64,000 bases of DNA. Source: a virus. The stretch lies in the IMG/VR virus record IMGVR_UViG_3300028423_000586, positions 1 to 64,000 of that record; one strand, given 5' to 3'. Position numbers and translations under genes: made by a program. Positions 1 to 64,000 of this stretch are shown in pieces (position 1 is the stretch's first letter; each line of letters begins with the position of its first letter). The notes under the pieces were generated by a model, which ran no database searches, had not been told where the DNA came from, and was given only the letters and a program-made list of their open reading frames with translations.

Positions 1-1908
1 AGCTTTGCTATAGACGACAGACGTGGATACACTTTCCATGTAAAGTACTGTGACTTTTTACCTTTACTGAAGCAGTTTTTCTTAAAATACCAAGGACGTA
101 TTGCATGGCATAACGGTTCTTATGATTTAAAGTTACTTGCTCATTTACTATTTAATGGTGATAGCCGACCTCTCTTTAGAACCTACGAAGATACTATGTT
201 CTTGCATTACATATGCACCAACTCACCTGAGCGATTCCCTAGAGACTTAGGTACTTTAGTATCTGACTTGTGTGGTGAATATAAGCTAACCAAAGCTGAA
301 ATCACCGATATGATGAACGTAGACCCTGATAAGGTATGTAAGTACAACTTAGATGATGCTAGAGGCACCGTTTGGCTATATCACAAATACCGTAATAAGA
401 TTCACTCAGAATACCTATACGACAAGTTTAAGAAATGGCAATGGTATCTAACTCAAACTGAGTTAGCTGGAATTCCTTTCTGTTGGCAACGTATGCTTGA
501 GGTAGACAACATTCTTACCGACACTATAGCCAAGGCTAGAAAAGCTCTTATGAATCGAAAAGAAGTCATAGAAGCCATGGGTAAGATACGTTCTGAGGAA
601 GTAGCCAAGAAAAATGCTAAAAGAGTTAATCCTATAGAAGAGTGGGAAGTTGAACTGAAATTCAATCCTAACTCTAATGCTCATCTAGCTATTCTCATGT
701 TCGATGTTCTTAAGCTTAAACCTGTTAAGAAGACTCCTTCAGGTAATCCTTCTGTCGATTCAGGTTCTCTCAAGAAGCTTAAAAATAAAGTAAGCGACAG
801 CGTTAAAGAAATATTTACTGCTCTGGAAGATATTGCAGCAGCTAGTAAAATGCAGTCTACGTTTGTCCAAGCCTTGAAAGACCATTCATGGGAGCGTAAT
901 GGGTGGCATTACTTACACGGCTCTTACAACCTTGCTAGGGTGGTGTCTGGTAGGCTTAGTTCTAGTGACCCTAACTTACAAAACCTACCTAGTGGTTCTA
1001 GTTTATCTAAGCTATTCAAATCTATCTTCATTGCACCAGATGGTTGGCGTTGGGGTGGTGCTGATTACGCTTCACTAGAAGAACGTATCAATACTATCTT
1101 AACAGGTGACCCTGCTAAACGAGCTGTTTATGAACATGGTTATGATGGACATAGTTATCGTGCTTTTTACTATTTCCCTAATGAACTTCAGGAAATTCAT
1201 AATGAGTACAATGCAGCTAAAACCATGGAAGAGAAGGTAGCTATCATTAACTCTATCCAAGATAGGTTTGATGATTACCGTAAGAAAGGTAAATCACCTA
1301 CATTCCTACTTCAGTATCTAGGTACTGCGTATGGTCTTGTAATGAACTGTGGGTTTGAGCAAGCAGAAGCTGATGCTATCTATGCTAACTACTACAGTCT
1401 TTACCGAGTATCTGCTAAATGGCTAGAAGAAAAACTAGCTGAAGTTGCTGAACAAGGTTATGCAGAAGTTGCATTTGGTTTACGGGTTTACTGCTATGGT
1501 ATCACTCGTGCAATGCTTAATTCTCAACGTACCCCTAAAGCTATCCAAGAGTTTGTAAGAACACTAGGTAATGCTATAGGTGGTCAATCGTATGGTCAGT
1601 TAACAGTAGATGCAGGTTACAAATTCCTATGTCGTGTATACGATGCAGGACTAGAAAATGATGTTTTCTCTGTGGGTACAATCCATGATGCTGACTATCT
1701 TATGTGGCGTGATGACCCTGAATTAACAGCATGGGTAAATTACAACCTCATAGATTGTATGATGGATGTATCAGAACATCCTGAGTTACAAAGTGACATA
1801 CCGTTACCTGCTAACTTGGATGTCTATTCACCTTCATGGGATAAGCCGATAACGCTTAAAAGCCATACCATGACTCCTCAAGAAATTACTGAAGCATTAG
1901 CGAGCTGA
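1..1908 (+). CDS. DNA polymerase, family A, with 3'-5' exonuclease (5' partial)
   Basis: Replicative DNA polymerase of the N4 gp39 type. The reading frame is open from base 1 without a stop, so the gene starts upstream of the window and the visible part is its C-terminal 635 codons. The first codons carry proofreading exonuclease motifs: HNGSYDLKLL (Exo II) and YNLDDA (Exo III). The polymerase follows with SGRLSSSDPNLQNLPS, motif A (ADYASLEER), motif B (KKGKSPTFLLQYLGTAYG) and motif C. Motif C reads IHDADYL, whereas most family A enzymes have HDE. It is the first visible gene of the replication block; the next start codon lies one base after its stop. An internal ATG at 196 is not the start, because the exonuclease motifs precede it. 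Confidence 0.95.
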   Translation, partial: SFAIDDRRGYTFHVKYCDFLPLLKQFFLKYQGRIAWHNGSYDLKLLAHLLFNGDSRPLFRTYEDTMFLHYICTNSPERFPRDLGTLVSDLCGEYKLTKAEITDMMNVDPDKVCKYNLDDARGTVWLYHKYRNKIHSEYLYDKFKKWQWYLTQTELAGIPFCWQRMLEVDNILTDTIAKARKALMNRKEVIEAMGKIRSEEVAKKNAKRVNPIEEWEVELKFNPNSNAHLAILMFDVLKLKPVKKTPSGNPSVDSGSLKKLKNKVSDSVKEIFTALEDIAAASKMQSTFVQALKDHSWERNGWHYLHGSYNLARVVSGRLSSSDPNLQNLPSGSSLSKLFKSIFIAPDGWRWGGADYASLEERINTILTGDPAKRAVYEHGYDGHSYRAFYYFPNELQEIHNEYNAAKTMEEKVAIINSIQDRFDDYRKKGKSPTFLLQYLGTAYGLVMNCGFEQAEADAIYANYYSLYRVSAKWLEEKLAEVAEQGYAEVAFGLRVYCYGITRAMLNSQRTPKAIQEFVRTLGNAIGGQSYGQLTVDAGYKFLCRVYDAGLENDVFSVGTIHDADYLMWRDDPELTAWVNYNLIDCMMDVSEHPELQSDIPLPANLDVYSPSWDKPITLKSHTMTPQEITEALAS

Positions 1909-1909
1909 T

Positions 1910-2257
1910 ATGAATTATAATGACATGTTTCAACAGGTAGCTCAGCAGCCAGATGAATGGCTGCTGTTTCCTTTAAATGCTCATTGGTGGATTGTATTAC
2001 CTACTGAAATCATCAAAGGTAAACAAGAACCTATTGAGTATCTACCATCTACTATCCGTCCTCATCTGGATAAATTCACAGGTGATGTAGATTTGTATCC
2101 TTTACTGGATGACATCTATACTACTGACTCTGAAAAACATCCAATCGACCTAAGTTGTGTCATGTTACTTAACGGTAAACAAGACTCATACTGTCTTTTT
2201 GGCTCTATTGTCACTCTTTACCAAGAGGGCAAAATCTCTCAGTTCTTAGTTAAATAG
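1910..2257 (+). CDS. hypothetical protein between polymerase and nuclease
   Basis: A 115-residue protein of unrecognised family. It begins immediately after the polymerase stop and ends 8 bp before the nuclease gene, so it is almost certainly co-transcribed and translationally coupled. It has no membrane segment. It is rich in aromatic residues near the N-terminus (DEWLLFPLNAHWWIVLP) and has an acidic middle. Its position suggests an accessory role in replication, but nothing in the sequence names one. Confidence 0.8.
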   Translation: MNYNDMFQQVAQQPDEWLLFPLNAHWWIVLPTEIIKGKQEPIEYLPSTIRPHLDKFTGDVDLYPLLDDIYTTDSEKHPIDLSCVMLLNGKQDSYCLFGSIVTLYQEGKISQFLVK

Positions 2258-2265
2258 GTGCTCCT

Positions 2266-3270
2266 ATGCTTAAGATTACAAACGAAAAAAACCTACCGTT
2301 ACCTTTGGTTACGTGGTTACTTAATGATGACTATGATTACGACCCAGACCCAATGGTTGTGTCAGCAACGTCATTAATTAAATCGACTAAAAAGACATTA
2401 CTTAGTCAAGCTGTAGTTCGTTCTGATACTATCCAAGTACATTTAGATGTGTCTGATAAATTAGCCTCTATCCGTGGGCAAAACCTACACGCAGCTATTG
2501 AAGCTTCATTCACTGACCATTTCAAAAATCAGAAAATTGCTGAGCAACTAGGTATGCCAGTACCTGAAGTAGTAATGGAAGAACGCCTATACGCTGTATT
2601 AGATGTAGACGGTGTTGAATACAAAGTCAGTGGTAAGTTTGATGCAATCATTGACGGTATTCTGCATGACTGGAAGACAGAATCTACTTTCTCTTTTGGG
2701 GACGAAACCAAAAAGCGTGAGCGTATCTATCAACTGTCTATTTATGCATGGTTGTGTGCTCAGAATGGTAAGAAGTGTGATACCACGAAAGGTGTATATT
2801 ACTCAGTCTACCAAAACTGGATGAAAGGTCTTGCCGGTAGTGATAAGTACCCGTCTGCTCCTATGCTTCCTTTTGAAGTAGAGCTTATCTCATTCCCTCA
2901 GTTAGAAATGTGGATGAAAGACAAAATCCGTGAACGTCGTGATTTATCTATTGAAGACGTAGACCAAGTACTCTGTTCTCGTGATGACTTATGGATGCCT
3001 GAACCTACTTATCAGTACTTCACTAAACCTGATAACAAACGTGCATCTAAAAACTTTGAAGGTGCTAACGCCCAATCAGAAGCACTAGCTTACTTAAATT
3101 CAAAGAATAATGTAGGCGTTATCAAAGAAAAACCATGTAAAGCAAAAGCATGTGAGTACTGCTTTGGTTCAGCTATTTGCAGTCAATACCAGTCGTTAGT
3201 TAGCCAAGGATTAATTGAAAATGAAAGTAACGCAATTTCCATATCACCCGCTTTCGGAGAAACTCGTTGA
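2266..3270 (+). CDS. PD-(D/E)XK nuclease, Cas4/RecB-like
   Basis: Predicted DNA exonuclease of the PD-(D/E)XK superfamily. Visible motifs in order are GQNLHAAIEA with His75 and Glu79, GKFDAIIDG with Asp126, LHDWKTES with Asp135 and Lys137 as the catalytic D-x-K, and YQLSIYAW near residue 155 (the RecB-type Q-x-x-x-Y motif). The C-terminus has four clustered cysteines (KPCKAKACEYCFGSAIC), which in Cas4/AddB-like nucleases hold an iron-sulphur cluster. A role in recombination or in degrading host DNA for nucleotides is an inference from family and place. The 3' end overlaps the primase gene by 50 bp. Confidence 0.88.
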   Translation: MLKITNEKNLPLPLVTWLLNDDYDYDPDPMVVSATSLIKSTKKTLLSQAVVRSDTIQVHLDVSDKLASIRGQNLHAAIEASFTDHFKNQKIAEQLGMPVPEVVMEERLYAVLDVDGVEYKVSGKFDAIIDGILHDWKTESTFSFGDETKKRERIYQLSIYAWLCAQNGKKCDTTKGVYYSVYQNWMKGLAGSDKYPSAPMLPFEVELISFPQLEMWMKDKIRERRDLSIEDVDQVLCSRDDLWMPEPTYQYFTKPDNKRASKNFEGANAQSEALAYLNSKNNVGVIKEKPCKAKACEYCFGSAICSQYQSLVSQGLIENESNAISISPAFGETR

Positions 3271-5374
3271 TTTAATCTGTACCCGTGTACAGAACCAAGA
3301 CCGAGCTTTCTTCCGTATTGAAATGGCATATTACATGTGTAAGTTAGCAAGTAATATGCATATCTCAGTACGTACTGTAACCAATAACAAGATGCCTATT
3401 AATGCTTTTGCTATTGCGTTTGCAGAGTCAGGGTATGGTAAGAACTACTCTCAAAATATTATTGAGCAAGAGTTGTTTAGTGAATTCGAAGATGAGTTTA
3501 CAAATACTACCTACCCAAATAAAGCTAAAGACTCCATCAGTACTCTAGCTATGGAAATATCTGCTAAGTCAGGGGAAGACCCTAATGACGTAGAAGCAGA
3601 GTTGCTTACTGACTTTACTCAAAACGGTCACTTTCTGTATTCATTTCCAGAAGGCACATCACCTGCATTGAAGCAGTTGTGTAAGTCAATTAACTTAGCT
3701 AAAGCAGGTGCTGCTAGTCTTGAGATGGATGAGATAGGTTCTAACCTACTTAACAACTCAGAAATCCTTGCTACGTTCTTAGAGCTTTATGATGTAGGTC
3801 ATACCAAAGATAAACTAACCAAAGTAACCAAAGATAGTAAGCGTACTCGTCCTGTTAAGGGAAGAACACCTGCTAACCTATTTGCTTTTGGTACACCTGT
3901 TAACGTATTTGATGGAAGTAAAGTCGAAGAAGCTTTCTTGATGTTGTGTAAGACAGGTTATGCTCGACGCTGTTTCTTTGGTTATGGTGACCTATCCCTT
4001 AAGAATACTGGTAAGAAAACCCGTGATGAAATCTATGCTGCTTTGACGGATAAATCTACTCAGGCTAGTTTTGCTAGCTTACGTGAAAAATTCCGTAAAC
4101 TGGCTGATATCAACAACGTAGGTAAAGAGGTTTTTGTTGGGGAAGAAGCTGAAAAGTTTCGTATGGATTACCAAGAGTTCTGTAAAGAACGTGCTGAAGT
4201 TATTTCAGAGTATCGCCCTATTGAGCGTACTGAAATGACTCACCGTCATGTTAAGGCTCTCAAGCTTGCAGGTGCTTATGCATTTTGTGATGGTAGTAAA
4301 GAAGTATCAGTAGACCACATGAAATACGCTATTGCTTTGACAGAGCGTTCAGGTGAATCTCTATACAAAATTCTTAACCAACCTAGAGCTCATATCCGAC
4401 TAGCTCAATTCTTAGCAGATTTCGGTACACCTGTAACAGAAGCAGACTTAGTAGAGTATCTACCTTTTTATTCTGGTTCTGCATCAAACAAGCGTGATTT
4501 GATTAACTTAGCTATGTCTTATGGCTATAAGAATGCTCTTGCAATTACAGCTTACAAAGAAGCTAATGTTATGTTTTATCGTGGTACTAAACTAGAACCC
4601 AATGATATGACACAAGCTATCATCTCTACGTCAACTCAGTTGGCTGATGGTTACTGTAATCGTAGTGTACCATTCGATAAGTTAATTAAAGTGTTCGAAA
4701 CCAAAACAGGTAACTTCTGTAATCACCACTTTGAAAACGGTGATATTGGTAATGGTAAACGTACTCGTAATACGACACTTGCAGGTACGAATATGGTCGT
4801 GTTTGATGTCGATAAGACTAAAATCAAACCTGAAATGCTTCACAAGCTTATGGGTGATTATAACCATATTATCTACACTACCAAGAGCCATACAGATAAA
4901 GAACCTCGTTACCGTTTAATTCTACCTTTGTCGCATAAAGTGACCTTGGAAGAAGAGCAGTATCGTGCTTTTGCTAAGAACCTTGCTTATTGGTTACCTG
5001 TAGAAGTAGACTTACCTGCTTTACAACGTGAACGTAAATACCGCCATTACAAAGGCTCTAAAGTCTTTCATAAGTTAGATGGTGAGTGCATTGAAGTAAT
5101 GCCTTACTACCCTAATACACAGCAATCAGAAGACCTTGAAACAACCAAAGGTAAGATGGTTTCTGTCAGTGGTATGAAACGTTGGGTAATCCGTACTGCA
5201 ACAGAAGGTCAACGTAATCATACGTTGTATCGTTATGCTGCATTCCTTAAAGAGAATAAGGTAAGTAAAGACAATATCGTTAAATCACTTAACGAAGTTA
5301 ATAACTTACTAGATGACCCTCTAACTGAACAAGAGCTAGAAGGTACTATTCTTAAGTCAATCAATAGGGATTAA
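3221..5374 (+). CDS. primase / primase-helicase, N4 gp42-like
   Basis: A 717-residue replication protein. The N-terminal half has a P-loop-like segment (ESGYGKNYS, near residue 70) and resembles DUF3987-type phage ATPases. The C-terminal third looks like an archaeo-eukaryotic-type primase polymerase: VFDVDKT near residue 528 supplies an acidic metal pair, followed by TKSHTDKEPRYRLILPL. N4 gp42 is comparable in size and occupies the same place between polymerase and ATPase. The start was set at the ATG at 3221, with AAGGA about ten bases upstream; a TTG six bases earlier is open but less likely. The long overlap with the nuclease gene suggests coupling. Confidence 0.82.
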   Translation: MKVTQFPYHPLSEKLVDLICTRVQNQDRAFFRIEMAYYMCKLASNMHISVRTVTNNKMPINAFAIAFAESGYGKNYSQNIIEQELFSEFEDEFTNTTYPNKAKDSISTLAMEISAKSGEDPNDVEAELLTDFTQNGHFLYSFPEGTSPALKQLCKSINLAKAGAASLEMDEIGSNLLNNSEILATFLELYDVGHTKDKLTKVTKDSKRTRPVKGRTPANLFAFGTPVNVFDGSKVEEAFLMLCKTGYARRCFFGYGDLSLKNTGKKTRDEIYAALTDKSTQASFASLREKFRKLADINNVGKEVFVGEEAEKFRMDYQEFCKERAEVISEYRPIERTEMTHRHVKALKLAGAYAFCDGSKEVSVDHMKYAIALTERSGESLYKILNQPRAHIRLAQFLADFGTPVTEADLVEYLPFYSGSASNKRDLINLAMSYGYKNALAITAYKEANVMFYRGTKLEPNDMTQAIISTSTQLADGYCNRSVPFDKLIKVFETKTGNFCNHHFENGDIGNGKRTRNTTLAGTNMVVFDVDKTKIKPEMLHKLMGDYNHIIYTTKSHTDKEPRYRLILPLSHKVTLEEEQYRAFAKNLAYWLPVEVDLPALQRERKYRHYKGSKVFHKLDGECIEVMPYYPNTQQSEDLETTKGKMVSVSGMKRWVIRTATEGQRNHTLYRYAAFLKENKVSKDNIVKSLNEVNNLLDDPLTEQELEGTILKSINRD

Positions 5375-5377
5375 GAC

Positions 5378-6100
5378 ATGGCTAATAACCTGATAGTTGC
5401 TGTAGTTGGTTTAGCTGGTAATGGTAAATCAGCTTCTTTGGAATCTATTCCTAATCAACCTTCATGGTTGTACTTGAACTGCGAGACTAATAAACCATTA
5501 CCTTTTAAGCATTCGTTTAATGAGAAAGTGGTTACCAGTCCTTCTAAATTAAAGCAGCTTATTAAAGCAGGTGCTTCTAACGACAAGTGTAAGGGTATCA
5601 TTGTAGATACCCTAACCTCTGCATTAGATATGCAAGAGATGCACGCTAAGAAGACAGCAGAAGATAAGTACAAGATTTGGGATAACTACCGTGATTACAT
5701 TCTTGACCTTTTCCAAGGGGCAGTAGCAGAGTGTAATAAACCTATTATTTTCTTGTGTCACGTAGAAATGACCAAGGATATTAAAGGTCGTTCTAAACTT
5801 GCCATCTCGGTTAAGGGTTCTACTGCTAACCGAGGTATTGAGTCTTTCTTTACCAATATCGTTTACGCTGATTACGTTGAGCTAGATGATTTGGAAGACT
5901 ACAGAAATGACATGCTTACTATTACCGAAGATGAACAAATCGACGAAGGTAAGTATGTTTTCCAAACACGTAAAACAGCTATGGGCGTTGGCTTAAATAT
6001 TCGCTCAACCCGTGGTCTATGGACTCGCGATGAAACATACATAGACAACAATATCATGCATGTAATTAACAAACTGAAAAATCTGTACGGAGATAAGTAA
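5378..6100 (+). CDS. RecA-like P-loop ATPase (AAA_24 type), N4 gp43-like
   Basis: A 240-residue NTPase. Walker A is GLAGNGKS at residues 11-18. The probable Walker B is KGIIVDTLT, and PIIFLCHVEM resembles the sensor strand of phage AAA_24/Sak-type ATPases. It lies between the primase and the SSB, as the N4 gp43 homologue does, so a role as helicase loader or recombinase-like ATPase in replication is likely. The stop codon shares one base with the next start codon, indicating coupling to the SSB gene. Confidence 0.85.
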   Translation: MANNLIVAVVGLAGNGKSASLESIPNQPSWLYLNCETNKPLPFKHSFNEKVVTSPSKLKQLIKAGASNDKCKGIIVDTLTSALDMQEMHAKKTAEDKYKIWDNYRDYILDLFQGAVAECNKPIIFLCHVEMTKDIKGRSKLAISVKGSTANRGIESFFTNIVYADYVELDDLEDYRNDMLTITEDEQIDEGKYVFQTRKTAMGVGLNIRSTRGLWTRDETYIDNNIMHVINKLKNLYGDK

Positions 6101-6912
6101 TGTCACAAGAAATTAACTTTGGTGGTAATGACGTAGTTGATAACCAAGAAACAGTAGGTGGTGGCTGGACTGCTGATGACTCTGGTACACAACTAGTAGT
6201 TCTAACTGAAGCGTACCTTACTGAATCAGCTAAAGGTGCTCTTGCTTTTAACCTTAATACTAAAGATAAAGAAGGTAACGAACGTGCTTACCAGATTTAC
6301 TTTACTAACCGAAATAAAGAAGTTTTCTACACAGATAAGAAAACTCAAGAAAAACGTAAATTGCCGGGCTACCAGATGGTTGACAACATCTGTAAAGCAG
6401 CTTGCGGTAAAACGTTTATGGAAGTCAACAAGACTGCCAAAAAGAAAGTTATCGACTTGTATGACTTTGAATCTCGTAAAGAAATCCCAACTGAAGTTAA
6501 AGCATTCCCTGCTGTACTGAAGAAACCACTTATCCTTGGTATCATTAAGATTATCAAGAATAAGTTTAAAAACGGTAAAGAAACCAGCGAGAAAATCGAA
6601 GTAAACGAAATTCACATGGTTTTCCGTAAAGAAGATAAACGTACACCTAAAGAAGTAGATAATGGTGTAACGGAACCTAAGAACCATGAGAAGTGGGTTA
6701 AGTACTGGGATGGTCGAGTCAAAGACGAATATAAAGAAGTCGAAGACGAAGAAGAAAACACCGGTGAAAACCCATTCGGTGAAGACTCATCTGATGATTC
6801 AGATTTGTTTGGTGGTGATGATGAATCATCTGAAGAGCCAGAAAAAGAAGAAGATACTTCATCTGAACCTGATTTAGACGATGAAGATGAAGAAGACCCA
6901 TTTGCTGACTAA
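6100..6912 (+). CDS. single-stranded DNA-binding protein, N4 gp45-like
   Basis: A 270-residue protein with a basic, beta-strand-rich body and a long acidic C-terminal tail (roughly residues 205-270) ending DEDEEDPFAD. Such a tail is typical of phage and bacterial SSBs, where the tip recruits partner proteins. N4 SSB is about the same length and, besides replication and recombination, activates host sigma70 RNA polymerase at late promoters. The same role here is inferred from synteny. The gene is followed by a terminator and closes the polymerase-to-SSB operon. Its tail tip is nearly identical to that of the protein encoded at 7378-7764. Confidence 0.82.
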   Translation: MSQEINFGGNDVVDNQETVGGGWTADDSGTQLVVLTEAYLTESAKGALAFNLNTKDKEGNERAYQIYFTNRNKEVFYTDKKTQEKRKLPGYQMVDNICKAACGKTFMEVNKTAKKKVIDLYDFESRKEIPTEVKAFPAVLKKPLILGIIKIIKNKFKNGKETSEKIEVNEIHMVFRKEDKRTPKEVDNGVTEPKNHEKWVKYWDGRVKDEYKEVEDEEENTGENPFGEDSSDDSDLFGGDDESSEEPEKEEDTSSEPDLDDEDEEDPFAD

Positions 6913-6933
6913 TCACTAATAACCAACTAAGAT

Positions 6934-6959
6934 AAAGCCCTAACAAGGGCTTTTCTTTT
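6934..6959 (+). terminator. intrinsic terminator after SSB gene
   Basis: AAAGCCC (6934-6940) pairs with GGGCTTT (6947-6953) around a six-base loop and is followed by TCTTTTA. It ends the polymerase-SSB transcript just before the RusA-like gene. Confidence 0.75.
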
Positions 6960-6970
6960 AGGGGGTTATT

Positions 6971-7378
6971 GTGGCAAAGGTATACAAAGTCACTTCGCCT
7001 TTATGGTTACCTCAAACCAAAACGACAGGTAAGAAATTTTATTTAAATTTAAACATCTATCGTAATGCACACCATATGACTCTAAATAATATGAAACGTG
7101 CGTATACCGAAAGGATGTTACCTTTATTGAAAGGCTTACCTGTGTTTGAAAATCCAATCATACTTAAGTTTGTTTTATACCCATCCAACAAACGGTTATG
7201 TGATGTGGATAATGTCTGTAGTATTCATGCTAAGTTTTTCCAAGATGCTTTAGTCAAAGCAGGAAAAATTGAGGACGATAACTACTTGTTCATTAAAGAG
7301 ACTAGACACGCTATAGGGGAAGTGGATAAGGAAAACCCTAGAGTAGTAGTCTATCTAAAAGAATTAGGAAAAGATTGA
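6971..7378 (+). CDS. RusA-like Holliday junction resolvase
   Basis: A 135-residue endonuclease of the RusA family, which cleaves four-way DNA junctions as a dimer. The pattern is clear: NIYRNAHHMTLNNMKRAYT, then LCDVDNVCSIHAKFFQDAL, then GKIEDDNYLF with the DD pair. The acidic residues in DVDN and DD match the metal-binding site of the family. Translation starts at GTG 6971 behind a strong AGGGGG sequence. The stop overlaps the start of the next gene (TGATG). It would resolve replication and packaging intermediates. Confidence 0.82.
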   Translation: MAKVYKVTSPLWLPQTKTTGKKFYLNLNIYRNAHHMTLNNMKRAYTERMLPLLKGLPVFENPIILKFVLYPSNKRLCDVDNVCSIHAKFFQDALVKAGKIEDDNYLFIKETRHAIGEVDKENPRVVVYLKELGKD

Positions 7379-7764
7379 TGTTTAAAGTAGAACATAGTGT
7401 AAAAATTAATATTGACGAAGCAGGTCTAAAGCAGCTCATTATTGATGAGATTGCTCGTCAAAACCCTACTATCCAAGTAGATGACATCACCTTTACTCAA
7501 CGCCGTAAACCAAGCACAGAAATCGAAGTTTCTGTAAGTGGTCATGTAGAAGGTGATGCTCCGGTACACACTCCTGTTAACGTAGAAGTAGAAGAAGAAG
7601 TTACTGAAGAAACTCCTACTGAACCTGAAACAGAAGAAGAAGAAGAAACAGACCTAGACCCTGCTAGTCAACTACTAGCTGATGAATCTTCTGACGACGT
7701 TGACGACCTTCTTGCTGATGAAGAAGAAGAAGAGCTAGACGAAGACGACCCATTCGCTGATTAA
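7378..7764 (+). CDS. small protein with SSB-like acidic tail
   Basis: A 128-residue protein with a folded N-terminal half of about 60 residues (alternating charged and hydrophobic, FKVEHSVKINIDEAGLKQLI) and an extremely acidic C-terminal half ending DEDDPFAD. The last residues match the SSB tail (DEEDPFAD). The start is the ATG at 7378, overlapping the resolvase stop. The family is not recognised. The shared tip suggests it docks on the same partner as the SSB or competes with it; this is inference. Confidence 0.8.
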   Translation: MFKVEHSVKINIDEAGLKQLIIDEIARQNPTIQVDDITFTQRRKPSTEIEVSVSGHVEGDAPVHTPVNVEVEEEVTEETPTEPETEEEEETDLDPASQLLADESSDDVDDLLADEEEEELDEDDPFAD

Positions 7765-7775
7765 GTAGGTGGTGT

Positions 7776-7958
7776 ATGAGCTTTATTAAGCGACTTAAGA
7801 CTAAGCTGCTTGCATTGCTCATAACATTAGGGGTAATAGGATGTTTCTTCCTATTACCCCTAATTGTTAGCCTATTTATATTTATAGGCGTAGGTGCTTT
7901 AGTCTACATATTCGTCTTATCTGTATTACATGAAACAGATGAAGACGAAAATACTTAG
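7776..7958 (+). CDS. small membrane protein
   Basis: A 60-residue protein with a basic start (MSFIKRLKTK), two hydrophobic stretches (about residues 11-31 and 33-51) and an acidic C-terminus (HETDEDENT). It is predicted to be an inner-membrane protein of unknown role. Its stop overlaps the stop of the convergent vRNAP gene by four bases. The coding sequence contains a perfect 16-bp inverted repeat (7826-7864), so its translation and mRNA folding are linked. Confidence 0.65.
   Translation: MSFIKRLKTKLLALLITLGVIGCFFLLPLIVSLFIFIGVGALVYIFVLSVLHETDEDENT
7826..7864. repeat. perfect 16-bp inverted repeat inside coding sequence
   Basis: ATTAGGGGTAATAGGA (7826-7841) and TCCTATTACCCCTAAT (7849-7864) are exact reverse complements with a seven-base loop. 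The repeat sits where the replication and late transcription units converge. No U-run follows on either strand. It may act as a transcription barrier or a double-strand RNA processing site. Confidence 0.8.
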
Positions 7959-10900
7959 TAGAATTGGGCTATTGGGTGAGCATTAGTACCCATACTAATA
8001 CCATCCATAAGCCCTATCTTAGCTCCCAAATCAACTGATGGTGCAAAAGAATTTAATGGACTATCCACATCAATAGCCATTAAGTTTTGAGCAGCTAAGA
8101 AAGCAAGAATCCTAGCCGGTTTATCTCTAAAGGCATTAAGAATCACTTTCTGAATACGAATAAAGTATTTAAAGAACCATGTGATACCAACATCATTCAT
8201 ATACTGCATTGCTTTATGAGGTGGTAAGTCATAGTTGATAAATGCTTCAGTAATAGCAGTAAGTGCATTCTCCTGTGTATAACCTTCATTCTTGGTTAAG
8301 TGATTAAACAATGCAAAACGTGCTGCAAAGTCAGATAACTGAGTAGCTTGGCTTAGAGCATCATATGTAATAGAACCTTGAGATATAGTAATCTGCTTAA
8401 CACCTTCAACCAAAGTATCAGGAAGCATACTAGTAACACTGCTTACTTTACTTGCTAGACTGTGTTTGTATGAGTAGATACTATCCTGCGCATCTGAATC
8501 CTCAATAATGGTTTGAAGCATACCTGCATCCATAAGAGGTTTAACTGGATTACGTTGCTGGTCTTGGTTAAGTCTTACTAAACGGTTTTCCATAGCAGGA
8601 GTACCTAAACCGGCATCAATCTTAGTCTGTAAGTCAAATATCTCTTCTGAGTTTTTACGGTATTCAGATGCAGCAGTAAATGCAGTTATCTGGTCAGTAA
8701 TAGTCTTTATAGGACTTACACCATGTAATACAGGAAGCTGCATTGTGTTAGAAATAGCGTTACCTAGCATGACGATAACAGACTTGATAACCACTATATC
8801 TTTCACTTCTTTTACAAATTCTTGTAAACCTCTTTCACCTCTAGCTACATAGTTAGCAATCTTATTACCATACACACTACTAGCCATTTTAACTGCCATG
8901 TCTTTAATAAGAGCAGGGTACTCACTATCAGGGTTCCACAAGTCAGTTAAAGACCATTTACGGTAACCAAAAGCTACGTTCACTAAGTCATTTCTGACAT
9001 ACACACCTTCAATACCAAACTTATTTTTTGCTTTACGTTTAGCTTCTTCAGGTAGGAGATTCCAAGTTTCACGTAGTTGTTTATCTTTGGAGTTAGCCTC
9101 TACTAACACATAACGGTCTAAGTTATTTGAATCTCTATCCTCTATGTACTGCTCATGTAAGGCATCAATCAAACGATTGTTAATCTCCTCACTGTTTACT
9201 TTAAGGGTGATACCTGCTGCCATAGCACCAAAGACTTCATCAACACGGTTATCCTTACGTAGTAAGCTATCCTTCATTGACTCGCTCATTACATAACGGT
9301 AATCCACTACTTGACCTGCTTTATTCGTAGTAGGTACAAGAGGGTTAAATACAGTCTTAGGTTTATTAGTGAATAGACTACCCATTGAAGCTTCTTTACT
9401 ACGTGCTATCTGAGCGATGACTTCAGGTTTTCTGGCATTAGGTAATGCATTACCTGCTTGTGCAAAACGGTCAATAACACTAAAGCCTTTAGCTGCTTTA
9501 TTAGCAGTCGAAAGAATACTCTGTAAGTAAGAAATCTCACCGCCGTATTCAGAAACATATAAGAACATAGGTTTCTTAACAGGGTCATTCTTATCTGCAT
9601 TTAATGGTCTATTGATACGGACATAACCTTGTAATTTAAGCTCTGATTCAGCCTCTAATGGAGCTACTTGAACACTACGGTAAGGGTCTACTATCTCTCT
9701 AATGTAGCCTTTCTGGAAGTTGTGCTCTGCATTAACAAAATTCTTAGTTAGAGCATCCTTCTTATTACGGTTATGTAGAGCCATCAAGAAGTAAGCACCA
9801 TTACGGTTATCTGTTCTTGCTGCTTCTTTAGCCATAACACGGGATACTCTACGTTTATCAGAAAACTGAGTCATCTTAAGAGCTTGTAGTGTAACTAAAC
9901 TATCCACTCGATTGCGTACAGCAGTACTAACATTAGGGTTAGTTTTACCAGTACCGTGTAAAGATACAATAGCATCTGTGTTGAACACCATTCCATCTAC
10001 AGTAGCTTCACCTCTAGCCATGTATCTACCTAATGATTTACCCATATTAGTAAAGTAGTAGTACAGGTCTTGTGGAACATCTTGACGTAATTGAGCAGTT
10101 AACTTAGTAATCTCTTTGTTAAGGAGCTCTTTATCAGCTATGAGGTTTTGGATAGTAGTCAAGTCATATCCATTCTCTAGTAGACTACTCACATCTGCTT
10201 TAAGTAAAACTTTTGTCATAGCAAAGCTATCTTTTTCTTCAAGAGGTTCTATAAACTCATCACGTACCATACGTGCAGTATGTTGTTTAATATGTACGTT
10301 TTCTTGGTCTACCATTTTATTTTTGATAGCCAATAATTGATGGATTCTTTGGTTACCTGAATTAGTGCCTTTTAGGTCTGACCATAATGCAGATATAAAT
10401 CCTTCTCTCCCTTGTGCTCTCAGGCTCTGTACACGGTCTAAACCAATTGCAAAGGTGTTTGCACGTTCTTCACTTAGAAGGACCCCTGCTAAACGTACAG
10501 AAGCATTTAGGACAGCTCTCTCTTTGACTGCTTTTTGGGATGCCTCTAAAGCTTTATCAATACGCTCTTTACCCCAATTGTTTATACGGTTAAGAGTATT
10601 AGAAGCAAAACCTCCAATCCTTTCAGCATCCTTAGCTAATTTAGATTTCTCAGCTAATTCTTTGTAGCGGATGTTCTTAGAGAGAGTATCTAGTTTACCT
10701 AGTACAGTAGATTCATGAGAACGGGTAATAGCAAAATCATTCAACCAATTAATGATTGCAGTCATCACGTTATCAATAGTCTCACGAACTGTATCCCCTT
10801 TAAGACTCTTACTTAACAAACGTGGTGTTTCCAAATTAGCTAAACGTTCACGGAAAGATTCGTTGGTTACAGCTAATGCAAGGAAATTACGTAGATAATC

Positions 10901-13900
10901 ATTCACACCTGTTCCTGCATTATTAAATACAGCATCATAACGAGATTGAGCTAAAGCTTTAGATTGCTCAATATCTTCAGGTGTATTAAGTACAGACGAG
11001 TCATCAACGAAGTCTTCCCAAGTCATATTTTTTTCAGCATGGTCGTACATACGTCTGATTTCACGAGTATTCCAACCAAAGTCATTAAGTGCTGAATCAA
11101 TAACATGACTGTACATACCGTAAACAAATCGCTCTTGCTCACTCATACGGAAGTTAAGACCAGATAAAACTGTAAGAGTATCGTTAACACTTGGGTCTAA
11201 TCTATTTAGTAAAAGAGCATCTTCTGTAGCCAATCCTTGGTTAGCATCTGTAGTAACCAACAATGCAGGGTCAATCACTTTAGATACTGCTTCATCTAAA
11301 ACTGTTCTAAGATGAGTATCATGCTCATTGGTTATTTGAACTGTATTACGTCGAGCAACACCATCATATACTTGAGATAGGGTTAAACGTTTAATAGAGT
11401 CCTCTGCTCTATGAGGTAGTGTTTTAGGGTTACCTGTAATTGAGTTATCTACTCTCTTACCGTAAGTACTTAGTGTGAATGCCTTATCAAGTAATTGAAT
11501 CAGTGCATTGTTGTCAGCATCGGTCATACCTAGCATCTGTTTAACTAATCTAGTAACAGAATTAGCTAGTGCTCTTAGACGAGTTTTACTCTTAGATAAC
11601 TCTGATTTAGCTTGGTTATTAGTTAATCCCCAAGCAACAAATTCATAGATATTCTCTAATGCATTAGCCGGTAAGGTATTACGCTTAACTGCATCATCGT
11701 ATAATTTCTGAATATCACGTACAGCTTTAAGTTGGGCTTTGGTTAGTCCTAAATCAACACCGGTACGTAACTGCTCTAATCCATTGAATAAAGCATCACT
11801 TGTAGCTATATGTACTAGCTCATGGAATAACGTCTCTGTGGTGAAACCAGTATTAATTTTATCTTCAGCGTTAAGATAAATAACGTTATCGGTAGTAGAT
11901 GCATAACCATGTAGTAACTCAGTGTTTTCTTTACCTTGGTTAGTCACTACATCATGATTATCAGTACCACGTAATACTCTTACTGTTACCCCACCTGTAT
12001 TAGCAATATTAGCTAACAAAGCATCATAGATAACACGGGTTGTTGTAGGTATTTCTAAAGTACTTACTAAGTCTCTTAAGTCAGTAACACTAGCTTCAGA
12101 CCTACCTTTAAAGAAATCAGCGATAGGTGTCTCAGCATCAGGATTAACATAACCAGTAGATAGGCTCTCACTCACATTACGCTCTATTGATGCCAGTGTA
12201 GTGTCTATATTTTCTGTTTCTGGTAGCTGTTGTGTAGCAGTGAGCAGCTTCTGCTCAGAGTTAACAATAGCCTCGGTAATCATCTCTGGAGTTAGCTCTA
12301 CTCCTTTCTTAACTTCACCATTGTTAAAACGTACACCTGTACCCAAAGCTTCAAACTGGTTAAAGGTGAGTTCTTTTTTCAGTAAGGTTTTTGCTTCGTT
12401 GTTATTCTCTAATGCAAGTTCATTTTTAGCTGCAACAATACTCAAGTACTTGTTAAGCATATTTTCATCAATCATTGAGACTACTTGCTCATCATTGAAT
12501 GTAGTTGAGCTATTACCTTTAAATAAGGTTGCCTTACCTTTAACTACCTTACCGCCTTGGAAATATGCAACTGCATAGTGCTTTAGTTGAATTACACTAG
12601 GGTCGTTTGAGTCTAACTCAGTATTACTAAATGCTTTATAAGAAGCTGCAAAACGCTCATTGACTGTTTCTAGAATACTATGCTCTGCAACTGCTTCATA
12701 GGCAGAACGGTTAAGAGAGAATGCTGATTCTACAACACTGTTTATAGGTGCAATACGAGCATCAAATACGTTTAAACCAATGTTCTTAGTAGAGTATTGA
12801 GTAGCTCTAGCCATAGTTGTAGCATCGCCGTTAGCGATGTTTAGCATAGCCATAGTACTAGCAGCAGGAGCTGTGTAAGTAGGTAAATATGAAGGAGTTA
12901 AACTAAACCCTTTCATAGTATCGCCAATAGTAAACAAGCTCTTAACTTCATCAGGTACTTGGTTAGTCTCTGCAAAGTTTGCTGTTTGAATACCGTTGTT
13001 TACATCACCGTAGTAACTGCGATATACCGGCATAGTCTCAATGAGCTCTTTCTTAACCTCGTTAAGTTGTTGCTCACTTAGATATTCATAAGAGCTCAAT
13101 ACACCTGAGTTGCGTAGTTCAGCAATACGGTCATTTACTGCTTTATCGTACATGGCTTTAAACATAAAGAAGATAACGTTACTAGATTCAGTAACTAAAT
13201 CAGTATTTTCTATTTGAGTTTCAAAGTTTTCTCGAATAGCTTTATTAACCATGTTACCTAGTGTCTCACGTACCGTTTTATTCATGGTTTTCACCATGTT
13301 TGGTGTGAATTCAAAATCAGACGGAGACATAGAAGTAATAGAGTTATCCCCTGTTAGGAAGATAATGTCATTAGCAATCTCGTTTAGCTTTTGAGTATTG
13401 TTAGACTCTACAGCAGCTTGTAAATCTTCTAGGATATTACTGCGAATTGATTCAGCAATCTTATTACTAATAGATGCTTCACCCGCAGCATAAACCGTTA
13501 CCGTAACAGGGTTCTTAGTTAGTTTACGTCCTTTAGAGGTAACACTAATTAAATCACCTGTATCTTCATCTACAGATACAATCTCACCTACATACTTTTT
13601 AAGTACAGGATAACGCTGCTTAGATAACAAAGTTACTTCATCATTAATGATGTTAGGGTTAAGTAACTCTTGTTCATACTGACCTATAGTAGCAGCAGTG
13701 GTTTGATAGATATCCCAGTTACTTGGATTACTAATCCAGTCAGTATATGACTGAGTACCATCCAAGAATAAACCACCTTGAGCCATACGTTGGATGCTAT
13801 CGTCTGTGACCTTACCGTTTACTACTTGTAAGCCCATTTGTATATGTGCATTAAATGGACCATTCGTAATACCATCAATCTCGTAGGTAACTGTAGTATC

Positions 13901-16900
13901 AAAAGGCTTACCATTAGCTAAGCGCAATTCCGCTAAACCAACCAATGATTTTAATGAATGGGTATTCTCTCCACCTTTAGCTACAGCAGCAGTAATAGCC
14001 GATACATCTGCTTCTTGGCTAGATAGTAATTTAGTAAGCTCAGTTACACCTGAATCAATAACAGGGTCATTAATAAGTTGTTCGTATTCATACAAGCTCT
14101 TAGCTAACGTTTGCTTATCAATGTCGATACCCATACCTTGAGCCACACCTAGTTTAAAGGTGACGTAACTAGCATTAGTGTTATCGCTAGGGTCAATACG
14201 GCTAGGTTCCATTGCAGTCAAGTAACGATGTAGTTTAGATGTTTGATAGTTAATATCAGAACCAATAGCAGATAAACGAAGTTGTTTACCAAAACGATAG
14301 TTGTAGAAAAACGGAGCATTAAGATTACCTTCCTGCTTTAGCATACGGTTTCTAAATTCTTTGAATGTTCGGATATCTCTACGTACTGTTCGATTCTTAC
14401 CTACTACTTTAGGAAGTAATCCTTTGATTACTCCTTCTTCTGATTTCTCCCCTAAAATCTCAGCAATAACGTCATCACCTAAAGCATCAAAAACAGTGTT
14501 CATATTAGCGTCAATATAATGAGGTACGTCTGCATCTTTATTAGCACCTTCTACAAACTTTTTAGATGCTACCTGACCACCAGAACGTCTTACCTGATTA
14601 CTAACCTTGCTAGTACGTTTACCAATCTCAGCCTTATGTGGTTCCTTGGTTACAGAGGTTAATGATTCAATAAACCCATCCAGAGCACCAAACAACTCAA
14701 GTGAATCAGTACCAAAACCAGTATCCAATGATTTAAGGTTTACTTTTGAACTACGTATTACCGCCTTATCGTTTGTGTAGTTACCGCCTAACTCATTTAG
14801 CTGTTGACCTGTGAATGTCTCAGTCTCAATAACATTCATATCTTCTAAAGCACGATAAATAACACGACCTAAATCCATCTCAATCTTGCTTTGAATATTG
14901 ATAGGCATATCAGTATTACGTTTAAGACCTACATTCTTAAGTGCTGTTCGACCTAATGCTTTTACTACTTCTAAGTAAGGAGAACCTGCATTACCTAAAG
15001 CACTTAATTGTTGAGATGTAGGAGTAAAGTTACTTGAATCAACATTCAACAATGTAGCCATACCGGTATTGCTGATAGAGTTTAACTGAGATGCATTGTT
15101 CTCTAGGTACTCCATTGCTGTAATACCTAATGTCTCTAACAACTCATCTGAGTATGTACCGTCTTCTCTTGAGAAGTAATCAAAAGGGAATCTATGTTGA
15201 AAACCTCTTCGAGCCAAGATTTCAGCAGGGGTCTTGAGATTATTAGTAATACTGTCAGCTACTTGAGAACTAAAACTACCTAGTACACTCAATAAAGTAT
15301 TTTCAGAAGGTAGTAAGTCTCTACCCAACTCTAATGCAACTTCTTCCGTATTCGTGATATCAATAGAATCAATCAATCCACGTCGGGTATTAGTAAATAC
15401 CACGTTTACTTGGTTAGTTGATAAGAAATTCTTATCAGCTCCTTCATACGTTTTGTTCTTTGATTGTGGTTCAGCACCAGTATTCAATTCATCAAGAACA
15501 CCTGATTGAGAAGGTGCAGAAGTTACATCACCCTCATCATTGAAAACATAATCACGAGACTCAAGCTCTTCTTTTGCATCCAGAGTAGTAATGTCTTTAC
15601 GAGAATCTGTCTCTAAGTTGTGGACAGCTAATAGCTCAATATCAGTAGCAGACGATGCTGGATTTACTACATTTTCATCTGTTGTTTCCTGTACCGCTTC
15701 AGGGGTTGCCTCAGTAGTAGGGGTATCAGTTACTTCAGTAGTTTCTACATCTGTAGATGCTTCAGTAGTGATTTCTTCATTAACATCTGTTGTATTAGTA
15801 GGAGTAGATGCAGTAAGTAGTTCAGGGTTACTAAACCCTGCTACTTGGTTATTTAGATTTTGTAATGTCTGTGCAGATAATTGAGCTTCCACACTGATAT
15901 CATTAACCAACTTGTCAGCATTAGCGTCTACTGTAGCTTGGGAGCCATCAAGCTTAAGGAAACCTTCTACGGGTACTCTTGTACCTGCCGGAGAAGCCTT
16001 AGCCTGTTCTAGAGCATTCTGATAAGCAGTAGCTTTGTTGCTTAGGTGGTTAGCAAAGTTACCCAACAGCGATAACTGATTCTTAGCTTGTTGAGTACTA
16101 CCCATGTTAAGCATAGTGCCAATACGTTGCTGATATTGTCTTAAACCAATAAATCCTTTACCGCCATTCACAATATCATTATGAACAGCATCAGTAGATT
16201 TAAGAGTGTCATTCAACTCAGCAGTAAGACGCAACTGATTAGCCCTTTGAGGACTTACGTTAGGGTTGTTAGAAGCTTGAATAAGCTCTTCGCTAGTTAC
16301 TTGGTCAGTAGTGATTGCAGCTTCATTTAATAGAGCAGCATCTTTATCAATACGTGCTTGATTGAAACCGTCAGCATCATTAGCCAATGAACTAGTCTCT
16401 GATTCAATATCTAAAATACGAGACTTAATTTCATTAACTTTATCAGGACTAGTAGCAATAGCATTAAAGGTATTTTCTACTTGTTGTGAGTAAGTATCAC
16501 GTACTTTTTCAAGACGAGTCAGTTCCTGTTTCGTCTCTTTTTGGTTTCGTTTGATTTCTTCACGACTAGTCTCATTAAGACCTTCTTGCTGAGCCATAGC
16601 ATCTAACTCATCAAGCATCACCTCAGCATTTTCAATACGTGAGTTAACAATGTTAAGGGTGTTCTTAGCTAATAAGGCTGCATCTTCTTTAGTAGTTTCT
16701 AAAGTAGACTCTTGTTTCTGAAGATTAGTAGCATTACGTAATACTTTTGCTAAGTCTGATGCTTTATCGTAACTAGCTTCAGAAACTGATTCACGTACAG
16801 TGTCATCCGAAATAATAGAATTATCTAAGTTGACTTCAGCAGTACCCGTATTTACTTTCTCTGTTACGTTTTGTTTAGTCTCTAAACCCTTACGTAAGTT

Positions 16901-18139
16901 ATTTACTTTTTCTACAGATGTAACACCACCTGCTAAAGCAGCACCAGAACCAAAGCCAAATAAACCTGCTGTGAATATCTCATCACCTGATAAACGTTCA
17001 GTATCCTGAAGACCTGCATAAGCTGTTAAGGCTTCTTCAGTGGATTCAGTAATACCTTCTGCTACAGCACCTGTAGCAGCTCTAGGAACCACGTTTGATA
17101 CTTGGTTAGGTACTAGTCGAGCACCAGTTGCTAAGAATCGGTCTGAGTATGTACCTACAATACCTGCTAAAGCTGAGTAAGCTTGAGTAGTTTTACGTTC
17201 ATCCCCTACTGGAATATCCCCATACTCTTTCTCAAACTCATCTAAAGCTTGTTGGTAGTTCTGGTTAGCTAAAGCTGTTGTACCTACTGCAATACTTCTA
17301 GCAGCAGTCAACATAGCAGGAATAGACTCAACAGTAACTTGAGCTACAGCTTGTGGGTTAGAGAATAGTGTGTAAAGCCCTTCAGCAGTGAAATCTTTAG
17401 CACCTTCTATCAAGTCTTCAATCCCGCTTAAATCATCAGCCTGTAGTTTCTCAATACCTTGGTTAATAGTACCTATATTGTTATTGAATACGTCAGCAGC
17501 TTCATTAAATGCAGTTTCAGTCTTAGCAGTGTTAACCAACTCTTCGCCAGAACTAAAAACATCATTAAATTCTTTGAGGCGTTCACTATTAGAAAAGAAA
17601 CGGTCTAGTATCTCTTTTTTAGGTTCCATAGCCACTGAAGGGGTAGTTGCTTCTCTACCTGAATCGGCTAGCAAAGCAGAAGCATATTGAGCATATGGTT
17701 GGTCATCTACATTACGTTGACGTTCCCAAGGCTGTAGTAAAGCTTGCTCTTCAGGAGTGTATTCAACATCCTGTCCTTCAGAAGCTAGTTTTTCTTTCTC
17801 TTGAATAGAACGGTAGGTAACCAAGTCTTGAGCAGTAAAATCACCACGACTGACATCAAACTCATTTAACGCAGTTGGTATAGCAGATAGGATATTACCT
17901 ACTTGCTGTAAAGCCTTACTACCTAAAGAGATACCAATGTTAGTTGCTGCTCCTAACGGGTTCTCCAACTCACTATCAGACACAATAGCATCAGGACTTG
18001 TACTACGGTCACGGTCAATAGAACTGATAGCATTTAGCCGTTCCTGTTGAGAACGGCTAGTTGATAGTAGTTGGTTTTTGTAATCTTGGGTTGCTTGCTC
18101 TAACGCAATAGCTGTAGAAGACTTAGGGTCTATTGCCAT
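7955..18139 (-). CDS. virion RNA polymerase (vRNAP), N4 gp50-like
   Basis: A 3394-residue protein packaged in the virion and injected to transcribe early genes. The central region has single-subunit RNA polymerase motifs: YRFGK near 1282 (T/DxxGR-like), EIDGITNG with Asp1422 (motif A), R1538-x3-K1542-x7-Y1550 (motif B) and FDARIAP with Asp1793 (motif C). N4 vRNAP has about 3500 residues with its polymerase core at about 1000-2100, so size and layout agree. The N-terminal 1100 residues are helical and Thr/Ser/Glu-rich, probably for packaging and ejection. A zincin-like HELVH (2106-2110) followed by YEFVAWGLTN lies just after the core. The last 600 residues contain hydrophobic helices. It is the last gene of the leftward late block and ends tail-to-tail with 7776-7958. 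Confidence 0.93.
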   Translation of the reverse strand: MAIDPKSSTAIALEQATQDYKNQLLSTSRSQQERLNAISSIDRDRSTSPDAIVSDSELENPLGAATNIGISLGSKALQQVGNILSAIPTALNEFDVSRGDFTAQDLVTYRSIQEKEKLASEGQDVEYTPEEQALLQPWERQRNVDDQPYAQYASALLADSGREATTPSVAMEPKKEILDRFFSNSERLKEFNDVFSSGEELVNTAKTETAFNEAADVFNNNIGTINQGIEKLQADDLSGIEDLIEGAKDFTAEGLYTLFSNPQAVAQVTVESIPAMLTAARSIAVGTTALANQNYQQALDEFEKEYGDIPVGDERKTTQAYSALAGIVGTYSDRFLATGARLVPNQVSNVVPRAATGAVAEGITESTEEALTAYAGLQDTERLSGDEIFTAGLFGFGSGAALAGGVTSVEKVNNLRKGLETKQNVTEKVNTGTAEVNLDNSIISDDTVRESVSEASYDKASDLAKVLRNATNLQKQESTLETTKEDAALLAKNTLNIVNSRIENAEVMLDELDAMAQQEGLNETSREEIKRNQKETKQELTRLEKVRDTYSQQVENTFNAIATSPDKVNEIKSRILDIESETSSLANDADGFNQARIDKDAALLNEAAITTDQVTSEELIQASNNPNVSPQRANQLRLTAELNDTLKSTDAVHNDIVNGGKGFIGLRQYQQRIGTMLNMGSTQQAKNQLSLLGNFANHLSNKATAYQNALEQAKASPAGTRVPVEGFLKLDGSQATVDANADKLVNDISVEAQLSAQTLQNLNNQVAGFSNPELLTASTPTNTTDVNEEITTEASTDVETTEVTDTPTTEATPEAVQETTDENVVNPASSATDIELLAVHNLETDSRKDITTLDAKEELESRDYVFNDEGDVTSAPSQSGVLDELNTGAEPQSKNKTYEGADKNFLSTNQVNVVFTNTRRGLIDSIDITNTEEVALELGRDLLPSENTLLSVLGSFSSQVADSITNNLKTPAEILARRGFQHRFPFDYFSREDGTYSDELLETLGITAMEYLENNASQLNSISNTGMATLLNVDSSNFTPTSQQLSALGNAGSPYLEVVKALGRTALKNVGLKRNTDMPINIQSKIEMDLGRVIYRALEDMNVIETETFTGQQLNELGGNYTNDKAVIRSSKVNLKSLDTGFGTDSLELFGALDGFIESLTSVTKEPHKAEIGKRTSKVSNQVRRSGGQVASKKFVEGANKDADVPHYIDANMNTVFDALGDDVIAEILGEKSEEGVIKGLLPKVVGKNRTVRRDIRTFKEFRNRMLKQEGNLNAPFFYNYRFGKQLRLSAIGSDINYQTSKLHRYLTAMEPSRIDPSDNTNASYVTFKLGVAQGMGIDIDKQTLAKSLYEYEQLINDPVIDSGVTELTKLLSSQEADVSAITAAVAKGGENTHSLKSLVGLAELRLANGKPFDTTVTYEIDGITNGPFNAHIQMGLQVVNGKVTDDSIQRMAQGGLFLDGTQSYTDWISNPSNWDIYQTTAATIGQYEQELLNPNIINDEVTLLSKQRYPVLKKYVGEIVSVDEDTGDLISVTSKGRKLTKNPVTVTVYAAGEASISNKIAESIRSNILEDLQAAVESNNTQKLNEIANDIIFLTGDNSITSMSPSDFEFTPNMVKTMNKTVRETLGNMVNKAIRENFETQIENTDLVTESSNVIFFMFKAMYDKAVNDRIAELRNSGVLSSYEYLSEQQLNEVKKELIETMPVYRSYYGDVNNGIQTANFAETNQVPDEVKSLFTIGDTMKGFSLTPSYLPTYTAPAASTMAMLNIANGDATTMARATQYSTKNIGLNVFDARIAPINSVVESAFSLNRSAYEAVAEHSILETVNERFAASYKAFSNTELDSNDPSVIQLKHYAVAYFQGGKVVKGKATLFKGNSSTTFNDEQVVSMIDENMLNKYLSIVAAKNELALENNNEAKTLLKKELTFNQFEALGTGVRFNNGEVKKGVELTPEMITEAIVNSEQKLLTATQQLPETENIDTTLASIERNVSESLSTGYVNPDAETPIADFFKGRSEASVTDLRDLVSTLEIPTTTRVIYDALLANIANTGGVTVRVLRGTDNHDVVTNQGKENTELLHGYASTTDNVIYLNAEDKINTGFTTETLFHELVHIATSDALFNGLEQLRTGVDLGLTKAQLKAVRDIQKLYDDAVKRNTLPANALENIYEFVAWGLTNNQAKSELSKSKTRLRALANSVTRLVKQMLGMTDADNNALIQLLDKAFTLSTYGKRVDNSITGNPKTLPHRAEDSIKRLTLSQVYDGVARRNTVQITNEHDTHLRTVLDEAVSKVIDPALLVTTDANQGLATEDALLLNRLDPSVNDTLTVLSGLNFRMSEQERFVYGMYSHVIDSALNDFGWNTREIRRMYDHAEKNMTWEDFVDDSSVLNTPEDIEQSKALAQSRYDAVFNNAGTGVNDYLRNFLALAVTNESFRERLANLETPRLLSKSLKGDTVRETIDNVMTAIINWLNDFAITRSHESTVLGKLDTLSKNIRYKELAEKSKLAKDAERIGGFASNTLNRINNWGKERIDKALEASQKAVKERAVLNASVRLAGVLLSEERANTFAIGLDRVQSLRAQGREGFISALWSDLKGTNSGNQRIHQLLAIKNKMVDQENVHIKQHTARMVRDEFIEPLEEKDSFAMTKVLLKADVSSLLENGYDLTTIQNLIADKELLNKEITKLTAQLRQDVPQDLYYYFTNMGKSLGRYMARGEATVDGMVFNTDAIVSLHGTGKTNPNVSTAVRNRVDSLVTLQALKMTQFSDKRRVSRVMAKEAARTDNRNGAYFLMALHNRNKKDALTKNFVNAEHNFQKGYIREIVDPYRSVQVAPLEAESELKLQGYVRINRPLNADKNDPVKKPMFLYVSEYGGEISYLQSILSTANKAAKGFSVIDRFAQAGNALPNARKPEVIAQIARSKEASMGSLFTNKPKTVFNPLVPTTNKAGQVVDYRYVMSESMKDSLLRKDNRVDEVFGAMAAGITLKVNSEEINNRLIDALHEQYIEDRDSNNLDRYVLVEANSKDKQLRETWNLLPEEAKRKAKNKFGIEGVYVRNDLVNVAFGYRKWSLTDLWNPDSEYPALIKDMAVKMASSVYGNKIANYVARGERGLQEFVKEVKDIVVIKSVIVMLGNAISNTMQLPVLHGVSPIKTITDQITAFTAASEYRKNSEEIFDLQTKIDAGLGTPAMENRLVRLNQDQQRNPVKPLMDAGMLQTIIEDSDAQDSIYSYKHSLASKVSSVTSMLPDTLVEGVKQITISQGSITYDALSQATQLSDFAARFALFNHLTKNEGYTQENALTAITEAFINYDLPPHKAMQYMNDVGITWFFKYFIRIQKVILNAFRDKPARILAFLAAQNLMAIDVDSPLNSFAPSVDLGAKIGLMDGISMGTNAHPIAQFY

Positions 18140-18141
18140 GG

Positions 18142-19407
18142 TTATAGATTCCTATTATTGGAGTTACCTTTACGGAATTCCTCTCTTGCCTCCTGAATCA
18201 ATCTTAGTTGCTCTACCTGAGCATTATTGATTTGAGTCTGAAGTAAGCGTTTTTCCGCATCCATCAATGCTTTCTTTTCATTAAGCTTACCATAGATTTC
18301 TAAGTTCTTACGTACAGATTTCTCCAAATTACTTACTTGAGAACCAGTTAAATCACCTTTACCCCAATCCGTAATGTCATACCAAGATGGGTCAACTACT
18401 GTCATCTCTTGTAAGGATTGCTGTACTACCCATTTAGGTAGAGATGTATAGGTATACTCATTACCTTGAGAATCAGTGAAGGTATTCTCTTTCAGTGCAT
18501 CAGTGATGTCATTATGTACTTCATAGACGTCTACATCATCTCGGTCTTGACTAGCTATGAAAGAACTAACAGCATCAGATGCAGTACCACTCTGAATAAC
18601 ATCATCAAAGTTATCCGGTAACTGATACTTCTTAGGCAACTCAGCCAATTGGTTAGTAGCACTGTTTATCGTTTGCTGAGTTTCTAGTTTAGGGAAGTAG
18701 GTCTCAGTACGAGTAGTACCATCAGGGCTAGTAACAGTTCGAGTACGTTCTGGATTAAAGTCTTTGATAGCTCTTTGTTCCAAATTGTAAACACGGTCTT
18801 CTTGACCTTGTTGAAACTGAATACGCTCTCTATTTCTCTGTTCTGCTTGGTTAGCCTGATTGAGTAGCATTTGCTTATAATCAACAGCAGATTTAACAGC
18901 AGCAGTCTGACCTTGTTCAGATAAACCAAGATTCTCTATAGTACCTAATAAATCATCTACCTGACTTACAGAAGTAGCATTAAATAAGTCTTGGGTGAAT
19001 TGATTAGCTATAGGTGTGTCTTTACGTACACGTAGATTATTCTCATACTCTAGGCGTGTATTTTCTTGGTTTTGGATAGTGTCATCCTGAGCTAGAAGAG
19101 CATTACGTATTTGAGCAACATCTATATTGCCGTTGTACGTATCATCTAACTTTTCCAAATCAAATTGACCTGAATCAACAGCAGAGGAGTAATCTTCCAT
19201 AGACTGCAAACCATATATCTGATTCAGTACATCCTCAGTGTTATCTTGTTTAAGTTGCTGCTCTTCAGCACGTATATTAGATGCTTGACCTTCTGCAATG
19301 GCTCTAAGACCTTCAATACCTTCAGAGATACGATTACCTGCTGATTGGCTTAATAGGTTAGAAGCACCAAAGGAAGGAGCATTAATATTTTTCCAAGATA
19401 TAGTCAT
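18142..19407 (-). CDS. internal virion / ejection protein, N4 gp51-like
   Basis: A 421-residue, Gln/Asn-rich, largely helical protein (for example NQANQAEQRNRERIQFQQGQ) directly upstream of the vRNAP gene, separated by two bases. It has no membrane segment or known catalytic motif. Between capsid and vRNAP genes, N4 encodes small and medium virion proteins (gp51-gp54), some ejected with the polymerase. By position this is one of them. Identity beyond that is uncertain. Confidence 0.7.
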   Translation of the reverse strand: MTISWKNINAPSFGASNLLSQSAGNRISEGIEGLRAIAEGQASNIRAEEQQLKQDNTEDVLNQIYGLQSMEDYSSAVDSGQFDLEKLDDTYNGNIDVAQIRNALLAQDDTIQNQENTRLEYENNLRVRKDTPIANQFTQDLFNATSVSQVDDLLGTIENLGLSEQGQTAAVKSAVDYKQMLLNQANQAEQRNRERIQFQQGQEDRVYNLEQRAIKDFNPERTRTVTSPDGTTRTETYFPKLETQQTINSATNQLAELPKKYQLPDNFDDVIQSGTASDAVSSFIASQDRDDVDVYEVHNDITDALKENTFTDSQGNEYTYTSLPKWVVQQSLQEMTVVDPSWYDITDWGKGDLTGSQVSNLEKSVRKNLEIYGKLNEKKALMDAEKRLLQTQINNAQVEQLRLIQEAREEFRKGNSNNRNL

Positions 19408-19418
19408 ATTAAGACTCC

Positions 19419-19865
19419 TTATGAGTTAGGGGCTTCACCAGTAGATGCAATAGCTCTACGTCTAGCAGCTTCCTCTCGGTCAGCTACTTGTTGGTTATAG
19501 TTAGCCCAGAATGCCTCTTTAGTGAATGCTAATTGGTCTTCTGCTTGCCCTAGCTGCTCGAAACCAAGGAAGATGTTACCTATAGACGCTGCTGCACCTA
19601 AACCCTGACCAATACCTTCCCATGTACCTGCATTACTCCAAAAACTATTAGCATCTGGTGTATTTAGTGCATTGAAACTAGTACCTTCTAAACCGGCAAT
19701 AGTACTAGGGTCGTTATTGGTTGCTAAACCAGTAATAGGGTTAATACCTTGTGGGGTCGATTGATTCCAAAAGTTATTAGGAGTCAACTGGTTATTAACC
19801 CTCGGTAATCCAGTAATAGGGTTAGTTTGGGTATTAGTGTTGTTACCCCAAAATATATCTGTCAT
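19419..19865 (-). CDS. small virion protein with NPITGL and FW repeats, N4 gp52-like position
   Basis: A 148-residue protein. The N-terminal half is low in charge and Asn/Thr-rich, with two copies of NPITGL and three FW-centred motifs (IFWGNN, NNFWNQ, NSFWSN). A glycine/alanine hydrophobic stretch (IGQGLGAAASIGNIFLGF) follows, then a charged helix. This composition resembles short internal core proteins of podoviruses such as T7 gp14, but the homology is not established. It lies between two ejection-protein genes and is expressed with them. Confidence 0.65.
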   Translation of the reverse strand: MTDIFWGNNTNTQTNPITGLPRVNNQLTPNNFWNQSTPQGINPITGLATNNDPSTIAGLEGTSFNALNTPDANSFWSNAGTWEGIGQGLGAAASIGNIFLGFEQLGQAEDQLAFTKEAFWANYNQQVADREEAARRRAIASTGEAPNS

Positions 19866-19874
19866 GACTGCCTC

Positions 19875-22025
19875 TTATATCTCTAAGTTAATGTCGTTAG
19901 TAGGAATATCAAACCTCAATAATTTTTCAACAAAGGTAGATGGTCCCTCTAAAGCAAGTACACCGATGTTATCATTATATGTGGTTCTAAACATAAATTC
20001 CTCTGGAGTTTCGTTAGCTCGCATACTATTTCTTACTATATCCAAGGAATTAAAGTCTAATAGTAAATCCCTTTCTTCTTCCTCTAACTCATCAGTTAGT
20101 TCTTCAGCATAAGTTAAGAATTCATTAATCTCATCAATGACTGCCTGTACCTCATCCTGAACTATATTTTCATATTCCTGTAATGCAACATTAGTTACCT
20201 GTAAGAAGTCAATTGCAGTAGGTAATTCGTATGAAGCAATACTACCAATTTCAGGAATATTACCTGTGTAAGCAGCAGCAGCAATAGCCAAGATAACAAT
20301 CAAAGCACCTTCTAACCCAATTACATTCACTAGGAAATCAAGGGCATAGTTAACAGCAATACTGATTAGTACTGCCTGTATTATTACTTGAGCAACAGCA
20401 ACAACCCCAACAGCAGCAGCAGCTATTAAAGCTTGACCTACTTGGTATAAGCCATAAACAGTAAGGACTATCGCTACTACTTTAATAAAGAATTGGAAGA
20501 AACCTGTTTCATACCACTTAATCTTTTTCTTTATCTTGCTGTTAAAAACAATACGAATTGAGTAATACATAAGCTCGTTAGAGAAAAGACGGCTAACATT
20601 GTCAGTAACATCCACATTAAGAGGAATAAGAAAATTGTTTTTCTCGTCTTCTGTATCAAAGGCATCTTTGAGGGACGTATCGACAGTATCATTCGGGTAA
20701 ACGTAGTTGATATGATATAAGCCATGGACTGTAATCTCTTGGTAGAAGTTAGTAGTCAATTGCTTACGTATAATGTACTTGCTCGTCTCATATGCAAAAA
20801 ACTCACGTACATCTCTTTCCGTAGCAATCACTTCCCTCTCAAAAGTATCGACGTCACCTATAGAACCTTGTATGACTTCAGCTTGAATATAGTTATATGA
20901 CAAGTTCATACGATAACCAAAGTCTCGTATTGATATTATATTAACTGGAGGTGCTTCGTTGGCATCCAGACTGTTAGCTACCCAATTATCATAATCATTC
21001 TTATCAAACTCAGATGTATTACTCAGGTAAATAAAGTACTCATATAGATAGTTTAGTACAGCCTGTGAATCATCTGCTATATCTACAGCAGTAATCACAT
21101 AAGCATGGTCTACATCACCGATATCAGGAGATGCATTAATACCTTCAGCTAAACCATCAATATCTATACCCCACATATCTAGCATACGTTTACTAGTTTT
21201 AAATAGGTCATCCTCTCTGTAACTACCTTGAGTTAAATCGACCTTACTTCTACGTATAGGTATAACAGGGTAGTACTGACTTGATTGCTCTAGGTCTTCA
21301 GGTATATCCAAGGAAGGGTAAACGTGTGTGCTAGGGTCATAAGACCAGTATTGCTGCTCACCTACAATAACCTCTTCTTCTTCCCCTTGCTCGTTTGTTG
21401 TTGTCTCTGTTTCAAAGTATACAACATAGTAATAAAGGTTATCTCTTTGTACAGGGTCATGGGTATAAATCTCGGTATAGTAATAGGTATTTATTTCAGT
21501 ATTGCCCGTACTTGGGTCATACTCTTGTACCGTGTAAACATACTCGATTGATGTCTGGGTATCTGATGTGTAGTAAGCATCATTAAACTCTACCGGACTT
21601 GCATTGATAGGAGGTGTAAACGGGGGATTAGATACAATATTAGTATTACTATCCCAACCACGTACATTAGTAAGGTAAGGCAGGATAAAGCGAGTAGCAG
21701 AAGCAATATCAATTACAGTACTCACAACCAATACAGTGATACCTAAATCCTGTTCAAGAATAGGCTTCATTACTTGGTTATTAGGGGCAGGGTAATTAAG
21801 TGTACCTTCAGGTAAACCAAGAGGGTAATTGTCTATAGCGTACTGTCTCATACGTCTACCTTTGATGTAGAGACTTCCTATGTAATTACCTACAAGTTCA
21901 TTAGGTATATTCTTATTATTAAGTACCGAAGTAATAATAGTGTCTTTAACTAGGTTAGGGGTTTCTTCCAAAAGTATCTGGGAAGACGATTCAATGAATG
22001 TTTTGGTTGTACTAAATAATCCCAT
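19875..22025 (-). CDS. large virion protein with hydrophobic core, probable ejection-pore component (N4 gp53-like position)
   Basis: A 716-residue protein. About the first 480 residues are soluble, Tyr/Asp-rich and beta-prone. Residues about 495-600 contain several strongly hydrophobic segments rich in Ala, Val and Ile (such as ALIAAAAVGVVAVAQVIIQA), able to insert into membrane. The C-terminal 110 residues are acidic and helical. A soluble body plus a hydrophobic block fits a protein ejected to help DNA or vRNAP cross the cell envelope; this is inferred. The ATG directly follows the U-run of a terminator-like hairpin. Confidence 0.68.
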   Translation of the reverse strand: MGLFSTTKTFIESSSQILLEETPNLVKDTIITSVLNNKNIPNELVGNYIGSLYIKGRRMRQYAIDNYPLGLPEGTLNYPAPNNQVMKPILEQDLGITVLVVSTVIDIASATRFILPYLTNVRGWDSNTNIVSNPPFTPPINASPVEFNDAYYTSDTQTSIEYVYTVQEYDPSTGNTEINTYYYTEIYTHDPVQRDNLYYYVVYFETETTTNEQGEEEEVIVGEQQYWSYDPSTHVYPSLDIPEDLEQSSQYYPVIPIRRSKVDLTQGSYREDDLFKTSKRMLDMWGIDIDGLAEGINASPDIGDVDHAYVITAVDIADDSQAVLNYLYEYFIYLSNTSEFDKNDYDNWVANSLDANEAPPVNIISIRDFGYRMNLSYNYIQAEVIQGSIGDVDTFEREVIATERDVREFFAYETSKYIIRKQLTTNFYQEITVHGLYHINYVYPNDTVDTSLKDAFDTEDEKNNFLIPLNVDVTDNVSRLFSNELMYYSIRIVFNSKIKKKIKWYETGFFQFFIKVVAIVLTVYGLYQVGQALIAAAAVGVVAVAQVIIQAVLISIAVNYALDFLVNVIGLEGALIVILAIAAAAYTGNIPEIGSIASYELPTAIDFLQVTNVALQEYENIVQDEVQAVIDEINEFLTYAEELTDELEEEERDLLLDFNSLDIVRNSMRANETPEEFMFRTTYNDNIGVLALEGPSTFVEKLLRFDIPTNDINLEI

Positions 22026-22052
22026 AATAAAAAAGGGAGCTAATGCTCCCTC
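22026..22052 (-). terminator. terminator-like hairpin abutting a start codon
   Basis: On the leftward strand AGGGAGC, ATTA and GCTCCCT form a seven-bp stem followed by a T6 run, and the ATG of the 716-residue virion gene comes within four bases. It looks like an intrinsic terminator giving partial read-through. It could also bring the AGGAGG upstream of the stem close to the start codon. Confidence 0.65.
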
Positions 22053-22079
22053 CTCCTATACTCATCAGCTATCCTAAGT

Positions 22080-22835
22080 TTAAGGTGTAAACGTAGGAGC
22101 ACCAATACCTTGTTTAGCAATATTTAGAACATTATTAATTTCTGCATCACCTAAACCATTGTTAAGAGTATCAGCACCGTCTGTGGTTTGACGAACTGTC
22201 CAAGTATCAATCATCATCTTGGCTAGCTTCTGTTCAGCGTTACGGTCAAAGCCTTCAGACTGTTTCTTAACAAGCTCCATCTGCTTACCAAGTACACCAC
22301 CTACAGTTGATTCATCACCTTCAGTTTGAGCAATCTCAGTAACAAGTTTTTGCTCCAATAGAGCATTCTCTTTGTCTACTTTTTCTTGTTGCTTGGTGAT
22401 TAAGATGAACTGGTTTTCAGCATTCAGTTTCTGTTGATTAATAAGCTCAATATTAGCTCTTGTTGCATCTACGTTTGCTTGGCTCTCTGCAATTTGAGAT
22501 GTAATCAGCTCAAGCTGTTTAACAGATATAGCAGTATCAGCTTCTAACTTATCTATCTGAGCATTCACTAGAGAAGTATTTGCATCTACATTGAGTATCT
22601 GCTTATCCAATAACTCTAATTGCTTATCAAGTTGCTTAGATTGCAATAAGAAGTTTGATGCTTGGCTAAGAACAGCAGTGAGAGAACCAAGGTAAACATT
22701 AGCATAATCAGCACCGGTAATACGGGAATTCTTGTATTGACGTTCAACATGCTCTGTAACAGAAGTCATGAGCTTATCGAACGTACCATCACCGTTTATA
22801 CTACCGTCTGTTAAATCTTCAATCTGAATAGTCAT
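22080..22835 (-). CDS. coiled-coil virion protein, N4 gp54-like
   Basis: A 251-residue protein, almost entirely helical. Residues about 60-185 form a long heptad-rich coiled coil dominated by Leu, Ile, Gln and Lys. The C-terminal 50 residues are less regular (IGAPTFTP end). Position next to the capsid genes matches N4 gp54, reported as a virion component. An internal-core or tape-measure-like role is plausible, not shown. Confidence 0.7.
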   Translation of the reverse strand: MTIQIEDLTDGSINGDGTFDKLMTSVTEHVERQYKNSRITGADYANVYLGSLTAVLSQASNFLLQSKQLDKQLELLDKQILNVDANTSLVNAQIDKLEADTAISVKQLELITSQIAESQANVDATRANIELINQQKLNAENQFILITKQQEKVDKENALLEQKLVTEIAQTEGDESTVGGVLGKQMELVKKQSEGFDRNAEQKLAKMMIDTWTVRQTTDGADTLNNGLGDAEINNVLNIAKQGIGAPTFTP

Positions 22836-22856
22836 CTACTTACCTTGGTTACAGTC

Positions 22857-23420
22857 TTACAGACCGCCTTTAGCTTGTTGTGCTTTAGATAGCTCTGCTA
22901 ACTCTTGTTCTGTAAGAGGTGGTAGAACTTCGATTGCAAACTCGTTAATCAATACTGATTCTTGAGTCTTTTCACCGTTATCATGTTTTACTTCACGGAA
23001 GAACTGATATTTACGGTTCTTAAGTGATTGATACAGTGCATTAGGAATATGATAACCGTCTTCGTGTGTAGAAGGGCTATAAGGAATAAACTTCTTGTGA
23101 GTACCAATTACTTTATTACCTACAGAGAAGATTTCACCTTGCATGTTTTTCTTAGCAGGGTTCATACAAGTAATACGACAACGAACTAACTTGGTAGCTT
23201 CATCACGAATACGTTTATGACGTTGACGTGTTGTTTCTTTATCAGTTGGTGTTTGTGCCGTAGGTTCATTACCTGCTAGTTTTTCAGCTACTAGCTGACG
23301 TAGAGACTCTACTGATAGGTTGCCCTGAACAGGAATACCTAACTTCTTACATTGTTGCTTAAGAAGTGTTTTCTCATCTACATGTGTTTCAGGGTTTTGG
23401 TTTTCTTCTGACATGTTCAT
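22857..23420 (-). CDS. structural protein with HeH/LEM-like N-terminus, N4 gp55-like
   Basis: A 187-residue protein next to the major capsid gene. Residues about 18-48 (LLKQQCKKLGIPVQGNLSVE and the following helix) look like a HeH/SAP-type helix-extended-helix module, seen in several phage head proteins. The remainder is a beta-rich domain with paired cysteines (VRCRITCMNP), ending in an acidic/Gln-rich tail. The position equals that of N4 gp55. A head-completion or minor capsid role is inferred. An alternative start is the second ATG six bases downstream. Confidence 0.65.
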   Translation of the reverse strand: MNMSEENQNPETHVDEKTLLKQQCKKLGIPVQGNLSVESLRQLVAEKLAGNEPTAQTPTDKETTRQRHKRIRDEATKLVRCRITCMNPAKKNMQGEIFSVGNKVIGTHKKFIPYSPSTHEDGYHIPNALYQSLKNRKYQFFREVKHDNGEKTQESVLINEFAIEVLPPLTEQELAELSKAQQAKGGL

Positions 23421-23454
23421 TTCCTTTTAAAGTGGGTGGAACCACATAAATGAT

Positions 23455-23478
23455 GGGACTCCCTTCATAGAGAGTCCC
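23455..23478 (-). terminator. hairpin downstream of major capsid gene
   Basis: GGGACTC (23455-23461) pairs with GAGTCCC (23472-23478) across a ten-base loop, just beyond the leftward stop of the capsid gene. No real U-run follows on the leftward strand. It is more likely a 3'-stabilising or processing stem, or a leaky terminator that makes capsid mRNA abundant. Confidence 0.5.
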
Positions 23479-23486
23479 GATTAATA

Positions 23487-24677
23487 TTACATACGTGCTA
23501 CAGATTTCATCAAGCCAATACGTTCAGAACGTTCGATAAGAGTACCATACCACCATTGGATAGAAGTGAAACCAATTTTACCATATGGGTTATTACGGTC
23601 TGCAACTTTTTCACCCGGCAATTTAGTGATTACTTCAAACTTGTTGGTCTTACCATCGTATTGGAAACCGATAGTAGTGAATGAACCACCACCAACAGCA
23701 AGTAGAGGGTAAATGTTGTAGTTACTGCCGTTATCTAGGTAACCACCGTTAGTTGTTACTGCTGCACCTGCACCTGCCCAATGCTGCATTTCAGGAACTA
23801 CGATGATACGGAATTGGTCAATAGTACCTACTTCACCACGCATTACGTTACCTGCTGCTGCATAGTGAGCCACAGGAATAAAGGCTGCATTACCGAACGG
23901 GTCAACCATGTTACGTAGTGTAGGAAGCATTTCATGACCTACATACAATGGGAAACCATCAGAGATAACACGAGTATCAGTTAGACGTGAGCCAGTGATA
24001 ATCTTAGTTTTAACCGGAGTACGGTTAGCACGAAGGTCAATAGCCAAACGCATGAAGTCATCATAATCAACTTCAGATACTACAGCACCATCTTCACCTG
24101 TTACTTCTGAGTCTTGTGTAGCTTCACCACCAAAACGAATAACACCTGCTGCGTTAAGAAGGTCAATCTGTAGCGCATCTTCTGAGATTTCATTCGCTGC
24201 ATACATCATCTCACGGCGGAAGTGCATACGGATATCATCTTCAGAATCAAAATCTACTGAGTCACGAGTGAACTCATCGAAGAAACCAAGCTGAGTGATA
24301 GAGGCTTCAATTTCAATACGTGTGTAACCGATACGGTTAACACGACCACCTGCTTCACCCAAAACAGGAAGTTTACCAGAAATAGTACCTACGTCTTTAG
24401 ATGAACCATAAAGGTTACCGTTAGCGTATTGAGCACCACTAGCGTCAAGACCTTGGTCATTTTGGTTACGGTCATCTAGTACCGGAATCCAAACATACTT
24501 CTTGATTGTCTTACCGTAATGCTTAGGCATCTTAGTAGTATCAGACATCTGAGTGAAGTACTGCTCTTTTTGCATCTCAATCAGGGATTGTCTGTCCCAG
24601 TAGTAGAGATTCATTTGTGAACCTACAGATGATGGAGTACCACCGGCAGGGTCATTGTATTTAATTTCGTCAGCCAT
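23487..24677 (-). CDS. major capsid protein, N4 gp56-like
   Basis: A 396-residue protein, close to N4 gp56 in size and lying in the conserved order portal, scaffold, capsid. The sequence reads like an HK97-fold shell protein of this family: a conserved N-terminal NLYYWDRQSL segment, a long acidic helix (DSEDDIRMHFRREMMYAANE) and a C-terminal beta domain (KIGFTSIQWWYGTLIERSER). It should form the icosahedral shell. It is preceded by a good ribosome-binding site (TAGGAG) and followed by a hairpin at 23455-23478. Confidence 0.88.
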   Translation of the reverse strand: MADEIKYNDPAGGTPSSVGSQMNLYYWDRQSLIEMQKEQYFTQMSDTTKMPKHYGKTIKKYVWIPVLDDRNQNDQGLDASGAQYANGNLYGSSKDVGTISGKLPVLGEAGGRVNRIGYTRIEIEASITQLGFFDEFTRDSVDFDSEDDIRMHFRREMMYAANEISEDALQIDLLNAAGVIRFGGEATQDSEVTGEDGAVVSEVDYDDFMRLAIDLRANRTPVKTKIITGSRLTDTRVISDGFPLYVGHEMLPTLRNMVDPFGNAAFIPVAHYAAAGNVMRGEVGTIDQFRIIVVPEMQHWAGAGAAVTTNGGYLDNGSNYNIYPLLAVGGGSFTTIGFQYDGKTNKFEVITKLPGEKVADRNNPYGKIGFTSIQWWYGTLIERSERIGLMKSVARM

Positions 24678-24691
24678 AATTTAGCTCCTAG

Positions 24692-25825
24692 TTAAAGATA
24701 TTTACTTGCTGATTTCAAAAAGTCTTCATCGGACAGTTTAGCTAATTCATCAATGCTAGACGGTGTACGATTTGTACTTGGTTTTTTAGCCTTTGGGCTT
24801 GCCAATTTTCTACGGTCTGAAACCGCATTAGAGTCTTTAGGTTTACGTTGTGCAGACTTAGGCTTGTCTTTGACAGTGGCTTCAGCTTGCATCATCTGCA
24901 TACCTACTTTCTCATATGCTTCTACATCAGAAAGACTTTGTGGCAACTTACCTACCATACGTTGCTTGGTCACTTCAGCATTGATACGGTCAAATAAACC
25001 ATTTGCCTTATGTACTACAAGTGTTTCAATACGTGTTGGGTTAGCTACTAAGATTTCTTTACTGGAGCTGTCCCACTGATTAGTTACGATATCCATCGTG
25101 TCCTTAAATGATGGGTTATCTTGAACACGTTCAAGTACTTCATCTAAGTTTACAGATTCTTCACTAACAGTGTGCTTTACAGGAGAATAATCTTCGTCTT
25201 CTTTTGTTTCCAAATCCAATGGGTCAATAGACGCATCTCGCATTAATTTCGAAATTGCTTGTTTATTACCAGAGGTAACGTCAATTAAGAAATTAATTTT
25301 ATCTTCGTCTAATAATTTATTTTTTTCAAGTGTTTTAAGTAAACGCATGTGAGGTTTAATGGTATGCATCTTTTTATGGTAATTAGCACCCATGCGCATT
25401 AAATCAATCGCTTCTTCTACACTGTCTACTTTAATTTGAGTACCGTTAGCAGCAAAAGGAGATAATAACTTTTCCATATCATCACGGAGTTTCTGAATAT
25501 CTTCAGACTCATCCGTAGTTTGGTTATCTTCGTTATCATCATCTGAATCATCATCTGTATTATCAGAATCATCAGTATCTGGATTATCTACGTCTTCTTC
25601 ATCTGCTTCTGGAACATCCACATTGTCCTGTGTGCTCTCTTCAGATTCAGCGTCTGTAGCTTCTTGCGTATCTTCCTGTGCTGCGTTTTCATCAGTAGTA
25701 ACACCTTCATTACTTTCATCAGTATCGGTACTATCTGATTCTGGTGTACTCATTAGAGAGGGTGCCTGACTTAGAAAATCATCATCAGACATATTAGCCA
25801 TTTGGTCTAAGGTGATATCACTCAT
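24692..25825 (-). CDS. scaffolding-like protein, N4 gp57-like
   Basis: A 377-residue acidic protein immediately upstream of the capsid gene. Residues about 25-110 are a nearly continuous run of Asp, Glu, Ser and Thr. A central helical domain follows, then a basic region (KPKSAQRKPKD). The two termini carry the same short motif: TLDQMANMSDDDFLSQA near the N-terminus and SIDELAKLSDEDFLKSA near the C-terminus. Location, acidity and helical content fit a capsid assembly scaffold. The family assignment is by synteny. Confidence 0.75.
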   Translation of the reverse strand: MSDITLDQMANMSDDDFLSQAPSLMSTPESDSTDTDESNEGVTTDENAAQEDTQEATDAESEESTQDNVDVPEADEEDVDNPDTDDSDNTDDDSDDDNEDNQTTDESEDIQKLRDDMEKLLSPFAANGTQIKVDSVEEAIDLMRMGANYHKKMHTIKPHMRLLKTLEKNKLLDEDKINFLIDVTSGNKQAISKLMRDASIDPLDLETKEDEDYSPVKHTVSEESVNLDEVLERVQDNPSFKDTMDIVTNQWDSSSKEILVANPTRIETLVVHKANGLFDRINAEVTKQRMVGKLPQSLSDVEAYEKVGMQMMQAEATVKDKPKSAQRKPKDSNAVSDRRKLASPKAKKPSTNRTPSSIDELAKLSDEDFLKSASKYL

Positions 25826-25839
25826 CGGTTATCTCCTTA

Positions 25840-26217
25840 TTACTCGTTAATGTAATCGTGTTCGTCATCAGCATCTTGCTGTACTAACTCTTCACGAATT
25901 TCATCAATGGCTCTACGGCTCTCATTAATACGGAGTTCTGCTTGATTACCCATACTAATAACAGCTTTGAAGTGATTACGTAAATAACCAATAGAGTCAA
26001 TACCTTTCAGAATTTCATTCTGACGTGATTCTTCTTGGTTCTCTTGGTCTGCTTTAAGCATAACCAAACGAGTGGCTTCATCACGGAATAATCCGTTATC
26101 AATGATACGTTTGAAGTCTCGATTACGCATTAAACGTACAAGAGCTTCTTTATCTTTACGTTTAACTTCTTGCTCAGTAATAAATTCTTCAAGCAATTGG
26201 ATTTCTGGTTGACTCAT
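25840..26217 (-). CDS. small protein between portal and scaffold, N4 gp58-like
   Basis: A 125-residue highly charged helical protein ending in an acidic tail (VQQDADDEHDYINE). Its start lies inside the end of the portal gene (29-bp overlap), so translation is probably coupled. N4 has a gene of this size in this place. The function is unknown; a head-assembly accessory is likely. Confidence 0.7.
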   Translation of the reverse strand: MSQPEIQLLEEFITEQEVKRKDKEALVRLMRNRDFKRIIDNGLFRDEATRLVMLKADQENQEESRQNEILKGIDSIGYLRNHFKAVISMGNQAELRINESRRAIDEIREELVQQDADDEHDYINE

Positions 26218-28372
26218 TGTCTACTCCTGTGTCCTGCGGCGTTACCCGTTCAGTAGGTACGGTTGGTTGTTGGTTATTAAGGGCATTCTTAACTAGCTCT
26301 AACTTCATATTACCTTCAGCTTGTGACTGATGTAATTCCTTAGCTCGTTCTTGAGTAACCCCAGTTTCTTGCTCAACAAAATCAAGTATTCTCTGTCTAG
26401 TATCTGCATCAAGATTACTTGCTTTAGCTGATTTCAATATAGCTTCTGCCCTAGCTTCAACTGACTTACCTCGTTCATTTGCTATTTGTGCTTGTAACAA
26501 CTCTAGTTCTAATTGCTGCTTATATTGAGCAATAGGGTCAGGTTGAGGAGCATAATTAGCAAGTTTCTTAGCTAAAGTTGGCATTTTGCGTAAAGTAGCT
26601 ATGTCTTCTAAGATTAACTTAGTTACATCAAAAGGTACACTATTTCCTAGAGTTTGTAGCATAAATTCCAAACGGTTAGCTTTATTTTCATCTTCTTCAG
26701 CAGTACTGATGGATAATTTTAAATCAAAGTTACCGTATAAATCATCTCTACGTACTGGAACAAATGTAGTATCTGTTACTCGAATAATCTCTTCGTCTGA
26801 TAAAAACTCAGCATTAAGAGCCATTACTTTACGAGCTACTTTAATTAAACCATTAGCCAAACGATTTAATATACTCAGGTCACGTTTAGATGTTGCATCT
26901 AATGCACCTTTAATACCTGCTGCTACATCCCCTAATGCTTGGCTACCAATACCTGAACCATATGATTTAACACCTGACATTGATTCAGCTTCATTGTTTT
27001 GTAGCTGTAACATATATTGGGCTGATTGAGGTACTTCAGGGGAGGTGAAATTAACTACACCCTGTCGGGCATCAACCATAGGGTTATATTCAAAATCATC
27101 ACCTCGTTCATATTTACGGCGGTTAACAGCATCAAGCATGTCTTGGCGAATACCTTTCTGTCCATTGGCTGTTTTACCCAGAATATCAATCATACTACGC
27201 ATAGTAGCACCATAGATTGCTTGGTTTTCTTCTAGTATTTCAGCATCAGGTTCACCGTAAATAGAATCTTTCGTAGGTGTATATACTGAGTTAACAAAAG
27301 GATGTTTTTTATCTGGGAATGGGTTACGTTCCATACGGACAATAGTATTACCTACCCATGTAATTAATACCGGCTCTACAATACCCGTACCATCAATATC
27401 CCAATTACCCCAATACTCATAAGCAGTAATACGTTTTAAGGCATCATCTGAGTAATTAAAATTGATACCTGCTTCTATCTGAGCATCTGTTAATGAGGCT
27501 GCTTCAGTAACACCTAAATCAATAGCTTCTAAGTTTTGGTAATTACTGTCTTTACGTAGCTCACTTAATGAAGTGTCAAAAGCATAAACAATGAACTCAG
27601 CTTTATCTAAGTCACCCATAGCATTTGGGTCAACATAAAGCCTACGGTAATCTACAATATCAATAGTAGGTTGGTTCTTGACTACTGCTTCTTCTGTTTC
27701 AGTAATCACCTCTCCCGTATCTACAGCCATTACTGGCTTACCTAATTGAGCAGACATATCAAGAGAAATCTTCACATGCTCAGGAACCAAGGCTTTATAT
27801 TTATCAGGGTCAGATTGTTGAAGAGCTACAGCTTGTTGTAAGACAAACATATCTTCAGGTGTAGCATCTGGATACTCGTAGACAACAGTTTCTACTTCTT
27901 GTTGTCTGGTTTCATATTCCCATCCAACACGTAAAAATACTGTACCTTCACTAGCTGCTGTACGAACATAGGTATCAATAAAGGGTATTTTATCTATGAC
28001 AGTATTGAACTGGTAGTTAAGTAGTAATTCATTCTGTTTAGCTGCCCATCTATCCTCTGCTGTTCTAGGACTAACATTGAATAGTTCCTCAGTACTTGTA
28101 AACGGTGCTGTAAGGGATGGTATACGCCATTCGAGTTGCTTACGTATTAGTTTAGGCTGAACGTTAGAACGTCCTCTAATCTTTTTGCGTTTAGCTGTGC
28201 CTCTTACATAAAGAAGGTCTAACCAACGGTCTATATTTTCTATGTGTTTACTCTGATGCTGAACCACATTAGCCATATCTTCTTTTAGCATGGCTAAGGT
28301 AGGTGGATTTTTCCATCCAGTGTCTATGGATTTAGTATCTGAGTTCTCTGTAATAGGGTCTTTAGTACTCAC
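26189..28372 (-). CDS. portal protein, N4 gp59-like
   Basis: A 727-residue protein that should form the dodecameric DNA channel at one vertex and dock the terminase. The N-terminal basic segment (TAKRKKIRGRSNVQPKLIRK) followed by EWRIPSLTAPFTSTEELFNV is characteristic of N4-like portals. The C-terminal third is helical and Gln/Glu-rich, as expected for crown and barrel regions. The length agrees with N4 gp59 (about 760). It is first in its transcription unit, with an AT-rich divergent promoter region upstream (28373-28543). Confidence 0.9.
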   Translation of the reverse strand: MSTKDPITENSDTKSIDTGWKNPPTLAMLKEDMANVVQHQSKHIENIDRWLDLLYVRGTAKRKKIRGRSNVQPKLIRKQLEWRIPSLTAPFTSTEELFNVSPRTAEDRWAAKQNELLLNYQFNTVIDKIPFIDTYVRTAASEGTVFLRVGWEYETRQQEVETVVYEYPDATPEDMFVLQQAVALQQSDPDKYKALVPEHVKISLDMSAQLGKPVMAVDTGEVITETEEAVVKNQPTIDIVDYRRLYVDPNAMGDLDKAEFIVYAFDTSLSELRKDSNYQNLEAIDLGVTEAASLTDAQIEAGINFNYSDDALKRITAYEYWGNWDIDGTGIVEPVLITWVGNTIVRMERNPFPDKKHPFVNSVYTPTKDSIYGEPDAEILEENQAIYGATMRSMIDILGKTANGQKGIRQDMLDAVNRRKYERGDDFEYNPMVDARQGVVNFTSPEVPQSAQYMLQLQNNEAESMSGVKSYGSGIGSQALGDVAAGIKGALDATSKRDLSILNRLANGLIKVARKVMALNAEFLSDEEIIRVTDTTFVPVRRDDLYGNFDLKLSISTAEEDENKANRLEFMLQTLGNSVPFDVTKLILEDIATLRKMPTLAKKLANYAPQPDPIAQYKQQLELELLQAQIANERGKSVEARAEAILKSAKASNLDADTRQRILDFVEQETGVTQERAKELHQSQAEGNMKLELVKNALNNQQPTVPTERVTPQDTGVDNESTRNPIA

Positions 28373-28478
28373 GTTACATCCTCGTTAGTCTGTATATCGT
28401 CAATATATAGTATTTACCCAACAGTATAAACCAATCACTATAAAACTTAATCATAGCCTTATATTTAGTTTATTTATT

Positions 28479-28508
28479 TTGTGTTACCTCTATGTCAATA
28501 TGTATACT
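28479..28508 (+). promoter_or_regulatory. possible sigma70-type promoter for 28544 gene
   Basis: TTGTGT (28479-28484) and TATACT (28503-28508) are 18 bp apart, in the only sizeable intergenic gap (170 bp) between the divergent portal and membrane-protein genes. The -10 matches five of six consensus bases, the -35 fewer. Because the gap is AT-rich, chance matches are likely. Confidence 0.35.
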
Positions 28509-28543
28509 AATACTAAATTATTACTAACTTTTAAGGTGCTACT

Positions 28544-28933
28544 GTGAAGACTGAGGGCATAACAATAGAAAGGCTATCTATAGGATGGTTACAGATATTA
28601 GTTGGGGTATTTGCTTTAGGTGGTTTTGCATACACCACTACTCAAATGTACACAACTGTAAGTGAAGTCAAAACTAAACAAGATGAGCTTTATAAGACTT
28701 ATGTTCCTATGATTACCAAGGTAAATAGTGAATCCAGTACAACCAATAAAGCAATCATTGACCTGACTACCACTATCCAACAATTTAATACTAACCTGAC
28801 TACTATCCTTGCTCTACGTAAAAAAGAAGAAGCAGACCAAGCAGAGTTAGTAAAAAAAGTCGATAAACTCACTGATGAGGTTACCGACATTAAAATTCGA
28901 ATCAGTTCTCTTGATGGTAAAATAAAAGATTAG
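28544..28933 (+). CDS. membrane-anchored coiled-coil protein on the opposite strand of the late block
   Basis: A 129-residue protein with GTG start behind AAGGTG. One transmembrane helix (about residues 14-33, WLQILVGVFALGGFAYTTTQ) is followed by a long Ser/Thr-rich, heptad-like region ending LVKKVDKLTDEVTDIKIRIS. It is the only rightward gene within 29 kb of leftward late genes, and it converges on the outer-membrane spanin gene with a 32-bp overlap of coding ends. It may be a holin/antiholin-like or superinfection-exclusion factor. The sequence does not decide between these. Confidence 0.7.
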   Translation: MKTEGITIERLSIGWLQILVGVFALGGFAYTTTQMYTTVSEVKTKQDELYKTYVPMITKVNSESSTTNKAIIDLTTTIQQFNTNLTTILALRKKEEADQAELVKKVDKLTDEVTDIKIRISSLDGKIKD

Positions 28934-29171
28934 TTTCTTGATACCATACTTGCCATCCATATACTTTCTGTAACCAAGAATTAGCACACTTCCAGTTTCT
29001 CTCGTCCTGTAGCAATATTTCTTTACTCGTTGTTACAGGACTTGTATCTAACTCACATGATTCACTTAGTAAGTTCTGGTCTGGTATTGGCAGATTCGAG
29101 TATACGTTGTTTGAGACGCAACCACTCATCATCAAGAGTGATATCAGCATTAGAACTTTGTACATAATCAT
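28902..29171 (-). CDS. o-spanin (Rz1-like outer-membrane lipoprotein)
   Basis: An 89-residue protein with a lipoprotein signal peptide and lipobox (LLMMSGC, Cys at about residue 18). Most of its gene is nested, in another frame, in the end of the i-spanin gene (110-bp overlap), the classic Rz/Rz1 arrangement. It would span from the outer membrane to the Rz-like partner and fuse the membranes at the last step of lysis. The start is the ATG at 29171, with AAGGA five bases before it. Its 3' end overlaps the convergent gene at 28544-28933. Confidence 0.82.
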   Translation of the reverse strand: MIMYKVLMLISLLMMSGCVSNNVYSNLPIPDQNLLSESCELDTSPVTTSKEILLQDERNWKCANSWLQKVYGWQVWYQETNLLFYHQEN

Positions 29172-29415
29172 CTACATCCTTCTCTATCTGAGTATTAGTT
29201 TGATTAGTCTTAGCTTGAGCTAAAAGCAGTTCTTTGTTTACCTTACTTAACCTAGCTTCATACTTAAGCCTTTCTTCAGCTTGTTTTTCTACTAGCTCAA
29301 GTCTCTTGAGTTCCGCTTTCTCTTCAGCCTCTGAATAACCATAGAGATAGGAACCATAGAGGATGCCTAATATAGTCCCTAGCATGGCTCCATACTTAAG
29401 AAGAATTGCTTGCAT
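29062..29415 (-). CDS. i-spanin (Rz-like)
   Basis: A 117-residue protein with an N-terminal transmembrane helix (about residues 8-27) and a long periplasmic coiled coil rich in Glu, Lys and Leu (AEEKAELKRLELVEKQAEER). Length, topology and the embedded lipoprotein gene identify the inner-membrane spanin subunit. It overlaps the holin-like gene by 20 bp. Confidence 0.82.
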   Translation of the reverse strand: MQAILLKYGAMLGTILGILYGSYLYGYSEAEEKAELKRLELVEKQAEERLKYEARLSKVNKELLLAQAKTNQTNTQIEKDVDDYVQSSNADITLDDEWLRLKQRILESANTRPELTK

Positions 29416-29593
29416 TATTTACAATCCCCTTTTGATACATATTTACCCCAATGTAAGAAGTGAAAGTAAGTGTAGTTACAGTCACATACTCACCCCCTGT
29501 TAGTGTTTGAGTAAAGAGAGCTATGGTGTTAATTAACTGTATACAACAAACAAGTATAAACTTCCTACTTCTTACTTTCTCTTCAAACGTCAT
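29396..29593 (-). CDS. small membrane protein, probable holin
   Basis: A 65-residue protein with two hydrophobic segments (about residues 11-31 and 39-54) and short charged ends. It lies between the amidase and spanin genes, where phages usually keep the holin. The size fits a class II holin, which forms the inner-membrane hole that lets the endolysin out. Assignment rests on topology and location only. Confidence 0.62.
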   Translation of the reverse strand: MTFEEKVRSRKFILVCCIQLINTIALFTQTLTGGEYVTVTTLTFTSYIGVNMYQKGIVNNASNSS

Positions 29594-29597
29594 AAAC

Positions 29598-30149
29598 CTA
29601 CCCCTTAAAGTATTTATCCACTGCTACAGCATAAGCTTCAGCTAAGAACTTCATACGTGTTAGAGCTTTGTTCAAGGATGCAAGGTTATCAATAAAGAAA
29701 GGTTCAGCAATAACAACAGGCATTGAAGTCTTTTCTACTAACCAACCACCTCTATCACCTTGGTTACCTGTATGGTCATAGTCAATAGGTTTGATACCCC
29801 TGTCAGACTCCGACATTACTTTAACAATCTCGGTCTGTAATACTTTGGCTAACTTAGCTCCTTTTGAGCTTGAATGATGATAGAGCACTTCTGCTCCTGA
29901 AGCCTTACCATTAAAAGCATTGCAATGTAATGAAATAGCAATGTCAGGTGCTATCTTATTTACCTTGTTAGGTAAGCCCGAATAAGTATCACGGTATATG
30001 ATAACTGGGTCATATCCTTTACTAATAAGACACTCAGCAATAATAGAAGCTAATTTATTATTGAAGTCAAATTCGTACATACTTTTTGCTTTGTTACCTG
30101 CTCCTTTAGATGTGGGTTTGTGACCAACAATTAAGCCTACTTTTTTCAT
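29598..30149 (-). CDS. endolysin, N-acetylmuramoyl-L-alanine amidase (Amidase_3)
   Basis: A 183-residue zinc amidase that cuts the bond between muramic acid and the peptide stem of peptidoglycan. Residues His10 (VGHK), Glu26 (YEFDFN) and His75 (SLHCNA) are the expected zinc ligands. Glu149 (VIAEPFF) is the catalytic glutamate. There is no signal peptide, so release depends on the holin. The gene is one catalytic domain with no wall-binding module. A long hairpin (30165-30213) precedes its ribosome-binding site. Confidence 0.9.
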   Translation of the reverse strand: MKKVGLIVGHKPTSKGAGNKAKSMYEFDFNNKLASIIAECLISKGYDPVIIYRDTYSGLPNKVNKIAPDIAISLHCNAFNGKASGAEVLYHHSSSKGAKLAKVLQTEIVKVMSESDRGIKPIDYDHTGNQGDRGGWLVEKTSMPVVIAEPFFIDNLASLNKALTRMKFLAEAYAVAVDKYFKG

Positions 30150-30164
30150 AATTTATCCTATAAA

Positions 30165-30213
30165 GGAGAACCTCATAATAGCAGTACACATTACTGTTAT
30201 TATAGAGTTCTCC
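30165..30213 (-). promoter_or_regulatory. long leader hairpin before endolysin gene
   Basis: Bases 30165-30185 and 30193-30213 form a 21-position stem: GGAGAAC/GTTCTCC, a three-base internal loop, then ATAATA and CAGT pairing with one G-U. The loop has seven bases. It ends about a dozen bases before AGGA and the amidase ATG. It may be a weak terminator, an RNase III site or a translation control element. Confidence 0.6.
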
Positions 30214-30243
30214 AAGTTAGATGTAAGATGAAGATTTATGAGG

Positions 30244-31632
30244 TTATACAGCTACCCAAGATGTCCCATCCCATTTTACCGGATAATCTTGAGTAATATC
30301 CCACGCTATAGCCCTATCATTACCTCCCAGTGTTGGGAGGTCAAGGGTAGTGTATTTTTTAAGTTTTAACACCCCGTTTGCATAAACACCGGCACCATCA
30401 TCAGAAGACGGTCTTAAGTTCAAGTCACCTGCACCGGCGTCTATATTGGAGCTAGTTGGTCCGGTTAATATTCTTACTGTACCGTCATTTGCTGTATTTA
30501 GGTCTAGAATCAACCCATCTGTACCAAAAGCACCACTACTAAACAACCTAAACTGAGGTTGCCCGTTAGGAGCTCGACGTATATACATTAAATCATTACC
30601 GTTAGATGACCATTTTTGCACTAGTTCCATAGCTCTATAACATGAAGTTATAAAGGCAAATCCATCATTATCACTAGGGTCTAAATCAGATAAGAACTTA
30701 GCAACTTGACGCCGCTTATAGACAAACTCAACTTCAGGTGATATGAAAAACCTCTCTGAGCCTGCACCTACAAAACCTTCAGTACCTAGTGATAAAAACT
30801 TACCCTGACCTACATAGTCTGATGCTTTATCAGGACGTCTTCCGGGATTTTGTGCGTTCTTTAGATACAGCATTGTGCCATCACCAACGTTATCCCACTG
30901 GTGCATGATACCGTCTGTGTAATGGTGGTGTATCCATCCTGTAGGAGCCGATGAACCTTGCTCCTGTCCAGCGAAGTTTGCAATATCCTCTATGGCATCG
31001 GTGAAGTCTGGGTTATTTACCAACTTTCTACTTCCATATTGTAACAATGGCGAGTCAACTATTTCGGAAAGTTCATTCCTCAATGATTCTATTGTTGTTT
31101 TTTCGTAAGCCTCACCACCTCGATAAGACAAAGGCTTAAAGTCGGTTATAGAAAACCCAGAACCAGATACATGCTTAAATGTAGTATCAAGAACAATACA
31201 AACATCATCAATTTCAGACCTGACAGGTATTCCGGCTAGCATATTTGCAATACTATCAAATCTAAGAGTAAATGAAGATTTATCAGGAATATCTTGTTTA
31301 TCTATAAATACTACCCAAACATTAGATTCGTTAAGTATATAAGTACCTACACCATCAGAACCAAATGAGCCACCAAACCAATTGTCAGTTCCGTTGTAGT
31401 TTAATATTGTACCTTTCTGTACTTCCCATACGTCTCCATTATCATCAACACATGTGTTATTACCTGTATCAGTAAATGACTGATTAGGTGTACCTACGTT
31501 ACCTGTTCGAACCAAAGTTAAGGCACCGCCATCACCTACTTGGTTAATACCCTCAACTTCTATGATTGCATACTTACTGCTGACTTTACCGTGAAGTATA
31601 AAGTCAGATACAGTAGTCCATTGTTTTTTCAT
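30244..31632 (-). CDS. tail fibre / appendage protein
   Basis: A 462-residue protein. The first 110 residues form a compact domain (WTTVSDFILHGKVSSKYAII), probably for attachment. The middle and C-terminal parts are Gly, Asp and Asn-rich with short beta repeats, as in fibre shafts. It ends with a small domain (VKWDGTSWVAV) typical of phage fibre tips. Next to the larger spike gene, it is likely a second receptor-binding protein, comparable in position to N4 appendage genes. No enzymatic motif is visible. Confidence 0.68.
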   Translation of the reverse strand: MKKQWTTVSDFILHGKVSSKYAIIEVEGINQVGDGGALTLVRTGNVGTPNQSFTDTGNNTCVDDNGDVWEVQKGTILNYNGTDNWFGGSFGSDGVGTYILNESNVWVVFIDKQDIPDKSSFTLRFDSIANMLAGIPVRSEIDDVCIVLDTTFKHVSGSGFSITDFKPLSYRGGEAYEKTTIESLRNELSEIVDSPLLQYGSRKLVNNPDFTDAIEDIANFAGQEQGSSAPTGWIHHHYTDGIMHQWDNVGDGTMLYLKNAQNPGRRPDKASDYVGQGKFLSLGTEGFVGAGSERFFISPEVEFVYKRRQVAKFLSDLDPSDNDGFAFITSCYRAMELVQKWSSNGNDLMYIRRAPNGQPQFRLFSSGAFGTDGLILDLNTANDGTVRILTGPTSSNIDAGAGDLNLRPSSDDGAGVYANGVLKLKKYTTLDLPTLGGNDRAIAWDITQDYPVKWDGTSWVAV

Positions 31633-31701
31633 AATAGCCTCTTATAAAAAGTACTTTTACTCAGTATAAATAATATAAGACCTAAAGGCGAGGAATGCAG
31701 A

Positions 31702-31722
31702 AAAGCCCCATAAAGGGGCTTT
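31702..31722 (-). terminator. terminator between the two fibre genes
   Basis: AAAGCCCC (31702-31709) pairs with GGGGCTTT (31715-31722). Read leftward it is followed by TCTGC after a T4 run, so it can end transcripts of the 882-residue spike gene. The stem is nearly symmetrical and could work on both strands. Confidence 0.7.
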
Positions 31723-31741
31723 GTACTGGTGTTCTTAAAAA

Positions 31742-34390
31742 TCACCTAACAGTGTAATTAAACTGAACAAAGTATTCATTTCCTGTATTTGCGTCATTAG
31801 CAAACACCCTTACTATGGCGCTACTGCCCGTATTGTTTTTCCACGAAACCTCTTCAAAAGAACCTGCGCCAAACAAATTAGATATAGTCTGCCAAGTTGC
31901 TCCATCCCAATATTGCACCTCCAATCCTGCACTGTCTGGGGTGCTACTTCCGACCGGAAATGTTGCTCTGAATCCTTTGTTTATTGTGAAAGTTTCACCA
32001 GCCAAAACATTTCTTTTTACAATCTCATTATCTGTTGGGCCTGTACCTTTAATGCACACCGGATATGATTGAGATACCTCATCAACATCATGCCAACTAA
32101 ATATAGATGCATTTATACGCTCACTAACGCCAGTGACAGTAGAGCTGGAAGATACGCCATTGTTACCGAATCTCATCCCGCGCTTAAGGTTAGGGTCGAA
32201 TTCAATATCGCCTTGGAACTCGTTACCTTCAACAATCCCCGGCATTATTACTGACGTAAAACCAGCTAAATTATTCTCTATCTTAAAGTCTAAAGGTGAG
32301 CCTAAAAATTTGTTGCCAGTTATGTGTTTATATGAATCAGTGTTAGCGTTTGCTCCTCTGTTTCTAATCCAAAGAGATGATGGGTAGTCACCACCAATAA
32401 CATCACCGTTCTTTTCTAGAGTGCAACTAGTAAGTTTTAATGGGTTCGTGTGCCCCACAGCAATACCACCGTAACCATTCTCTGAAATGCTTGAACCAAA
32501 CACACCCAGATCAAAAGTCTGGCTTACAATATCCATAGCTTGCCTATTACCAATAAAGTCTGTGCCAAATATTCTAGCCTGACCGCCCGCTTCAAACTGA
32601 TAGGTGCTGGTTAATCCTAAATTACAGTCTGTGACGTTACCACCAATCCATTTAAGTAGGTAGCATCTGCCGTAAAACGGATAAGCCACATCAAAGTTAT
32701 CAACGTTAACATTGATGAACTGCATACTCCTAATATGGTAATCACCACCGTTAACTTGGTTTATGTGGAATAAGTCACCAGCTCTGTCGCCAAAACCCCT
32801 TAGTTTTAAATCCTCTAATGTAAAGCCAAGTGTGGCAAACTGACCAGCGAAATAATCCCCTGAAACAGCGCCATCTATAGGGTTAAATATAAATATTGGC
32901 GTTCCAGATTGATTTACTGTTACGAAGTTATCGTTAGTTATATCTTTTATTGGGTTGCCTGAGCCGTAACCTTTTATGTGTATGGGCTTTTCAATTATCA
33001 ACGAGTCCGATAGAACCTCGTTATAAAGCGTGACACTGCCACCCTTCGGACAGGCATTTATAGCCGCTTGATTACTATCGAAATCCTCAGCTCTTATGTC
33101 TGAATAACTCCTCTGTCTGTTAAAGTACGGTGCTTTTTCCCCAATTTGTGAATGAAGGGTTAGGTCATCATTCCCAATTGTTACAGAGTAAGGTTTAGTG
33201 GACGTATTGAGGTTAGAAACTAGACCTGTCGGATTTTTGAAAGCTACTTCATCTTTAAAGCAAAAGGAAATCGTAGGTTTACCACCAACCAAAACGCGAA
33301 GGTGTGTAGTTCCCGCTGGTACTACATCACCATTCTGAACATACTCACCATTCGAGCCCTTAAATATTGAACCATCAACGATGTCGTTTTGAGATTCAGT
33401 AATACCCTCACTCAACTCTTCTTTAGTAGCTTTCTTACCTAATGCTTGCTCAACAGTATCGCCTGACGTAGTACTGATAGCACTAGCAGGGTGTGCATTA
33501 GCAGAACCTCGGTTAGCTTGCTTAGTATGGTCACCATAAAGCTGTTCAGCTTCTTGTTTTTTGATATAAGTATCACTGTTCTGTCCTATATCTTCAAAAA
33601 CAATAGTAAGCTTAGAACCAACTGGGTAAGTATCTAACAGCACAATCTGATTACTAGAATTGGTTGTATAATCATACACAACGTCTAGCTTATGACGTTC
33701 ACCACTAGCAGCATCCCATAAGTAAACCACAAAGTTAGTAAGCTCTGACTGAGCATCTACTATAACCTGACCATCTGTTAGGTACGTAGTCTCTTCATAA
33801 GTGTATAACTGAGCAGTAGCTGTGTATGCACGTAAATTAGGGTCATCACTAGGGTGTGAATAAGTAGTAGAATTTACGGTGTAAGGTAAAGCAACACTCT
33901 CTTCTACCTTCCACAAAGTAATACCTGCTGTACCACGTCCATAAACCACATAATCTGTGATGACGTTAAACGTAGGGTCATCAGTGTAATCACCAATATC
34001 TGTACCTGAAGTATAAGACTTAGCTTTATCTGCTGCTTCTACAGCCTCATCCTTAGCCTGTACTGCTGTATTAGCTGAATCTAAAGCTGTTTGAGCTGCT
34101 GCCTTAAGTTCTTCAGGGTCAACTTTAGTCCACGATTGGTCAGAAGCCTCATAGTAGTAGACTGCTTTATTATCGTAGTAAAAGTCACCAGACTCTAAAG
34201 GGTCACCATTAGGTCTCTTTGTAGGTGGTGTGTCACTTTCACCTAAGTAAGTATTTAGGTAAGTCACTTGGTCTGCTACAGCTTTGATAGTATCTAGGTT
34301 TTGTGCAACCAATAAAATTGTATCGTAAGCTGTGTTTATGTATTTATTTATAGCAATCGGTATAGCATTGCCTAAAGGCTTTCTACTCAT
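31742..34390 (-). CDS. tailspike / tail fibre with beta-helix domain
   Basis: An 882-residue protein. The N-terminal about 110 residues (GNAIPIAINKYINTAYDTIL, then an Ala-rich coiled coil) resemble virion-anchoring domains of N4-like fibres. A linker at about 280-330 is followed by a domain with right-handed beta-helix character at about 430-750 (SLIIEKPIHIKGYGSG, GGNVTDCNLGLTSTYQF, GGIAVGHTNPLKLTSCTLEK). A C-terminal jelly-roll-like domain closes the protein. Such helices in tailspikes bind or cleave surface polysaccharide. Catalytic residues cannot be assigned by eye. A terminator follows the gene. Confidence 0.8.
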   Translation of the reverse strand: MSRKPLGNAIPIAINKYINTAYDTILLVAQNLDTIKAVADQVTYLNTYLGESDTPPTKRPNGDPLESGDFYYDNKAVYYYEASDQSWTKVDPEELKAAAQTALDSANTAVQAKDEAVEAADKAKSYTSGTDIGDYTDDPTFNVITDYVVYGRGTAGITLWKVEESVALPYTVNSTTYSHPSDDPNLRAYTATAQLYTYEETTYLTDGQVIVDAQSELTNFVVYLWDAASGERHKLDVVYDYTTNSSNQIVLLDTYPVGSKLTIVFEDIGQNSDTYIKKQEAEQLYGDHTKQANRGSANAHPASAISTTSGDTVEQALGKKATKEELSEGITESQNDIVDGSIFKGSNGEYVQNGDVVPAGTTHLRVLVGGKPTISFCFKDEVAFKNPTGLVSNLNTSTKPYSVTIGNDDLTLHSQIGEKAPYFNRQRSYSDIRAEDFDSNQAAINACPKGGSVTLYNEVLSDSLIIEKPIHIKGYGSGNPIKDITNDNFVTVNQSGTPIFIFNPIDGAVSGDYFAGQFATLGFTLEDLKLRGFGDRAGDLFHINQVNGGDYHIRSMQFINVNVDNFDVAYPFYGRCYLLKWIGGNVTDCNLGLTSTYQFEAGGQARIFGTDFIGNRQAMDIVSQTFDLGVFGSSISENGYGGIAVGHTNPLKLTSCTLEKNGDVIGGDYPSSLWIRNRGANANTDSYKHITGNKFLGSPLDFKIENNLAGFTSVIMPGIVEGNEFQGDIEFDPNLKRGMRFGNNGVSSSSTVTGVSERINASIFSWHDVDEVSQSYPVCIKGTGPTDNEIVKRNVLAGETFTINKGFRATFPVGSSTPDSAGLEVQYWDGATWQTISNLFGAGSFEEVSWKNNTGSSAIVRVFANDANTGNEYFVQFNYTVR

Positions 34391-34391
34391 C

Positions 34392-35120
34392 TTATGCCCA
34401 TCCGTTAGTGTCTAATAAATCTGTTAACCCTGCACCGCCATTATTAACCATGTTTCTGCGTTCTACTTCTTGACAACGTTGGTTAAACTGTTGGTAGTAA
34501 ACTAAAGAGTCTGCTCTGGCTTCTTGGTTATGCCTTGCCTTATGAACACGATAAGCTATGTAGTAGAGTAAAGCCTCGTACAAGTAAGGAGGAATTAATA
34601 TATTAACTGCATTGGCATCCATTCCATCAATGTAGGTTATTACTGGATGTCTTGCTCTGTATATTAAGGTTAATGCAATTTCTTCTTCAGCAAAAGGTAC
34701 TTGGATACTTTTATAGTCAGGGGTGAATATACTGTAATCTCTAGAAGGTTCATTAATATACAACTCTTCCCCAATTTCTGAATGACAGCTTTCTACCCTT
34801 AAGACATCATCAGTAAAAGGGTAATACTCAGAATCAATTATATATTTAATAGGTTCAAGAGAAGCTGTATTGGCTACTGCGAAATTACTATCCAGATGAT
34901 AGTGAGTCAGCTCAGGGTATAGCTGTACTACTACTTCTTTTTCTAGTAGTGGGAATTTAGTATAGAGTTCTACTAAACCTAAATTAAGGTGGCTTACAAT
35001 TGTTTTCTTAGCTTGTAAGCCTAACCCTGTTTCTTCGGAGTCTTCCCCATTAAGATTTACTTGGCTTAGTTCGCCCATCAATAAATCATCAAAAACTCTC
35101 TGTAGTGTATATGTATTCAT
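34392..35120 (-). CDS. head-to-tail adaptor, N4 gp67-like
   Basis: A 242-residue protein between the terminase and the spike gene. It is helical with a beta insert. The C-terminal half (YLYEALLYYIAYRVHKARHN) resembles the helical adaptor proteins that bind beneath the portal in podoviruses (T7 gp11, P22 gp4). Place and size match N4 gp67. One base separates it from the spike gene. Confidence 0.7.
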   Translation of the reverse strand: MNTYTLQRVFDDLLMGELSQVNLNGEDSEETGLGLQAKKTIVSHLNLGLVELYTKFPLLEKEVVVQLYPELTHYHLDSNFAVANTASLEPIKYIIDSEYYPFTDDVLRVESCHSEIGEELYINEPSRDYSIFTPDYKSIQVPFAEEEIALTLIYRARHPVITYIDGMDANAVNILIPPYLYEALLYYIAYRVHKARHNQEARADSLVYYQQFNQRCQEVERRNMVNNGGAGLTDLLDTNGWA

Positions 35121-35151
35121 TGTAAGCTCCTATGAATGCTTACATTAAATT

Positions 35152-36768
35152 TTACACTACATAAGAATTAATACTAGCGTCATCCTCGTTGTCTGAGCCA
35201 TAGCTGAGAGGTGAACCCCATTGGCTATTAGAGCCTGTAAAACCTTCAGTCATATTAGCACTTGGTCGCCATGCATTCATGACAGTTAACTGACTAAGCA
35301 AGTCAAGGGCATCATCTTGGGCTGATTTGAAACCACCGACTGTAGCTGATTGGAGTTCTTCTACCATTTCCACTACTAATGGGTGGTCTTGCATGTCTTC
35401 AGGTAAGTGAATAACCCCTTGCTTGAACCATGGAACAACGTTCATATGGAAACGGTCAAACTTTTGGGCTGTTGGTCTTATGCCCGGCTTACCACCATTA
35501 TTGTCTGAAGCCAAATTGAAGAAGCAATTTCTCTCCATCATGCTTTGACCTAATAAGCTTATGAAACCTCCTTGCTGTCCTGATACCTCAATACCAACAC
35601 TTAATGGGGAGTACTGTTGTACAAGTCTAAATAGGTCATCTATGTTTTTATCCATAGTTTGGCGTCTACAGATACCATCTACTAAGAACCATTGACCTAT
35701 ATGGTTTACAGCAAAAACACCTATTGTACTAAAGTCAGCTTTAGCTTCACCGGATGTAGCAAAGTCAGTCGTGATGTATACATTAAAGTTACTAATAGCC
35801 GGTAATAAGTGAGCACGTTTATACCACTTAATATCACTATCTAACACAATACGGTCTTCATCAGATGAGATTTTAAGCATCAGCTCTTGGTTAAATGCGT
35901 CTATCTGACCGGCGTCTTTAAGGGATTCATACTCAGCTTTAATAAAGTCATAACTGAATCGGTCTTCCCATGCACCTCTAAAGTCCTCTCGTGTACAAGG
36001 GAACTTCTCACATATAGGGTACACACGGGTATTCCATGCTTTACTACCTGCTGCTTTATATAAAGGGTCTTTCTTGTTAAAAGGTGTACCTGTCCAGACA
36101 ACTTTACGTTTCTTAGGGTGCATTGCCTGTCTTGCAGCTTTATATATGATGTTAGTTATATCTTTAACGATAGTAGGTGATTCAGCATTTTTATCAGACA
36201 TTAAGTCATCAAAACCACACCAAGTAGGACGTTTACCATACTCTTTAAAACCACGAACACCTGTATTAGCACCAAAACCACGAACACAGAACTTGTGTCC
36301 TTCTAGGTTAATAAATTCCCATCGAACATCAGTAAAGTTAGCTTCAGGTATATACTTCTGTAGAAACTCAGAATTCTCATAACGGAATTGTAGGTTTTTA
36401 CGCATACTCTTAACACCATTATCAATGGTATCTGAAACATACATAGCTACTTCTACATTACCGAAGTCAAAGAATTCACCGTAAGTACCCATATAAAGGA
36501 AAGCGTACTCATGCAATGCTGTTGTTTTGGCTGTACCACGGGCAGCAACAAATAAGTTGTTATCCTTAGCTATAGCGTTATCAAGCATATCTAAGTGAAT
36601 AACAGGGGATTTGTTTTCTTCCCCCTCTACACCATTAACCATTTTGATAAAGTTAATAAACTCGATAGCATTAGCACTTGGTTTATACTGGGTATTCATA
36701 AAAGCATAGTCTACTTCAGAAAGTAGTTTCTCTAAGCTTCTATTAATACCATCTGTCTTAGTTGCCAT
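35152..36768 (-). CDS. terminase large subunit, N4 gp68-like
   Basis: A 538-residue packaging motor. The ATPase part has Walker A (VAARGTAKTT, about 74-83), Walker B (PTWCGFDDLMSD) and the coupling motif WTGTPFNKKDP. The nuclease part has TTDFATSGEAKADFS (first catalytic Asp), VGIEVSGQQ and SAQDDALDLL (last Asp pair). All motor and nuclease signatures are intact. It overlaps the upstream gene by 11 bp, consistent with a TerS-TerL pair. N4-type terminases cut to make direct terminal repeats. Confidence 0.95.
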   Translation of the reverse strand: MATKTDGINRSLEKLLSEVDYAFMNTQYKPSANAIEFINFIKMVNGVEGEENKSPVIHLDMLDNAIAKDNNLFVAARGTAKTTALHEYAFLYMGTYGEFFDFGNVEVAMYVSDTIDNGVKSMRKNLQFRYENSEFLQKYIPEANFTDVRWEFINLEGHKFCVRGFGANTGVRGFKEYGKRPTWCGFDDLMSDKNAESPTIVKDITNIIYKAARQAMHPKKRKVVWTGTPFNKKDPLYKAAGSKAWNTRVYPICEKFPCTREDFRGAWEDRFSYDFIKAEYESLKDAGQIDAFNQELMLKISSDEDRIVLDSDIKWYKRAHLLPAISNFNVYITTDFATSGEAKADFSTIGVFAVNHIGQWFLVDGICRRQTMDKNIDDLFRLVQQYSPLSVGIEVSGQQGGFISLLGQSMMERNCFFNLASDNNGGKPGIRPTAQKFDRFHMNVVPWFKQGVIHLPEDMQDHPLVVEMVEELQSATVGGFKSAQDDALDLLSQLTVMNAWRPSANMTEGFTGSNSQWGSPLSYGSDNEDDASINSYVV

Positions 36769-37462
36769 CAGCTACCTCTGTACATTCACCATCAAAAATA
36801 CGTGTTTCTGCTATCTCTTTAGAGGTAGAAGTACCGTTATTGACTAAATCAGCTTGTTGAGCTGCTATCTGTCTTTGTAGGTTTTTAAGTTCAGTAAGCG
36901 TATCTGACTCTTTAATACCTACATCAAGTTCAACTTTAGCCGGTTCAGGACGTTTAAGATGGTTAAGAATACTGTTAGCTGCATCACTACGTACTTTTGG
37001 ACTAACACTATTATCTCGCATAATTTCCATTTGAGTATTAATAGCTTCTTGATAGTTAGCAGCATTCAATACATAAGTAGGTACTAATGATTGCTCTAGT
37101 ATTAAGTTAACTAGTTTATTTTTGTTGTAAGCAGTTACATAGCTTGCAATGTCTTTTTTACTTACACCCCGTTTTACATAATCATTATACTTATCAGGGA
37201 ATGTCTTAACGAAAGCAACCATATTGGTATTGCCCATTAGTTTATAACTAACGTAACGAACAGCATCAATATAGCTAGTTACTTTAAATCTACCTTCTTT
37301 TAATACGTCTGTATAACCAATGATGTTATCTCTCATCATTTCAGCAGTATCAGGGTCTGATAGTACTTGGTTTACTTTATCTACAACATCAATATTAATG
37401 CGATTGTGCATCTGTTTAGGTAAACAACGTTTGAATTCTTCTGGAGTTAGTGTAACACTCAT
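36758..37462 (-). CDS. probable terminase small subunit, N4 gp69-like
   Basis: A 234-residue helical protein immediately upstream of and overlapping the terminase large subunit. The middle is an extended helical domain (KLVNLILEQSLVPTYVLNAA) and the C-terminal part has a coiled coil (TLTELKNLQRQIAAQQADLV). Position and architecture fit a DNA-recognition small subunit. No obvious helix-turn-helix is visible at the N-terminus, so the call is by context. It is the first gene of the leftward late block. Confidence 0.68.
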   Translation of the reverse strand: MSVTLTPEEFKRCLPKQMHNRINIDVVDKVNQVLSDPDTAEMMRDNIIGYTDVLKEGRFKVTSYIDAVRYVSYKLMGNTNMVAFVKTFPDKYNDYVKRGVSKKDIASYVTAYNKNKLVNLILEQSLVPTYVLNAANYQEAINTQMEIMRDNSVSPKVRSDAANSILNHLKRPEPAKVELDVGIKESDTLTELKNLQRQIAAQQADLVNNGTSTSKEIAETRIFDGECTEVADGN

Positions 37463-37526
37463 ATTACCCTTACCTTACCTAGTTAGTGTATAGGGCTAAT
37501 ATAGTAAAACTCATGAGGAAAGTACA

Positions 37527-37712
37527 ATGCCAGAAACTAAAGACCCTGTTGAAAATACAAAAGTTGTAGAAGAAGCGAAAGAGTCAAAAGGTAAACCTAC
37601 TTATCAAGCAGAACGTGTTACTACACAAGCTGCTCAAAAGAAGGTAGAGGAGTCACGACGTAAAGCACCTAATATTGACCCTCTAGCCCCACCTACTCGA
37701 TATAAGAAGTAA
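37527..37712 (+). CDS. small charged protein
   Basis: A 61-residue, Lys/Glu/Pro-rich protein, probably disordered, ending APPTRYKK. It has a good ribosome-binding site (GAGGA) and its own downstream terminator. It is divergent from the terminase genes. The function is unknown. Confidence 0.6.
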   Translation: MPETKDPVENTKVVEEAKESKGKPTYQAERVTTQAAQKKVEESRRKAPNIDPLAPPTRYKK

Positions 37713-37730
37713 ATCTTAGATAGCTATAAC

Positions 37731-37758
37731 AAACCCCTACTTATAGGGGTTTTCTTTT
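37731..37758 (+). terminator. intrinsic terminator
   Basis: AAACCCCTA (37731-37739) pairs with TAGGGGTTT (37744-37752) over a four-base loop and is followed by TCTTTTT. It ends the single-gene transcript of 37527-37712. Confidence 0.85.
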
Positions 37759-37785
37759 TGGTTTTATATAAATAAGGAAACACCT

Positions 37786-38004
37786 ATGGCTACAGATTAC
37801 AATACGCTGCTATTAAACATCGCCTCTGCTTTACCTGATACCCAAATTAATATTGATATAGAACTCCTCGAAGGTGTATTAGGTTACCCCGTAGATACAG
37901 ATAATCCTGCTGAACTTTATGATACTTTAATTAATATCCAAGCAAAAACCCGTATCGACATAGCAAAAAAACTAATTGAACTATCTGAAGTGGAGAAAAA
38001 GTAA
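37786..38004 (+). CDS. hypothetical protein
   Basis: A 72-residue acidic helical protein (LLNIASALPDTQINIDIELL), with stop directly adjacent to the next ATG. It is the first gene of the run that includes the dihydrofolate reductase homologue. Family not recognised. Confidence 0.65.
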   Translation: MATDYNTLLLNIASALPDTQINIDIELLEGVLGYPVDTDNPAELYDTLINIQAKTRIDIAKKLIELSEVEKK

Positions 38005-38379
38005 ATGAATTACGTACCTAAACCAGAATGGGCTAAATGGGCAGTTGGTGCCTTGGTAACCAAAGTAAGAGGTTCTTCTTGGACAGGACACATTGTAGGT
38101 TACTACTCAACTGGTCTAACTGAAGTAGGTTACTGTGTGGAATCCGTAACAGAAAAAGGCAGTGTTCAAATCTACCCTGAATCAGCCTTGGAGTTAGTTC
38201 CTGCTTACCCTACAGAGTCTAAACCTGTATTGGCTGTTATTACGCATCAAGGGTGCTTAGGTGCTCATACATGGAAAGAAGTTGTGTACTACGACACTGA
38301 AGCTAAGGCATGGAAATCATACCAAGGCAGCAAAACGTTTGAAGATGGCGAACAAGTATTAGGATGGTATTACGTATGA
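38005..38379 (+). CDS. type II (R67/DfrB-type) dihydrofolate reductase homologue with C-terminal extension
   Basis: A 124-residue protein. Residues 14-63 align without gaps to plasmid R67 dihydrofolate reductase (26-75): SSWTGHIVGYY against AAWQGQIVGWY, GYCVES against GYAVES, and GSVQIYP identical. Known R67 active-site residues are kept: Lys32 (here Lys20) and the Val66-Gln67-Ile68-Tyr69 stretch (here 54-57). R67 is a tetramer of SH3-like barrels reducing dihydrofolate with NADPH and is unrelated to chromosomal FolA. Here a 60-residue extension of unknown role (ITHQGCLGAHTW, GEQVLGWYYV) follows. The phage also has thymidylate synthase (54575-55465), which makes dihydrofolate, so a folate-recycling role is plausible. 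The stop overlaps the next start (ATGA). Confidence 0.8.
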   Translation: MNYVPKPEWAKWAVGALVTKVRGSSWTGHIVGYYSTGLTEVGYCVESVTEKGSVQIYPESALELVPAYPTESKPVLAVITHQGCLGAHTWKEVVYYDTEAKAWKSYQGSKTFEDGEQVLGWYYV

Positions 38380-39122
38380 TTTATACCGGAATAGGGAGTA
38401 GAGATACTCCTAAGGATATTCAATGGATTATGTCTCGTATTGGTTATGGTATGGCTAAACGTGGTCATACCTTACGTTCAGGCAGAGCAGATGGGGCAGA
38501 CCAAGCCTTTGAAAAGGGTTTTTTCTCTTATCACGATGATGTTAACAAGTACTACAAAGTGAGACCCTCTCATGTAACCCCTATGCAAGAGTTAGCAGAG
38601 CTATATAAACCATGGCGTAACTTTGCCTACGTGCCTTCTGTATGGGATATCTTACCTACCGATGACCCTAAATTGTGGTCTAAGGCTTTACAGATAGTAA
38701 GAGATATACATCCTAATCCAGATGCTTTAACAGACGCAGCTAAGCTCCTACACGGCAGGAATGTATTTCAAGTATTAGGTAAAGACTTACTGACTCCCTC
38801 TGATTTCGTTATTTACTGGGCTAAAACAGATAAGTACGGTACTCCTGTAGGCGGTACACGTACAGCAGTTAGGTTAGCCCAACTTAACAACATACCTACA
38901 ATCAATATGCTTGACCCTGACTGGAATGCTCATTTTAAGGAGTTAGTTAACCTATCTGGAAAAAAGCCTAAGTCTTGTGAGGATATGACCTTTACTCAAT
39001 ATAACCCAAAAGGTAAATCTCTTTTAGATGAGCTTAAAAACTACAACCCCACTAAAACTAACGAAGAGAATCCCCGAACTGCATTTTTTAATGCATGGGG
39101 TTCTGTATGGGATGAACTATGA
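38376..39122 (+). CDS. SLOG / DprA-like Rossmann-fold protein
   Basis: A 248-residue protein beginning MIYTGIGSRDTP and continuing GHTLRSGRADGADQAFEKG, the glycine-rich nucleotide-binding pattern of the SLOG/LOG/DprA superfamily. A second part (YGTPVGGTRTAVRLAQLNNI) completes the Rossmann-like domain. Members bind or hydrolyse nucleotides and nucleotide-derived ligands, or bind ssDNA. The role here is unknown. The ATG at 38376 overlaps the previous stop in an ATGA arrangement; an ATG at 38364 is the alternative. About 55 C-terminal residues are poorly conserved-looking. Confidence 0.75.
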   Translation: MIYTGIGSRDTPKDIQWIMSRIGYGMAKRGHTLRSGRADGADQAFEKGFFSYHDDVNKYYKVRPSHVTPMQELAELYKPWRNFAYVPSVWDILPTDDPKLWSKALQIVRDIHPNPDALTDAAKLLHGRNVFQVLGKDLLTPSDFVIYWAKTDKYGTPVGGTRTAVRLAQLNNIPTINMLDPDWNAHFKELVNLSGKKPKSCEDMTFTQYNPKGKSLLDELKNYNPTKTNEENPRTAFFNAWGSVWDEL

Positions 39123-39490
39123 AACTTACTGATGAACAATGGTGGGCTATATCTGATTATGCATCTCAGCCCATTCCATTAAGAGATGCTGACCTCACTA
39201 GACCTTTTCTTTATGTTAGAGGTTACGGGGTTTTCTATATTGATATGGGATGTCACCAGTTAGTTAGTGCTCTTATTTACACATGGATGCAAGGGAAACT
39301 CGACATCTTTGACTTAGTAGATGAAGGTGTATTAGAAGCTACTTCTTGTTATGAGGTAGCTGCAACTAGACTGACTGAATTAGACGGTGTTGCCTCTCTA
39401 TCTAATGTAGGTAGAGATATAATTTACGCATCTAAACTTAATTACGCAGAAAAAACTTATATCAAAGAATATGAGCCTTACATTCATTAA
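39119..39490 (+). CDS. hypothetical protein
   Basis: A 123-residue protein, overlapping the preceding gene by four bases (ATGA). It has the pattern LTDEQWWAISDYA at the start and no membrane segment or recognised motif. It is part of the tightly packed run from 37786 to 40448. Confidence 0.7.
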   Translation: MKLTDEQWWAISDYASQPIPLRDADLTRPFLYVRGYGVFYIDMGCHQLVSALIYTWMQGKLDIFDLVDEGVLEATSCYEVAATRLTELDGVASLSNVGRDIIYASKLNYAEKTYIKEYEPYIH

Positions 39491-39500
39491 AGGACACTAT

Positions 39501-39689
39501 ATGAATTTAATTGATTTAGAAGTAATTGAGGTTCTCTCAGAACCTGAAAAACATACCTTTTCTCTAGGTGAGTACTGGACAGTAGATGTTAAAGTTACCG
39601 CTTATGGAAGAGTAGGTAAAAGCCAAGTTATGTGCAAAACCAAAGAAGAAGCAGATAACATCAAAGTTGGATACAAGTATCAAGGATAA
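39501..39689 (+). CDS. hypothetical protein
   Basis: A 62-residue beta-prone protein (DVKVTAYGRVGKSQVMCKTK). The ATG at 39501 is preferred, with AAGGA seven bases upstream; an in-frame ATG at 39471 would overlap the preceding gene. Function unknown. Confidence 0.6.
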   Translation: MNLIDLEVIEVLSEPEKHTFSLGEYWTVDVKVTAYGRVGKSQVMCKTKEEADNIKVGYKYQG

Positions 39690-39692
39690 CTT

Positions 39693-39890
39693 ATGCATAA
39701 ATCCAGAAGTCAAGCTGCTATAGAAGAAGACACATTCAAACATATAGCTAATTGTGATAGTTCGGTAAGAACTATAAATGATATACACAAATACATATCC
39801 AATAAGGAAAGTAGTATTGTTTCTTGTATGCAGCAACAAGAAGCTCTATATCAACACTTACAGCTTATTGGTTATGTAGCTTTTAGGTAG
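39693..39890 (+). CDS. hypothetical protein, possible HTH
   Basis: A 65-residue helical protein (VRTINDIHKYISNKESSIVS), three bases after the previous stop. The repeated helices could form a small helix-turn-helix domain, but this is weak. Family not recognised. Confidence 0.6.
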   Translation: MHKSRSQAAIEEDTFKHIANCDSSVRTINDIHKYISNKESSIVSCMQQQEALYQHLQLIGYVAFR

Positions 39891-39897
39891 GATAGCC

Positions 39898-40188
39898 ATG
39901 GAATATATTCAGTTTGTACAGACCCGTAAAATTAAGTGTAAATATGGGGATGCCATTGAAACTAACGCAATGGATGTAGGTTCTTTTATAGGTTCTATTA
40001 CACACTTCCCTACAATAGCCAATGGGACTAAACAAGGTGAGATTGTAGCTGAAATCAAAACTAAAGCTGGGTATGTTCACGCACATATCAATGATTACAT
40101 AGTTAGAAATAACGATGGCAGTTTTAGTGTCTTCAGTCCTATTGAGTTTAACAATCAAGTAAAGGAAGTTAATCAATGGCTTGGTTAG
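39898..40188 (+). CDS. hypothetical protein
   Basis: A 96-residue beta-rich protein (GEIVAEIKTKAGYVHAHIND), preceded by a GATAGG ribosome-binding region. It overlaps the following gene by 13 bp. No family recognised. Confidence 0.62.
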   Translation: MEYIQFVQTRKIKCKYGDAIETNAMDVGSFIGSITHFPTIANGTKQGEIVAEIKTKAGYVHAHINDYIVRNNDGSFSVFSPIEFNNQVKEVNQWLG

Positions 40189-40448
40189 AAAAGATAGATA
40201 TGATTCTTCATTATCAAGATGGTACTACTATTTCTAAACCTAATATTCCTTTTTGGGGTTTAAGATATAGGCATGAAAAGAAATACGTAGGTAACCATAA
40301 AAGAAGACCTATTAGGATATCTATACAGGGTTCATTTTCTTTAGATTCAGAAAGAATGGAATGGTTACTTAAGTATGAGAATCAAGTATTACATCCTATC
40401 TTATCTAAAGGCATATGGGTTAATGGGGTTAAGTTATCTAATAAGTAA
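40176..40448 (+). CDS. hypothetical basic protein
   Basis: A 90-residue basic protein (RYRHEKKYVGNHKRRPIRIS), the last gene before a 263-bp AT-rich gap. It may bind nucleic acid, judging only from charge. Family not recognised. Confidence 0.6.
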   Translation: MAWLEKIDMILHYQDGTTISKPNIPFWGLRYRHEKKYVGNHKRRPIRISIQGSFSLDSERMEWLLKYENQVLHPILSKGIWVNGVKLSNK

Positions 40449-40626
40449 CTAGTATTTACGTAATTGAGAATTATTCTTATTTACAAAAAGGTCTGATAGA
40501 TTTTTATAATATGAGTACTGATGTAGTTAAGATTTATTATAATTTGATACTGATGTGTAATTTATGATTTTTATTATTTTGAGGTTGAGTGAAAAATAGC
40601 TATATTAGTATTGATGCAGTACTACC

Positions 40627-40641
40627 TAGTTGAATCAACTA
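40627..40641. repeat. palindrome TAGTTGA-A-TCAACTA
   Basis: Seven-bp arms are exact reverse complements around one base. It lies 26 bp upstream of the 19-bp CGCTTTGCTC element and could be an operator. Confidence 0.6.
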
Positions 40642-40666
40642 AAAACTAAACTATCCCCCCCATACT

Positions 40667-40685
40667 CGCTTTGCTCGGTAAACGG
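40667..40685 (+). promoter_or_regulatory. CGCTTTGCTC element, copy 1
   Basis: CGCTTTGCTCGGTAAACGG lies 26 bp before the ATG at 40712. Two further copies occur at 41517 and 44052, sharing CGCTTTGCTC-N-GT and a terminal GG. It is a candidate promoter or processing signal for a phage polymerase. Confidence 0.5.
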
Positions 40686-40711
40686 TAATTACAAACATAG
40701 GATACATACCC

Positions 40712-40945
40712 ATGGTTAACGTTAACTTAGTTGCAGCTTGTCGTTCATTCTTCTCATTCATTACTACGTTCTTCTCAGCTATGGAACGTAACGCTAAGAC
40801 ATTCGATAACATTTCGAAACTTGGTGAACAATGGTCAGACCATCAGGTTAAGGAACAAGACATCCTTAATGAGCAACGCTTAGCTGACATGAAATCTAAA
40901 GCAGAGAAGAAGTACGAGAACGAAAAGAAACAGTGGAATCTGTAA
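40712..40945 (+). CDS. small amphipathic/charged protein
   Basis: A 77-residue protein with a hydrophobic, Phe-rich N-terminal segment (CRSFFSFITTFFSAMERNAK) and a highly charged helical C-terminus (KSKAEKKYENEKKQWNL). It stands alone between two non-coding regions, with its own upstream element and a perfect terminator. That pattern is typical of a strongly expressed early gene acting on the host. Function unknown. Confidence 0.65.
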   Translation: MVNVNLVAACRSFFSFITTFFSAMERNAKTFDNISKLGEQWSDHQVKEQDILNEQRLADMKSKAEKKYENEKKQWNL

Positions 40946-40952
40946 TATAACC

Positions 40953-40980
40953 AAGGACTCTTCGGAGTCCTTATTCCTTT
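40953..40980 (+). terminator. UUCG-loop intrinsic terminator
   Basis: AAGGACTC (40953-40960), TTCG and GAGTCCTT (40965-40972) form a perfect eight-bp stem with a very stable tetraloop, followed by a T-rich stretch. Confidence 0.85.
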
Positions 40981-41139
40981 TAACACAACACAAACACAAC
41001 ACATCCAGATAGTCAGATAGATAAGAGTATATAGCTCTATATCAAATCCTCAGCTTCTCTAAGCATGTTCTCATACCTTACTCATCCAATCATACTCTGT
41101 AGGTATATCTCCTCTTAGAATGCGTTAGAGAGCTTCTGA

Positions 41140-41203
41140 TTCCTTATAACCAAATGTTATTAGACATTCCGTTCCTTATAACAAATCGTTATTGGACTTT
41201 GTC
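41140..41203. repeat. tandem 32-bp repeats, each with an ATAAC/GTTAT hairpin
   Basis: Units begin with identical TTCCTTATAAC at 41140 and 41172. Each contains ATAAC, a five-base loop and GTTAT (41146-41160 and 41178-41192), followed by TT(A/G)GAC. Both period and hairpin are conserved while the loops differ. Confidence 0.75.
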
Positions 41204-41219
41204 CTTGACAAGAACCAAG

Positions 41220-41282
41220 ATATTAATACTCCATAATCAATCATTCATTACCCATCAGGGATGATGGTATTAGTATTAATAT
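41220..41282. repeat. nested inverted repeat
   Basis: ATATTAATACT (41220-41230) and AGTATTAATAT (41272-41282) are perfect complements. Inside them CCATAATC and GATGATGG pair with one mismatch. It could extrude as a cruciform in supercoiled DNA. Confidence 0.7.
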
Positions 41283-41291
41283 ATTTATTAG

Positions 41292-41313
41292 TCTCTTATA
41301 CATACGTAAGAGA
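41292..41313. repeat. short hairpin in early leader
   Basis: TCTCTTA (41292-41298) pairs with TAAGAGA (41307-41313) over an eight-base loop. Confidence 0.55.
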
Positions 41314-41315
41314 GT

Positions 41316-41358
41316 AGAGATAGAGGTACTACATTTTACTGTTATACTCTCTATCTCT
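41316..41358. repeat. 10-bp inverted repeat in early leader
   Basis: AGAGATAGAG (41316-41325) and CTCTATCTCT (41349-41358) are exact complements separated by 23 bases, immediately after another hairpin. Confidence 0.65.
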
Positions 41359-41516
41359 GTATTCATACTTTCCTCTTCCTATATCCTAATCACATTCCCT
41401 TCAAATCTATACCTTACCTAAATACTATCTCTTACCCTTACATTTCCTTAACTATGTAAACTCATATTCTTTTCCAATTTACTATCTGTATATTTAAACA
41501 GTTCTGTACTCTTTGT

Positions 41517-41535
41517 CGCTTTGCTCCGTTTTTGG
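41517..41535 (+). promoter_or_regulatory. CGCTTTGCTC element, copy 2
   Basis: CGCTTTGCTCCGTTTTTGG lies 48 bp before the ATG at 41584, the first gene of the main early run. It is one of three related 19-bp elements. Confidence 0.5.
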
Positions 41536-41583
41536 ATATTGTGTCCTTTTTATTAATTAACTAAACAGTACGGAGTACTTATT

Positions 41584-41907
41584 ATGTCTAAAGAATCAAT
41601 CTGGAACTCAAACGAAACTGAAGCAACTAACCAAACTGACGTTTACCTAAACGTTGAACTTCAAGTTGCTGAAGATGTAACAATTCGTATGCCTCTTAAC
41701 TGTCCTGTCAGTGAAGACATTAAAGGTATGTCAGCTAACCAACGTAAGCTAATGGAATTGCTGTTGGCTAAAGTTGATGAAGCTATGGAGCTTCCTGAAG
41801 GTGATGAGCGTAATGCAGCATTGACAATCAATGTGCCTGTTAAATGTACGCTATTCAAACGTGGCAGCAAAGAAGCTGATACAACTGGTTGGGCAGCTAA
41901 CCTGTAA
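41584..41907 (+). CDS. early protein, function unknown
   Basis: A 107-residue acidic protein with a beta-rich middle (VYLNVELQVAEDVTIRMPLN). It sits directly behind the hairpin-rich leader and is followed by its own terminator, so it is likely one of the first and most strongly expressed phage proteins. A clear AGT-ACGGAGT ribosome-binding region precedes it. Family not recognised. Confidence 0.75.
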   Translation: MSKESIWNSNETEATNQTDVYLNVELQVAEDVTIRMPLNCPVSEDIKGMSANQRKLMELLLAKVDEAMELPEGDERNAALTINVPVKCTLFKRGSKEADTTGWAANL

Positions 41908-41916
41908 TACTCAGTT

Positions 41917-41950
41917 AATCCCTGACTCATTTGAGTTGGGGATTTTTATT
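41917..41950 (+). terminator. intrinsic terminator after first early gene
   Basis: AATCCC and ACTC (41917-41928) pair with GAGT and GGGATT (41933-41944) through a two-base internal loop and are followed by a T-rich tail. Confidence 0.75.
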
Positions 41951-41982
41951 TACTAATAGATAACCAACAGAGGTATCCACCA

Positions 41983-42150
41983 ATGATTACAGAAGCCTTG
42001 TCATTCCCTTTGAAGACTATCCATAAAGACACAGAAATTGTTGACGCTAATGGTGAACTAGTACTTATAGCTGCTGATGATTCAGTAAATATGGTAGCTA
42101 TTTGTGAAGCCTTAAATAAGCAAGCAAGTAAGGAACTTAACAATGAATAA
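41983..42150 (+). CDS. small early protein
   Basis: A 55-residue acidic protein (MITEALSFPLKTIHKDTEIV at the start). It is preceded by an AGAGG ribosome-binding region and overlaps the next gene by eight bases, so translation appears coupled. Function unknown. Confidence 0.65.
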   Translation: MITEALSFPLKTIHKDTEIVDANGELVLIAADDSVNMVAICEALNKQASKELNNE

Positions 42151-42541
42151 AGTAGTAATTCACTTATACGCTGAAGGTGATACTTTCGGAGTAGTACTAA
42201 ACCCTAACAATACTATTAAAGCTGATAACTCAATATCTAAATGTATTGCAGACTATGCAAACACTGTAGATGAGTACAAGAGTAGAAATGATATCACTTG
42301 GACTACATCCCTATCATTATTCAAACTTGTAATGGAATCATCCGTAGCAGTAACAGCAGTAGACGGTGATGTATTTCTACAGATGATGAATAAGCGTACT
42401 CATTATGTAAAGAAAGTAGGTAACCAAGCTTGTCCCTTATCTATATCTGAATTAACCAAAGAAGAGATTGAACCTTACTTAAAAGACTGTATCAGTCTCA
42501 AAACAGGTCAAATTATGGAGTGGAATTTAAATGCAAACTAA
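42143..42541 (+). CDS. early protein, function unknown
   Basis: A 132-residue soluble protein (VVIHLYAEGDTFGVVLNPNN). The start overlaps the preceding 55-residue gene and the end overlaps the next one, in a chain of coupled small early genes. No known motif. Confidence 0.7.
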   Translation: MNKVVIHLYAEGDTFGVVLNPNNTIKADNSISKCIADYANTVDEYKSRNDITWTTSLSLFKLVMESSVAVTAVDGDVFLQMMNKRTHYVKKVGNQACPLSISELTKEEIEPYLKDCISLKTGQIMEWNLNAN

Positions 42542-42704
42542 ATGGGTATTAGAAGATTTTGATTATGAATCGGGTTGTTGGGTAATTGTAGCTATTGCTG
42601 ACAATGAAGAACAACTAGAAACTGATGAAGGTTACACCTATGTAGGTAGTAATTATAATTCGCAGTTCACAACTCGAACTAGAGAAATAGCTTGGATAAA
42701 CTAA
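42531..42704 (+). CDS. small early protein
   Basis: A 57-residue acidic protein, MQTKWVLEDFDYESGCWVIV at the start. It begins inside the end of the previous gene (11-bp overlap). Function unknown. Confidence 0.62.
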   Translation: MQTKWVLEDFDYESGCWVIVAIADNEEQLETDEGYTYVGSNYNSQFTTRTREIAWIN

Positions 42705-42713
42705 GAGGTTAAT

Positions 42714-42974
42714 ATGAAATCTGCAATTGAAATACAAGCTATGCTTGACGAATTAAGTAAAAACCCTATCGTAGATAATCCTCAGTATACCTGTCACGAA
42801 AAAAGCGGTTTTGAAGTCATAACAATAACTGTAGATAAGTGTCAGTATAGTATTGACAATGAAGGTGACGTTAAACTGGATTCAGATTATTACCGAATTC
42901 CAGTAGTACATATAAATACCTTAAATAAAGTAGTACCTATACTTAATGATATTCACTCAAAATACTTTAACTAA
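42714..42974 (+). CDS. early protein, function unknown
   Basis: An 86-residue acidic protein, behind TAAGAGG nine bases downstream of the preceding stop. It has a beta pattern (FEVITITVDKCQYSIDNEGD). Function unknown. Confidence 0.65.
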   Translation: MKSAIEIQAMLDELSKNPIVDNPQYTCHEKSGFEVITITVDKCQYSIDNEGDVKLDSDYYRIPVVHINTLNKVVPILNDIHSKYFN

Positions 42975-42978
42975 ATCT

Positions 42979-42987
42979 ATTCCCCAA
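42979..42987 (+). promoter_or_regulatory. ATTCCCCAA element
   Basis: The end of this nonamer lies exactly 17 bases before the ATG at 43005. The context ACAAAGAGAC between them is nearly repeated at 43479. Confidence 0.5.
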
Positions 42988-43004
42988 ACAAAGAGACTAA
43001 TATT

Positions 43005-43133
43005 ATGCTTCAACTAAAACAAAACCAATTCGATACTATGGATGAGTTAATGGAATTCGTTAACGAGTTACTATTATCTCACAGAGAACCAGAAGAAGAA
43101 CATACCAATCCAGTAATCATTAACGGTATGTAA
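43005..43133 (+). CDS. very small acidic early protein
   Basis: A 42-residue protein, MLQLKQNQFDTMDELMEFVN at the start, helical and acidic. It is supported by the ATTCCCCAA element at a conserved distance and by tight packing to the next gene. Function unknown. Confidence 0.55.
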   Translation: MLQLKQNQFDTMDELMEFVNELLLSHREPEEEHTNPVIINGM

Positions 43134-43142
43134 GGAACTATT

Positions 43143-43355
43143 ATGATTGATTATCTAATAGCAGGTATGGGCACTCTAATAACGGTAGTGTTCTCTTATG
43201 CACTGGGTGATAATGTATTAGGTGAAGACCTTTACTCTAAACCTATTATGTGGGCACTACTTAAATTAGGTCTAGGTCTTATATTACTAACATTTATAGT
43301 AGGTATAGCAGCAGCTATAATAGGTATATTTATAACCATACATAGTAACCTATGA
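43143..43355 (+). CDS. small membrane protein
   Basis: A 70-residue protein with two hydrophobic segments (about residues 3-22 and 38-66) joined by a short polar stretch. It is probably an early inner-membrane protein. It is preceded by AAGGA and overlaps the next gene in an ATGA arrangement. Confidence 0.65.
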   Translation: MIDYLIAGMGTLITVVFSYALGDNVLGEDLYSKPIMWALLKLGLGLILLTFIVGIAAAIIGIFITIHSNL

Positions 43356-43447
43356 ATCCCTTAGTTATAGAAGTAATTAAAGGTGGAACAATCGGTATCG
43401 GTTGTTTCGCCTTACTTTACTTAATTATATATCTAGGTAATAGATAG
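43352..43447 (+). CDS. 31-residue single-pass membrane peptide
   Basis: ATG 43352 overlaps the preceding TGA. The product (start MNPLVIEVIKGGTIGIGCFA) is mostly one hydrophobic helix. Coupling to the upstream membrane-protein gene suggests that the two work together, but so short a frame needs independent support. Confidence 0.45.
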   Translation: MNPLVIEVIKGGTIGIGCFALLYLIIYLGNR

Positions 43448-43478
43448 TCTTTGTTTATTACCTTGTCTTCTCCCTTCG

Positions 43479-43487
43479 ATTCCCTAA
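43479..43487 (+). promoter_or_regulatory. ATTCCCTAA element (variant of ATTCCCCAA)
   Basis: It ends exactly 17 bases before the ATG at 43505, and is followed by CCAAAGAGATAG, close to the sequence after the copy at 42979. Confidence 0.45.
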
Positions 43488-43504
43488 CCAAAGAGATAGT
43501 TATT

Positions 43505-43897
43505 ATGAATATTGTAATCCTAGAAGAACTTAAAACAAATGCACTCTACTTAATACATAACCAAAGTAATAGGTTTGATATTTATGACTTTTATACTTGT
43601 TTAATACTTCATGATTTAAGTAAGTATGCCCCTAAATACACACTTAGTATACTTGATGTGTTTAAAGTAGATTTTGTAAAACTTCATAATATACCTGATG
43701 AAGTAGCTCGTTATAATACCTTTATTAATAAATGGTGTGAGCCTTCCGTTGGTACTTGTCTTGATTTTAATAGTACCAACAAAGGTAACTTAACCTTATG
43801 GCGTAAGTGTTGGCTTTACTTCATTGTAAACAAATGCGATGCAATACTTAAATCCAAAAAAGGACTTACTAATGTGGATGAAAATAGTAACCCGTAA
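43505..43897 (+). CDS. early protein with HDLSK motif
   Basis: A 130-residue protein. LILHDLSKYAPKYT resembles the HDLSKF pattern of DUF5662-like phage proteins, but this is a weak visual match. The start chosen is the ATG at 43505, 17 bases after an ATTCCCTAA element; an upstream TTG at 43451 is unlikely. The C-terminus is basic. Function unknown. Confidence 0.62.
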   Translation: MNIVILEELKTNALYLIHNQSNRFDIYDFYTCLILHDLSKYAPKYTLSILDVFKVDFVKLHNIPDEVARYNTFINKWCEPSVGTCLDFNSTNKGNLTLWRKCWLYFIVNKCDAILKSKKGLTNVDENSNP

Positions 43898-44045
43898 TGG
43901 AGTCGTAGTAGATATAAATAAAAATCAAATAGCCCTTATTGAACCAACAGATAAGGGTTACTGTTTATTTATGACTAACGGAACAGAAATAACTCTAGAC
44001 AAGATAGAGTACCTACGTATTTGTGAAGAACTCTATGAAAAATAG
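43872..44045 (+). CDS. small early protein
   Basis: A 57-residue beta-prone protein (VVDINKNQIALIEPTDKGYC). The ATG at 43872 has AAGGA nine bases upstream; an earlier in-frame start at 43839 would overlap the preceding gene more. The coding end is followed by the third CGCTTTGCTC element. Confidence 0.58.
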   Translation: MWMKIVTRNGVVVDINKNQIALIEPTDKGYCLFMTNGTEITLDKIEYLRICEELYEK

Positions 44046-44051
44046 AGTCTT

Positions 44052-44070
44052 CGCTTTGCTCTGTTTTGGG
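44052..44070 (+). promoter_or_regulatory. CGCTTTGCTC element, copy 3
   Basis: CGCTTTGCTCTGTTTTGGG lies 23 bp before the ATG at 44094 and six bases after a stop codon. It is the same 19-bp element as at 40667 and 41517. Confidence 0.5.
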
Positions 44071-44093
44071 TGTTTGTAATAAGGAAATAACCA

Positions 44094-44318
44094 ATGTTAA
44101 AGAGCAGTAAGAAAGTCGATAGTGTAGCTATATGGGGTGTTATTCTACTTCTTATTATATCTACATATACCATGCATGAATTCTTAGTTATGTATAAAGA
44201 AGAGAAACGTGTATGGGAACAGGAAAACCAATGTGTAAGAACGTTAGTAGCTAAAGGTATTGAACGTAGATACATAGCTACTGGTGGTGGAACATGTTGG
44301 TCAATTGAACCTAAATAA
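44094..44318 (+). CDS. small membrane protein
   Basis: A 74-residue protein with one transmembrane helix (about residues 11-30, VAIWGVILLLIISTYTMHEF) and a charged C-terminal domain with a Cys pair. It lies directly before the RNA polymerase subunit gene. Function unknown. Confidence 0.62.
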   Translation: MLKSSKKVDSVAIWGVILLLIISTYTMHEFLVMYKEEKRVWEQENQCVRTLVAKGIERRYIATGGGTCWSIEPK

Positions 44319-44328
44319 AGTACTAAGG

Positions 44329-44337
44329 ATTCCCCAA
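44329..44337 (+). promoter_or_regulatory. ATTCCCCAA element before RNAP1 gene
   Basis: The nonamer overlaps the AAGGA ribosome-binding site and ends two bases before the ATG at 44340. Confidence 0.45.
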
Positions 44338-44339
44338 TT

Positions 44340-45227
44340 ATGAACTTAGAGAAATTAGCTAAAGACCATGAATTAGATTTATTACGTCATGGCTTTGATG
44401 AATTAACTAAAGCTCCATTAAAGTACTTAAACGAAATAGACTTAGATAGCGTAAACCTAGAAGATGAAGAACGTAGTGAACTATTTGATTGGTTACATCA
44501 AGATAAGCTAGATGAAATTGTATATAAGCTAGTAGCTAGGGTAGTTATGGATGGTTCTGTAACTGCTCAAGCACTAGTAGGTATGATGTTTAATAAAATT
44601 AGATACCTTAAATCTAGGCAACATATCCTTGATATTATGCTTAATGCTGTATCTAGTAATAAATTCATAGAAGTTAAACGAGTAGGTATGTACCTAATGT
44701 TTACTTGTAAGAATAAACTACCTAAAGAAATAGCTGATAAGCGTAAGAAACTAAGTTATGTATTACCTAGTATTGATATTCCTCTGAAAGTAACTAATAA
44801 CTCAATGATTGGTTATAGGACTATCAACCAAAGTATTATTTGTGGTGGTGTACTTAAACATCATGATAAACCTTTAAACCTTAATCATATCAACCGAGTT
44901 AATAGAACTCCTTACCGATTAGAAAACCGTATTCAATTCCTAGTTAAACCTCAATTTGATTCTGAACCAAAGATGAAAGATGACGGTAATATGGAAACAG
45001 AAAAAGATGTATCTAAACGCTTTGAAACATGGACTCAGTTAATGACTGAAATCCCAGAAAAAGCAAAGATTATGGTAGAGAACGGTAACCGTTTCTATAT
45101 ACACCACAGATTCGATAATGGAGGTAGATGCTATACCAAAGCATTTCATTTTAATTATCAGGGCATAGCTTATTGTAAGGCTATGGTACAAGCGTATAAC
45201 CGCGAAATAGTAGAACCGGAGTTTTAA
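44340..45227 (+). CDS. phage RNA polymerase II subunit 1, N4 gp15-like
   Basis: A 295-residue protein equal to the N-terminal part of a T7-type single-subunit RNA polymerase that is split in N4-like phages. The C-terminal region holds the T/DxxGR signature (HHRFDNGGRCY, Asp259 to Arg263), followed by KAFHFNYQGIAYCKA, which contacts the hybrid and joins the palm. N4 gp15 (269 residues) pairs with gp16 to make the middle-gene polymerase. The partner gene lies at 46037-47299, separated by two small genes. Confidence 0.88.
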   Translation: MNLEKLAKDHELDLLRHGFDELTKAPLKYLNEIDLDSVNLEDEERSELFDWLHQDKLDEIVYKLVARVVMDGSVTAQALVGMMFNKIRYLKSRQHILDIMLNAVSSNKFIEVKRVGMYLMFTCKNKLPKEIADKRKKLSYVLPSIDIPLKVTNNSMIGYRTINQSIICGGVLKHHDKPLNLNHINRVNRTPYRLENRIQFLVKPQFDSEPKMKDDGNMETEKDVSKRFETWTQLMTEIPEKAKIMVENGNRFYIHHRFDNGGRCYTKAFHFNYQGIAYCKAMVQAYNREIVEPEF

Positions 45228-45229
45228 TT

Positions 45230-45583
45230 ATGAATAACCCACCAAGCAGTGTATTACTAATGAGCATCATTAGTATATTAGTTAAGCATTACCACCCAGT
45301 ATCTTTGGAGTATAACCATGAAGCAGGTACAGTAATGTATCGCTTACATACAGGTCATAAGTCAGATATTACTCTACATATGGAAGGTAATATTTTAATA
45401 GTTTTAACTAGATACAACGGTAGAGATGAAATCAATACTCTAGATGACTTACTAGATATTCATAGCTACTGGTTTAATGATGCTACTAGTAGAGGTTGGG
45501 GTAAGATTTACTGCTCTGACGGATTTAAAGCACTGTATGCTGTAGCACTACGTGATTACCCAGAGGACACTAGTAATGATTAG
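45230..45583 (+). CDS. hypothetical protein between polymerase subunits
   Basis: A 117-residue protein (SLEYNHEAGTVMYRLHTGHK) two bases after the RNAP1 stop, so surely co-transcribed with it. No recognised family. Confidence 0.7.
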   Translation: MNNPPSSVLLMSIISILVKHYHPVSLEYNHEAGTVMYRLHTGHKSDITLHMEGNILIVLTRYNGRDEINTLDDLLDIHSYWFNDATSRGWGKIYCSDGFKALYAVALRDYPEDTSND

Positions 45584-46007
45584 ACATGGTACAGAGCCTT
45601 ACTTAGAGTGTTCAACCAAAGGTGATAAAAGGTTTAGTGCCTTTTGTGCTCGAATAAAATCAGCTAAAAACAAATCAATAGAGGAATTATATCAAGCAAG
45701 TAAAGTATTTCCTGATGGTACTACCGGTTTAACTTGGCGTGAAGCCAAAGGTAAGAAAGCCGTTAATATGAAAGAATGTAATAAGTATTACTCAGCACTA
45801 TGGGTATATTACATTGTATGTGAAAACCCTAATTTACTTGATGTGTTAAAACAAGCTTCAGGACTATCGGATATATTCGGACAAAAACACAGATGTTGTC
45901 AGGCTACAGAGTTATGGGACATCAGAAACAAGTATATATCCGGTAAAGATATGAATTTAGTACTACAAGATGCTAAAGAAGTAATCTACCTGATGAACCG
46001 AAAATAA
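45577..46007 (+). CDS. conserved-looking hypothetical protein
   Basis: A 143-residue basic protein, MIRHGTEPYLECSTKGDKRF at the start, with a Cys pair near the end (HRCCQATELWDIR). The ATG at 45577, behind AGAGGA, is preferred over a GTG at 45552. Phage proteins with the pattern ECSTKGDKRFSAF are familiar, but I cannot name a function. Confidence 0.68.
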
Positions 46008-46024
46008 TTGATTCCCCAAATCAA
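46008..46024 (+). promoter_or_regulatory. ATTCCCCAA element in a hairpin before RNAP2 gene
   Basis: TTGATT (46008-46013), CCCCA and AATCAA (46019-46024) form a small stem-loop containing ATTCCCCAA (46011-46019). The nonamer ends exactly 17 bases before the ATG at 46037. Confidence 0.5.
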
Positions 46025-46036
46025 AGGAAACCTACT

Positions 46037-47299
46037 ATGAAACCATTATTCACTGCGGCTCAATGGAGCTTAATTGATTTAGCAAACCAATTTGGTTTAG
46101 ACAAGAAACCATTTGAAGTACGTCTTCAGTGGGGTAGAGAGCAATTAGTTAAAATACGTAAATGCGCAGGTATGTTAGACCTAAGTAAGCATTTCGATGA
46201 CATTATTAAGAAAGCTGATGAGCCTGAACTATTTACTGCTGCTCTACTTAATGTATGGGATATAGTTAATGGTCGTCCTTCAGGTCACTTTATTGAATTG
46301 GATGCTGCTGCTAGTGGTCCTCAGTTATTATCCGTAGCTACTCGTTGTATACGTGGTATGACTATTACAGGTGCTATCAGTGATAATGTACCAGACCTAT
46401 ATACAACGATATTTGGTATCATGCGTGAAGAAGTACCTAACATGGCTGTAATCAAACGAACCAACGTTAAGAAAGCAACAGTACCTTATGTATATGGCTC
46501 TGGTAAAGCACCTAAAACGGTATTTGGTGACTTCCATAATCTATTCACAGAAGCTTATTACAAAGCAGTACCAAGAGCTGAAGTAGTTAAGAACCTGTTA
46601 ATTAATGCATGGGACTCTAATGCTACTTACTATGAATGGGAATTACCTGATGGTCATACAGCTCATATCAAAGTAATCCGTGATGAAAGTGAAGTCTTCT
46701 ACTACAACGGTAAACGTTTTACCTATGTATATGAAGACTTAGGTGCTAAGAAGAAAGGTGAAGAAGGAACCAAGGCATTAGCTGCTAGGGTTACTCACTC
46801 ATTCGATGCTTACGTATTACGTGAAACTGATGCTCGTACTGACTATAACCTTCATCAAATGTTAGTAGCTAAAGAAGCATTAGAAGCTTACTTAGCAGGT
46901 GAAACTCAAATAGGAACCATGACTGAAGTAAAACGATTAGAACGTCTATCTAAGAAATTTAAGATGGTATCTATTCGTGGTGCCGAAGAAATCAAACGTG
47001 GTTACTTAGATGGTATCGACAAGATGTACGCTAGGGAACTTCTAGAAATTGTTAATATCACTCTAAATGAAGATGAACCTGCACAGCTTAAGCTTATTCA
47101 TGATGGCTATGGTGCTCTACCTAACCATGTGAATACCTGTAAGACTCACTACAACAACCTACTAGCTGAAACCTATATCGGTGAATGGTTACCCAAAGTA
47201 GTAGAGCAACTAACCGGTATTAATATGCTTAAAGATATGGAACCGCCTAAAGCAGAAATCATCCGTAAACTACGTAATAGCAAATATGCTATTTCATAA
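46037..47299 (+). CDS. phage RNA polymerase II subunit 2, N4 gp16-like
   Basis: A 420-residue catalytic subunit of the split T7-like RNA polymerase. Motif A is FIELDAAASGPQ with Asp89. Motif B fits R141-x3-K145-x7-Y153-G154 exactly as in T7 RNA polymerase. Motif C is HDGYG with His355-Asp356. N4 gp16 has 404 residues. With the subunit at 44340-45227 it should transcribe middle genes such as the replication block. It ends before a strong terminator. Confidence 0.92.
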   Translation: MKPLFTAAQWSLIDLANQFGLDKKPFEVRLQWGREQLVKIRKCAGMLDLSKHFDDIIKKADEPELFTAALLNVWDIVNGRPSGHFIELDAAASGPQLLSVATRCIRGMTITGAISDNVPDLYTTIFGIMREEVPNMAVIKRTNVKKATVPYVYGSGKAPKTVFGDFHNLFTEAYYKAVPRAEVVKNLLINAWDSNATYYEWELPDGHTAHIKVIRDESEVFYYNGKRFTYVYEDLGAKKKGEEGTKALAARVTHSFDAYVLRETDARTDYNLHQMLVAKEALEAYLAGETQIGTMTEVKRLERLSKKFKMVSIRGAEEIKRGYLDGIDKMYARELLEIVNITLNEDEPAQLKLIHDGYGALPNHVNTCKTHYNNLLAETYIGEWLPKVVEQLTGINMLKDMEPPKAEIIRKLRNSKYAIS

Positions 47300-47315
47300 T
47301 TCGCAATAAGACTGT

Positions 47316-47350
47316 AAACTCACCTAAATTTAGGTGAGTTTATTTTTTAT
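47316..47350 (+). terminator. strong intrinsic terminator after RNAP2 gene
   Basis: AAACTCACCTAAA and TTTAGGTGAGTTT form a perfect 26-bp palindrome (47316-47341), followed by ATTTTTT. Confidence 0.9.
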
Positions 47351-47398
47351 TCTTTCGTGAATATGTACCGATATTCTAACTTTCTAAATTGACCAAAA

Positions 47399-47437
47399 AG
47401 GTACTATAGATAGGCGATAGTCTATACCTCCTTTTTT
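47399..47437 (+). terminator. second hairpin with T6 run
   Basis: AGGTA-CT-ATAGA and TCTATACCT pair with a small bulge around TAGGCGATAG and are followed by CCTTTTTT. It stands about 50 bp after the main terminator and may be a back-up terminator or a processing site. Confidence 0.5.
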
Positions 47438-47470
47438 CGGTCTTTTCTATAGCCTAACTGGATACTAACT

Positions 47471-47575
47471 ATGTTTACTCATAATCACTCAGTGAATAAA
47501 GCATTAGCACTACACATTCAAGCTTCATTTAAAATTGAAAAAGCTATGCAATGGAAGCCGAAAGGCATCATTTAA
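47471..47575 (+). CDS. possible 34-residue protein
   Basis: ATG 47471 opens a frame starting MFTHNHSVNKALALHIQASF, amphipathic and basic, between two hairpin terminators and the next gene. A weak GGATA precedes it. It may be coding or part of a leader. Confidence 0.35.
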   Translation: MFTHNHSVNKALALHIQASFKIEKAMQWKPKGII

Positions 47576-47611
47576 TTCAATTTACTTTTTATAAAACTAA
47601 TTAGTTACATC

Positions 47612-47842
47612 ATGGTTTACGTTGTTCTATACCCTGATGTTGATAGTCATATCATGTGGTACGTTGGTCATTTCTTTGTGGTATTGGTATTAGGTACTAT
47701 TGTACATAGGACAATGTGTACTCTATATCTAAGTTGGTTAAAAGAAATACCTAAGATACCTCAAGAATTACTTCGTGATGCAGGTTATACAGAAACCCAC
47801 ATAAGCAGGTTGGATAAGTCATGGTTCAGGAAACACATATAA
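47612..47842 (+). CDS. small membrane protein
   Basis: A 76-residue protein with a hydrophobic segment (about residues 14-42, including FFVVLVLGTIVH) and a basic C-terminal half. It overlaps the next gene by 22 bp. Function unknown. Confidence 0.6.
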   Translation: MVYVVLYPDVDSHIMWYVGHFFVVLVLGTIVHRTMCTLYLSWLKEIPKIPQELLRDAGYTETHISRLDKSWFRKHI

Positions 47843-48207
47843 ACAAAAATACACAAAAAGCTTTAGAAAACTTTATGCGTACTAATTGGAACAAAGTGTA
47901 CACCTTAGACCAATTGCATAATCTAGGCTTTGGTGAAAAATCTACTATCGTATCTCGTATTAAAGTAAGTAATATTATTTACCGTGTATCCAGAGGTAAG
48001 TATCAATTCACACCTTGGAAAAGAGATAGTGCTAAACCAGCTAAAGTAGTAGTGCAGGAACTACTAGAGAATAATCCTGTCATTACTCTTTCTGAATTAT
48101 CTAAGCAAGGTAACATCAGTATTGATACTGCACGAAAAGCGGTAGACCATCTAAGAGCAGACGGTAAATGCATAGTAAGAGAAGCGTCCTTCCGGTTAGT
48201 AGAATGA
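47821..48207 (+). CDS. winged-helix DNA-binding protein
   Basis: A 128-residue basic protein. The C-terminal half contains a typical winged helix-turn-helix (TLSELSKQGNISIDTARKAV, then a wing around CIVREASFRLVE). The N-terminal half has a second similar helix pattern (TLDQLHNLGFGEKSTIVSRI). It is likely an early transcription regulator. A shorter start at 47875 is possible. Confidence 0.65.
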   Translation: MVQETHINKNTQKALENFMRTNWNKVYTLDQLHNLGFGEKSTIVSRIKVSNIIYRVSRGKYQFTPWKRDSAKPAKVVVQELLENNPVITLSELSKQGNISIDTARKAVDHLRADGKCIVREASFRLVE

Positions 48208-48311
48208 TTAAACGTTTATACAGATATCAGTATTTACACTCTGATATTCTTAGTCTCTGGGTAGCTATAGTCTTATTGGTTGTAGCTACCTTCTTTTTTT
48301 GGTTCTCTTAA
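48204..48311 (+). CDS. 35-residue single-pass membrane peptide
   Basis: ATG 48204 overlaps the preceding TGA (ATGA). The product has a basic N-terminus (MIKRLYRYQYLHSDILSLW) and a hydrophobic helix ending in a Phe-rich stretch. Coupling to the wHTH gene supports expression. Confidence 0.45.
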   Translation: MIKRLYRYQYLHSDILSLWVAIVLLVVATFFFWFS

Positions 48312-48323
48312 AAGGAATAACCA

Positions 48324-48716
48324 ATGGATAACGTAACTGATTTTCCTTTATTCAATACTCTTTTTGCTACTCACAACATTAACCAAGTAGAGATAGTCAC
48401 TACAAGACACGGTAACCCTAAAGTAGTATTCACTTCTGACTTTGATGAAAATGCTTGGTCTACTACACACCATATCCCTGTTACAACAGCACTTGATATT
48501 CTTAATGATTCCTTAAAACAGATATCAAGTCTCTACGCAGTTCAAGACACGTTAGGTGATTTGATGGTTAAGCACTATGGTAATAAAGCAGGTGTTGCTC
48601 GTTACTTAGGGCTAAATAGAACCACCGTAAGAACGGCTTGTGATATAGGTGATGCAGGTCTCCTTGTGGTAAATAATGTTATTTACCGTTCTACCCAAAA
48701 ACGTGTAAAAGGTTAG
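48324..48716 (+). CDS. DNA-binding protein with Fis-type HTH
   Basis: A 130-residue protein whose C-terminal part (MVKHYGNKAGVARYLGLNRT, then TVRTACDIG) reads as a Fis/NtrC-type helix-turn-helix. The N-terminal 70 residues form an alpha/beta domain of unknown family. It lies just before the tRNA cluster and is likely a transcriptional regulator. AAGGA precedes the ATG. Confidence 0.68.
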   Translation: MDNVTDFPLFNTLFATHNINQVEIVTTRHGNPKVVFTSDFDENAWSTTHHIPVTTALDILNDSLKQISSLYAVQDTLGDLMVKHYGNKAGVARYLGLNRTTVRTACDIGDAGLLVVNNVIYRSTQKRVKG

Positions 48717-48827
48717 TTTTCACCTCGTTTTTGTGGTTGTTTTGACAGCAGATGTAAAGTAACCCCATCTAAAATAAACTTTTCTGTTGCAATAGATTTA
48801 GATTTAATCTAACTTAATTAAAGTACT

Positions 48828-48890
48828 TTGATTGGGGAATCAAGGTAAGGGTATTAAGGTATCCTTGAATACTCCTTAACGGGAGTATTC
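48828..48890 (+). promoter_or_regulatory. structured tRNA leader with alternative hairpins
   Basis: TTGATT, GGGG and AATCAA make a stem-loop (48828-48843). The segment CCTTGAATACTCC (48863-48875) can pair upstream with GGGTATTAAGG (48849-48859, two bulges) or, through GAATACTCC, downstream with GGAGTATTC (48882-48890, nine bp). The two pairings exclude each other. The first tRNA begins six bases later. The remaining bases from 48717 to 48827 show no gene. Confidence 0.5.
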
Positions 48891-48896
48891 TAAACT

Positions 48897-48972
48897 GGTT
48901 ACTTAGCTCAGTTGGTAGAGCAGGAGCGTCATGAGCTTCAGGTCATTGGTTCAAATCCAGTAGTAACCACCA
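48897..48972 (+). tRNA. tRNA with CAT anticodon (Met or Ile2)
   Basis: A complete cloverleaf with encoded CCA: acceptor GGTTACT/AGTAACC, D arm GCTC/GAGC, anticodon stem GGAGC/GCTTC, T arm ATTGG-TTCAAAT-CCAGT. The anticodon CAT is at 48930-48932. The G1-C72 pair argues against an initiator. Bases 32 and 37 are both G, unusual for Met or lysidine-Ile tRNAs, so identity is open. Confidence 0.93.
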
Positions 48973-48973
48973 T

Positions 48974-49050
48974 AGCAGATTAGCCAAGTGGTCTAAGGCA
49001 TCGGACTTTGATTCCGACATTCATAGGTTCGAATCCTATATCTGCTTCCA
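48974..49050 (+). tRNA. tRNA-Gln (TTG)
   Basis: A cloverleaf with encoded CCA: acceptor AGCAGAT/ATCTGCT, anticodon stem TCGGA/TCCGA, loop CTTTGAT with anticodon TTG (49008-49010), T arm ATAGG-TTCGAAT-CCTAT. The discriminator base is T, while bacterial tRNA-Gln usually has G. It starts two bases after the preceding tRNA. Confidence 0.93.
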
Positions 49051-49058
49051 AATTTAAT

Positions 49059-49136
49059 GAGGGGGTAGCTCCAATTGGTTAGAGCGACGGATTCCAAATC
49101 CGTAGGTTCTTGGTTCGAATCCAAGTCCCTTTGCCA
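49059..49136 (+). tRNA. tRNA-Trp (CCA)
   Basis: A cloverleaf with encoded CCA. The acceptor GAGGGGG/TCCCTTT contains three G-U pairs. Anticodon stem ACGGA/TCCGT, loop TTCCAAA with anticodon CCA (49094-49096), T arm CTTGG-TTCGAAT-CCAAG, discriminator G as expected for Trp. Confidence 0.92.
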
Positions 49137-49186
49137 AATACTCTATTCATCCTAAAGAGACTTGCATACGTCAGACTTTAAAGAAT

Positions 49187-49367
49187 AGTGTATAGCTTCT
49201 AGTTAGATGTATACACTTAGGGCATCAAAGCTAATACCAATCCTAGTGAGTGTACGGAGAGGTAAAGTGGAGGAACACACTGAAGCAAATAACCACAATT
49301 TACGTACCAAACATTGGTATAAGACAAGGTGAGCAGAGGTTCGTTTGTAGGGAATTACACCTTGTCT
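49187..49367 (+). ncRNA. candidate structured RNA after tRNA cluster
   Basis: No protein frame is visible. Perfect complementary pairs follow one another: AGTGTATA/TATACACT (49187-49194 and 49210-49217), ATACCAAT/ATTGGTAT (49234-49241 and 49313-49320, with a GTGT/ACAC stem inside) and AGACAAGGTG/CACCTTGTCT (49322-49331 and 49358-49367). The last stem is followed by ATTTTGTTT. It is a possible non-coding RNA ending in a terminator. Flanking bases 49137-49186 and 49368-49500 show no gene. Confidence 0.5.
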
Positions 49368-49500
49368 ATTTTGTTTAGTGCTTTAGTTTTATTGATTACG
49401 ATACGTGTAAGGTAAGATAGTCAGTACTAGAGCACTAACCAGAATGAAGAATCCTACTCAGATATCTATGTAATTACCACTGCACCTTAGATGTCTGATT

Positions 49501-49609
49501 TGCCCAATGAGTAGTAGGATAATCGTGCCTCTGGGTTATTCTTGAATGATGCCTATCAAGCATACGATACGAGATAATCCGGTCAACAGACCCCTCATTG
49601 GGCATTTTT
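49501..49609 (+). ncRNA. candidate structured RNA with closing stem and T5 tail
   Basis: TGCCCAATGAG (49501-49511) pairs perfectly with CTCATTGGGCA (49594-49604), followed by TTTTT. Inside, GGGTTATT pairs with GATAATCC (49533-49540 and 49573-49580, two G-U pairs) and CTTGA with TCAAG (49541-49545 and 49556-49560). The 109-base nested fold ends like a terminator. Confidence 0.55.
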
Positions 49610-49627
49610 AACACAACAAGGATAGGT

Positions 49628-49813
49628 ATGACTGCACTATTGATTGAACTAAAAAAGCTATTACTTCCATTCATGGCATTAATGGTTTTGATAGGAATGA
49701 CACCTATCTTAATCGCAGCTTCACTCTATGAGTTATACATGCTCATTGCCCCAAAACCGATAGGCAATAAACCTCTACTTAAGAGAAGCACAGAGCTTTG
49801 GACTCTGGTATAA
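49628..49813 (+). CDS. small membrane protein
   Basis: A 61-residue protein with one long hydrophobic segment (about residues 10-40) and a basic C-terminus. The ATG at 49628 is preceded by AAGGATAG; an in-frame upstream start at 49598 would fall inside the structured RNA stem and is rejected. Function unknown. Confidence 0.6.
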   Translation: MTALLIELKKLLLPFMALMVLIGMTPILIAASLYELYMLIAPKPIGNKPLLKRSTELWTLV

Positions 49814-49838
49814 ATAAGAGTGAAGAATCAAGGACTAG

Positions 49839-49861
49839 AAAACCCACCATGTGTGGGTTTT
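49839..49861 (+). terminator. intrinsic terminator
   Basis: AAAACCCAC (49839-49847) pairs with GTGGGTTTT (49853-49861) around CATGT. It closes the transcript of the small membrane protein gene. Confidence 0.75.
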
Positions 49862-49882
49862 CGCACATCTGTAGGTAAGCCT

Positions 49883-50044
49883 ATGGTTTCTAAAATACCA
49901 ACAACCAAAGTACGTATCTCTCTGGTTATTACAGTACCTTCAAGTAAGGTAACTACTTTCCACCAAGATTTAATCAAACGTATGCATAAGTACTTAGCTA
50001 AATACGCAGTTAAAGTACATGCTGTTGATTCAATAATCGAATAG
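49883..50044 (+). CDS. small basic protein
   Basis: A 53-residue protein (MVSKIPTTKVRISLVITVPS start). A GTG start at 49820 would read through the terminator at 49839-49861, so the ATG at 49883 is preferred. Function unknown. Confidence 0.5.
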   Translation: MVSKIPTTKVRISLVITVPSSKVTTFHQDLIKRMHKYLAKYAVKVHAVDSIIE

Positions 50045-50045
50045 T

Positions 50046-50054
50046 ATTCCCCAA
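50046..50054 (+). promoter_or_regulatory. ATTCCCCAA element before 666-residue gene
   Basis: The nonamer is followed by CAAAGTGAGAAATTT and the ATG at 50070 (15 bases). It is similar to the copies at 42979 and 46011. Confidence 0.45.
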
Positions 50055-50069
50055 CAAAGTGAGAAATTT

Positions 50070-52070
50070 ATGAACTTCCAGAAATTCCGTGATGCTGTGT
50101 CAGCTCAGATTAACCGTATGGTTAACCAAAGTCCTGTACTATTAGTAGTTTCTTTGGATAAAGAAGCTTTGTATTCTACCTACCTATCGGCTTTTCCTGA
50201 AGGTACTAACCCGCTATTTCGTGAACGTACAGAACATGACTGCAATTGCTGTAAAGGTTTTATCCGTAAGCTAGGTAACGTAGTTTCTGTAATTGATGGT
50301 GAGCTAGTATCTATCTGGGATATTGATATCACTGATGTAGACCCTGCATATGCCACGGTTGCTAAAGCATTAAGTAAGTTTGTTAAGTCTCATAAAGTAG
50401 ACAATGTATTACGTCTTGAGATCGTTACTGTAGGCGTTAAAAAGAACTTTGACTTACAAACTAATGACCAGTATGACCATTTCTTCCAAGAGATGCCATG
50501 TGGTTATGTAATTGATGTTCCTAATCATCCGCTTAACCTAGTAACCAACCATAAAACAGCATTGTCTAACTCTATGCAGATAGACAAAACCGCTATTGAG
50601 TTGGTACTAGAACTAGCTGAATCTGGTTCTCTTTACCGTGGTGAAGAAAAGATTCCTATGCTTAAAAAGTGGCTAGAGCTTAAAGGTCTTTACGATAATG
50701 TAGTACCTTCTTTGATTGATGCTTGGTTATTCGAAACCGCACACTTCTTAGGTGATTTCTCTAACCTACGTGGAAGTTCAATCGGTACTCTTGTAGAAGA
50801 TATCTTTAAGGGAGTAGATATCAATGAAGCTGTATCTAAATACGAGCGTATTGTAGCTCCTGAGAACTATAAACGTTCTTCTGCTCCTGTTACCCAAGCA
50901 ATGATTAATAACGCTATGGAGACAGTTAATAAGCTTGGTATCGAAGAATCTCTAAAACGCCGTTTTGCTACATCAGATGACTTAACCATCAACAATGTAC
51001 TATTTGCTGACTACTCAGTTAAACCTTCTATGGGTGTGTTTGACGCTATTAAACCTACTGCTACTAACGTAGTACCTAACTTGGATAAGTTAGAGGAAGT
51101 ACCTTTGGAAGTCTTCCTAAGCAAAATTCTACCTAAAGCAGAAAAGCTTGAAGTAATGGTATCTAATAACCAAGTGAATAACTTTGTTAGTCTAGTGGCT
51201 CCTGTAAATCCTGATGCCTCTAACATTCTTAAATGGGGTAACAACTTCTCTTGGTCTTACAACGGCGATGTTACTGACTCGCTAATGAAAGAACGTGTGA
51301 AAGCAGCAGGGGGTAAAGTCGATGGTGACTTACGATTCTCTATCCAGTGGAATGAAAATTTCAATGACTGTGATGTGGATTTGGATGCCCATGCTATTAC
51401 ACCTGACGCTCATATCTATTACATGAATGAGCATGATTCTCATGGTGGTATGCTTGACATAGATATCCGTGTACCTCGACGTAAAGTAGCAGTAGAAAAT
51501 ATTACTTGGGCTGATAAAGATAAGCTGCCTGATGGTAAATACCAGTTTTATGTGAATAACTATTCTGGTTTTTGTCAAGGCGGGTTTAAAGCTGAAATCT
51601 CATTCTTAGGTGAAACCTATGAGTATGTATACTCTAAGTCTATCAACCACGGTAAGAATGTACCTGTATCTGAAGTCACTATCCTGAATGGCAAAGCAAC
51701 CTTTAAGCACTTGATTGATTCCTCAACTTCTTCTCTTGAAGTTTGGGGTGTAAAAACTAATGAATTTATACCTGTTGAAACAGTATTAAATTCACCTAAC
51801 CATTGGGACGGTGAAAAGACTGGTCTTAAGCATGTATTCTTTATGCTGAAAGGTTGTGTTAACCCTAACCCTGTTCGTGGTTTATACAATGAGTTCCTAT
51901 CGAACGACTTACACAAACATCGTAAAGTGTTCGAGCTACTAGGTACTAGACTACGTGCTGAGCACTCAGATAAACAACTAAGCGGTGTAGGATTCTCTAC
52001 AGGTAAGTCAAATGAGCTTATCTGTAAAGTAACCGGCTCTTACTCCCGTACAATCAAAATCATCTTTTAA
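50070..52070 (+). CDS. large protein with YfaP/DUF2135-like domain
   Basis: A 666-residue soluble protein. A Cys/His group (EHDCNCCKGF) lies near residue 57. Residues about 150-400 are helical. Residues about 415-525 look like the DUF2135 domain of bacterial YfaP: CDVDLDAHAITPDAHIYYMN, then GGMLDIDI, AVENITW and DGKYQFYVNNYSGF. A further beta domain ends the protein. The function is not known; in bacteria such domains occur with von Willebrand-type or surface proteins. It heads an operon with deformylase, Nudix and macro-like genes, nine bases before the deformylase start. Confidence 0.75.
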   Translation: MNFQKFRDAVSAQINRMVNQSPVLLVVSLDKEALYSTYLSAFPEGTNPLFRERTEHDCNCCKGFIRKLGNVVSVIDGELVSIWDIDITDVDPAYATVAKALSKFVKSHKVDNVLRLEIVTVGVKKNFDLQTNDQYDHFFQEMPCGYVIDVPNHPLNLVTNHKTALSNSMQIDKTAIELVLELAESGSLYRGEEKIPMLKKWLELKGLYDNVVPSLIDAWLFETAHFLGDFSNLRGSSIGTLVEDIFKGVDINEAVSKYERIVAPENYKRSSAPVTQAMINNAMETVNKLGIEESLKRRFATSDDLTINNVLFADYSVKPSMGVFDAIKPTATNVVPNLDKLEEVPLEVFLSKILPKAEKLEVMVSNNQVNNFVSLVAPVNPDASNILKWGNNFSWSYNGDVTDSLMKERVKAAGGKVDGDLRFSIQWNENFNDCDVDLDAHAITPDAHIYYMNEHDSHGGMLDIDIRVPRRKVAVENITWADKDKLPDGKYQFYVNNYSGFCQGGFKAEISFLGETYEYVYSKSINHGKNVPVSEVTILNGKATFKHLIDSSTSSLEVWGVKTNEFIPVETVLNSPNHWDGEKTGLKHVFFMLKGCVNPNPVRGLYNEFLSNDLHKHRKVFELLGTRLRAEHSDKQLSGVGFSTGKSNELICKVTGSYSRTIKIIF

Positions 52071-52079
52071 GAGGTCACT

Positions 52080-52409
52080 ATGACTAAACATGGTGGTATT
52101 GGTTTAGCTGCTAATCAAGTAGGTGTCTTAAAACGTATCATTGTAATGAAAGTACCTAAGTACAAAGGGTGTGTTATCAATCCTGTTATTACTCGACATG
52201 TTAAGAACACTATCGTAAGTACTGAAGGCTGTCTATCTGTACCCGGTAAAAGAGTAGACATGAGAAGGTACAATAAAATTGTACTGGAGGGTTTCGATGA
52301 AAATTGGAATCCTCTTAAGCTAGACCTTAATGGTAAGTCTGCTTTTTGTGCACAGCATGAGATTGACCATTTAAATGGTATTACCATAGATAACCAAAAG
52401 GAAGATTAA
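52080..52409 (+). CDS. minimal peptide deformylase
   Basis: A 109-residue metalloenzyme removing the formyl group from nascent protein N-termini. All three motifs are intact: GIGLAANQ (6-13), EGCLS (49-53, Cys51 metal ligand) and QHEIDHLNG with His93, Glu94 and His97. Bacterial enzymes have about 165 residues. This one starts almost at motif I and ends just after motif III, as in other phage deformylases. An in-frame stop (52068-52070) shows that nothing is missing upstream. It may speed maturation of phage proteins. Confidence 0.9.
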   Translation: MTKHGGIGLAANQVGVLKRIIVMKVPKYKGCVINPVITRHVKNTIVSTEGCLSVPGKRVDMRRYNKIVLEGFDENWNPLKLDLNGKSAFCAQHEIDHLNGITIDNQKED

Positions 52410-52411
52410 CT

Positions 52412-52996
52412 GTGAAAGTACCGACGTTTAATAATAAACCTAACGAATGTGTAACACTTGCTGACGGTAGAACAGTCTTTCTATCCCGTTCTACAGCAGT
52501 GTGTGTAGCAGTTACTGCTCTAGTTAATGGGAAACTTTATACTCTCGTATCTCATAGAGGTAAAGGAGTACCTAACTATCAATACCATCAAAACCTTATT
52601 TGTGGTTACCTAGATTATAACGAAACTCTACATGAAGCTGCTTTACGGGAAGTCTGGGAAGAAACAGGTTTTGATATCTCTTCAATTAATAAAGGGATTG
52701 TGTATGGTATTCAAAACCCTCCTTGGGCTATCTCTGATTTACCTAAAGGTAAAGTTCAAAACATTACTCATCGTTATGGTTTTGTTTTTAAAGTAGACTC
52801 CCTAGATGACTTACCTACCTTATCTAACGCATATTCAGAAAAAGATGAAGTCATCACTTCTGAATGGGTAAGTCATAAAGACCTTCTATTGTTACTTGAT
52901 AACAATCCAGAAGAGCCTGAAAAGTCTTGGGCGTTTAACCACTTTTTCGTTTACCGTGAATGGGTTTCTCTCATTAAGGGGTTTGTATGCACTTAG
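52412..52996 (+). CDS. Nudix hydrolase
   Basis: A 194-residue hydrolase of nucleoside diphosphate-linked substrates. The Nudix box is complete at residues 65-87: Gly65, Glu71, Arg79-Glu80, Glu83-Glu84, Gly86. The substrate cannot be read from sequence; ADP-ribose is a candidate because the next gene encodes a macro-like domain. GTG start at 52412 behind AAAAGGAAG, two bases after the deformylase stop. It overlaps the next gene by 10 bp. Confidence 0.9.
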   Translation: MKVPTFNNKPNECVTLADGRTVFLSRSTAVCVAVTALVNGKLYTLVSHRGKGVPNYQYHQNLICGYLDYNETLHEAALREVWEETGFDISSINKGIVYGIQNPPWAISDLPKGKVQNITHRYGFVFKVDSLDDLPTLSNAYSEKDEVITSEWVSHKDLLLLLDNNPEEPEKSWAFNHFFVYREWVSLIKGFVCT

Positions 52997-53460
52997 TAAA
53001 TAAGTTACTAACGTACCCAAAAGAGATACCTGAAAAACATGTTTATATGTTTACTGGTAATAAGACTGTAATGCGTAATGGTGAGCTTATTATGGGTGGG
53101 GGTAATGCTCTTGCTTTTAGGAAAGCGTATCCTGAAAGCCCTATAGCTTTTGGTAATATCTTTACTCTTAAGAAAGTAGACCGAGATACAGTCCTCAACT
53201 ACTTCTTAGACGCATCTCGTTTTAAAGCAGGTAATGGTCTATTAGGCTGTATGTTTACTAAGGTTAACCCTAAAGACCCAAGCCCTTTAAAGATGGTGAT
53301 AGAAGCTATTGAGGATTTGAAAATAACAGCCACTACTCATGGTCGTAATTTTACCTTCCATCTTCCTTATCCCTCTATTGGGTTAGGTGGTCTAAAACGA
53401 GAAGATTTAGACCCCTATATAGAACAGCTACCTGACAATGTATATGTATACGTGGTTTAG
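52987..53460 (+). CDS. macro-domain-like protein
   Basis: A 157-residue alpha/beta protein. MFTGNKTVMRNGELIMGGGN near the N-terminus and LPYPSIGLGGLKREDLDPYI near the C-terminus resemble the ADP-ribose-binding loops of macro domains. Such proteins bind or remove ADP-ribose and related nucleotides. Overlap with the Nudix gene suggests a shared task. The stop overlaps the convergent gene by four bases. The family call is by eye and moderate. Confidence 0.68.
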   Translation: MHLVNKLLTYPKEIPEKHVYMFTGNKTVMRNGELIMGGGNALAFRKAYPESPIAFGNIFTLKKVDRDTVLNYFLDASRFKAGNGLLGCMFTKVNPKDPSPLKMVIEAIEDLKITATTHGRNFTFHLPYPSIGLGGLKREDLDPYIEQLPDNVYVYVV

Positions 53461-54161
53461 TTAGCATACTTAGCCAGTGTGAGGTTAGCATTACCTAATG
53501 TGAGTGTTCCTCCTAAGTTTGATGCTACCCACACTGATAATTTATCACCTGCCTTTAACCTAGCTTGCCCACCCCCTGATATTGTTTGTAAATCATTACC
53601 ATTAGGCTGTTCACTAGACGTAGGACGTGGGCTGAATGTTATATTAGTACCATCGTCTATACCGAGTACAAACGCTACTGTAGCGTTGTTCTGGGAATGT
53701 CTGAAGGAACCCCACCCTACATTGATGATATACAAACCATCTTCAGCAATAACCAATTCTGAATTACTTACCGTAATACCTTCCAGCTCACCTTCAGCTA
53801 CAAATCCTGTTGCCTTAACATAACCACCACCTGATAACGAACCAGATGCCAATGTTACCGGTGGATTAAGCGTATCATTACCTGATGGGTGTGCTGTCAT
53901 AGTATATAAATTGGGTGATGGGTCATTTATATCTTTCTGACTTATAGCCATAGAACCATATTGAGGAAAGAATAAACTATGCAGTAAGCTATTTAGTGTA
54001 TCTGCGTCATAACCTGTTTCCTTGGTATAAGTAACCAAGGCTTCAGCAACTGCTTCCACTTCTTTCTGTCTTACCCCCTTTATCCTAAATACCCTATCAA
54101 CTACCTTCTTAATACTCTCTACGTCCGGTTCACGGAACAAACTAAACCAGTTAATTTTCAT
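53457..54161 (-). CDS. probable capsid decoration protein on the opposite strand
   Basis: A 234-residue protein. The N-terminal about 90 residues are helical. The C-terminal about 130 form a beta-sandwich-like domain similar in pattern to C1q/TNF-type virion domains (GLYIINVGWGSFRH, LKAGDKLSVWVASNLGGTLT). It is the only leftward gene between 41 and 63 kb. N4 encodes its head decoration protein gp17 outside the main structural block, near the RNAPII genes, so a late virion protein is the best guess. A good sigma70-like promoter lies upstream. Confidence 0.6.
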   Translation of the reverse strand: MKINWFSLFREPDVESIKKVVDRVFRIKGVRQKEVEAVAEALVTYTKETGYDADTLNSLLHSLFFPQYGSMAISQKDINDPSPNLYTMTAHPSGNDTLNPPVTLASGSLSGGGYVKATGFVAEGELEGITVSNSELVIAEDGLYIINVGWGSFRHSQNNATVAFVLGIDDGTNITFSPRPTSSEQPNGNDLQTISGGGQARLKAGDKLSVWVASNLGGTLTLGNANLTLAKYAN

Positions 54162-54185
54162 GCTATTACCCTTTTCCTTTGGTTT

Positions 54186-54213
54186 TTCATAATCGAGGAT
54201 ATCCCCATGTCAA
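54186..54213 (-). promoter_or_regulatory. sigma70-like promoter for leftward decoration gene
   Basis: Read leftward, a perfect -35 TTGACA (54208-54213) and TATGAA (54186-54191) are 16 bp apart and about 25 bp before the ATG at 54161. The -35 overlaps the start codon of the rightward gene at 54207. Host-type late promoters are expected in N4-like phages. Confidence 0.5.
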
Positions 54214-54587
54214 GTGTACAACCAAACGATGACTTAGCCTATAGAGAGGCTTGTGACCTTGCTTTAGCAATAGAAAGGGACTTCTACCCTGAACCTCCTA
54301 AGCTTGAGCTGCTTGATACTACTGATGGTGTCTTGACCCAGATAGACAACATGTATGCAGGTATTCGTAGTAAATACGAAAAGCAAGTAAAATTAACTAA
54401 AACATACGAAATGCTCATTCGTCGCTTTCTTACTCAGTCCGAATTCCATTATTCTATCTTCCCTGAAATTCGCATTCATTGGAGTGAAGCTTTGATGCGA
54501 GAAGCATTAGAGACAGTTCCTGATGATGTTCGAGAAACATTATTCCCTGACCTCAATAAGATGGAGGAGTTCAAATGCAGGTATTAA
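54207..54587 (+). CDS. hypothetical protein upstream of thymidylate synthase
   Basis: A 126-residue acidic helical protein (DDLAYREACDLALAIERDFY). It begins 45 bp from the divergent decoration gene, with GAGGA upstream, and overlaps thymidylate synthase by 13 bp. Function unknown; co-expression with nucleotide metabolism. Confidence 0.7.
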   Translation: MSSVQPNDDLAYREACDLALAIERDFYPEPPKLELLDTTDGVLTQIDNMYAGIRSKYEKQVKLTKTYEMLIRRFLTQSEFHYSIFPEIRIHWSEALMREALETVPDDVRETLFPDLNKMEEFKCRY

Positions 54588-55465
54588 CTGCTGAAATAAA
54601 TACATACGACCAATTGCTTGAGCATGTAGTACGTGAAGCACTACCAGTACATAATCAAACAAACAACATTATGACTTACGTTGTCCCTAATGTTGTGGCT
54701 ATTTTAAAGCCTGATATTTTCCCAATCTGTACTACCCGAAAGTCCTATTGGAAATCTGCTATCCGTGAATTTGTTTGTTACCTTCGTGGTTATGACCGGT
54801 TAGAGCAGTTTCAAGCCATGGGTGTAAAAACTTGGAATAAGAATGGACTAAACCCTAACTGGTTAGATAGTCCTTATTGTTCTGAAGAAGGGGATTTAGG
54901 TCGTATATATGGTGTACAAATGCGTAATTGGCAAAACACTGAAAACGTTAAATATGACCAACTCACTAAAGTAATCCATAACCTTAAACGAGGTATTGAT
55001 GACCGTGGGGAGATTATCACTATGTGGAATCCCGGTGAGCATCATATGGGGTGTTTACGTCCTTGTATGTACTCACATACGTTTTCATTGGTAAATGGTA
55101 CTTTGCACTTAGCGAGTGTTCAACGCAGTGCTGACGTTCCTTTAGGAAGTAATTACAACTTAGTTCAAGCTTGGTTCTTCCTATGGTGGATGTCTACTGT
55201 CACAGGACATAAACAAGGTGATGTTACTCTTCTTATGAATAATGCTCACATTTACGATAACCAACTGGCATTAGCTAAAGAGCAGATTGAACGAGTACCT
55301 TACGTAGCCCCTAACTTTGTTACTTCCAATTTGCATCCTATTGCATGGCAGCACCTTGTACTCAATACTGATGAAGACCCTACAGAACATATACTTCTTG
55401 ATGGGTATGAATGTCATCCACCTATTGAGTATCCTTTCACTACTACAGCAGGAGTAAAAGCATGA
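54575..55465 (+). CDS. thymidylate synthase (ThyA type)
   Basis: A 296-residue enzyme converting dUMP and methylenetetrahydrofolate to dTMP and dihydrofolate. Visible signatures are IREFVCYLRGYDR, GRIYGVQMRNW, ITMWNPGEHHMGCLRPC with catalytic Cys164, QRSADVPLGSNYNLVQAW and HIYDNQ. Asn195 equals the Asn that selects dUMP; dCMP hydroxymethylases have Asp there, so this is a synthase. The residues after the Cys (MYSH) differ from the usual PCH. Dihydrofolate produced could be reduced by the DfrB-like enzyme at 38005-38379. Confidence 0.9.
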   Translation: MQVLTAEINTYDQLLEHVVREALPVHNQTNNIMTYVVPNVVAILKPDIFPICTTRKSYWKSAIREFVCYLRGYDRLEQFQAMGVKTWNKNGLNPNWLDSPYCSEEGDLGRIYGVQMRNWQNTENVKYDQLTKVIHNLKRGIDDRGEIITMWNPGEHHMGCLRPCMYSHTFSLVNGTLHLASVQRSADVPLGSNYNLVQAWFFLWWMSTVTGHKQGDVTLLMNNAHIYDNQLALAKEQIERVPYVAPNFVTSNLHPIAWQHLVLNTDEDPTEHILLDGYECHPPIEYPFTTTAGVKA

Positions 55466-55644
55466 CTTTACAAGAGCAAGTAGAGCTTCTTAAAAAAGAA
55501 CGTGATGAATTACGTGAAGCTCTTAGTGATATGGTGGATGGTTATGACTCATATGAGTTAATCGAGATGACAGGGTTATCTCATTCTCGTTGTCAAAAAA
55601 TCATACTTTTAAGTAAGGAACCTGATGATGGAAGACAAAACTAA
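55462..55644 (+). CDS. small coiled-coil / HTH-like protein
   Basis: A 60-residue protein: a charged coiled coil (LQEQVELLKKERDELREALS) followed by YELIEMTGLSHSRCQKIILL, which resembles a short helix-turn-helix. It overlaps the synthase stop (ATGA). Function unknown. Confidence 0.6.
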   Translation: MTLQEQVELLKKERDELREALSDMVDGYDSYELIEMTGLSHSRCQKIILLSKEPDDGRQN

Positions 55645-55885
55645 AGTAGCTGAAATCACCATATCTTTTTACGTAGATAACAACGACATTCGTAATGTTT
55701 TTGTAGAACGTAAAGCAAACGCCTTAACTGATGAAATGTGTAAAGACCTTCTTGAATGTGAAGAACTCAATGAAGGTACAGATAAGGCAATGGCTGTTGT
55801 AGTACACGGGGTATTCAAAAAGAATAATATGGATACAGAAGGTACTCTTGAAGAACTACCAAGTAACGTAACACGACTTCACTAG
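55625..55885 (+). CDS. hypothetical protein
   Basis: An 86-residue acidic protein (AEITISFYVDNNDIRNVFVE). It overlaps the preceding gene by 20 bp; the second ATG at 55628 is an alternative start. Function unknown. Confidence 0.6.
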   Translation: MMEDKTKVAEITISFYVDNNDIRNVFVERKANALTDEMCKDLLECEELNEGTDKAMAVVVHGVFKKNNMDTEGTLEELPSNVTRLH

Positions 55886-55892
55886 GTGATTT

Positions 55893-56099
55893 ATGTCTAA
55901 ACATTACGTACATAAATTTAAGTACAAACATGATAGACGTAGACAGTATTTCTCTAATTTAATCAAACAAAATAAAGCATCTGTTATTGAAAATGGCAGG
56001 TGCTATTTTGTTGTTGATACAGGTGATACTGACTACCGTATTTCCCGTAAGGGAAGGGTTATAAAGGTCAATCATGGACAACAAACAAATCCAAATTAA
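55893..56099 (+). CDS. small basic protein
   Basis: A 68-residue basic protein (HKFKYKHDRRRQYFSNLIKQ), possibly binding nucleic acid. It overlaps the next gene by 26 bp. Function unknown. Confidence 0.6.
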   Translation: MSKHYVHKFKYKHDRRRQYFSNLIKQNKASVIENGRCYFVVDTGDTDYRISRKGRVIKVNHGQQTNPN

Positions 56100-56283
56100 A
56101 TTTCATGGTTTACTCCTAAATGTTTATTACGGGGTACTCCCTGAAGAAACTCGTAATCACGGTCACCCTGATAATAGACTTCCTGATGAAGAACTAGACA
56201 TTTGTGTAACCAATGTGAGTATTGAAGATTTCAGCCCTGACTGGTTAGAGCAACTAGTTAAGGAAGAACTAACTAAACAATAG
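56074..56283 (+). CDS. hypothetical protein
   Basis: A 69-residue acidic protein (PDEELDICVTNVSIEDFSPD). The start lies inside the preceding gene. Function unknown. Confidence 0.58.
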   Translation: MDNKQIQIKFHGLLLNVYYGVLPEETRNHGHPDNRLPDEELDICVTNVSIEDFSPDWLEQLVKEELTKQ

Positions 56284-56291
56284 GATAGCTT

Positions 56292-56651
56292 ATGGTAGAG
56301 AATCAACTTTCCTTCAACTTTGACTCATCTACCTTACCTGATTTATCAGATAGAGAGTTAGAAGGTATTCGTAAAGCAATATCCTTAAGGTGGAAAGGAA
56401 TGGCAAATAGGGCTAATTACCAAGATATTAATGAAGCTGTAGGTATAGCTTTACGTAAAACTACGCTTTCTGTAGATGATAAACGCGAATTTGCTATTAA
56501 CTTCTCTAATGAGCTACATGGTCGATTTCGTTATGTAGTCAGAGATATGACTGTAGACCATGTATGTCGTTTAGCAGGGGTGCCTTTTGAACGTATTGAG
56601 AGTGCATTAAATACAGGTGAGCGTTATGCGTATCGAGGGTTCATGATATGA
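56292..56651 (+). CDS. hypothetical helical protein
   Basis: A 119-residue protein (LSDRELEGIRKAISLRWKGM). The stop overlaps the next ATG (ATGA). No membrane segment and no recognised family. Confidence 0.65.
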   Translation: MVENQLSFNFDSSTLPDLSDRELEGIRKAISLRWKGMANRANYQDINEAVGIALRKTTLSVDDKREFAINFSNELHGRFRYVVRDMTVDHVCRLAGVPFERIESALNTGERYAYRGFMI

Positions 56652-57061
56652 ATAAAACTCAATCAAATAGACGTTTATCTATTATTGAACGTATTGAATC
56701 ACGATGTGAAATTGTTGATTTAGGTTACGTAATTAATGGTAAACCTTCTCCCTGTCATATATGGCAAGGAGGTGATTCAGGTAAAGGTGATGGTGCAGGA
56801 AGAGGTTACGGTAGGGTATCTATAAGCGGTCAAACCTGTGCTACCCATATTGCTGTGTTTACCCATTACTATGGTTATATCCCTTCTAAGAAACAAGTAG
56901 ACCATCTGTGTAATAACCGCCTGTGTTGTAACCCTGCTCACCTAGAGCTAGTTACAGCAAAAGAGAATCACCGTAGACGTGTTAAACGAGCAAAAGGTTT
57001 ACTAGCTACGGCAGGTTCATTAACCAAAGAAGCAAAGAGACTTAAAAATGAAAAAGTTTAA
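56648..57061 (+). CDS. HNH endonuclease
   Basis: A 137-residue basic protein of the HNH_3 type. CHIWQG opens the domain, HIAVFTHYYGYIP supports it, and VDHLCNNRLCCNPAHLEL supplies the HNH motif: Asp85-His86, Asn95, His98, with Cys88, Cys93 and Cys94 for zinc. It could be a free-standing homing nuclease. It sits in the operon without disrupting a gene and overlaps both neighbours. Confidence 0.85.
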   Translation: MNKTQSNRRLSIIERIESRCEIVDLGYVINGKPSPCHIWQGGDSGKGDGAGRGYGRVSISGQTCATHIAVFTHYYGYIPSKKQVDHLCNNRLCCNPAHLELVTAKENHRRRVKRAKGLLATAGSLTKEAKRLKNEKV

Positions 57062-57752
57062 ATGCGTTAAAGAAGTGCTAGCCAAACCTATGACACGAGG
57101 TGAGTATAATGCTTACCGTGGTTGGGCTATTCCAGATACTGAAAACCCAGAAGATGAAGGTTATCTTGTAGAATATCCTGATTCCCCTTCTGATGATATG
57201 CCTCATGGTCATAAGTGTTACATCTCATGGTCACCTAAAGAGGTGTTTGAGAAAGGGTATTACGCTACTCACACTTACCACGAACGTCTATCACTTGAGT
57301 ACAGTGAATTAGTAGAGCGTATCCCTAAACTCTTCAATTTCATCACTGCTGATGAATCTCCTTACCATTCATTAGATACATCTGAACAGTTAGCATTACG
57401 CAAACAGTATACTGCTATGACAGCATATGCTCTTATGTTAGCTCAACGTATGCAAATTGACTTTGAATACAAGCGTTTACCTTTAGTGAAAGTAGAGTAC
57501 AACGAAGTAAAAGCTTTAGTTGCCTTAGCGAAGCCTATCTTTACTGTTATTGAAGGTACTTCTAAAACTACTTGTGATTTACAAATGCCTAACGGTTATT
57601 TGATTGGTTCCGGTGAGAGTAACTGCATTAATCCTGATGACTTTAATAAAGAGCTAGGTGAGCAGATGAGTTACAACCGTGCTGTAGAAAACGCAATTCA
57701 GAACACATTCCGATGTGAAGCATATGCCCGTGTTATTGGGTACACTGCTTAA
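57048..57752 (+). CDS. three-module phage protein with gp49_66-like C-terminus
   Basis: A 234-residue protein in three parts. Residues 12-75 (KPMTRGEYNAYRGW to PKEVFEKGY) form a small domain common in phages. Residues about 82-135 (LSLEYSELVERIPKLFNFIT, then an Arg/Tyr helix) resemble crAss001_48-type helical hairpins. The last about 50 (GYLIGSGESNCINPDDF, then EQMSYNRAVENAIQ) match the N4 gp49 / Sf6 gene 66 pattern. These domains are usually separate or paired. No function is known. A terminator follows. Confidence 0.7.
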   Translation: MKKFKCVKEVLAKPMTRGEYNAYRGWAIPDTENPEDEGYLVEYPDSPSDDMPHGHKCYISWSPKEVFEKGYYATHTYHERLSLEYSELVERIPKLFNFITADESPYHSLDTSEQLALRKQYTAMTAYALMLAQRMQIDFEYKRLPLVKVEYNEVKALVALAKPIFTVIEGTSKTTCDLQMPNGYLIGSGESNCINPDDFNKELGEQMSYNRAVENAIQNTFRCEAYARVIGYTA

Positions 57753-57761
57753 AAACAACGT

Positions 57762-57790
57762 AGGCACCCGTATTAGGGTGCCTTTTTCTT
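57762..57790 (+). terminator. intrinsic terminator before rIIA
   Basis: AGGCACCC (57762-57769) pairs with GGGTGCCT (57776-57783) over six bases, followed by TTTTCTTTT. Confidence 0.9.
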
Positions 57791-57814
57791 TTGGTATTAA
57801 CTAACTAATTAAGG

Positions 57815-57823
57815 ATTCCCCAA
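57815..57823 (+). promoter_or_regulatory. ATTCCCCAA element at the rIIA start
   Basis: The nonamer follows AAGG and its last base is the first base of the rIIA ATG. The same AAGGATTCCCCAA string precedes the RNAP1 gene. Confidence 0.45.
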
Positions 57824-60345
57824 TGGAAGTTACTCACGTAAAAGACCATGTAACCAATGCATCAATTGGTTATTCAAAAGTAGAAGAAATGGGTATTGAT
57901 AACAGTCCTGAATTCTTCCACATTCTTTCTTCTTCACTTTATCAATACCAAACTCTGGCTATGGTACGTGAAGTACTCTCAAACGCAGCAGACGCTCATA
58001 CAGATGCAGGTAACCCACAACCAATTGAAGTGACGGTTACATCTGAATCCGTTAGTTTTAGGGACTTTGGCTCAGGTATTCTTCCTGAACTAATTAAACC
58101 TGTTTACGGCACTTATGGTAGTGGTACTAAACGCAATAACGAAAATGCCATTGGTGGTTTTGGTTTGGGCTGTAAATCACCTTTTGCTTATACGGATAAC
58201 TTTGAAGTAACTTCATGTTACCAAGGAACCAAGACTATCTACCGTATGTCTAAAGCATCTAAAGCGGGTAATGGTAAACCTTCTATTATTACTATGCTTT
58301 CTGTGCCTTGTGGTGAAGAGACAGGTATTACAGTTACTATCCCTATTGAAGAGAAAGACCAGTACAGTATTACTCAGATGATTAAAGGGTATGCTTACTA
58401 CGGTGAATTTGAAGTAGTGCTTAACGGTGAACTATGTGAAACCATGTGTATGAGTATGGAGCCTTATTCATATAAATTTGCTGAATTTCGTAGCTCATAC
58501 CTATCACCTCTAAGTAACATCTCAAATAAAAGTATGCTAGTAAGATATGCAAACATCTTATACCCATTACCTGAGCCGACTTCCGATAGTCCTAGTCAGT
58601 ATCGTGTTCTATTTGACCGTCTTAAAACATTTTTGAATAAATTTAATGAACAGCCTTATGTGTATGCTAATTTCATTGTTCAAGCACCGGCTAATTCATT
58701 ATCAGTACAACCAAGCCGAGAAGGTCTTACTGAGACTGAATATACCTATGCAGGTTTAATAGATACTTTACAAAGAGTTTACGATGACCTGAATGCTAAG
58801 GTAAATAAAGCGGTAAAAGCTAAACTACCTGTAATTCTAAAGAAAGCATCTGAATTAGAATTAGATGATTTAGGTAACTGTTCGTGGTTTAGTGAACTAG
58901 TGTATGTATGTGGTTCAGCCGAAGATACATATCATCCAGTAGCATTAATAGATAATTATGTTCAGAACATACCTCTAACTTGTTCTGAAACCAATGTTAT
59001 CTATAAAGAAGTATTGAAGCGTACTCAACAGGTGATGGGATTAAGTAAAGATTTTACTTATATGTTACAAAAAGAGTTTAACTCTATTAGTGACCAACAA
59101 ACTAGATTTAAAACTGATTTAGTTTCCTCACATTACTATGATGCTTCAGGGTTTTTAGTTAAATGGTATCGTAAGTTACTTACACCATTAATTAATCCTA
59201 AACGTCTGTATGTATACAGCCACGGATTTATTACCCGACAAGGGTTATGTAATAAGAAGGTCGATGATGTATATACGATATCTGACTTCCATCTCAAACA
59301 CCCACATTACTTAACAGTATTTCGTAACAGACCCATAATCCTAACAACTAACTTGCGTAAAACATCTGAGCGTGTAAGTAGTTACAATGCACATTATACA
59401 GATATACCTGACCTACACGGTGCTTTGGTTTACCACGTACCTAATGGTAAGAAAAATGTTGAGATTGCTCGTTATGCTCTAGAGCAAAGCGGTTATGCAG
59501 TATACGATTTTACTGTTCAGCTACCTTGGGAAAAGAACTACAACCTAAGTACTAAGAAATCAGTATCATCAACTACTGCATTACCCAGAGTAAGCAGTAA
59601 TGTTGCTAAAGACTCAATCCCTGCTTTAAGTTCCATCATAACTGATTCAGGTAACATCAATACGTTACTGTCTTGCCAGCCTGATGCAGTAAGGGTATCT
59701 AAACCAATAAGTAATTTACTCATCTACATTAATAAAAACACATCTACTACTACAGTAGATATGTATAGTAATGATTTTATTAAAGAAGTAGCTAAGTACT
59801 ATGGTGACCAAATTGGTATTGTTGGTACTGTAACCCAGAAAAATAAATGGGATGCAATAGGTAATAAGAGTCTCTATTTATTAATGATGGAGTTAGTTGT
59901 TACTAAATTCAAAGCAGTTAAGAAGGAGTATATTAAATATACCTCCACTAGTGATGATTGTATGAGTAAAGTGTGTAATTCACTAAGTAATAATGCTTGG
60001 AGAACTAAACGATTTGTAGAAGCTCTACAACAGAATACTGACTTACTACCTTATAAAAAGTACCCAAAAAGTAAAGAACTCACAGAGTTTTTATATCTGT
60101 ACAATGCTGTATTGGATGAGGTTGCCTATCGCCACCATGGGGATAAAGCAGTGGTTTATGACACGCTTAAAGAGCTTATCCCTGACCCTGTTCCTTCGGT
60201 AGCAATGACTAAGTTCATTAAACAAGTAAGTAACTACCCTGCTTTAGCTATGATAAACCTAGATGAAGCAGAAAGTCTTAATGAACCTGAAGCTGCTAGT
60301 TTAGCTAAACATGTGATTTCACAAATAAGGAAAATCAAAGTATGA
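57823..60345 (+). CDS. rIIA-like protein (GHKL ATPase)
   Basis: An 840-residue membrane-associated protein of the T4 rIIA type. The N-terminus has a GHKL ATP-binding fold: EVLSNAADAH with Asn54 and Asp57, RDFGSGI (80-86), and the lid GGFGLGCKSPFAY (111-123). The remainder is large and poorly conserved. N4-like phages keep rIIA and rIIB adjacent. In T4 the pair protects against RexAB exclusion; here an anti-exclusion role is inferred. It overlaps rIIB by four bases (ATGA). Confidence 0.88.
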   Translation: MEVTHVKDHVTNASIGYSKVEEMGIDNSPEFFHILSSSLYQYQTLAMVREVLSNAADAHTDAGNPQPIEVTVTSESVSFRDFGSGILPELIKPVYGTYGSGTKRNNENAIGGFGLGCKSPFAYTDNFEVTSCYQGTKTIYRMSKASKAGNGKPSIITMLSVPCGEETGITVTIPIEEKDQYSITQMIKGYAYYGEFEVVLNGELCETMCMSMEPYSYKFAEFRSSYLSPLSNISNKSMLVRYANILYPLPEPTSDSPSQYRVLFDRLKTFLNKFNEQPYVYANFIVQAPANSLSVQPSREGLTETEYTYAGLIDTLQRVYDDLNAKVNKAVKAKLPVILKKASELELDDLGNCSWFSELVYVCGSAEDTYHPVALIDNYVQNIPLTCSETNVIYKEVLKRTQQVMGLSKDFTYMLQKEFNSISDQQTRFKTDLVSSHYYDASGFLVKWYRKLLTPLINPKRLYVYSHGFITRQGLCNKKVDDVYTISDFHLKHPHYLTVFRNRPIILTTNLRKTSERVSSYNAHYTDIPDLHGALVYHVPNGKKNVEIARYALEQSGYAVYDFTVQLPWEKNYNLSTKKSVSSTTALPRVSSNVAKDSIPALSSIITDSGNINTLLSCQPDAVRVSKPISNLLIYINKNTSTTTVDMYSNDFIKEVAKYYGDQIGIVGTVTQKNKWDAIGNKSLYLLMMELVVTKFKAVKKEYIKYTSTSDDCMSKVCNSLSNNAWRTKRFVEALQQNTDLLPYKKYPKSKELTEFLYLYNAVLDEVAYRHHGDKAVVYDTLKELIPDPVPSVAMTKFIKQVSNYPALAMINLDEAESLNEPEAASLAKHVISQIRKIKV

Positions 60346-61874
60346 GTACCGTTAAAATCATAGGTGCTATTGTAGACACCAAACGTATCACTCTATACAA
60401 GCATGATGGCACTACGATTACTATTCAACAAGGCACTGAAAAAGTGCCTTTTATTGTTGAGACAGTAATCCCTGCTATCAAAGCAGACGGGTATTACGAA
60501 GGTGAACTACGTAGTATCAAACACAATCCTTATGCTGATTATGAATCTAAATCCAGTGTGGTTAAGTTCTTCAGCATTGCCCGTAAAAAGCTTGCTAACC
60601 TCTTTTCTGCTAAAACAGCAGAGCCAACAGAAGTGGGTAGTACTACTACAGATAATGCTGTAAGTGAATCGACAGATGACGGTTTGTCCGAAGTTATGGC
60701 TCATGCTGTACCTGCATCAGATTCTAACTTTGATAGTGATGAATTTGGTAAGCCTGATATTAACGATGCAGTAGATAACTGTATTAACGATAATCAAGAG
60801 AGTGAGAATACCTTGATTGCCGTGGTTGGTGATAAAGTTATTCCTGATGCACAACGTTTACGTAATTACGTATTTGCAAGTAACATCACAGCTTCATCTG
60901 AAGGGCTTGATAACTTCTTTAAACGTATTGCTAACGTAATTGACGACAGACTGCACTCTGTTGAAGATTTGCTTGTCTTCTTAGAAAGAGCAGAACTTCC
61001 TATCTCTAATGATGGGCGTATTATCTGTTATAAGGCTCTAGACTTACTTGATAGTAAAGAAGGGCGTATATTTGTTGATAGCCATACAGGTATGGTAAAA
61101 CAGCGTGTAGGCTCTATCGTAGAGACTGCTGTTAATAACGTAGACCCAGATAGACGACGTGACTGTTCTAACGGTCTTCATCTTGCTAGACGCAGTTACT
61201 TGAGTTCATTCCCGTGTAATACTTGTACCTTGTGTTACTTAGACCCTGCTGATGTAATTGCTGTACCTAAAGGTACGGGTTCTAAGATACGTGTAACCAA
61301 GTACGAGATTCTTGCTGAACTCACAGAAGCGCAATATCTAGCAGTTAAAAACAGTGGTGATATTACTAAAGCTGAAGGCGGTAAGGAACTACTTAACCGA
61401 GCTATCAATAATAGTTTCCCTGCACCTAAATATAAAACTTATATTGCCGGTAAGTGTGGAAACGATATTACCTACACTGTACTAGGTAAAGCTGAAACCA
61501 AGTCTAACACTTCTACTTCTACAAATACTGATGCTATTACTGTAGAGGAAGCACTTAAACAACAAGTGAAAAGTGAAAGTGTTGACCCTGTTAGTTTAGA
61601 TGATGTTGCTAAAGCTCCTGTTACTGAGCCTAAAAAGACTTCTAAACCTAAAGCTAAACCTAAAGCTAAAATAAAAACCAAGACTAAGGCACCTACTAAA
61701 GCTAAAGGCGAATCACCTCGTGCTCAAATAGCTGCTATGCTAACCCGTAAGAAACCTTCTGACTTGACTGAAGCAGATATCACTAAACTGAAAGCTCTGA
61801 AGAAGCAAGCTAAGAAAGGTTGGGGTGCACTTAATGTAGGTGCTGACTTTGTAGAAGTCATTGACAAGAAGTAA
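60342..61874 (+). CDS. rIIB-like protein
   Basis: A 510-residue partner of rIIA. The N-terminal 50 residues form a small beta domain (ITLYKHDGTTITIQQGTEKV). The conserved core (about 200-340) includes SNDGRIICYKALD, FVDSHTGMVKQRVGS, RRRDCSNGLHLARRSYLSSF and ADVIAVPKGTGSKIRVTKY, typical of phage rIIB proteins. The C-terminal region has a Lys/Ala/Pro-rich linker and a small basic domain, longer than in T4. A terminator follows. Confidence 0.88.
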   Translation: MSTVKIIGAIVDTKRITLYKHDGTTITIQQGTEKVPFIVETVIPAIKADGYYEGELRSIKHNPYADYESKSSVVKFFSIARKKLANLFSAKTAEPTEVGSTTTDNAVSESTDDGLSEVMAHAVPASDSNFDSDEFGKPDINDAVDNCINDNQESENTLIAVVGDKVIPDAQRLRNYVFASNITASSEGLDNFFKRIANVIDDRLHSVEDLLVFLERAELPISNDGRIICYKALDLLDSKEGRIFVDSHTGMVKQRVGSIVETAVNNVDPDRRRDCSNGLHLARRSYLSSFPCNTCTLCYLDPADVIAVPKGTGSKIRVTKYEILAELTEAQYLAVKNSGDITKAEGGKELLNRAINNSFPAPKYKTYIAGKCGNDITYTVLGKAETKSNTSTSTNTDAITVEEALKQQVKSESVDPVSLDDVAKAPVTEPKKTSKPKAKPKAKIKTKTKAPTKAKGESPRAQIAAMLTRKKPSDLTEADITKLKALKKQAKKGWGALNVGADFVEVIDKK

Positions 61875-61877
61875 AGG

Positions 61878-61905
61878 AATCCCCTAGTAATAGGGGATTA
61901 ATTTT
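61878..61905 (+). terminator. intrinsic terminator after rIIB
   Basis: AATCCCCTA (61878-61886) pairs with TAGGGGATT (61891-61899), followed by AATTTT. The next gene starts three bases later, so some read-through or a new start is needed. Confidence 0.75.
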
Positions 61906-61907
61906 AT

Positions 61908-62132
61908 ATGACAAACCAACTACATGAGGCTTTACATGCTGCCTTTAAAGCATTACCTGCCGATTGGGAATCTTACTTTAATGTAATCCCAAAGACAGAT
62001 GAGGTTGAGTTACGTTTTAATGAGGATTATTCCTCATGGATTCCTCATTCTGGTTACGTGTATACTAGTGTCCCTAATTTAATCCTGTTAGTTTTAGCAG
62101 GATTTAACCAAGGTATTAAGACTAAGGATTAA
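61908..62132 (+). CDS. hypothetical protein
   Basis: A 74-residue protein (MTNQLHEALHAAFKALPADW start) directly after the rIIB terminator and two bases before the next gene. No recognised family; a moderately hydrophobic C-terminal stretch (VPNLILLVLAGF). Confidence 0.62.
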   Translation: MTNQLHEALHAAFKALPADWESYFNVIPKTDEVELRFNEDYSSWIPHSGYVYTSVPNLILLVLAGFNQGIKTKD

Positions 62133-62134
62133 GT

Positions 62135-62617
62135 ATGTCTTTGAACAAAATGATGGATGAGTTCAATAAGCAGTATGGTATTGAGCCGGTATCCATTACT
62201 CCAATTAATGTAGAAAAAGCTGCTAACTTTGCAAAGGCTGAATCTGAAGAAGCACTAGAAGAAACTCAGCTATCTACATTTAGTCCAGAGAACTCAGTAA
62301 AAGAACTCTTAGACGTTATTTATGCTACATCACAGCAACTACGTGGTATGGGCGTAGATATTGACTTAGGTTTATCTGAGCTTCATACAAGTAACATGTC
62401 TAAACTAGTTCCATATGAAGAACTTGCTAAAGAGATTCATATTGCCCGTGAACGTTACTTTGATGTAGAAGCCATTGAAGTAGAAAAGGACTTATTCCGA
62501 CTCTACTCACCTTCCCAAAATAAAGTAGTGAAACCTACTTGTTATCGCCCAGCTAACGTAAAAGGAGCTTTGCCTGAACATGAGCAAACAACGTTCGATA
62601 CTATGCTTAAACTGTAA
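62135..62617 (+). CDS. hypothetical acidic protein
   Basis: A 160-residue acidic helical protein with a C-terminal beta part (DVEAIEVEKDLFRLYSPSQN). It overlaps the next gene by 38 bp. Function unknown. Confidence 0.68.
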   Translation: MSLNKMMDEFNKQYGIEPVSITPINVEKAANFAKAESEEALEETQLSTFSPENSVKELLDVIYATSQQLRGMGVDIDLGLSELHTSNMSKLVPYEELAKEIHIARERYFDVEAIEVEKDLFRLYSPSQNKVVKPTCYRPANVKGALPEHEQTTFDTMLKL

Positions 62618-63029
62618 TAACACAGTACGCAAAATACCTTTGGCTATCATGCTTTATAAAGCAACTGATTCTGAAGGAAGTCAGCACTTAGCAACTCTAA
62701 GTCAGCGTAAAGACGTAGAAGCTACTTTAGCTGAAGATGATATTACACTTAGTAAGTGGACTCGTATTACTGCTAAAGAGATAGTACGTCAAGGCTTTTG
62801 TAAATGCTGTATTGATAACTTTGCTAAAGAAGCACAGAAAGTTATTGATGGTGGTATCTACTACCATTGCTCTGAATGTGGTTCTAAAGGTATTCTAGAA
62901 AAGTCTGATTACACTATGGCTATTCGTAAAGATGCCGGAGAGCAGTATTCTACTGCTAATGAACAGGGTCAATACCAACCATTACAAGGTGAGTTTGATT
63001 CATGTTCTAAGCATACTATTAAGCTGTAA
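62580..63029 (+). CDS. zinc-ribbon-like protein
   Basis: A 149-residue protein with CxxC pairs at the start (LCLNCNN), middle (GFCKCCIDNF) and C-terminal third (YHCSECGSKG), so it probably binds zinc. It may be a regulator or RNA-binding factor. It converges on the leftward gene, overlapping by 11 bp. Confidence 0.68.
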   Translation: MSKQRSILCLNCNNTVRKIPLAIMLYKATDSEGSQHLATLSQRKDVEATLAEDDITLSKWTRITAKEIVRQGFCKCCIDNFAKEAQKVIDGGIYYHCSECGSKGILEKSDYTMAIRKDAGEQYSTANEQGQYQPLQGEFDSCSKHTIKL

Positions 63030-63258
63030 ATACCCATCGGTATTCTTCTTCAGTAACATACCAGTACTTCTTGATTTGACCCATCTTACGAAGTTCTCTA
63101 AAACACTGACTACATACCCTTACATCACAGGTGCTAAGGGTATCTTTCAGTTCACTGCTTGATACACCACCATATCGAGAAGCCAAACGTAGTATTTCTT
63201 TGGTTATACTAGGTTTGTCTTTTTGGTTGATATCCCCATTAAGAAAAATAATATCCAT
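63019..63258 (-). CDS. small winged-helix regulator (leftward)
   Basis: A 79-residue protein. PSITKEILRLASRYGGVSSS, then ELKDTLSTCDVRVCSQCFRE and IKKYWYVTEEEYRW, read as a winged helix. The ATG at 63258 is preferred over a TTG at 63264. A nested inverted repeat begins three bases upstream of the ATG, a layout typical of autorepressors. It stands alone on this strand among rightward genes. Confidence 0.65.
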   Translation of the reverse strand: MDIIFLNGDINQKDKPSITKEILRLASRYGGVSSSELKDTLSTCDVRVCSQCFRELRKMGQIKKYWYVTEEEYRWVFTA

Positions 63259-63260
63259 AT

Positions 63261-63318
63261 CCAAGTCCGGTTAGTTACTGGTATGAGTAATCAGTGAGTG
63301 ATTATACCTCGGACTTGG
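63261..63318. promoter_or_regulatory. nested inverted repeat upstream of the leftward regulator
   Basis: CCAAGTCCG (63261-63269) and CGGACTTGG (63310-63318) are perfect nine-bp arms. Inside, TAATCA/TGATTA (63288-63293 and 63299-63304) and TTACT/AGTAA (63275-63279 and 63286-63290) offer alternative stems. It is a candidate operator or translation-control hairpin. Confidence 0.6.
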
Positions 63319-63352
63319 TGGGTACTTCTATAGGTGTAATCACATACTCACT

Positions 63353-63386
63353 TAACCCCTATTCCATCTGGTTTAGGGGTTATTTT
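63353..63386 (+). terminator. intrinsic terminator before AAA+ gene
   Basis: TAACCCCTA (63353-63361) pairs with TAGGGGTTA (63374-63382), followed by TTTT. It separates rightward transcripts from the AAA+ gene, whose AAGGAG site follows at once. Confidence 0.8.
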
Positions 63387-63410
63387 AACTAACTAACTAA
63401 GGAGCCACCA

Positions 63411-64000
63411 ATGGCAAGTAAAATTCAATCTCAAGAGAATGCTATTAAGTTTGTTGATAAAGTACTTAGTAACTACATGGCATCTCAAGGTAAAGTACGT
63501 CCTCACTTTATCATCTCAGGACCAAGTGGTACTGGTAAATCCTTTATCCTTGAAAAGCTTTGCCGTAAACATGCAATGTCTTTTCTAAACATCAATGCTG
63601 CTCAGCTAACCCGTGAAGGTATTGCCGGTAATTCACTATCTAAAGCTCTAGAACCACTGAAGAAGCTTCAAGGTAAACCTGTAGTCGTCTTATGTGATGA
63701 GTTCGATAAACTCTTCCAAGGTGTGAATGGAGCAACAGGTGATGAACGTGCAGGAGTTCAATCAGAAATCCTTCATATTGTTTCTTCAGGGGTAGCTCAG
63801 GTTATTGCTGATTACGGTCATTACCATGAGGTAAACACCAGTAATGTATTATTCATTTTTGCCGGTGCTTTCCAAGGTCAGACTAACCTAAGCCCTGAAA
63901 AGCTACTAAGCATGGGTATGTACCCTGAATTATTAGGTCGTGTGAACCTGCATATCGAACTGCCTAGTATTGAGTGTGATGAACTAATTAAAGCAATGAA
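63411..64000 (+). CDS. ClpX-like AAA+ ATPase (3' partial)
   Basis: The frame runs off the window end, so only the first 196 codons are seen. Walker A is SGPSGTGKS (36-44), Walker B VVVLCDEFDK with Asp96-Glu97. SNVLFIFAGAF and YPELLGRVNLHIELPS closely follow the ClpX order (ILFICGGAF, then PEFIGRLP). There is no N-terminal zinc domain. N4-like phages carry an AAA+ gene near the rII genes, often paired with a von Willebrand-type partner that would lie beyond the window. AAGGAG precedes the ATG. Confidence 0.85.
   Translation, partial: MASKIQSQENAIKFVDKVLSNYMASQGKVRPHFIISGPSGTGKSFILEKLCRKHAMSFLNINAAQLTREGIAGNSLSKALEPLKKLQGKPVVVLCDEFDKLFQGVNGATGDERAGVQSEILHIVSSGVAQVIADYGHYHEVNTSNVLFIFAGAFQGQTNLSPEKLLSMGMYPELLGRVNLHIELPSIECDELIKAM

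Follow-up and report, generated by a model that had tools for sequence, protein, structure and literature searches.

A two-domain DfrB-type dihydrofolate reductase homologue in the early region of an N4-like phage

Homologues of DfrB dihydrofolate reductases are encoded by phages and by bacteria, and several of these have been shown to give trimethoprim resistance (PMC9835603). DfrB-H4 from a Vibrio phage, for instance, conferred trimethoprim resistance up to 600 ug/ml on E. coli despite the presence of extra domains (PMC9835603). What the phage homologues do in their native context was stated to be unknown (PMC9835603). Eight dfrB candidates were furthermore reported in lytic phages (PMC12466917) and four in a freshwater virome (PMC7265639). 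A first-pass annotation of the DNA described here had considered this enzyme class to be known mainly from integron cassettes. This view is outdated in the light of the published homologues and of those annotated in N4-like Rhizobium phages, and a claim of novelty for the phage copy as a possible natural reservoir likewise does not stand.

The protein studied here is encoded in a 64,000-nucleotide stretch of viral DNA (IMG/VR record IMGVR_UViG_3300028423_000586, positions 1 to 64,000), referred to as the window. A tblastn search with the whole protein matched 41 GenBank phage records, about 26 via its DfrB part and ~15 via its C-terminal module. Many of the DfrB matches, including those in N4-like Rhizobium phages, are annotated as dihydrofolate reductase, and 141 IMG/VR contigs harbour relatives bearing a GSVQIYP-type motif. 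A bacterial survey with one genome per species (84,980 species) yielded 50 dfrB loci, nearly all in Pseudomonadota, and in none of these 50 genome loci did ThyA, FolE or QueD adjoin dfrB. Among annotated relatives, AUR82941.1 of Vibrio phage 1.030.O is closest to the window protein (75 % over 51 core columns). Because of its Vibrio phage host and a DNA methylase encoded 2 kb from its gene, AUR82941.1 is probably identical to DfrB-H4 (PMC9835603). Phage DfrB homologues are already known and common, and those with extra domains are a known kind.

The dfrB-like gene of the window (38005..38379, plus strand) has an ATG start, with GGAG 9 nt upstream, and encodes 124 amino acids comprising a DfrB (SH3-like) domain and a C-terminal module. 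The DfrB/R67 domain (38023..38202, plus strand; residues 7-66) is defined by an ungapped alignment to R67 and by the match of an AlphaFold2 model to 1VIE. Residues 7-65 align with residues 19-77 of R67 with zero gaps (phmmer against PDB, E 1.9e-12), and tblastn showed 50.8 % identity with plasmid DfrB1 over 59 ungapped residues. The absence of gaps had been noted before, but for a span of 50 residues. A profile search, proposed earlier as a check, matched Pfam DHFR_2 (PF06442) with 57.6 bits (E 1.1e-15), the cut-off being 25. These alignment and profile scores place the resemblance to R67 far above chance. Lys20 is equivalent to R67 K32 and V54-Q-I-Y57 to the active site residues V66-Y69 of R67, both as numbered in the first-pass annotation, and Trp26, equivalent to W38 in the dimer interface of R67, is retained as well.

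The AlphaFold2 model, built from a six-row alignment (A3), has a pLDDT of 84 and shows five strands in the DfrB part. R67 structures are its best structural matches (1VIE: Z 10.8, rmsd 1.6 A, 60 residues; Foldseek target TM scores of R67 structures 0.86-0.91), followed by unrelated SH3-like folds with Z up to 8.0. The top viral structure match is a 218-aa protein with 69 % identity. The DfrB part is thus predicted to adopt the R67-type SH3-like barrel. By sequence, fold and active site residues the protein is a genuine R67/DfrB homologue, as had been claimed, and is most probably a competent reductase.

The first-pass annotation had also mentioned a C-terminal extension of roughly 60 residues. 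The extension is real, with about 58 residues, but represents a separate phage module rather than a mere extension. This module (38209..38376, plus strand; residues 69-124) is predicted to form a four-stranded beta domain and belongs to phrog_23756. PHROGs splits the protein accordingly, with phrog_31682 covering residues 14-77 and phrog_23756 residues 68-123; the latter match (E 8.6e-14) involves profile positions 51-104 of 109, the conserved C-terminal half. Stand-alone homologues with 49-54 % identity are encoded by Vibrio phages and by jumbo phages infecting Erwinia, Serratia, Pectobacterium, Cronobacter and Xanthomonas, and in GAP32 and XbC2 the gene follows that of a DNA methyltransferase. 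A pattern scan of viral contigs for further stand-alone modules recovered the query alone. No second case of the two-domain form was found among the loci examined: the module motif and a DfrB domain were not seen together in any other fetched locus. The isolated module was modelled by AlphaFold2 from three sequences with a pLDDT of 76, and a Foldseek search of PDB with this model gave nothing below E 0.9. Similarity to DUF551 was not found either: Pfam gave no hits at E 0.1 or lower, and an hhalign comparison with one presumed DUF551-like sequence returned a probability of 0.2 %. The idea that the module repeats the SH3 fold of the DfrB domain was rejected, since the two parts show no similarity.

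The phage is N4-like (Schitoviridae), in agreement with the earlier assignment. It encodes a giant virion RNA polymerase (7955..18139, minus strand; phrog_2206, 1630 bits), an N4-like marker, as well as the two-subunit early RNA polymerase (44340-45227 and 46037-47299, plus strand; phrog_2166, E 1.9e-41, and phrog_2051, E 7e-80). Directly 5' of dfrB, and in the same cassette, ends an ORF of 72 amino acids (37786..38004, plus strand) that has neither a Pfam nor a PHROG match and lacks a counterpart in G045, the closest relative found (terminase 88 % identical). Downstream lies a DprA-like (SLOG/Rossmann) gene (38376..39122, plus strand; phrog_768, E 8.6e-61). The start codon of this gene and the stop codon of dfrB overlap (ATGA), which probably couples their translation. 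Ochrobactrum phage ZX86 has another DprA-like gene near its dfrB. In G045 the flanks of the dfrB/DprA-like stretch are conserved on both sides, while the stretch itself has been swapped for other small genes. Likewise, dfrB was found in none of 15 relatives of the window phage identified by terminase, a set that has no positive control although the family model recovers G000. Replacement in G045 and absence from these relatives mark dfrB as an accessory gene of a variable region. Elsewhere in the window, three consecutive tRNA genes (Met, Gln, Trp) are located at 48897-49136, and genes for a peptide deformylase, a NUDIX protein and a product annotated as phosphatase (phrog_335, possibly a macro-domain) follow each other at 52080-53460. 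A lone minus-strand gene amid plus-strand early genes (53457-54161) has a counterpart in G045 (55 %), and its product resembles, by eye, a jelly-roll surface protein.

It had been stated that dfrB lies beside a phage thymidylate synthase gene. This is incorrect: the ThyA-family gene (54575..55465, plus strand; PF00303, 195.8 bits) lies at a distance of 16.2 kb and has a counterpart with 74 % identity in G045, where no dfrB was found. The window ThyA retains the catalytic Cys, Asn177, His207 and Tyr209. Compared to E. coli ThyA it has Gly at the position of Arg127 and an altered C-terminus, a divergence common to G045; at the position of Trp80 an ungapped reading gives Met in the window and Leu in G045. 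Because several conserved positions differ from those in E. coli ThyA, the enzyme may not yield dihydrofolate; it could be either a methylase or a hydroxymethylase.

With slightly better than even confidence, we explain the observed homology, fold, active site residues, operon overlap and optional presence by a DfrB-type reductase, a putative tetramer with a fused module, that is encoded by an accessory early gene and most likely regenerates tetrahydrofolate. From these observations we infer tetramer formation, catalysis and a role in vivo, and some role for the C-terminal module. The DfrB domain would form, as R67 does, a homotetramer around a single central pore, in which NADPH and a dihydropterin such as dihydrofolate would be bound by K20 and V54-Q-I-Y57, each present four times, and hydride transfer would take place by proximity. 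The separate small phage module, a predicted beta domain, is carried at the C-terminus. Encoded in an early region that varies, and sharing an operon with the gene of the DprA-like protein, the enzyme would most likely regenerate tetrahydrofolate during infection, in a phage that also encodes a ThyA-family enzyme.

Reductase activity is favoured by family and fold, by invariant active site residues, by purifying selection and by the resistance that the probable DfrB-H4 relative confers. The residues K32, W38, V66, Q67, I68 and Y69 are invariant in 23 out of 23 diverse phage DfrBs, in part through selection of the sequences, as the contig scans favour motif-bearing ones; five of the 23, however, are GenBank phage proteins obtained by tblastn without a motif filter, and these have the same residues. 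In one phage group the median dN/dS of dfrB is 0.03, indicating strong purifying selection, with synonymous sites near saturation.

A role in dihydrofolate reduction finds its best natural evidence in a single lineage. The viral contig L051 (L051:5986-9916) has a dfrB gene that overlaps the start of thyA, with a dCMP deaminase gene upstream and a dUTPase gene downstream. Among 15 records with related ThyA proteins none has DfrB and eight have FolA; folA lies shortly before thyA in L120-L122 and at other nearby sites in the remaining ThyA relatives concerned. From this gene order it looks as if FolA has been replaced by DfrB in L051. Across 51 DfrB-bearing virus records, many of which are fragments, ThyA is encoded in six and ThyX and FolA in none. 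These six are the window, Ochrobactrum phage ZX86, RHph_Y38, phiM9, L051 and a 367-kb contig. The absence of FolA from all six, compared to its presence in 8 of 16 controls (the related-ThyA records plus G045), also favours this role, although the contrast reaches only p = 0.051 with non-independent records. The role is weakened by the low number of DfrB records with ThyA, by the finding that dfrB and thyA adjoin in only one of the six, where some adjacency is expected by chance, and by the situation in the window, where a 16 kb gap separates both genes, thyA persists without dfrB in G045 and ThyA may not make dihydrofolate. The viral folate cycle proposed in the first-pass annotation is therefore possible but unproven, given that 45 of the 51 records lack ThyA, none has ThyX and the window ThyA is divergent.

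Another gene context suggests that the true substrate might be a different dihydropterin or a 7-deazaguanine intermediate, in base modification or pterin chemistry, dihydrofolate reduction then being a by-activity of the pore. We consider this unlikely, though it is the strongest of the alternatives. In 40 related freshwater phage loci dfrB is found near genes for GTP cyclohydrolase I, QueD and QueE, at several different junctions and often directly 3' of folE or queD (for example L068:7321-10289); the families of these neighbouring genes were confirmed. An unrelated phage (L072:5781-8141) has a QueD homologue (107.7 bits) encoded 1.7 kb upstream of dfrB, and published phage DfrBs are located near DNA methyltransferases (PMC9835603). 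Phage phiM9 furthermore harbours a ThyA paralogue, td.2 (L114:3355-4125), with Asp at the position of Asn177 as in dCMP hydroxymethylases, about 1-1.5 kb away from dfrB on the assumption of a circular phiM9 genome. On the other hand, the window phage yielded no QueD, dfrB is missing from the majority of queD loci in the freshwater group, which makes the gene optional there, and the operon of L051 speaks for thymidylate synthesis. A neighbouring product of 516 amino acids in these freshwater phages was considered as DpdA/TGT, an identity that neither Pfam nor PHROGs confirmed. In L018, L020, L047 and related loci leader-like stretches (M-x-L-K-x-x-L-K-R...) recur before unrelated genes and are possibly a promoter-type element that lets genes shuffle. 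Both the ThyA and the folE/queD/queE contexts involve dihydropterins, and neither adjoins dfrB in the window.

Still less likely is a non-catalytic function, in which the protein would be an SH3-like adaptor or an NADP(H)-binding protein whose partner is, for example, a nucleotide or the protein encoded by the DprA-like gene. SH3-like folds frequently act as binding modules, and the structural matches included Tudor, chromo and KOW domains; dfrB is coupled to the DprA-like gene, and DfrB fusions to many unrelated domains are known (PMC9835603). An adaptor, however, would not readily account for pore residues that are invariant across diverse phages, for the purifying selection on dfrB or for the trimethoprim resistance conferred by a probable close relative (PMC9835603).

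Recent capture of a trimethoprim resistance gene from an integron, suggested by membership of the same family as the integron DfrBs, is refuted by score (64.4 bits for NCBIfam trim_DfrB, NF000331, below the 137-bit cut-off for resistance DfrBs), by tree position and by context, as neither integron features nor further resistance genes were noticed among its neighbours. Proteins of the NF000331 type have ~78 amino acids and one domain and are encoded in integron cassettes, whereas the window protein has 124 amino acids and two domains and is encoded in a phage early-gene operon. In a tree based on 51 columns, in which most forks are unresolved, R67 falls into one clade with the integron-type DfrBs (99) and the window protein groups with Vibrio phage proteins (94). 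This topology is compatible with the resistance genes having come from phages, without showing it.

More broadly, it is conceivable, and we propose it tentatively, that phages are the natural home of the DfrB fold, which would serve there as a general dihydropterin reductase for different pathways, with the integron resistance genes as a late offshoot and the window protein as one of these reductases that carries an additional phage module. The pathways may include dTMP synthesis, beside ThyA and replacing FolA, and pterin/7-deazaguanine chemistry, beside FolE, QueD and QueE. The window protein adds a two-domain example in an N4-like phage, and two leads on the natural function of DfrB emerge: the dfrB-thyA operon of L051, with relatives that have folA, and dfrB among folE, queD and queE. 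If either context reflects the true function, phages would explain how the odd DfrB enzyme could predate the use of trimethoprim.

Compared to known systems, the window protein combines features that occur separately elsewhere. The phrog_23756 proteins of Vibrio phages 1.033.O and 199E37-1 and of the jumbo phages GAP32, CBB and XbC2 share 49-54 % with its C-terminal module but stand alone, without a DfrB domain. AUR82941.1 of Vibrio phage 1.030.O, a phage whose description does not mention it as N4-like, has a phage-encoded DfrB domain with K32, W38 and VQIY kept, but is a protein of 218 amino acids with a long N-terminal part, another C-terminal tail and no phrog_23756-type module. RHph_Y38, an N4-like Rhizobium phage (Schitoviridae), resembles the window in encoding DfrB and ThyA without FolA or ThyX; its dfrB, however, adjoins the virion RNA polymerase gene, is more distant in sequence and lacks the C-terminal module. 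R67/DfrB1 (PDB 1VIE, PF06442) is an integron-borne resistance enzyme of 78 amino acids and a single domain, with H62 where the window protein has Glu50, and yet both share the fold, about 51 % identity over 59 gapless residues and the active site residues.
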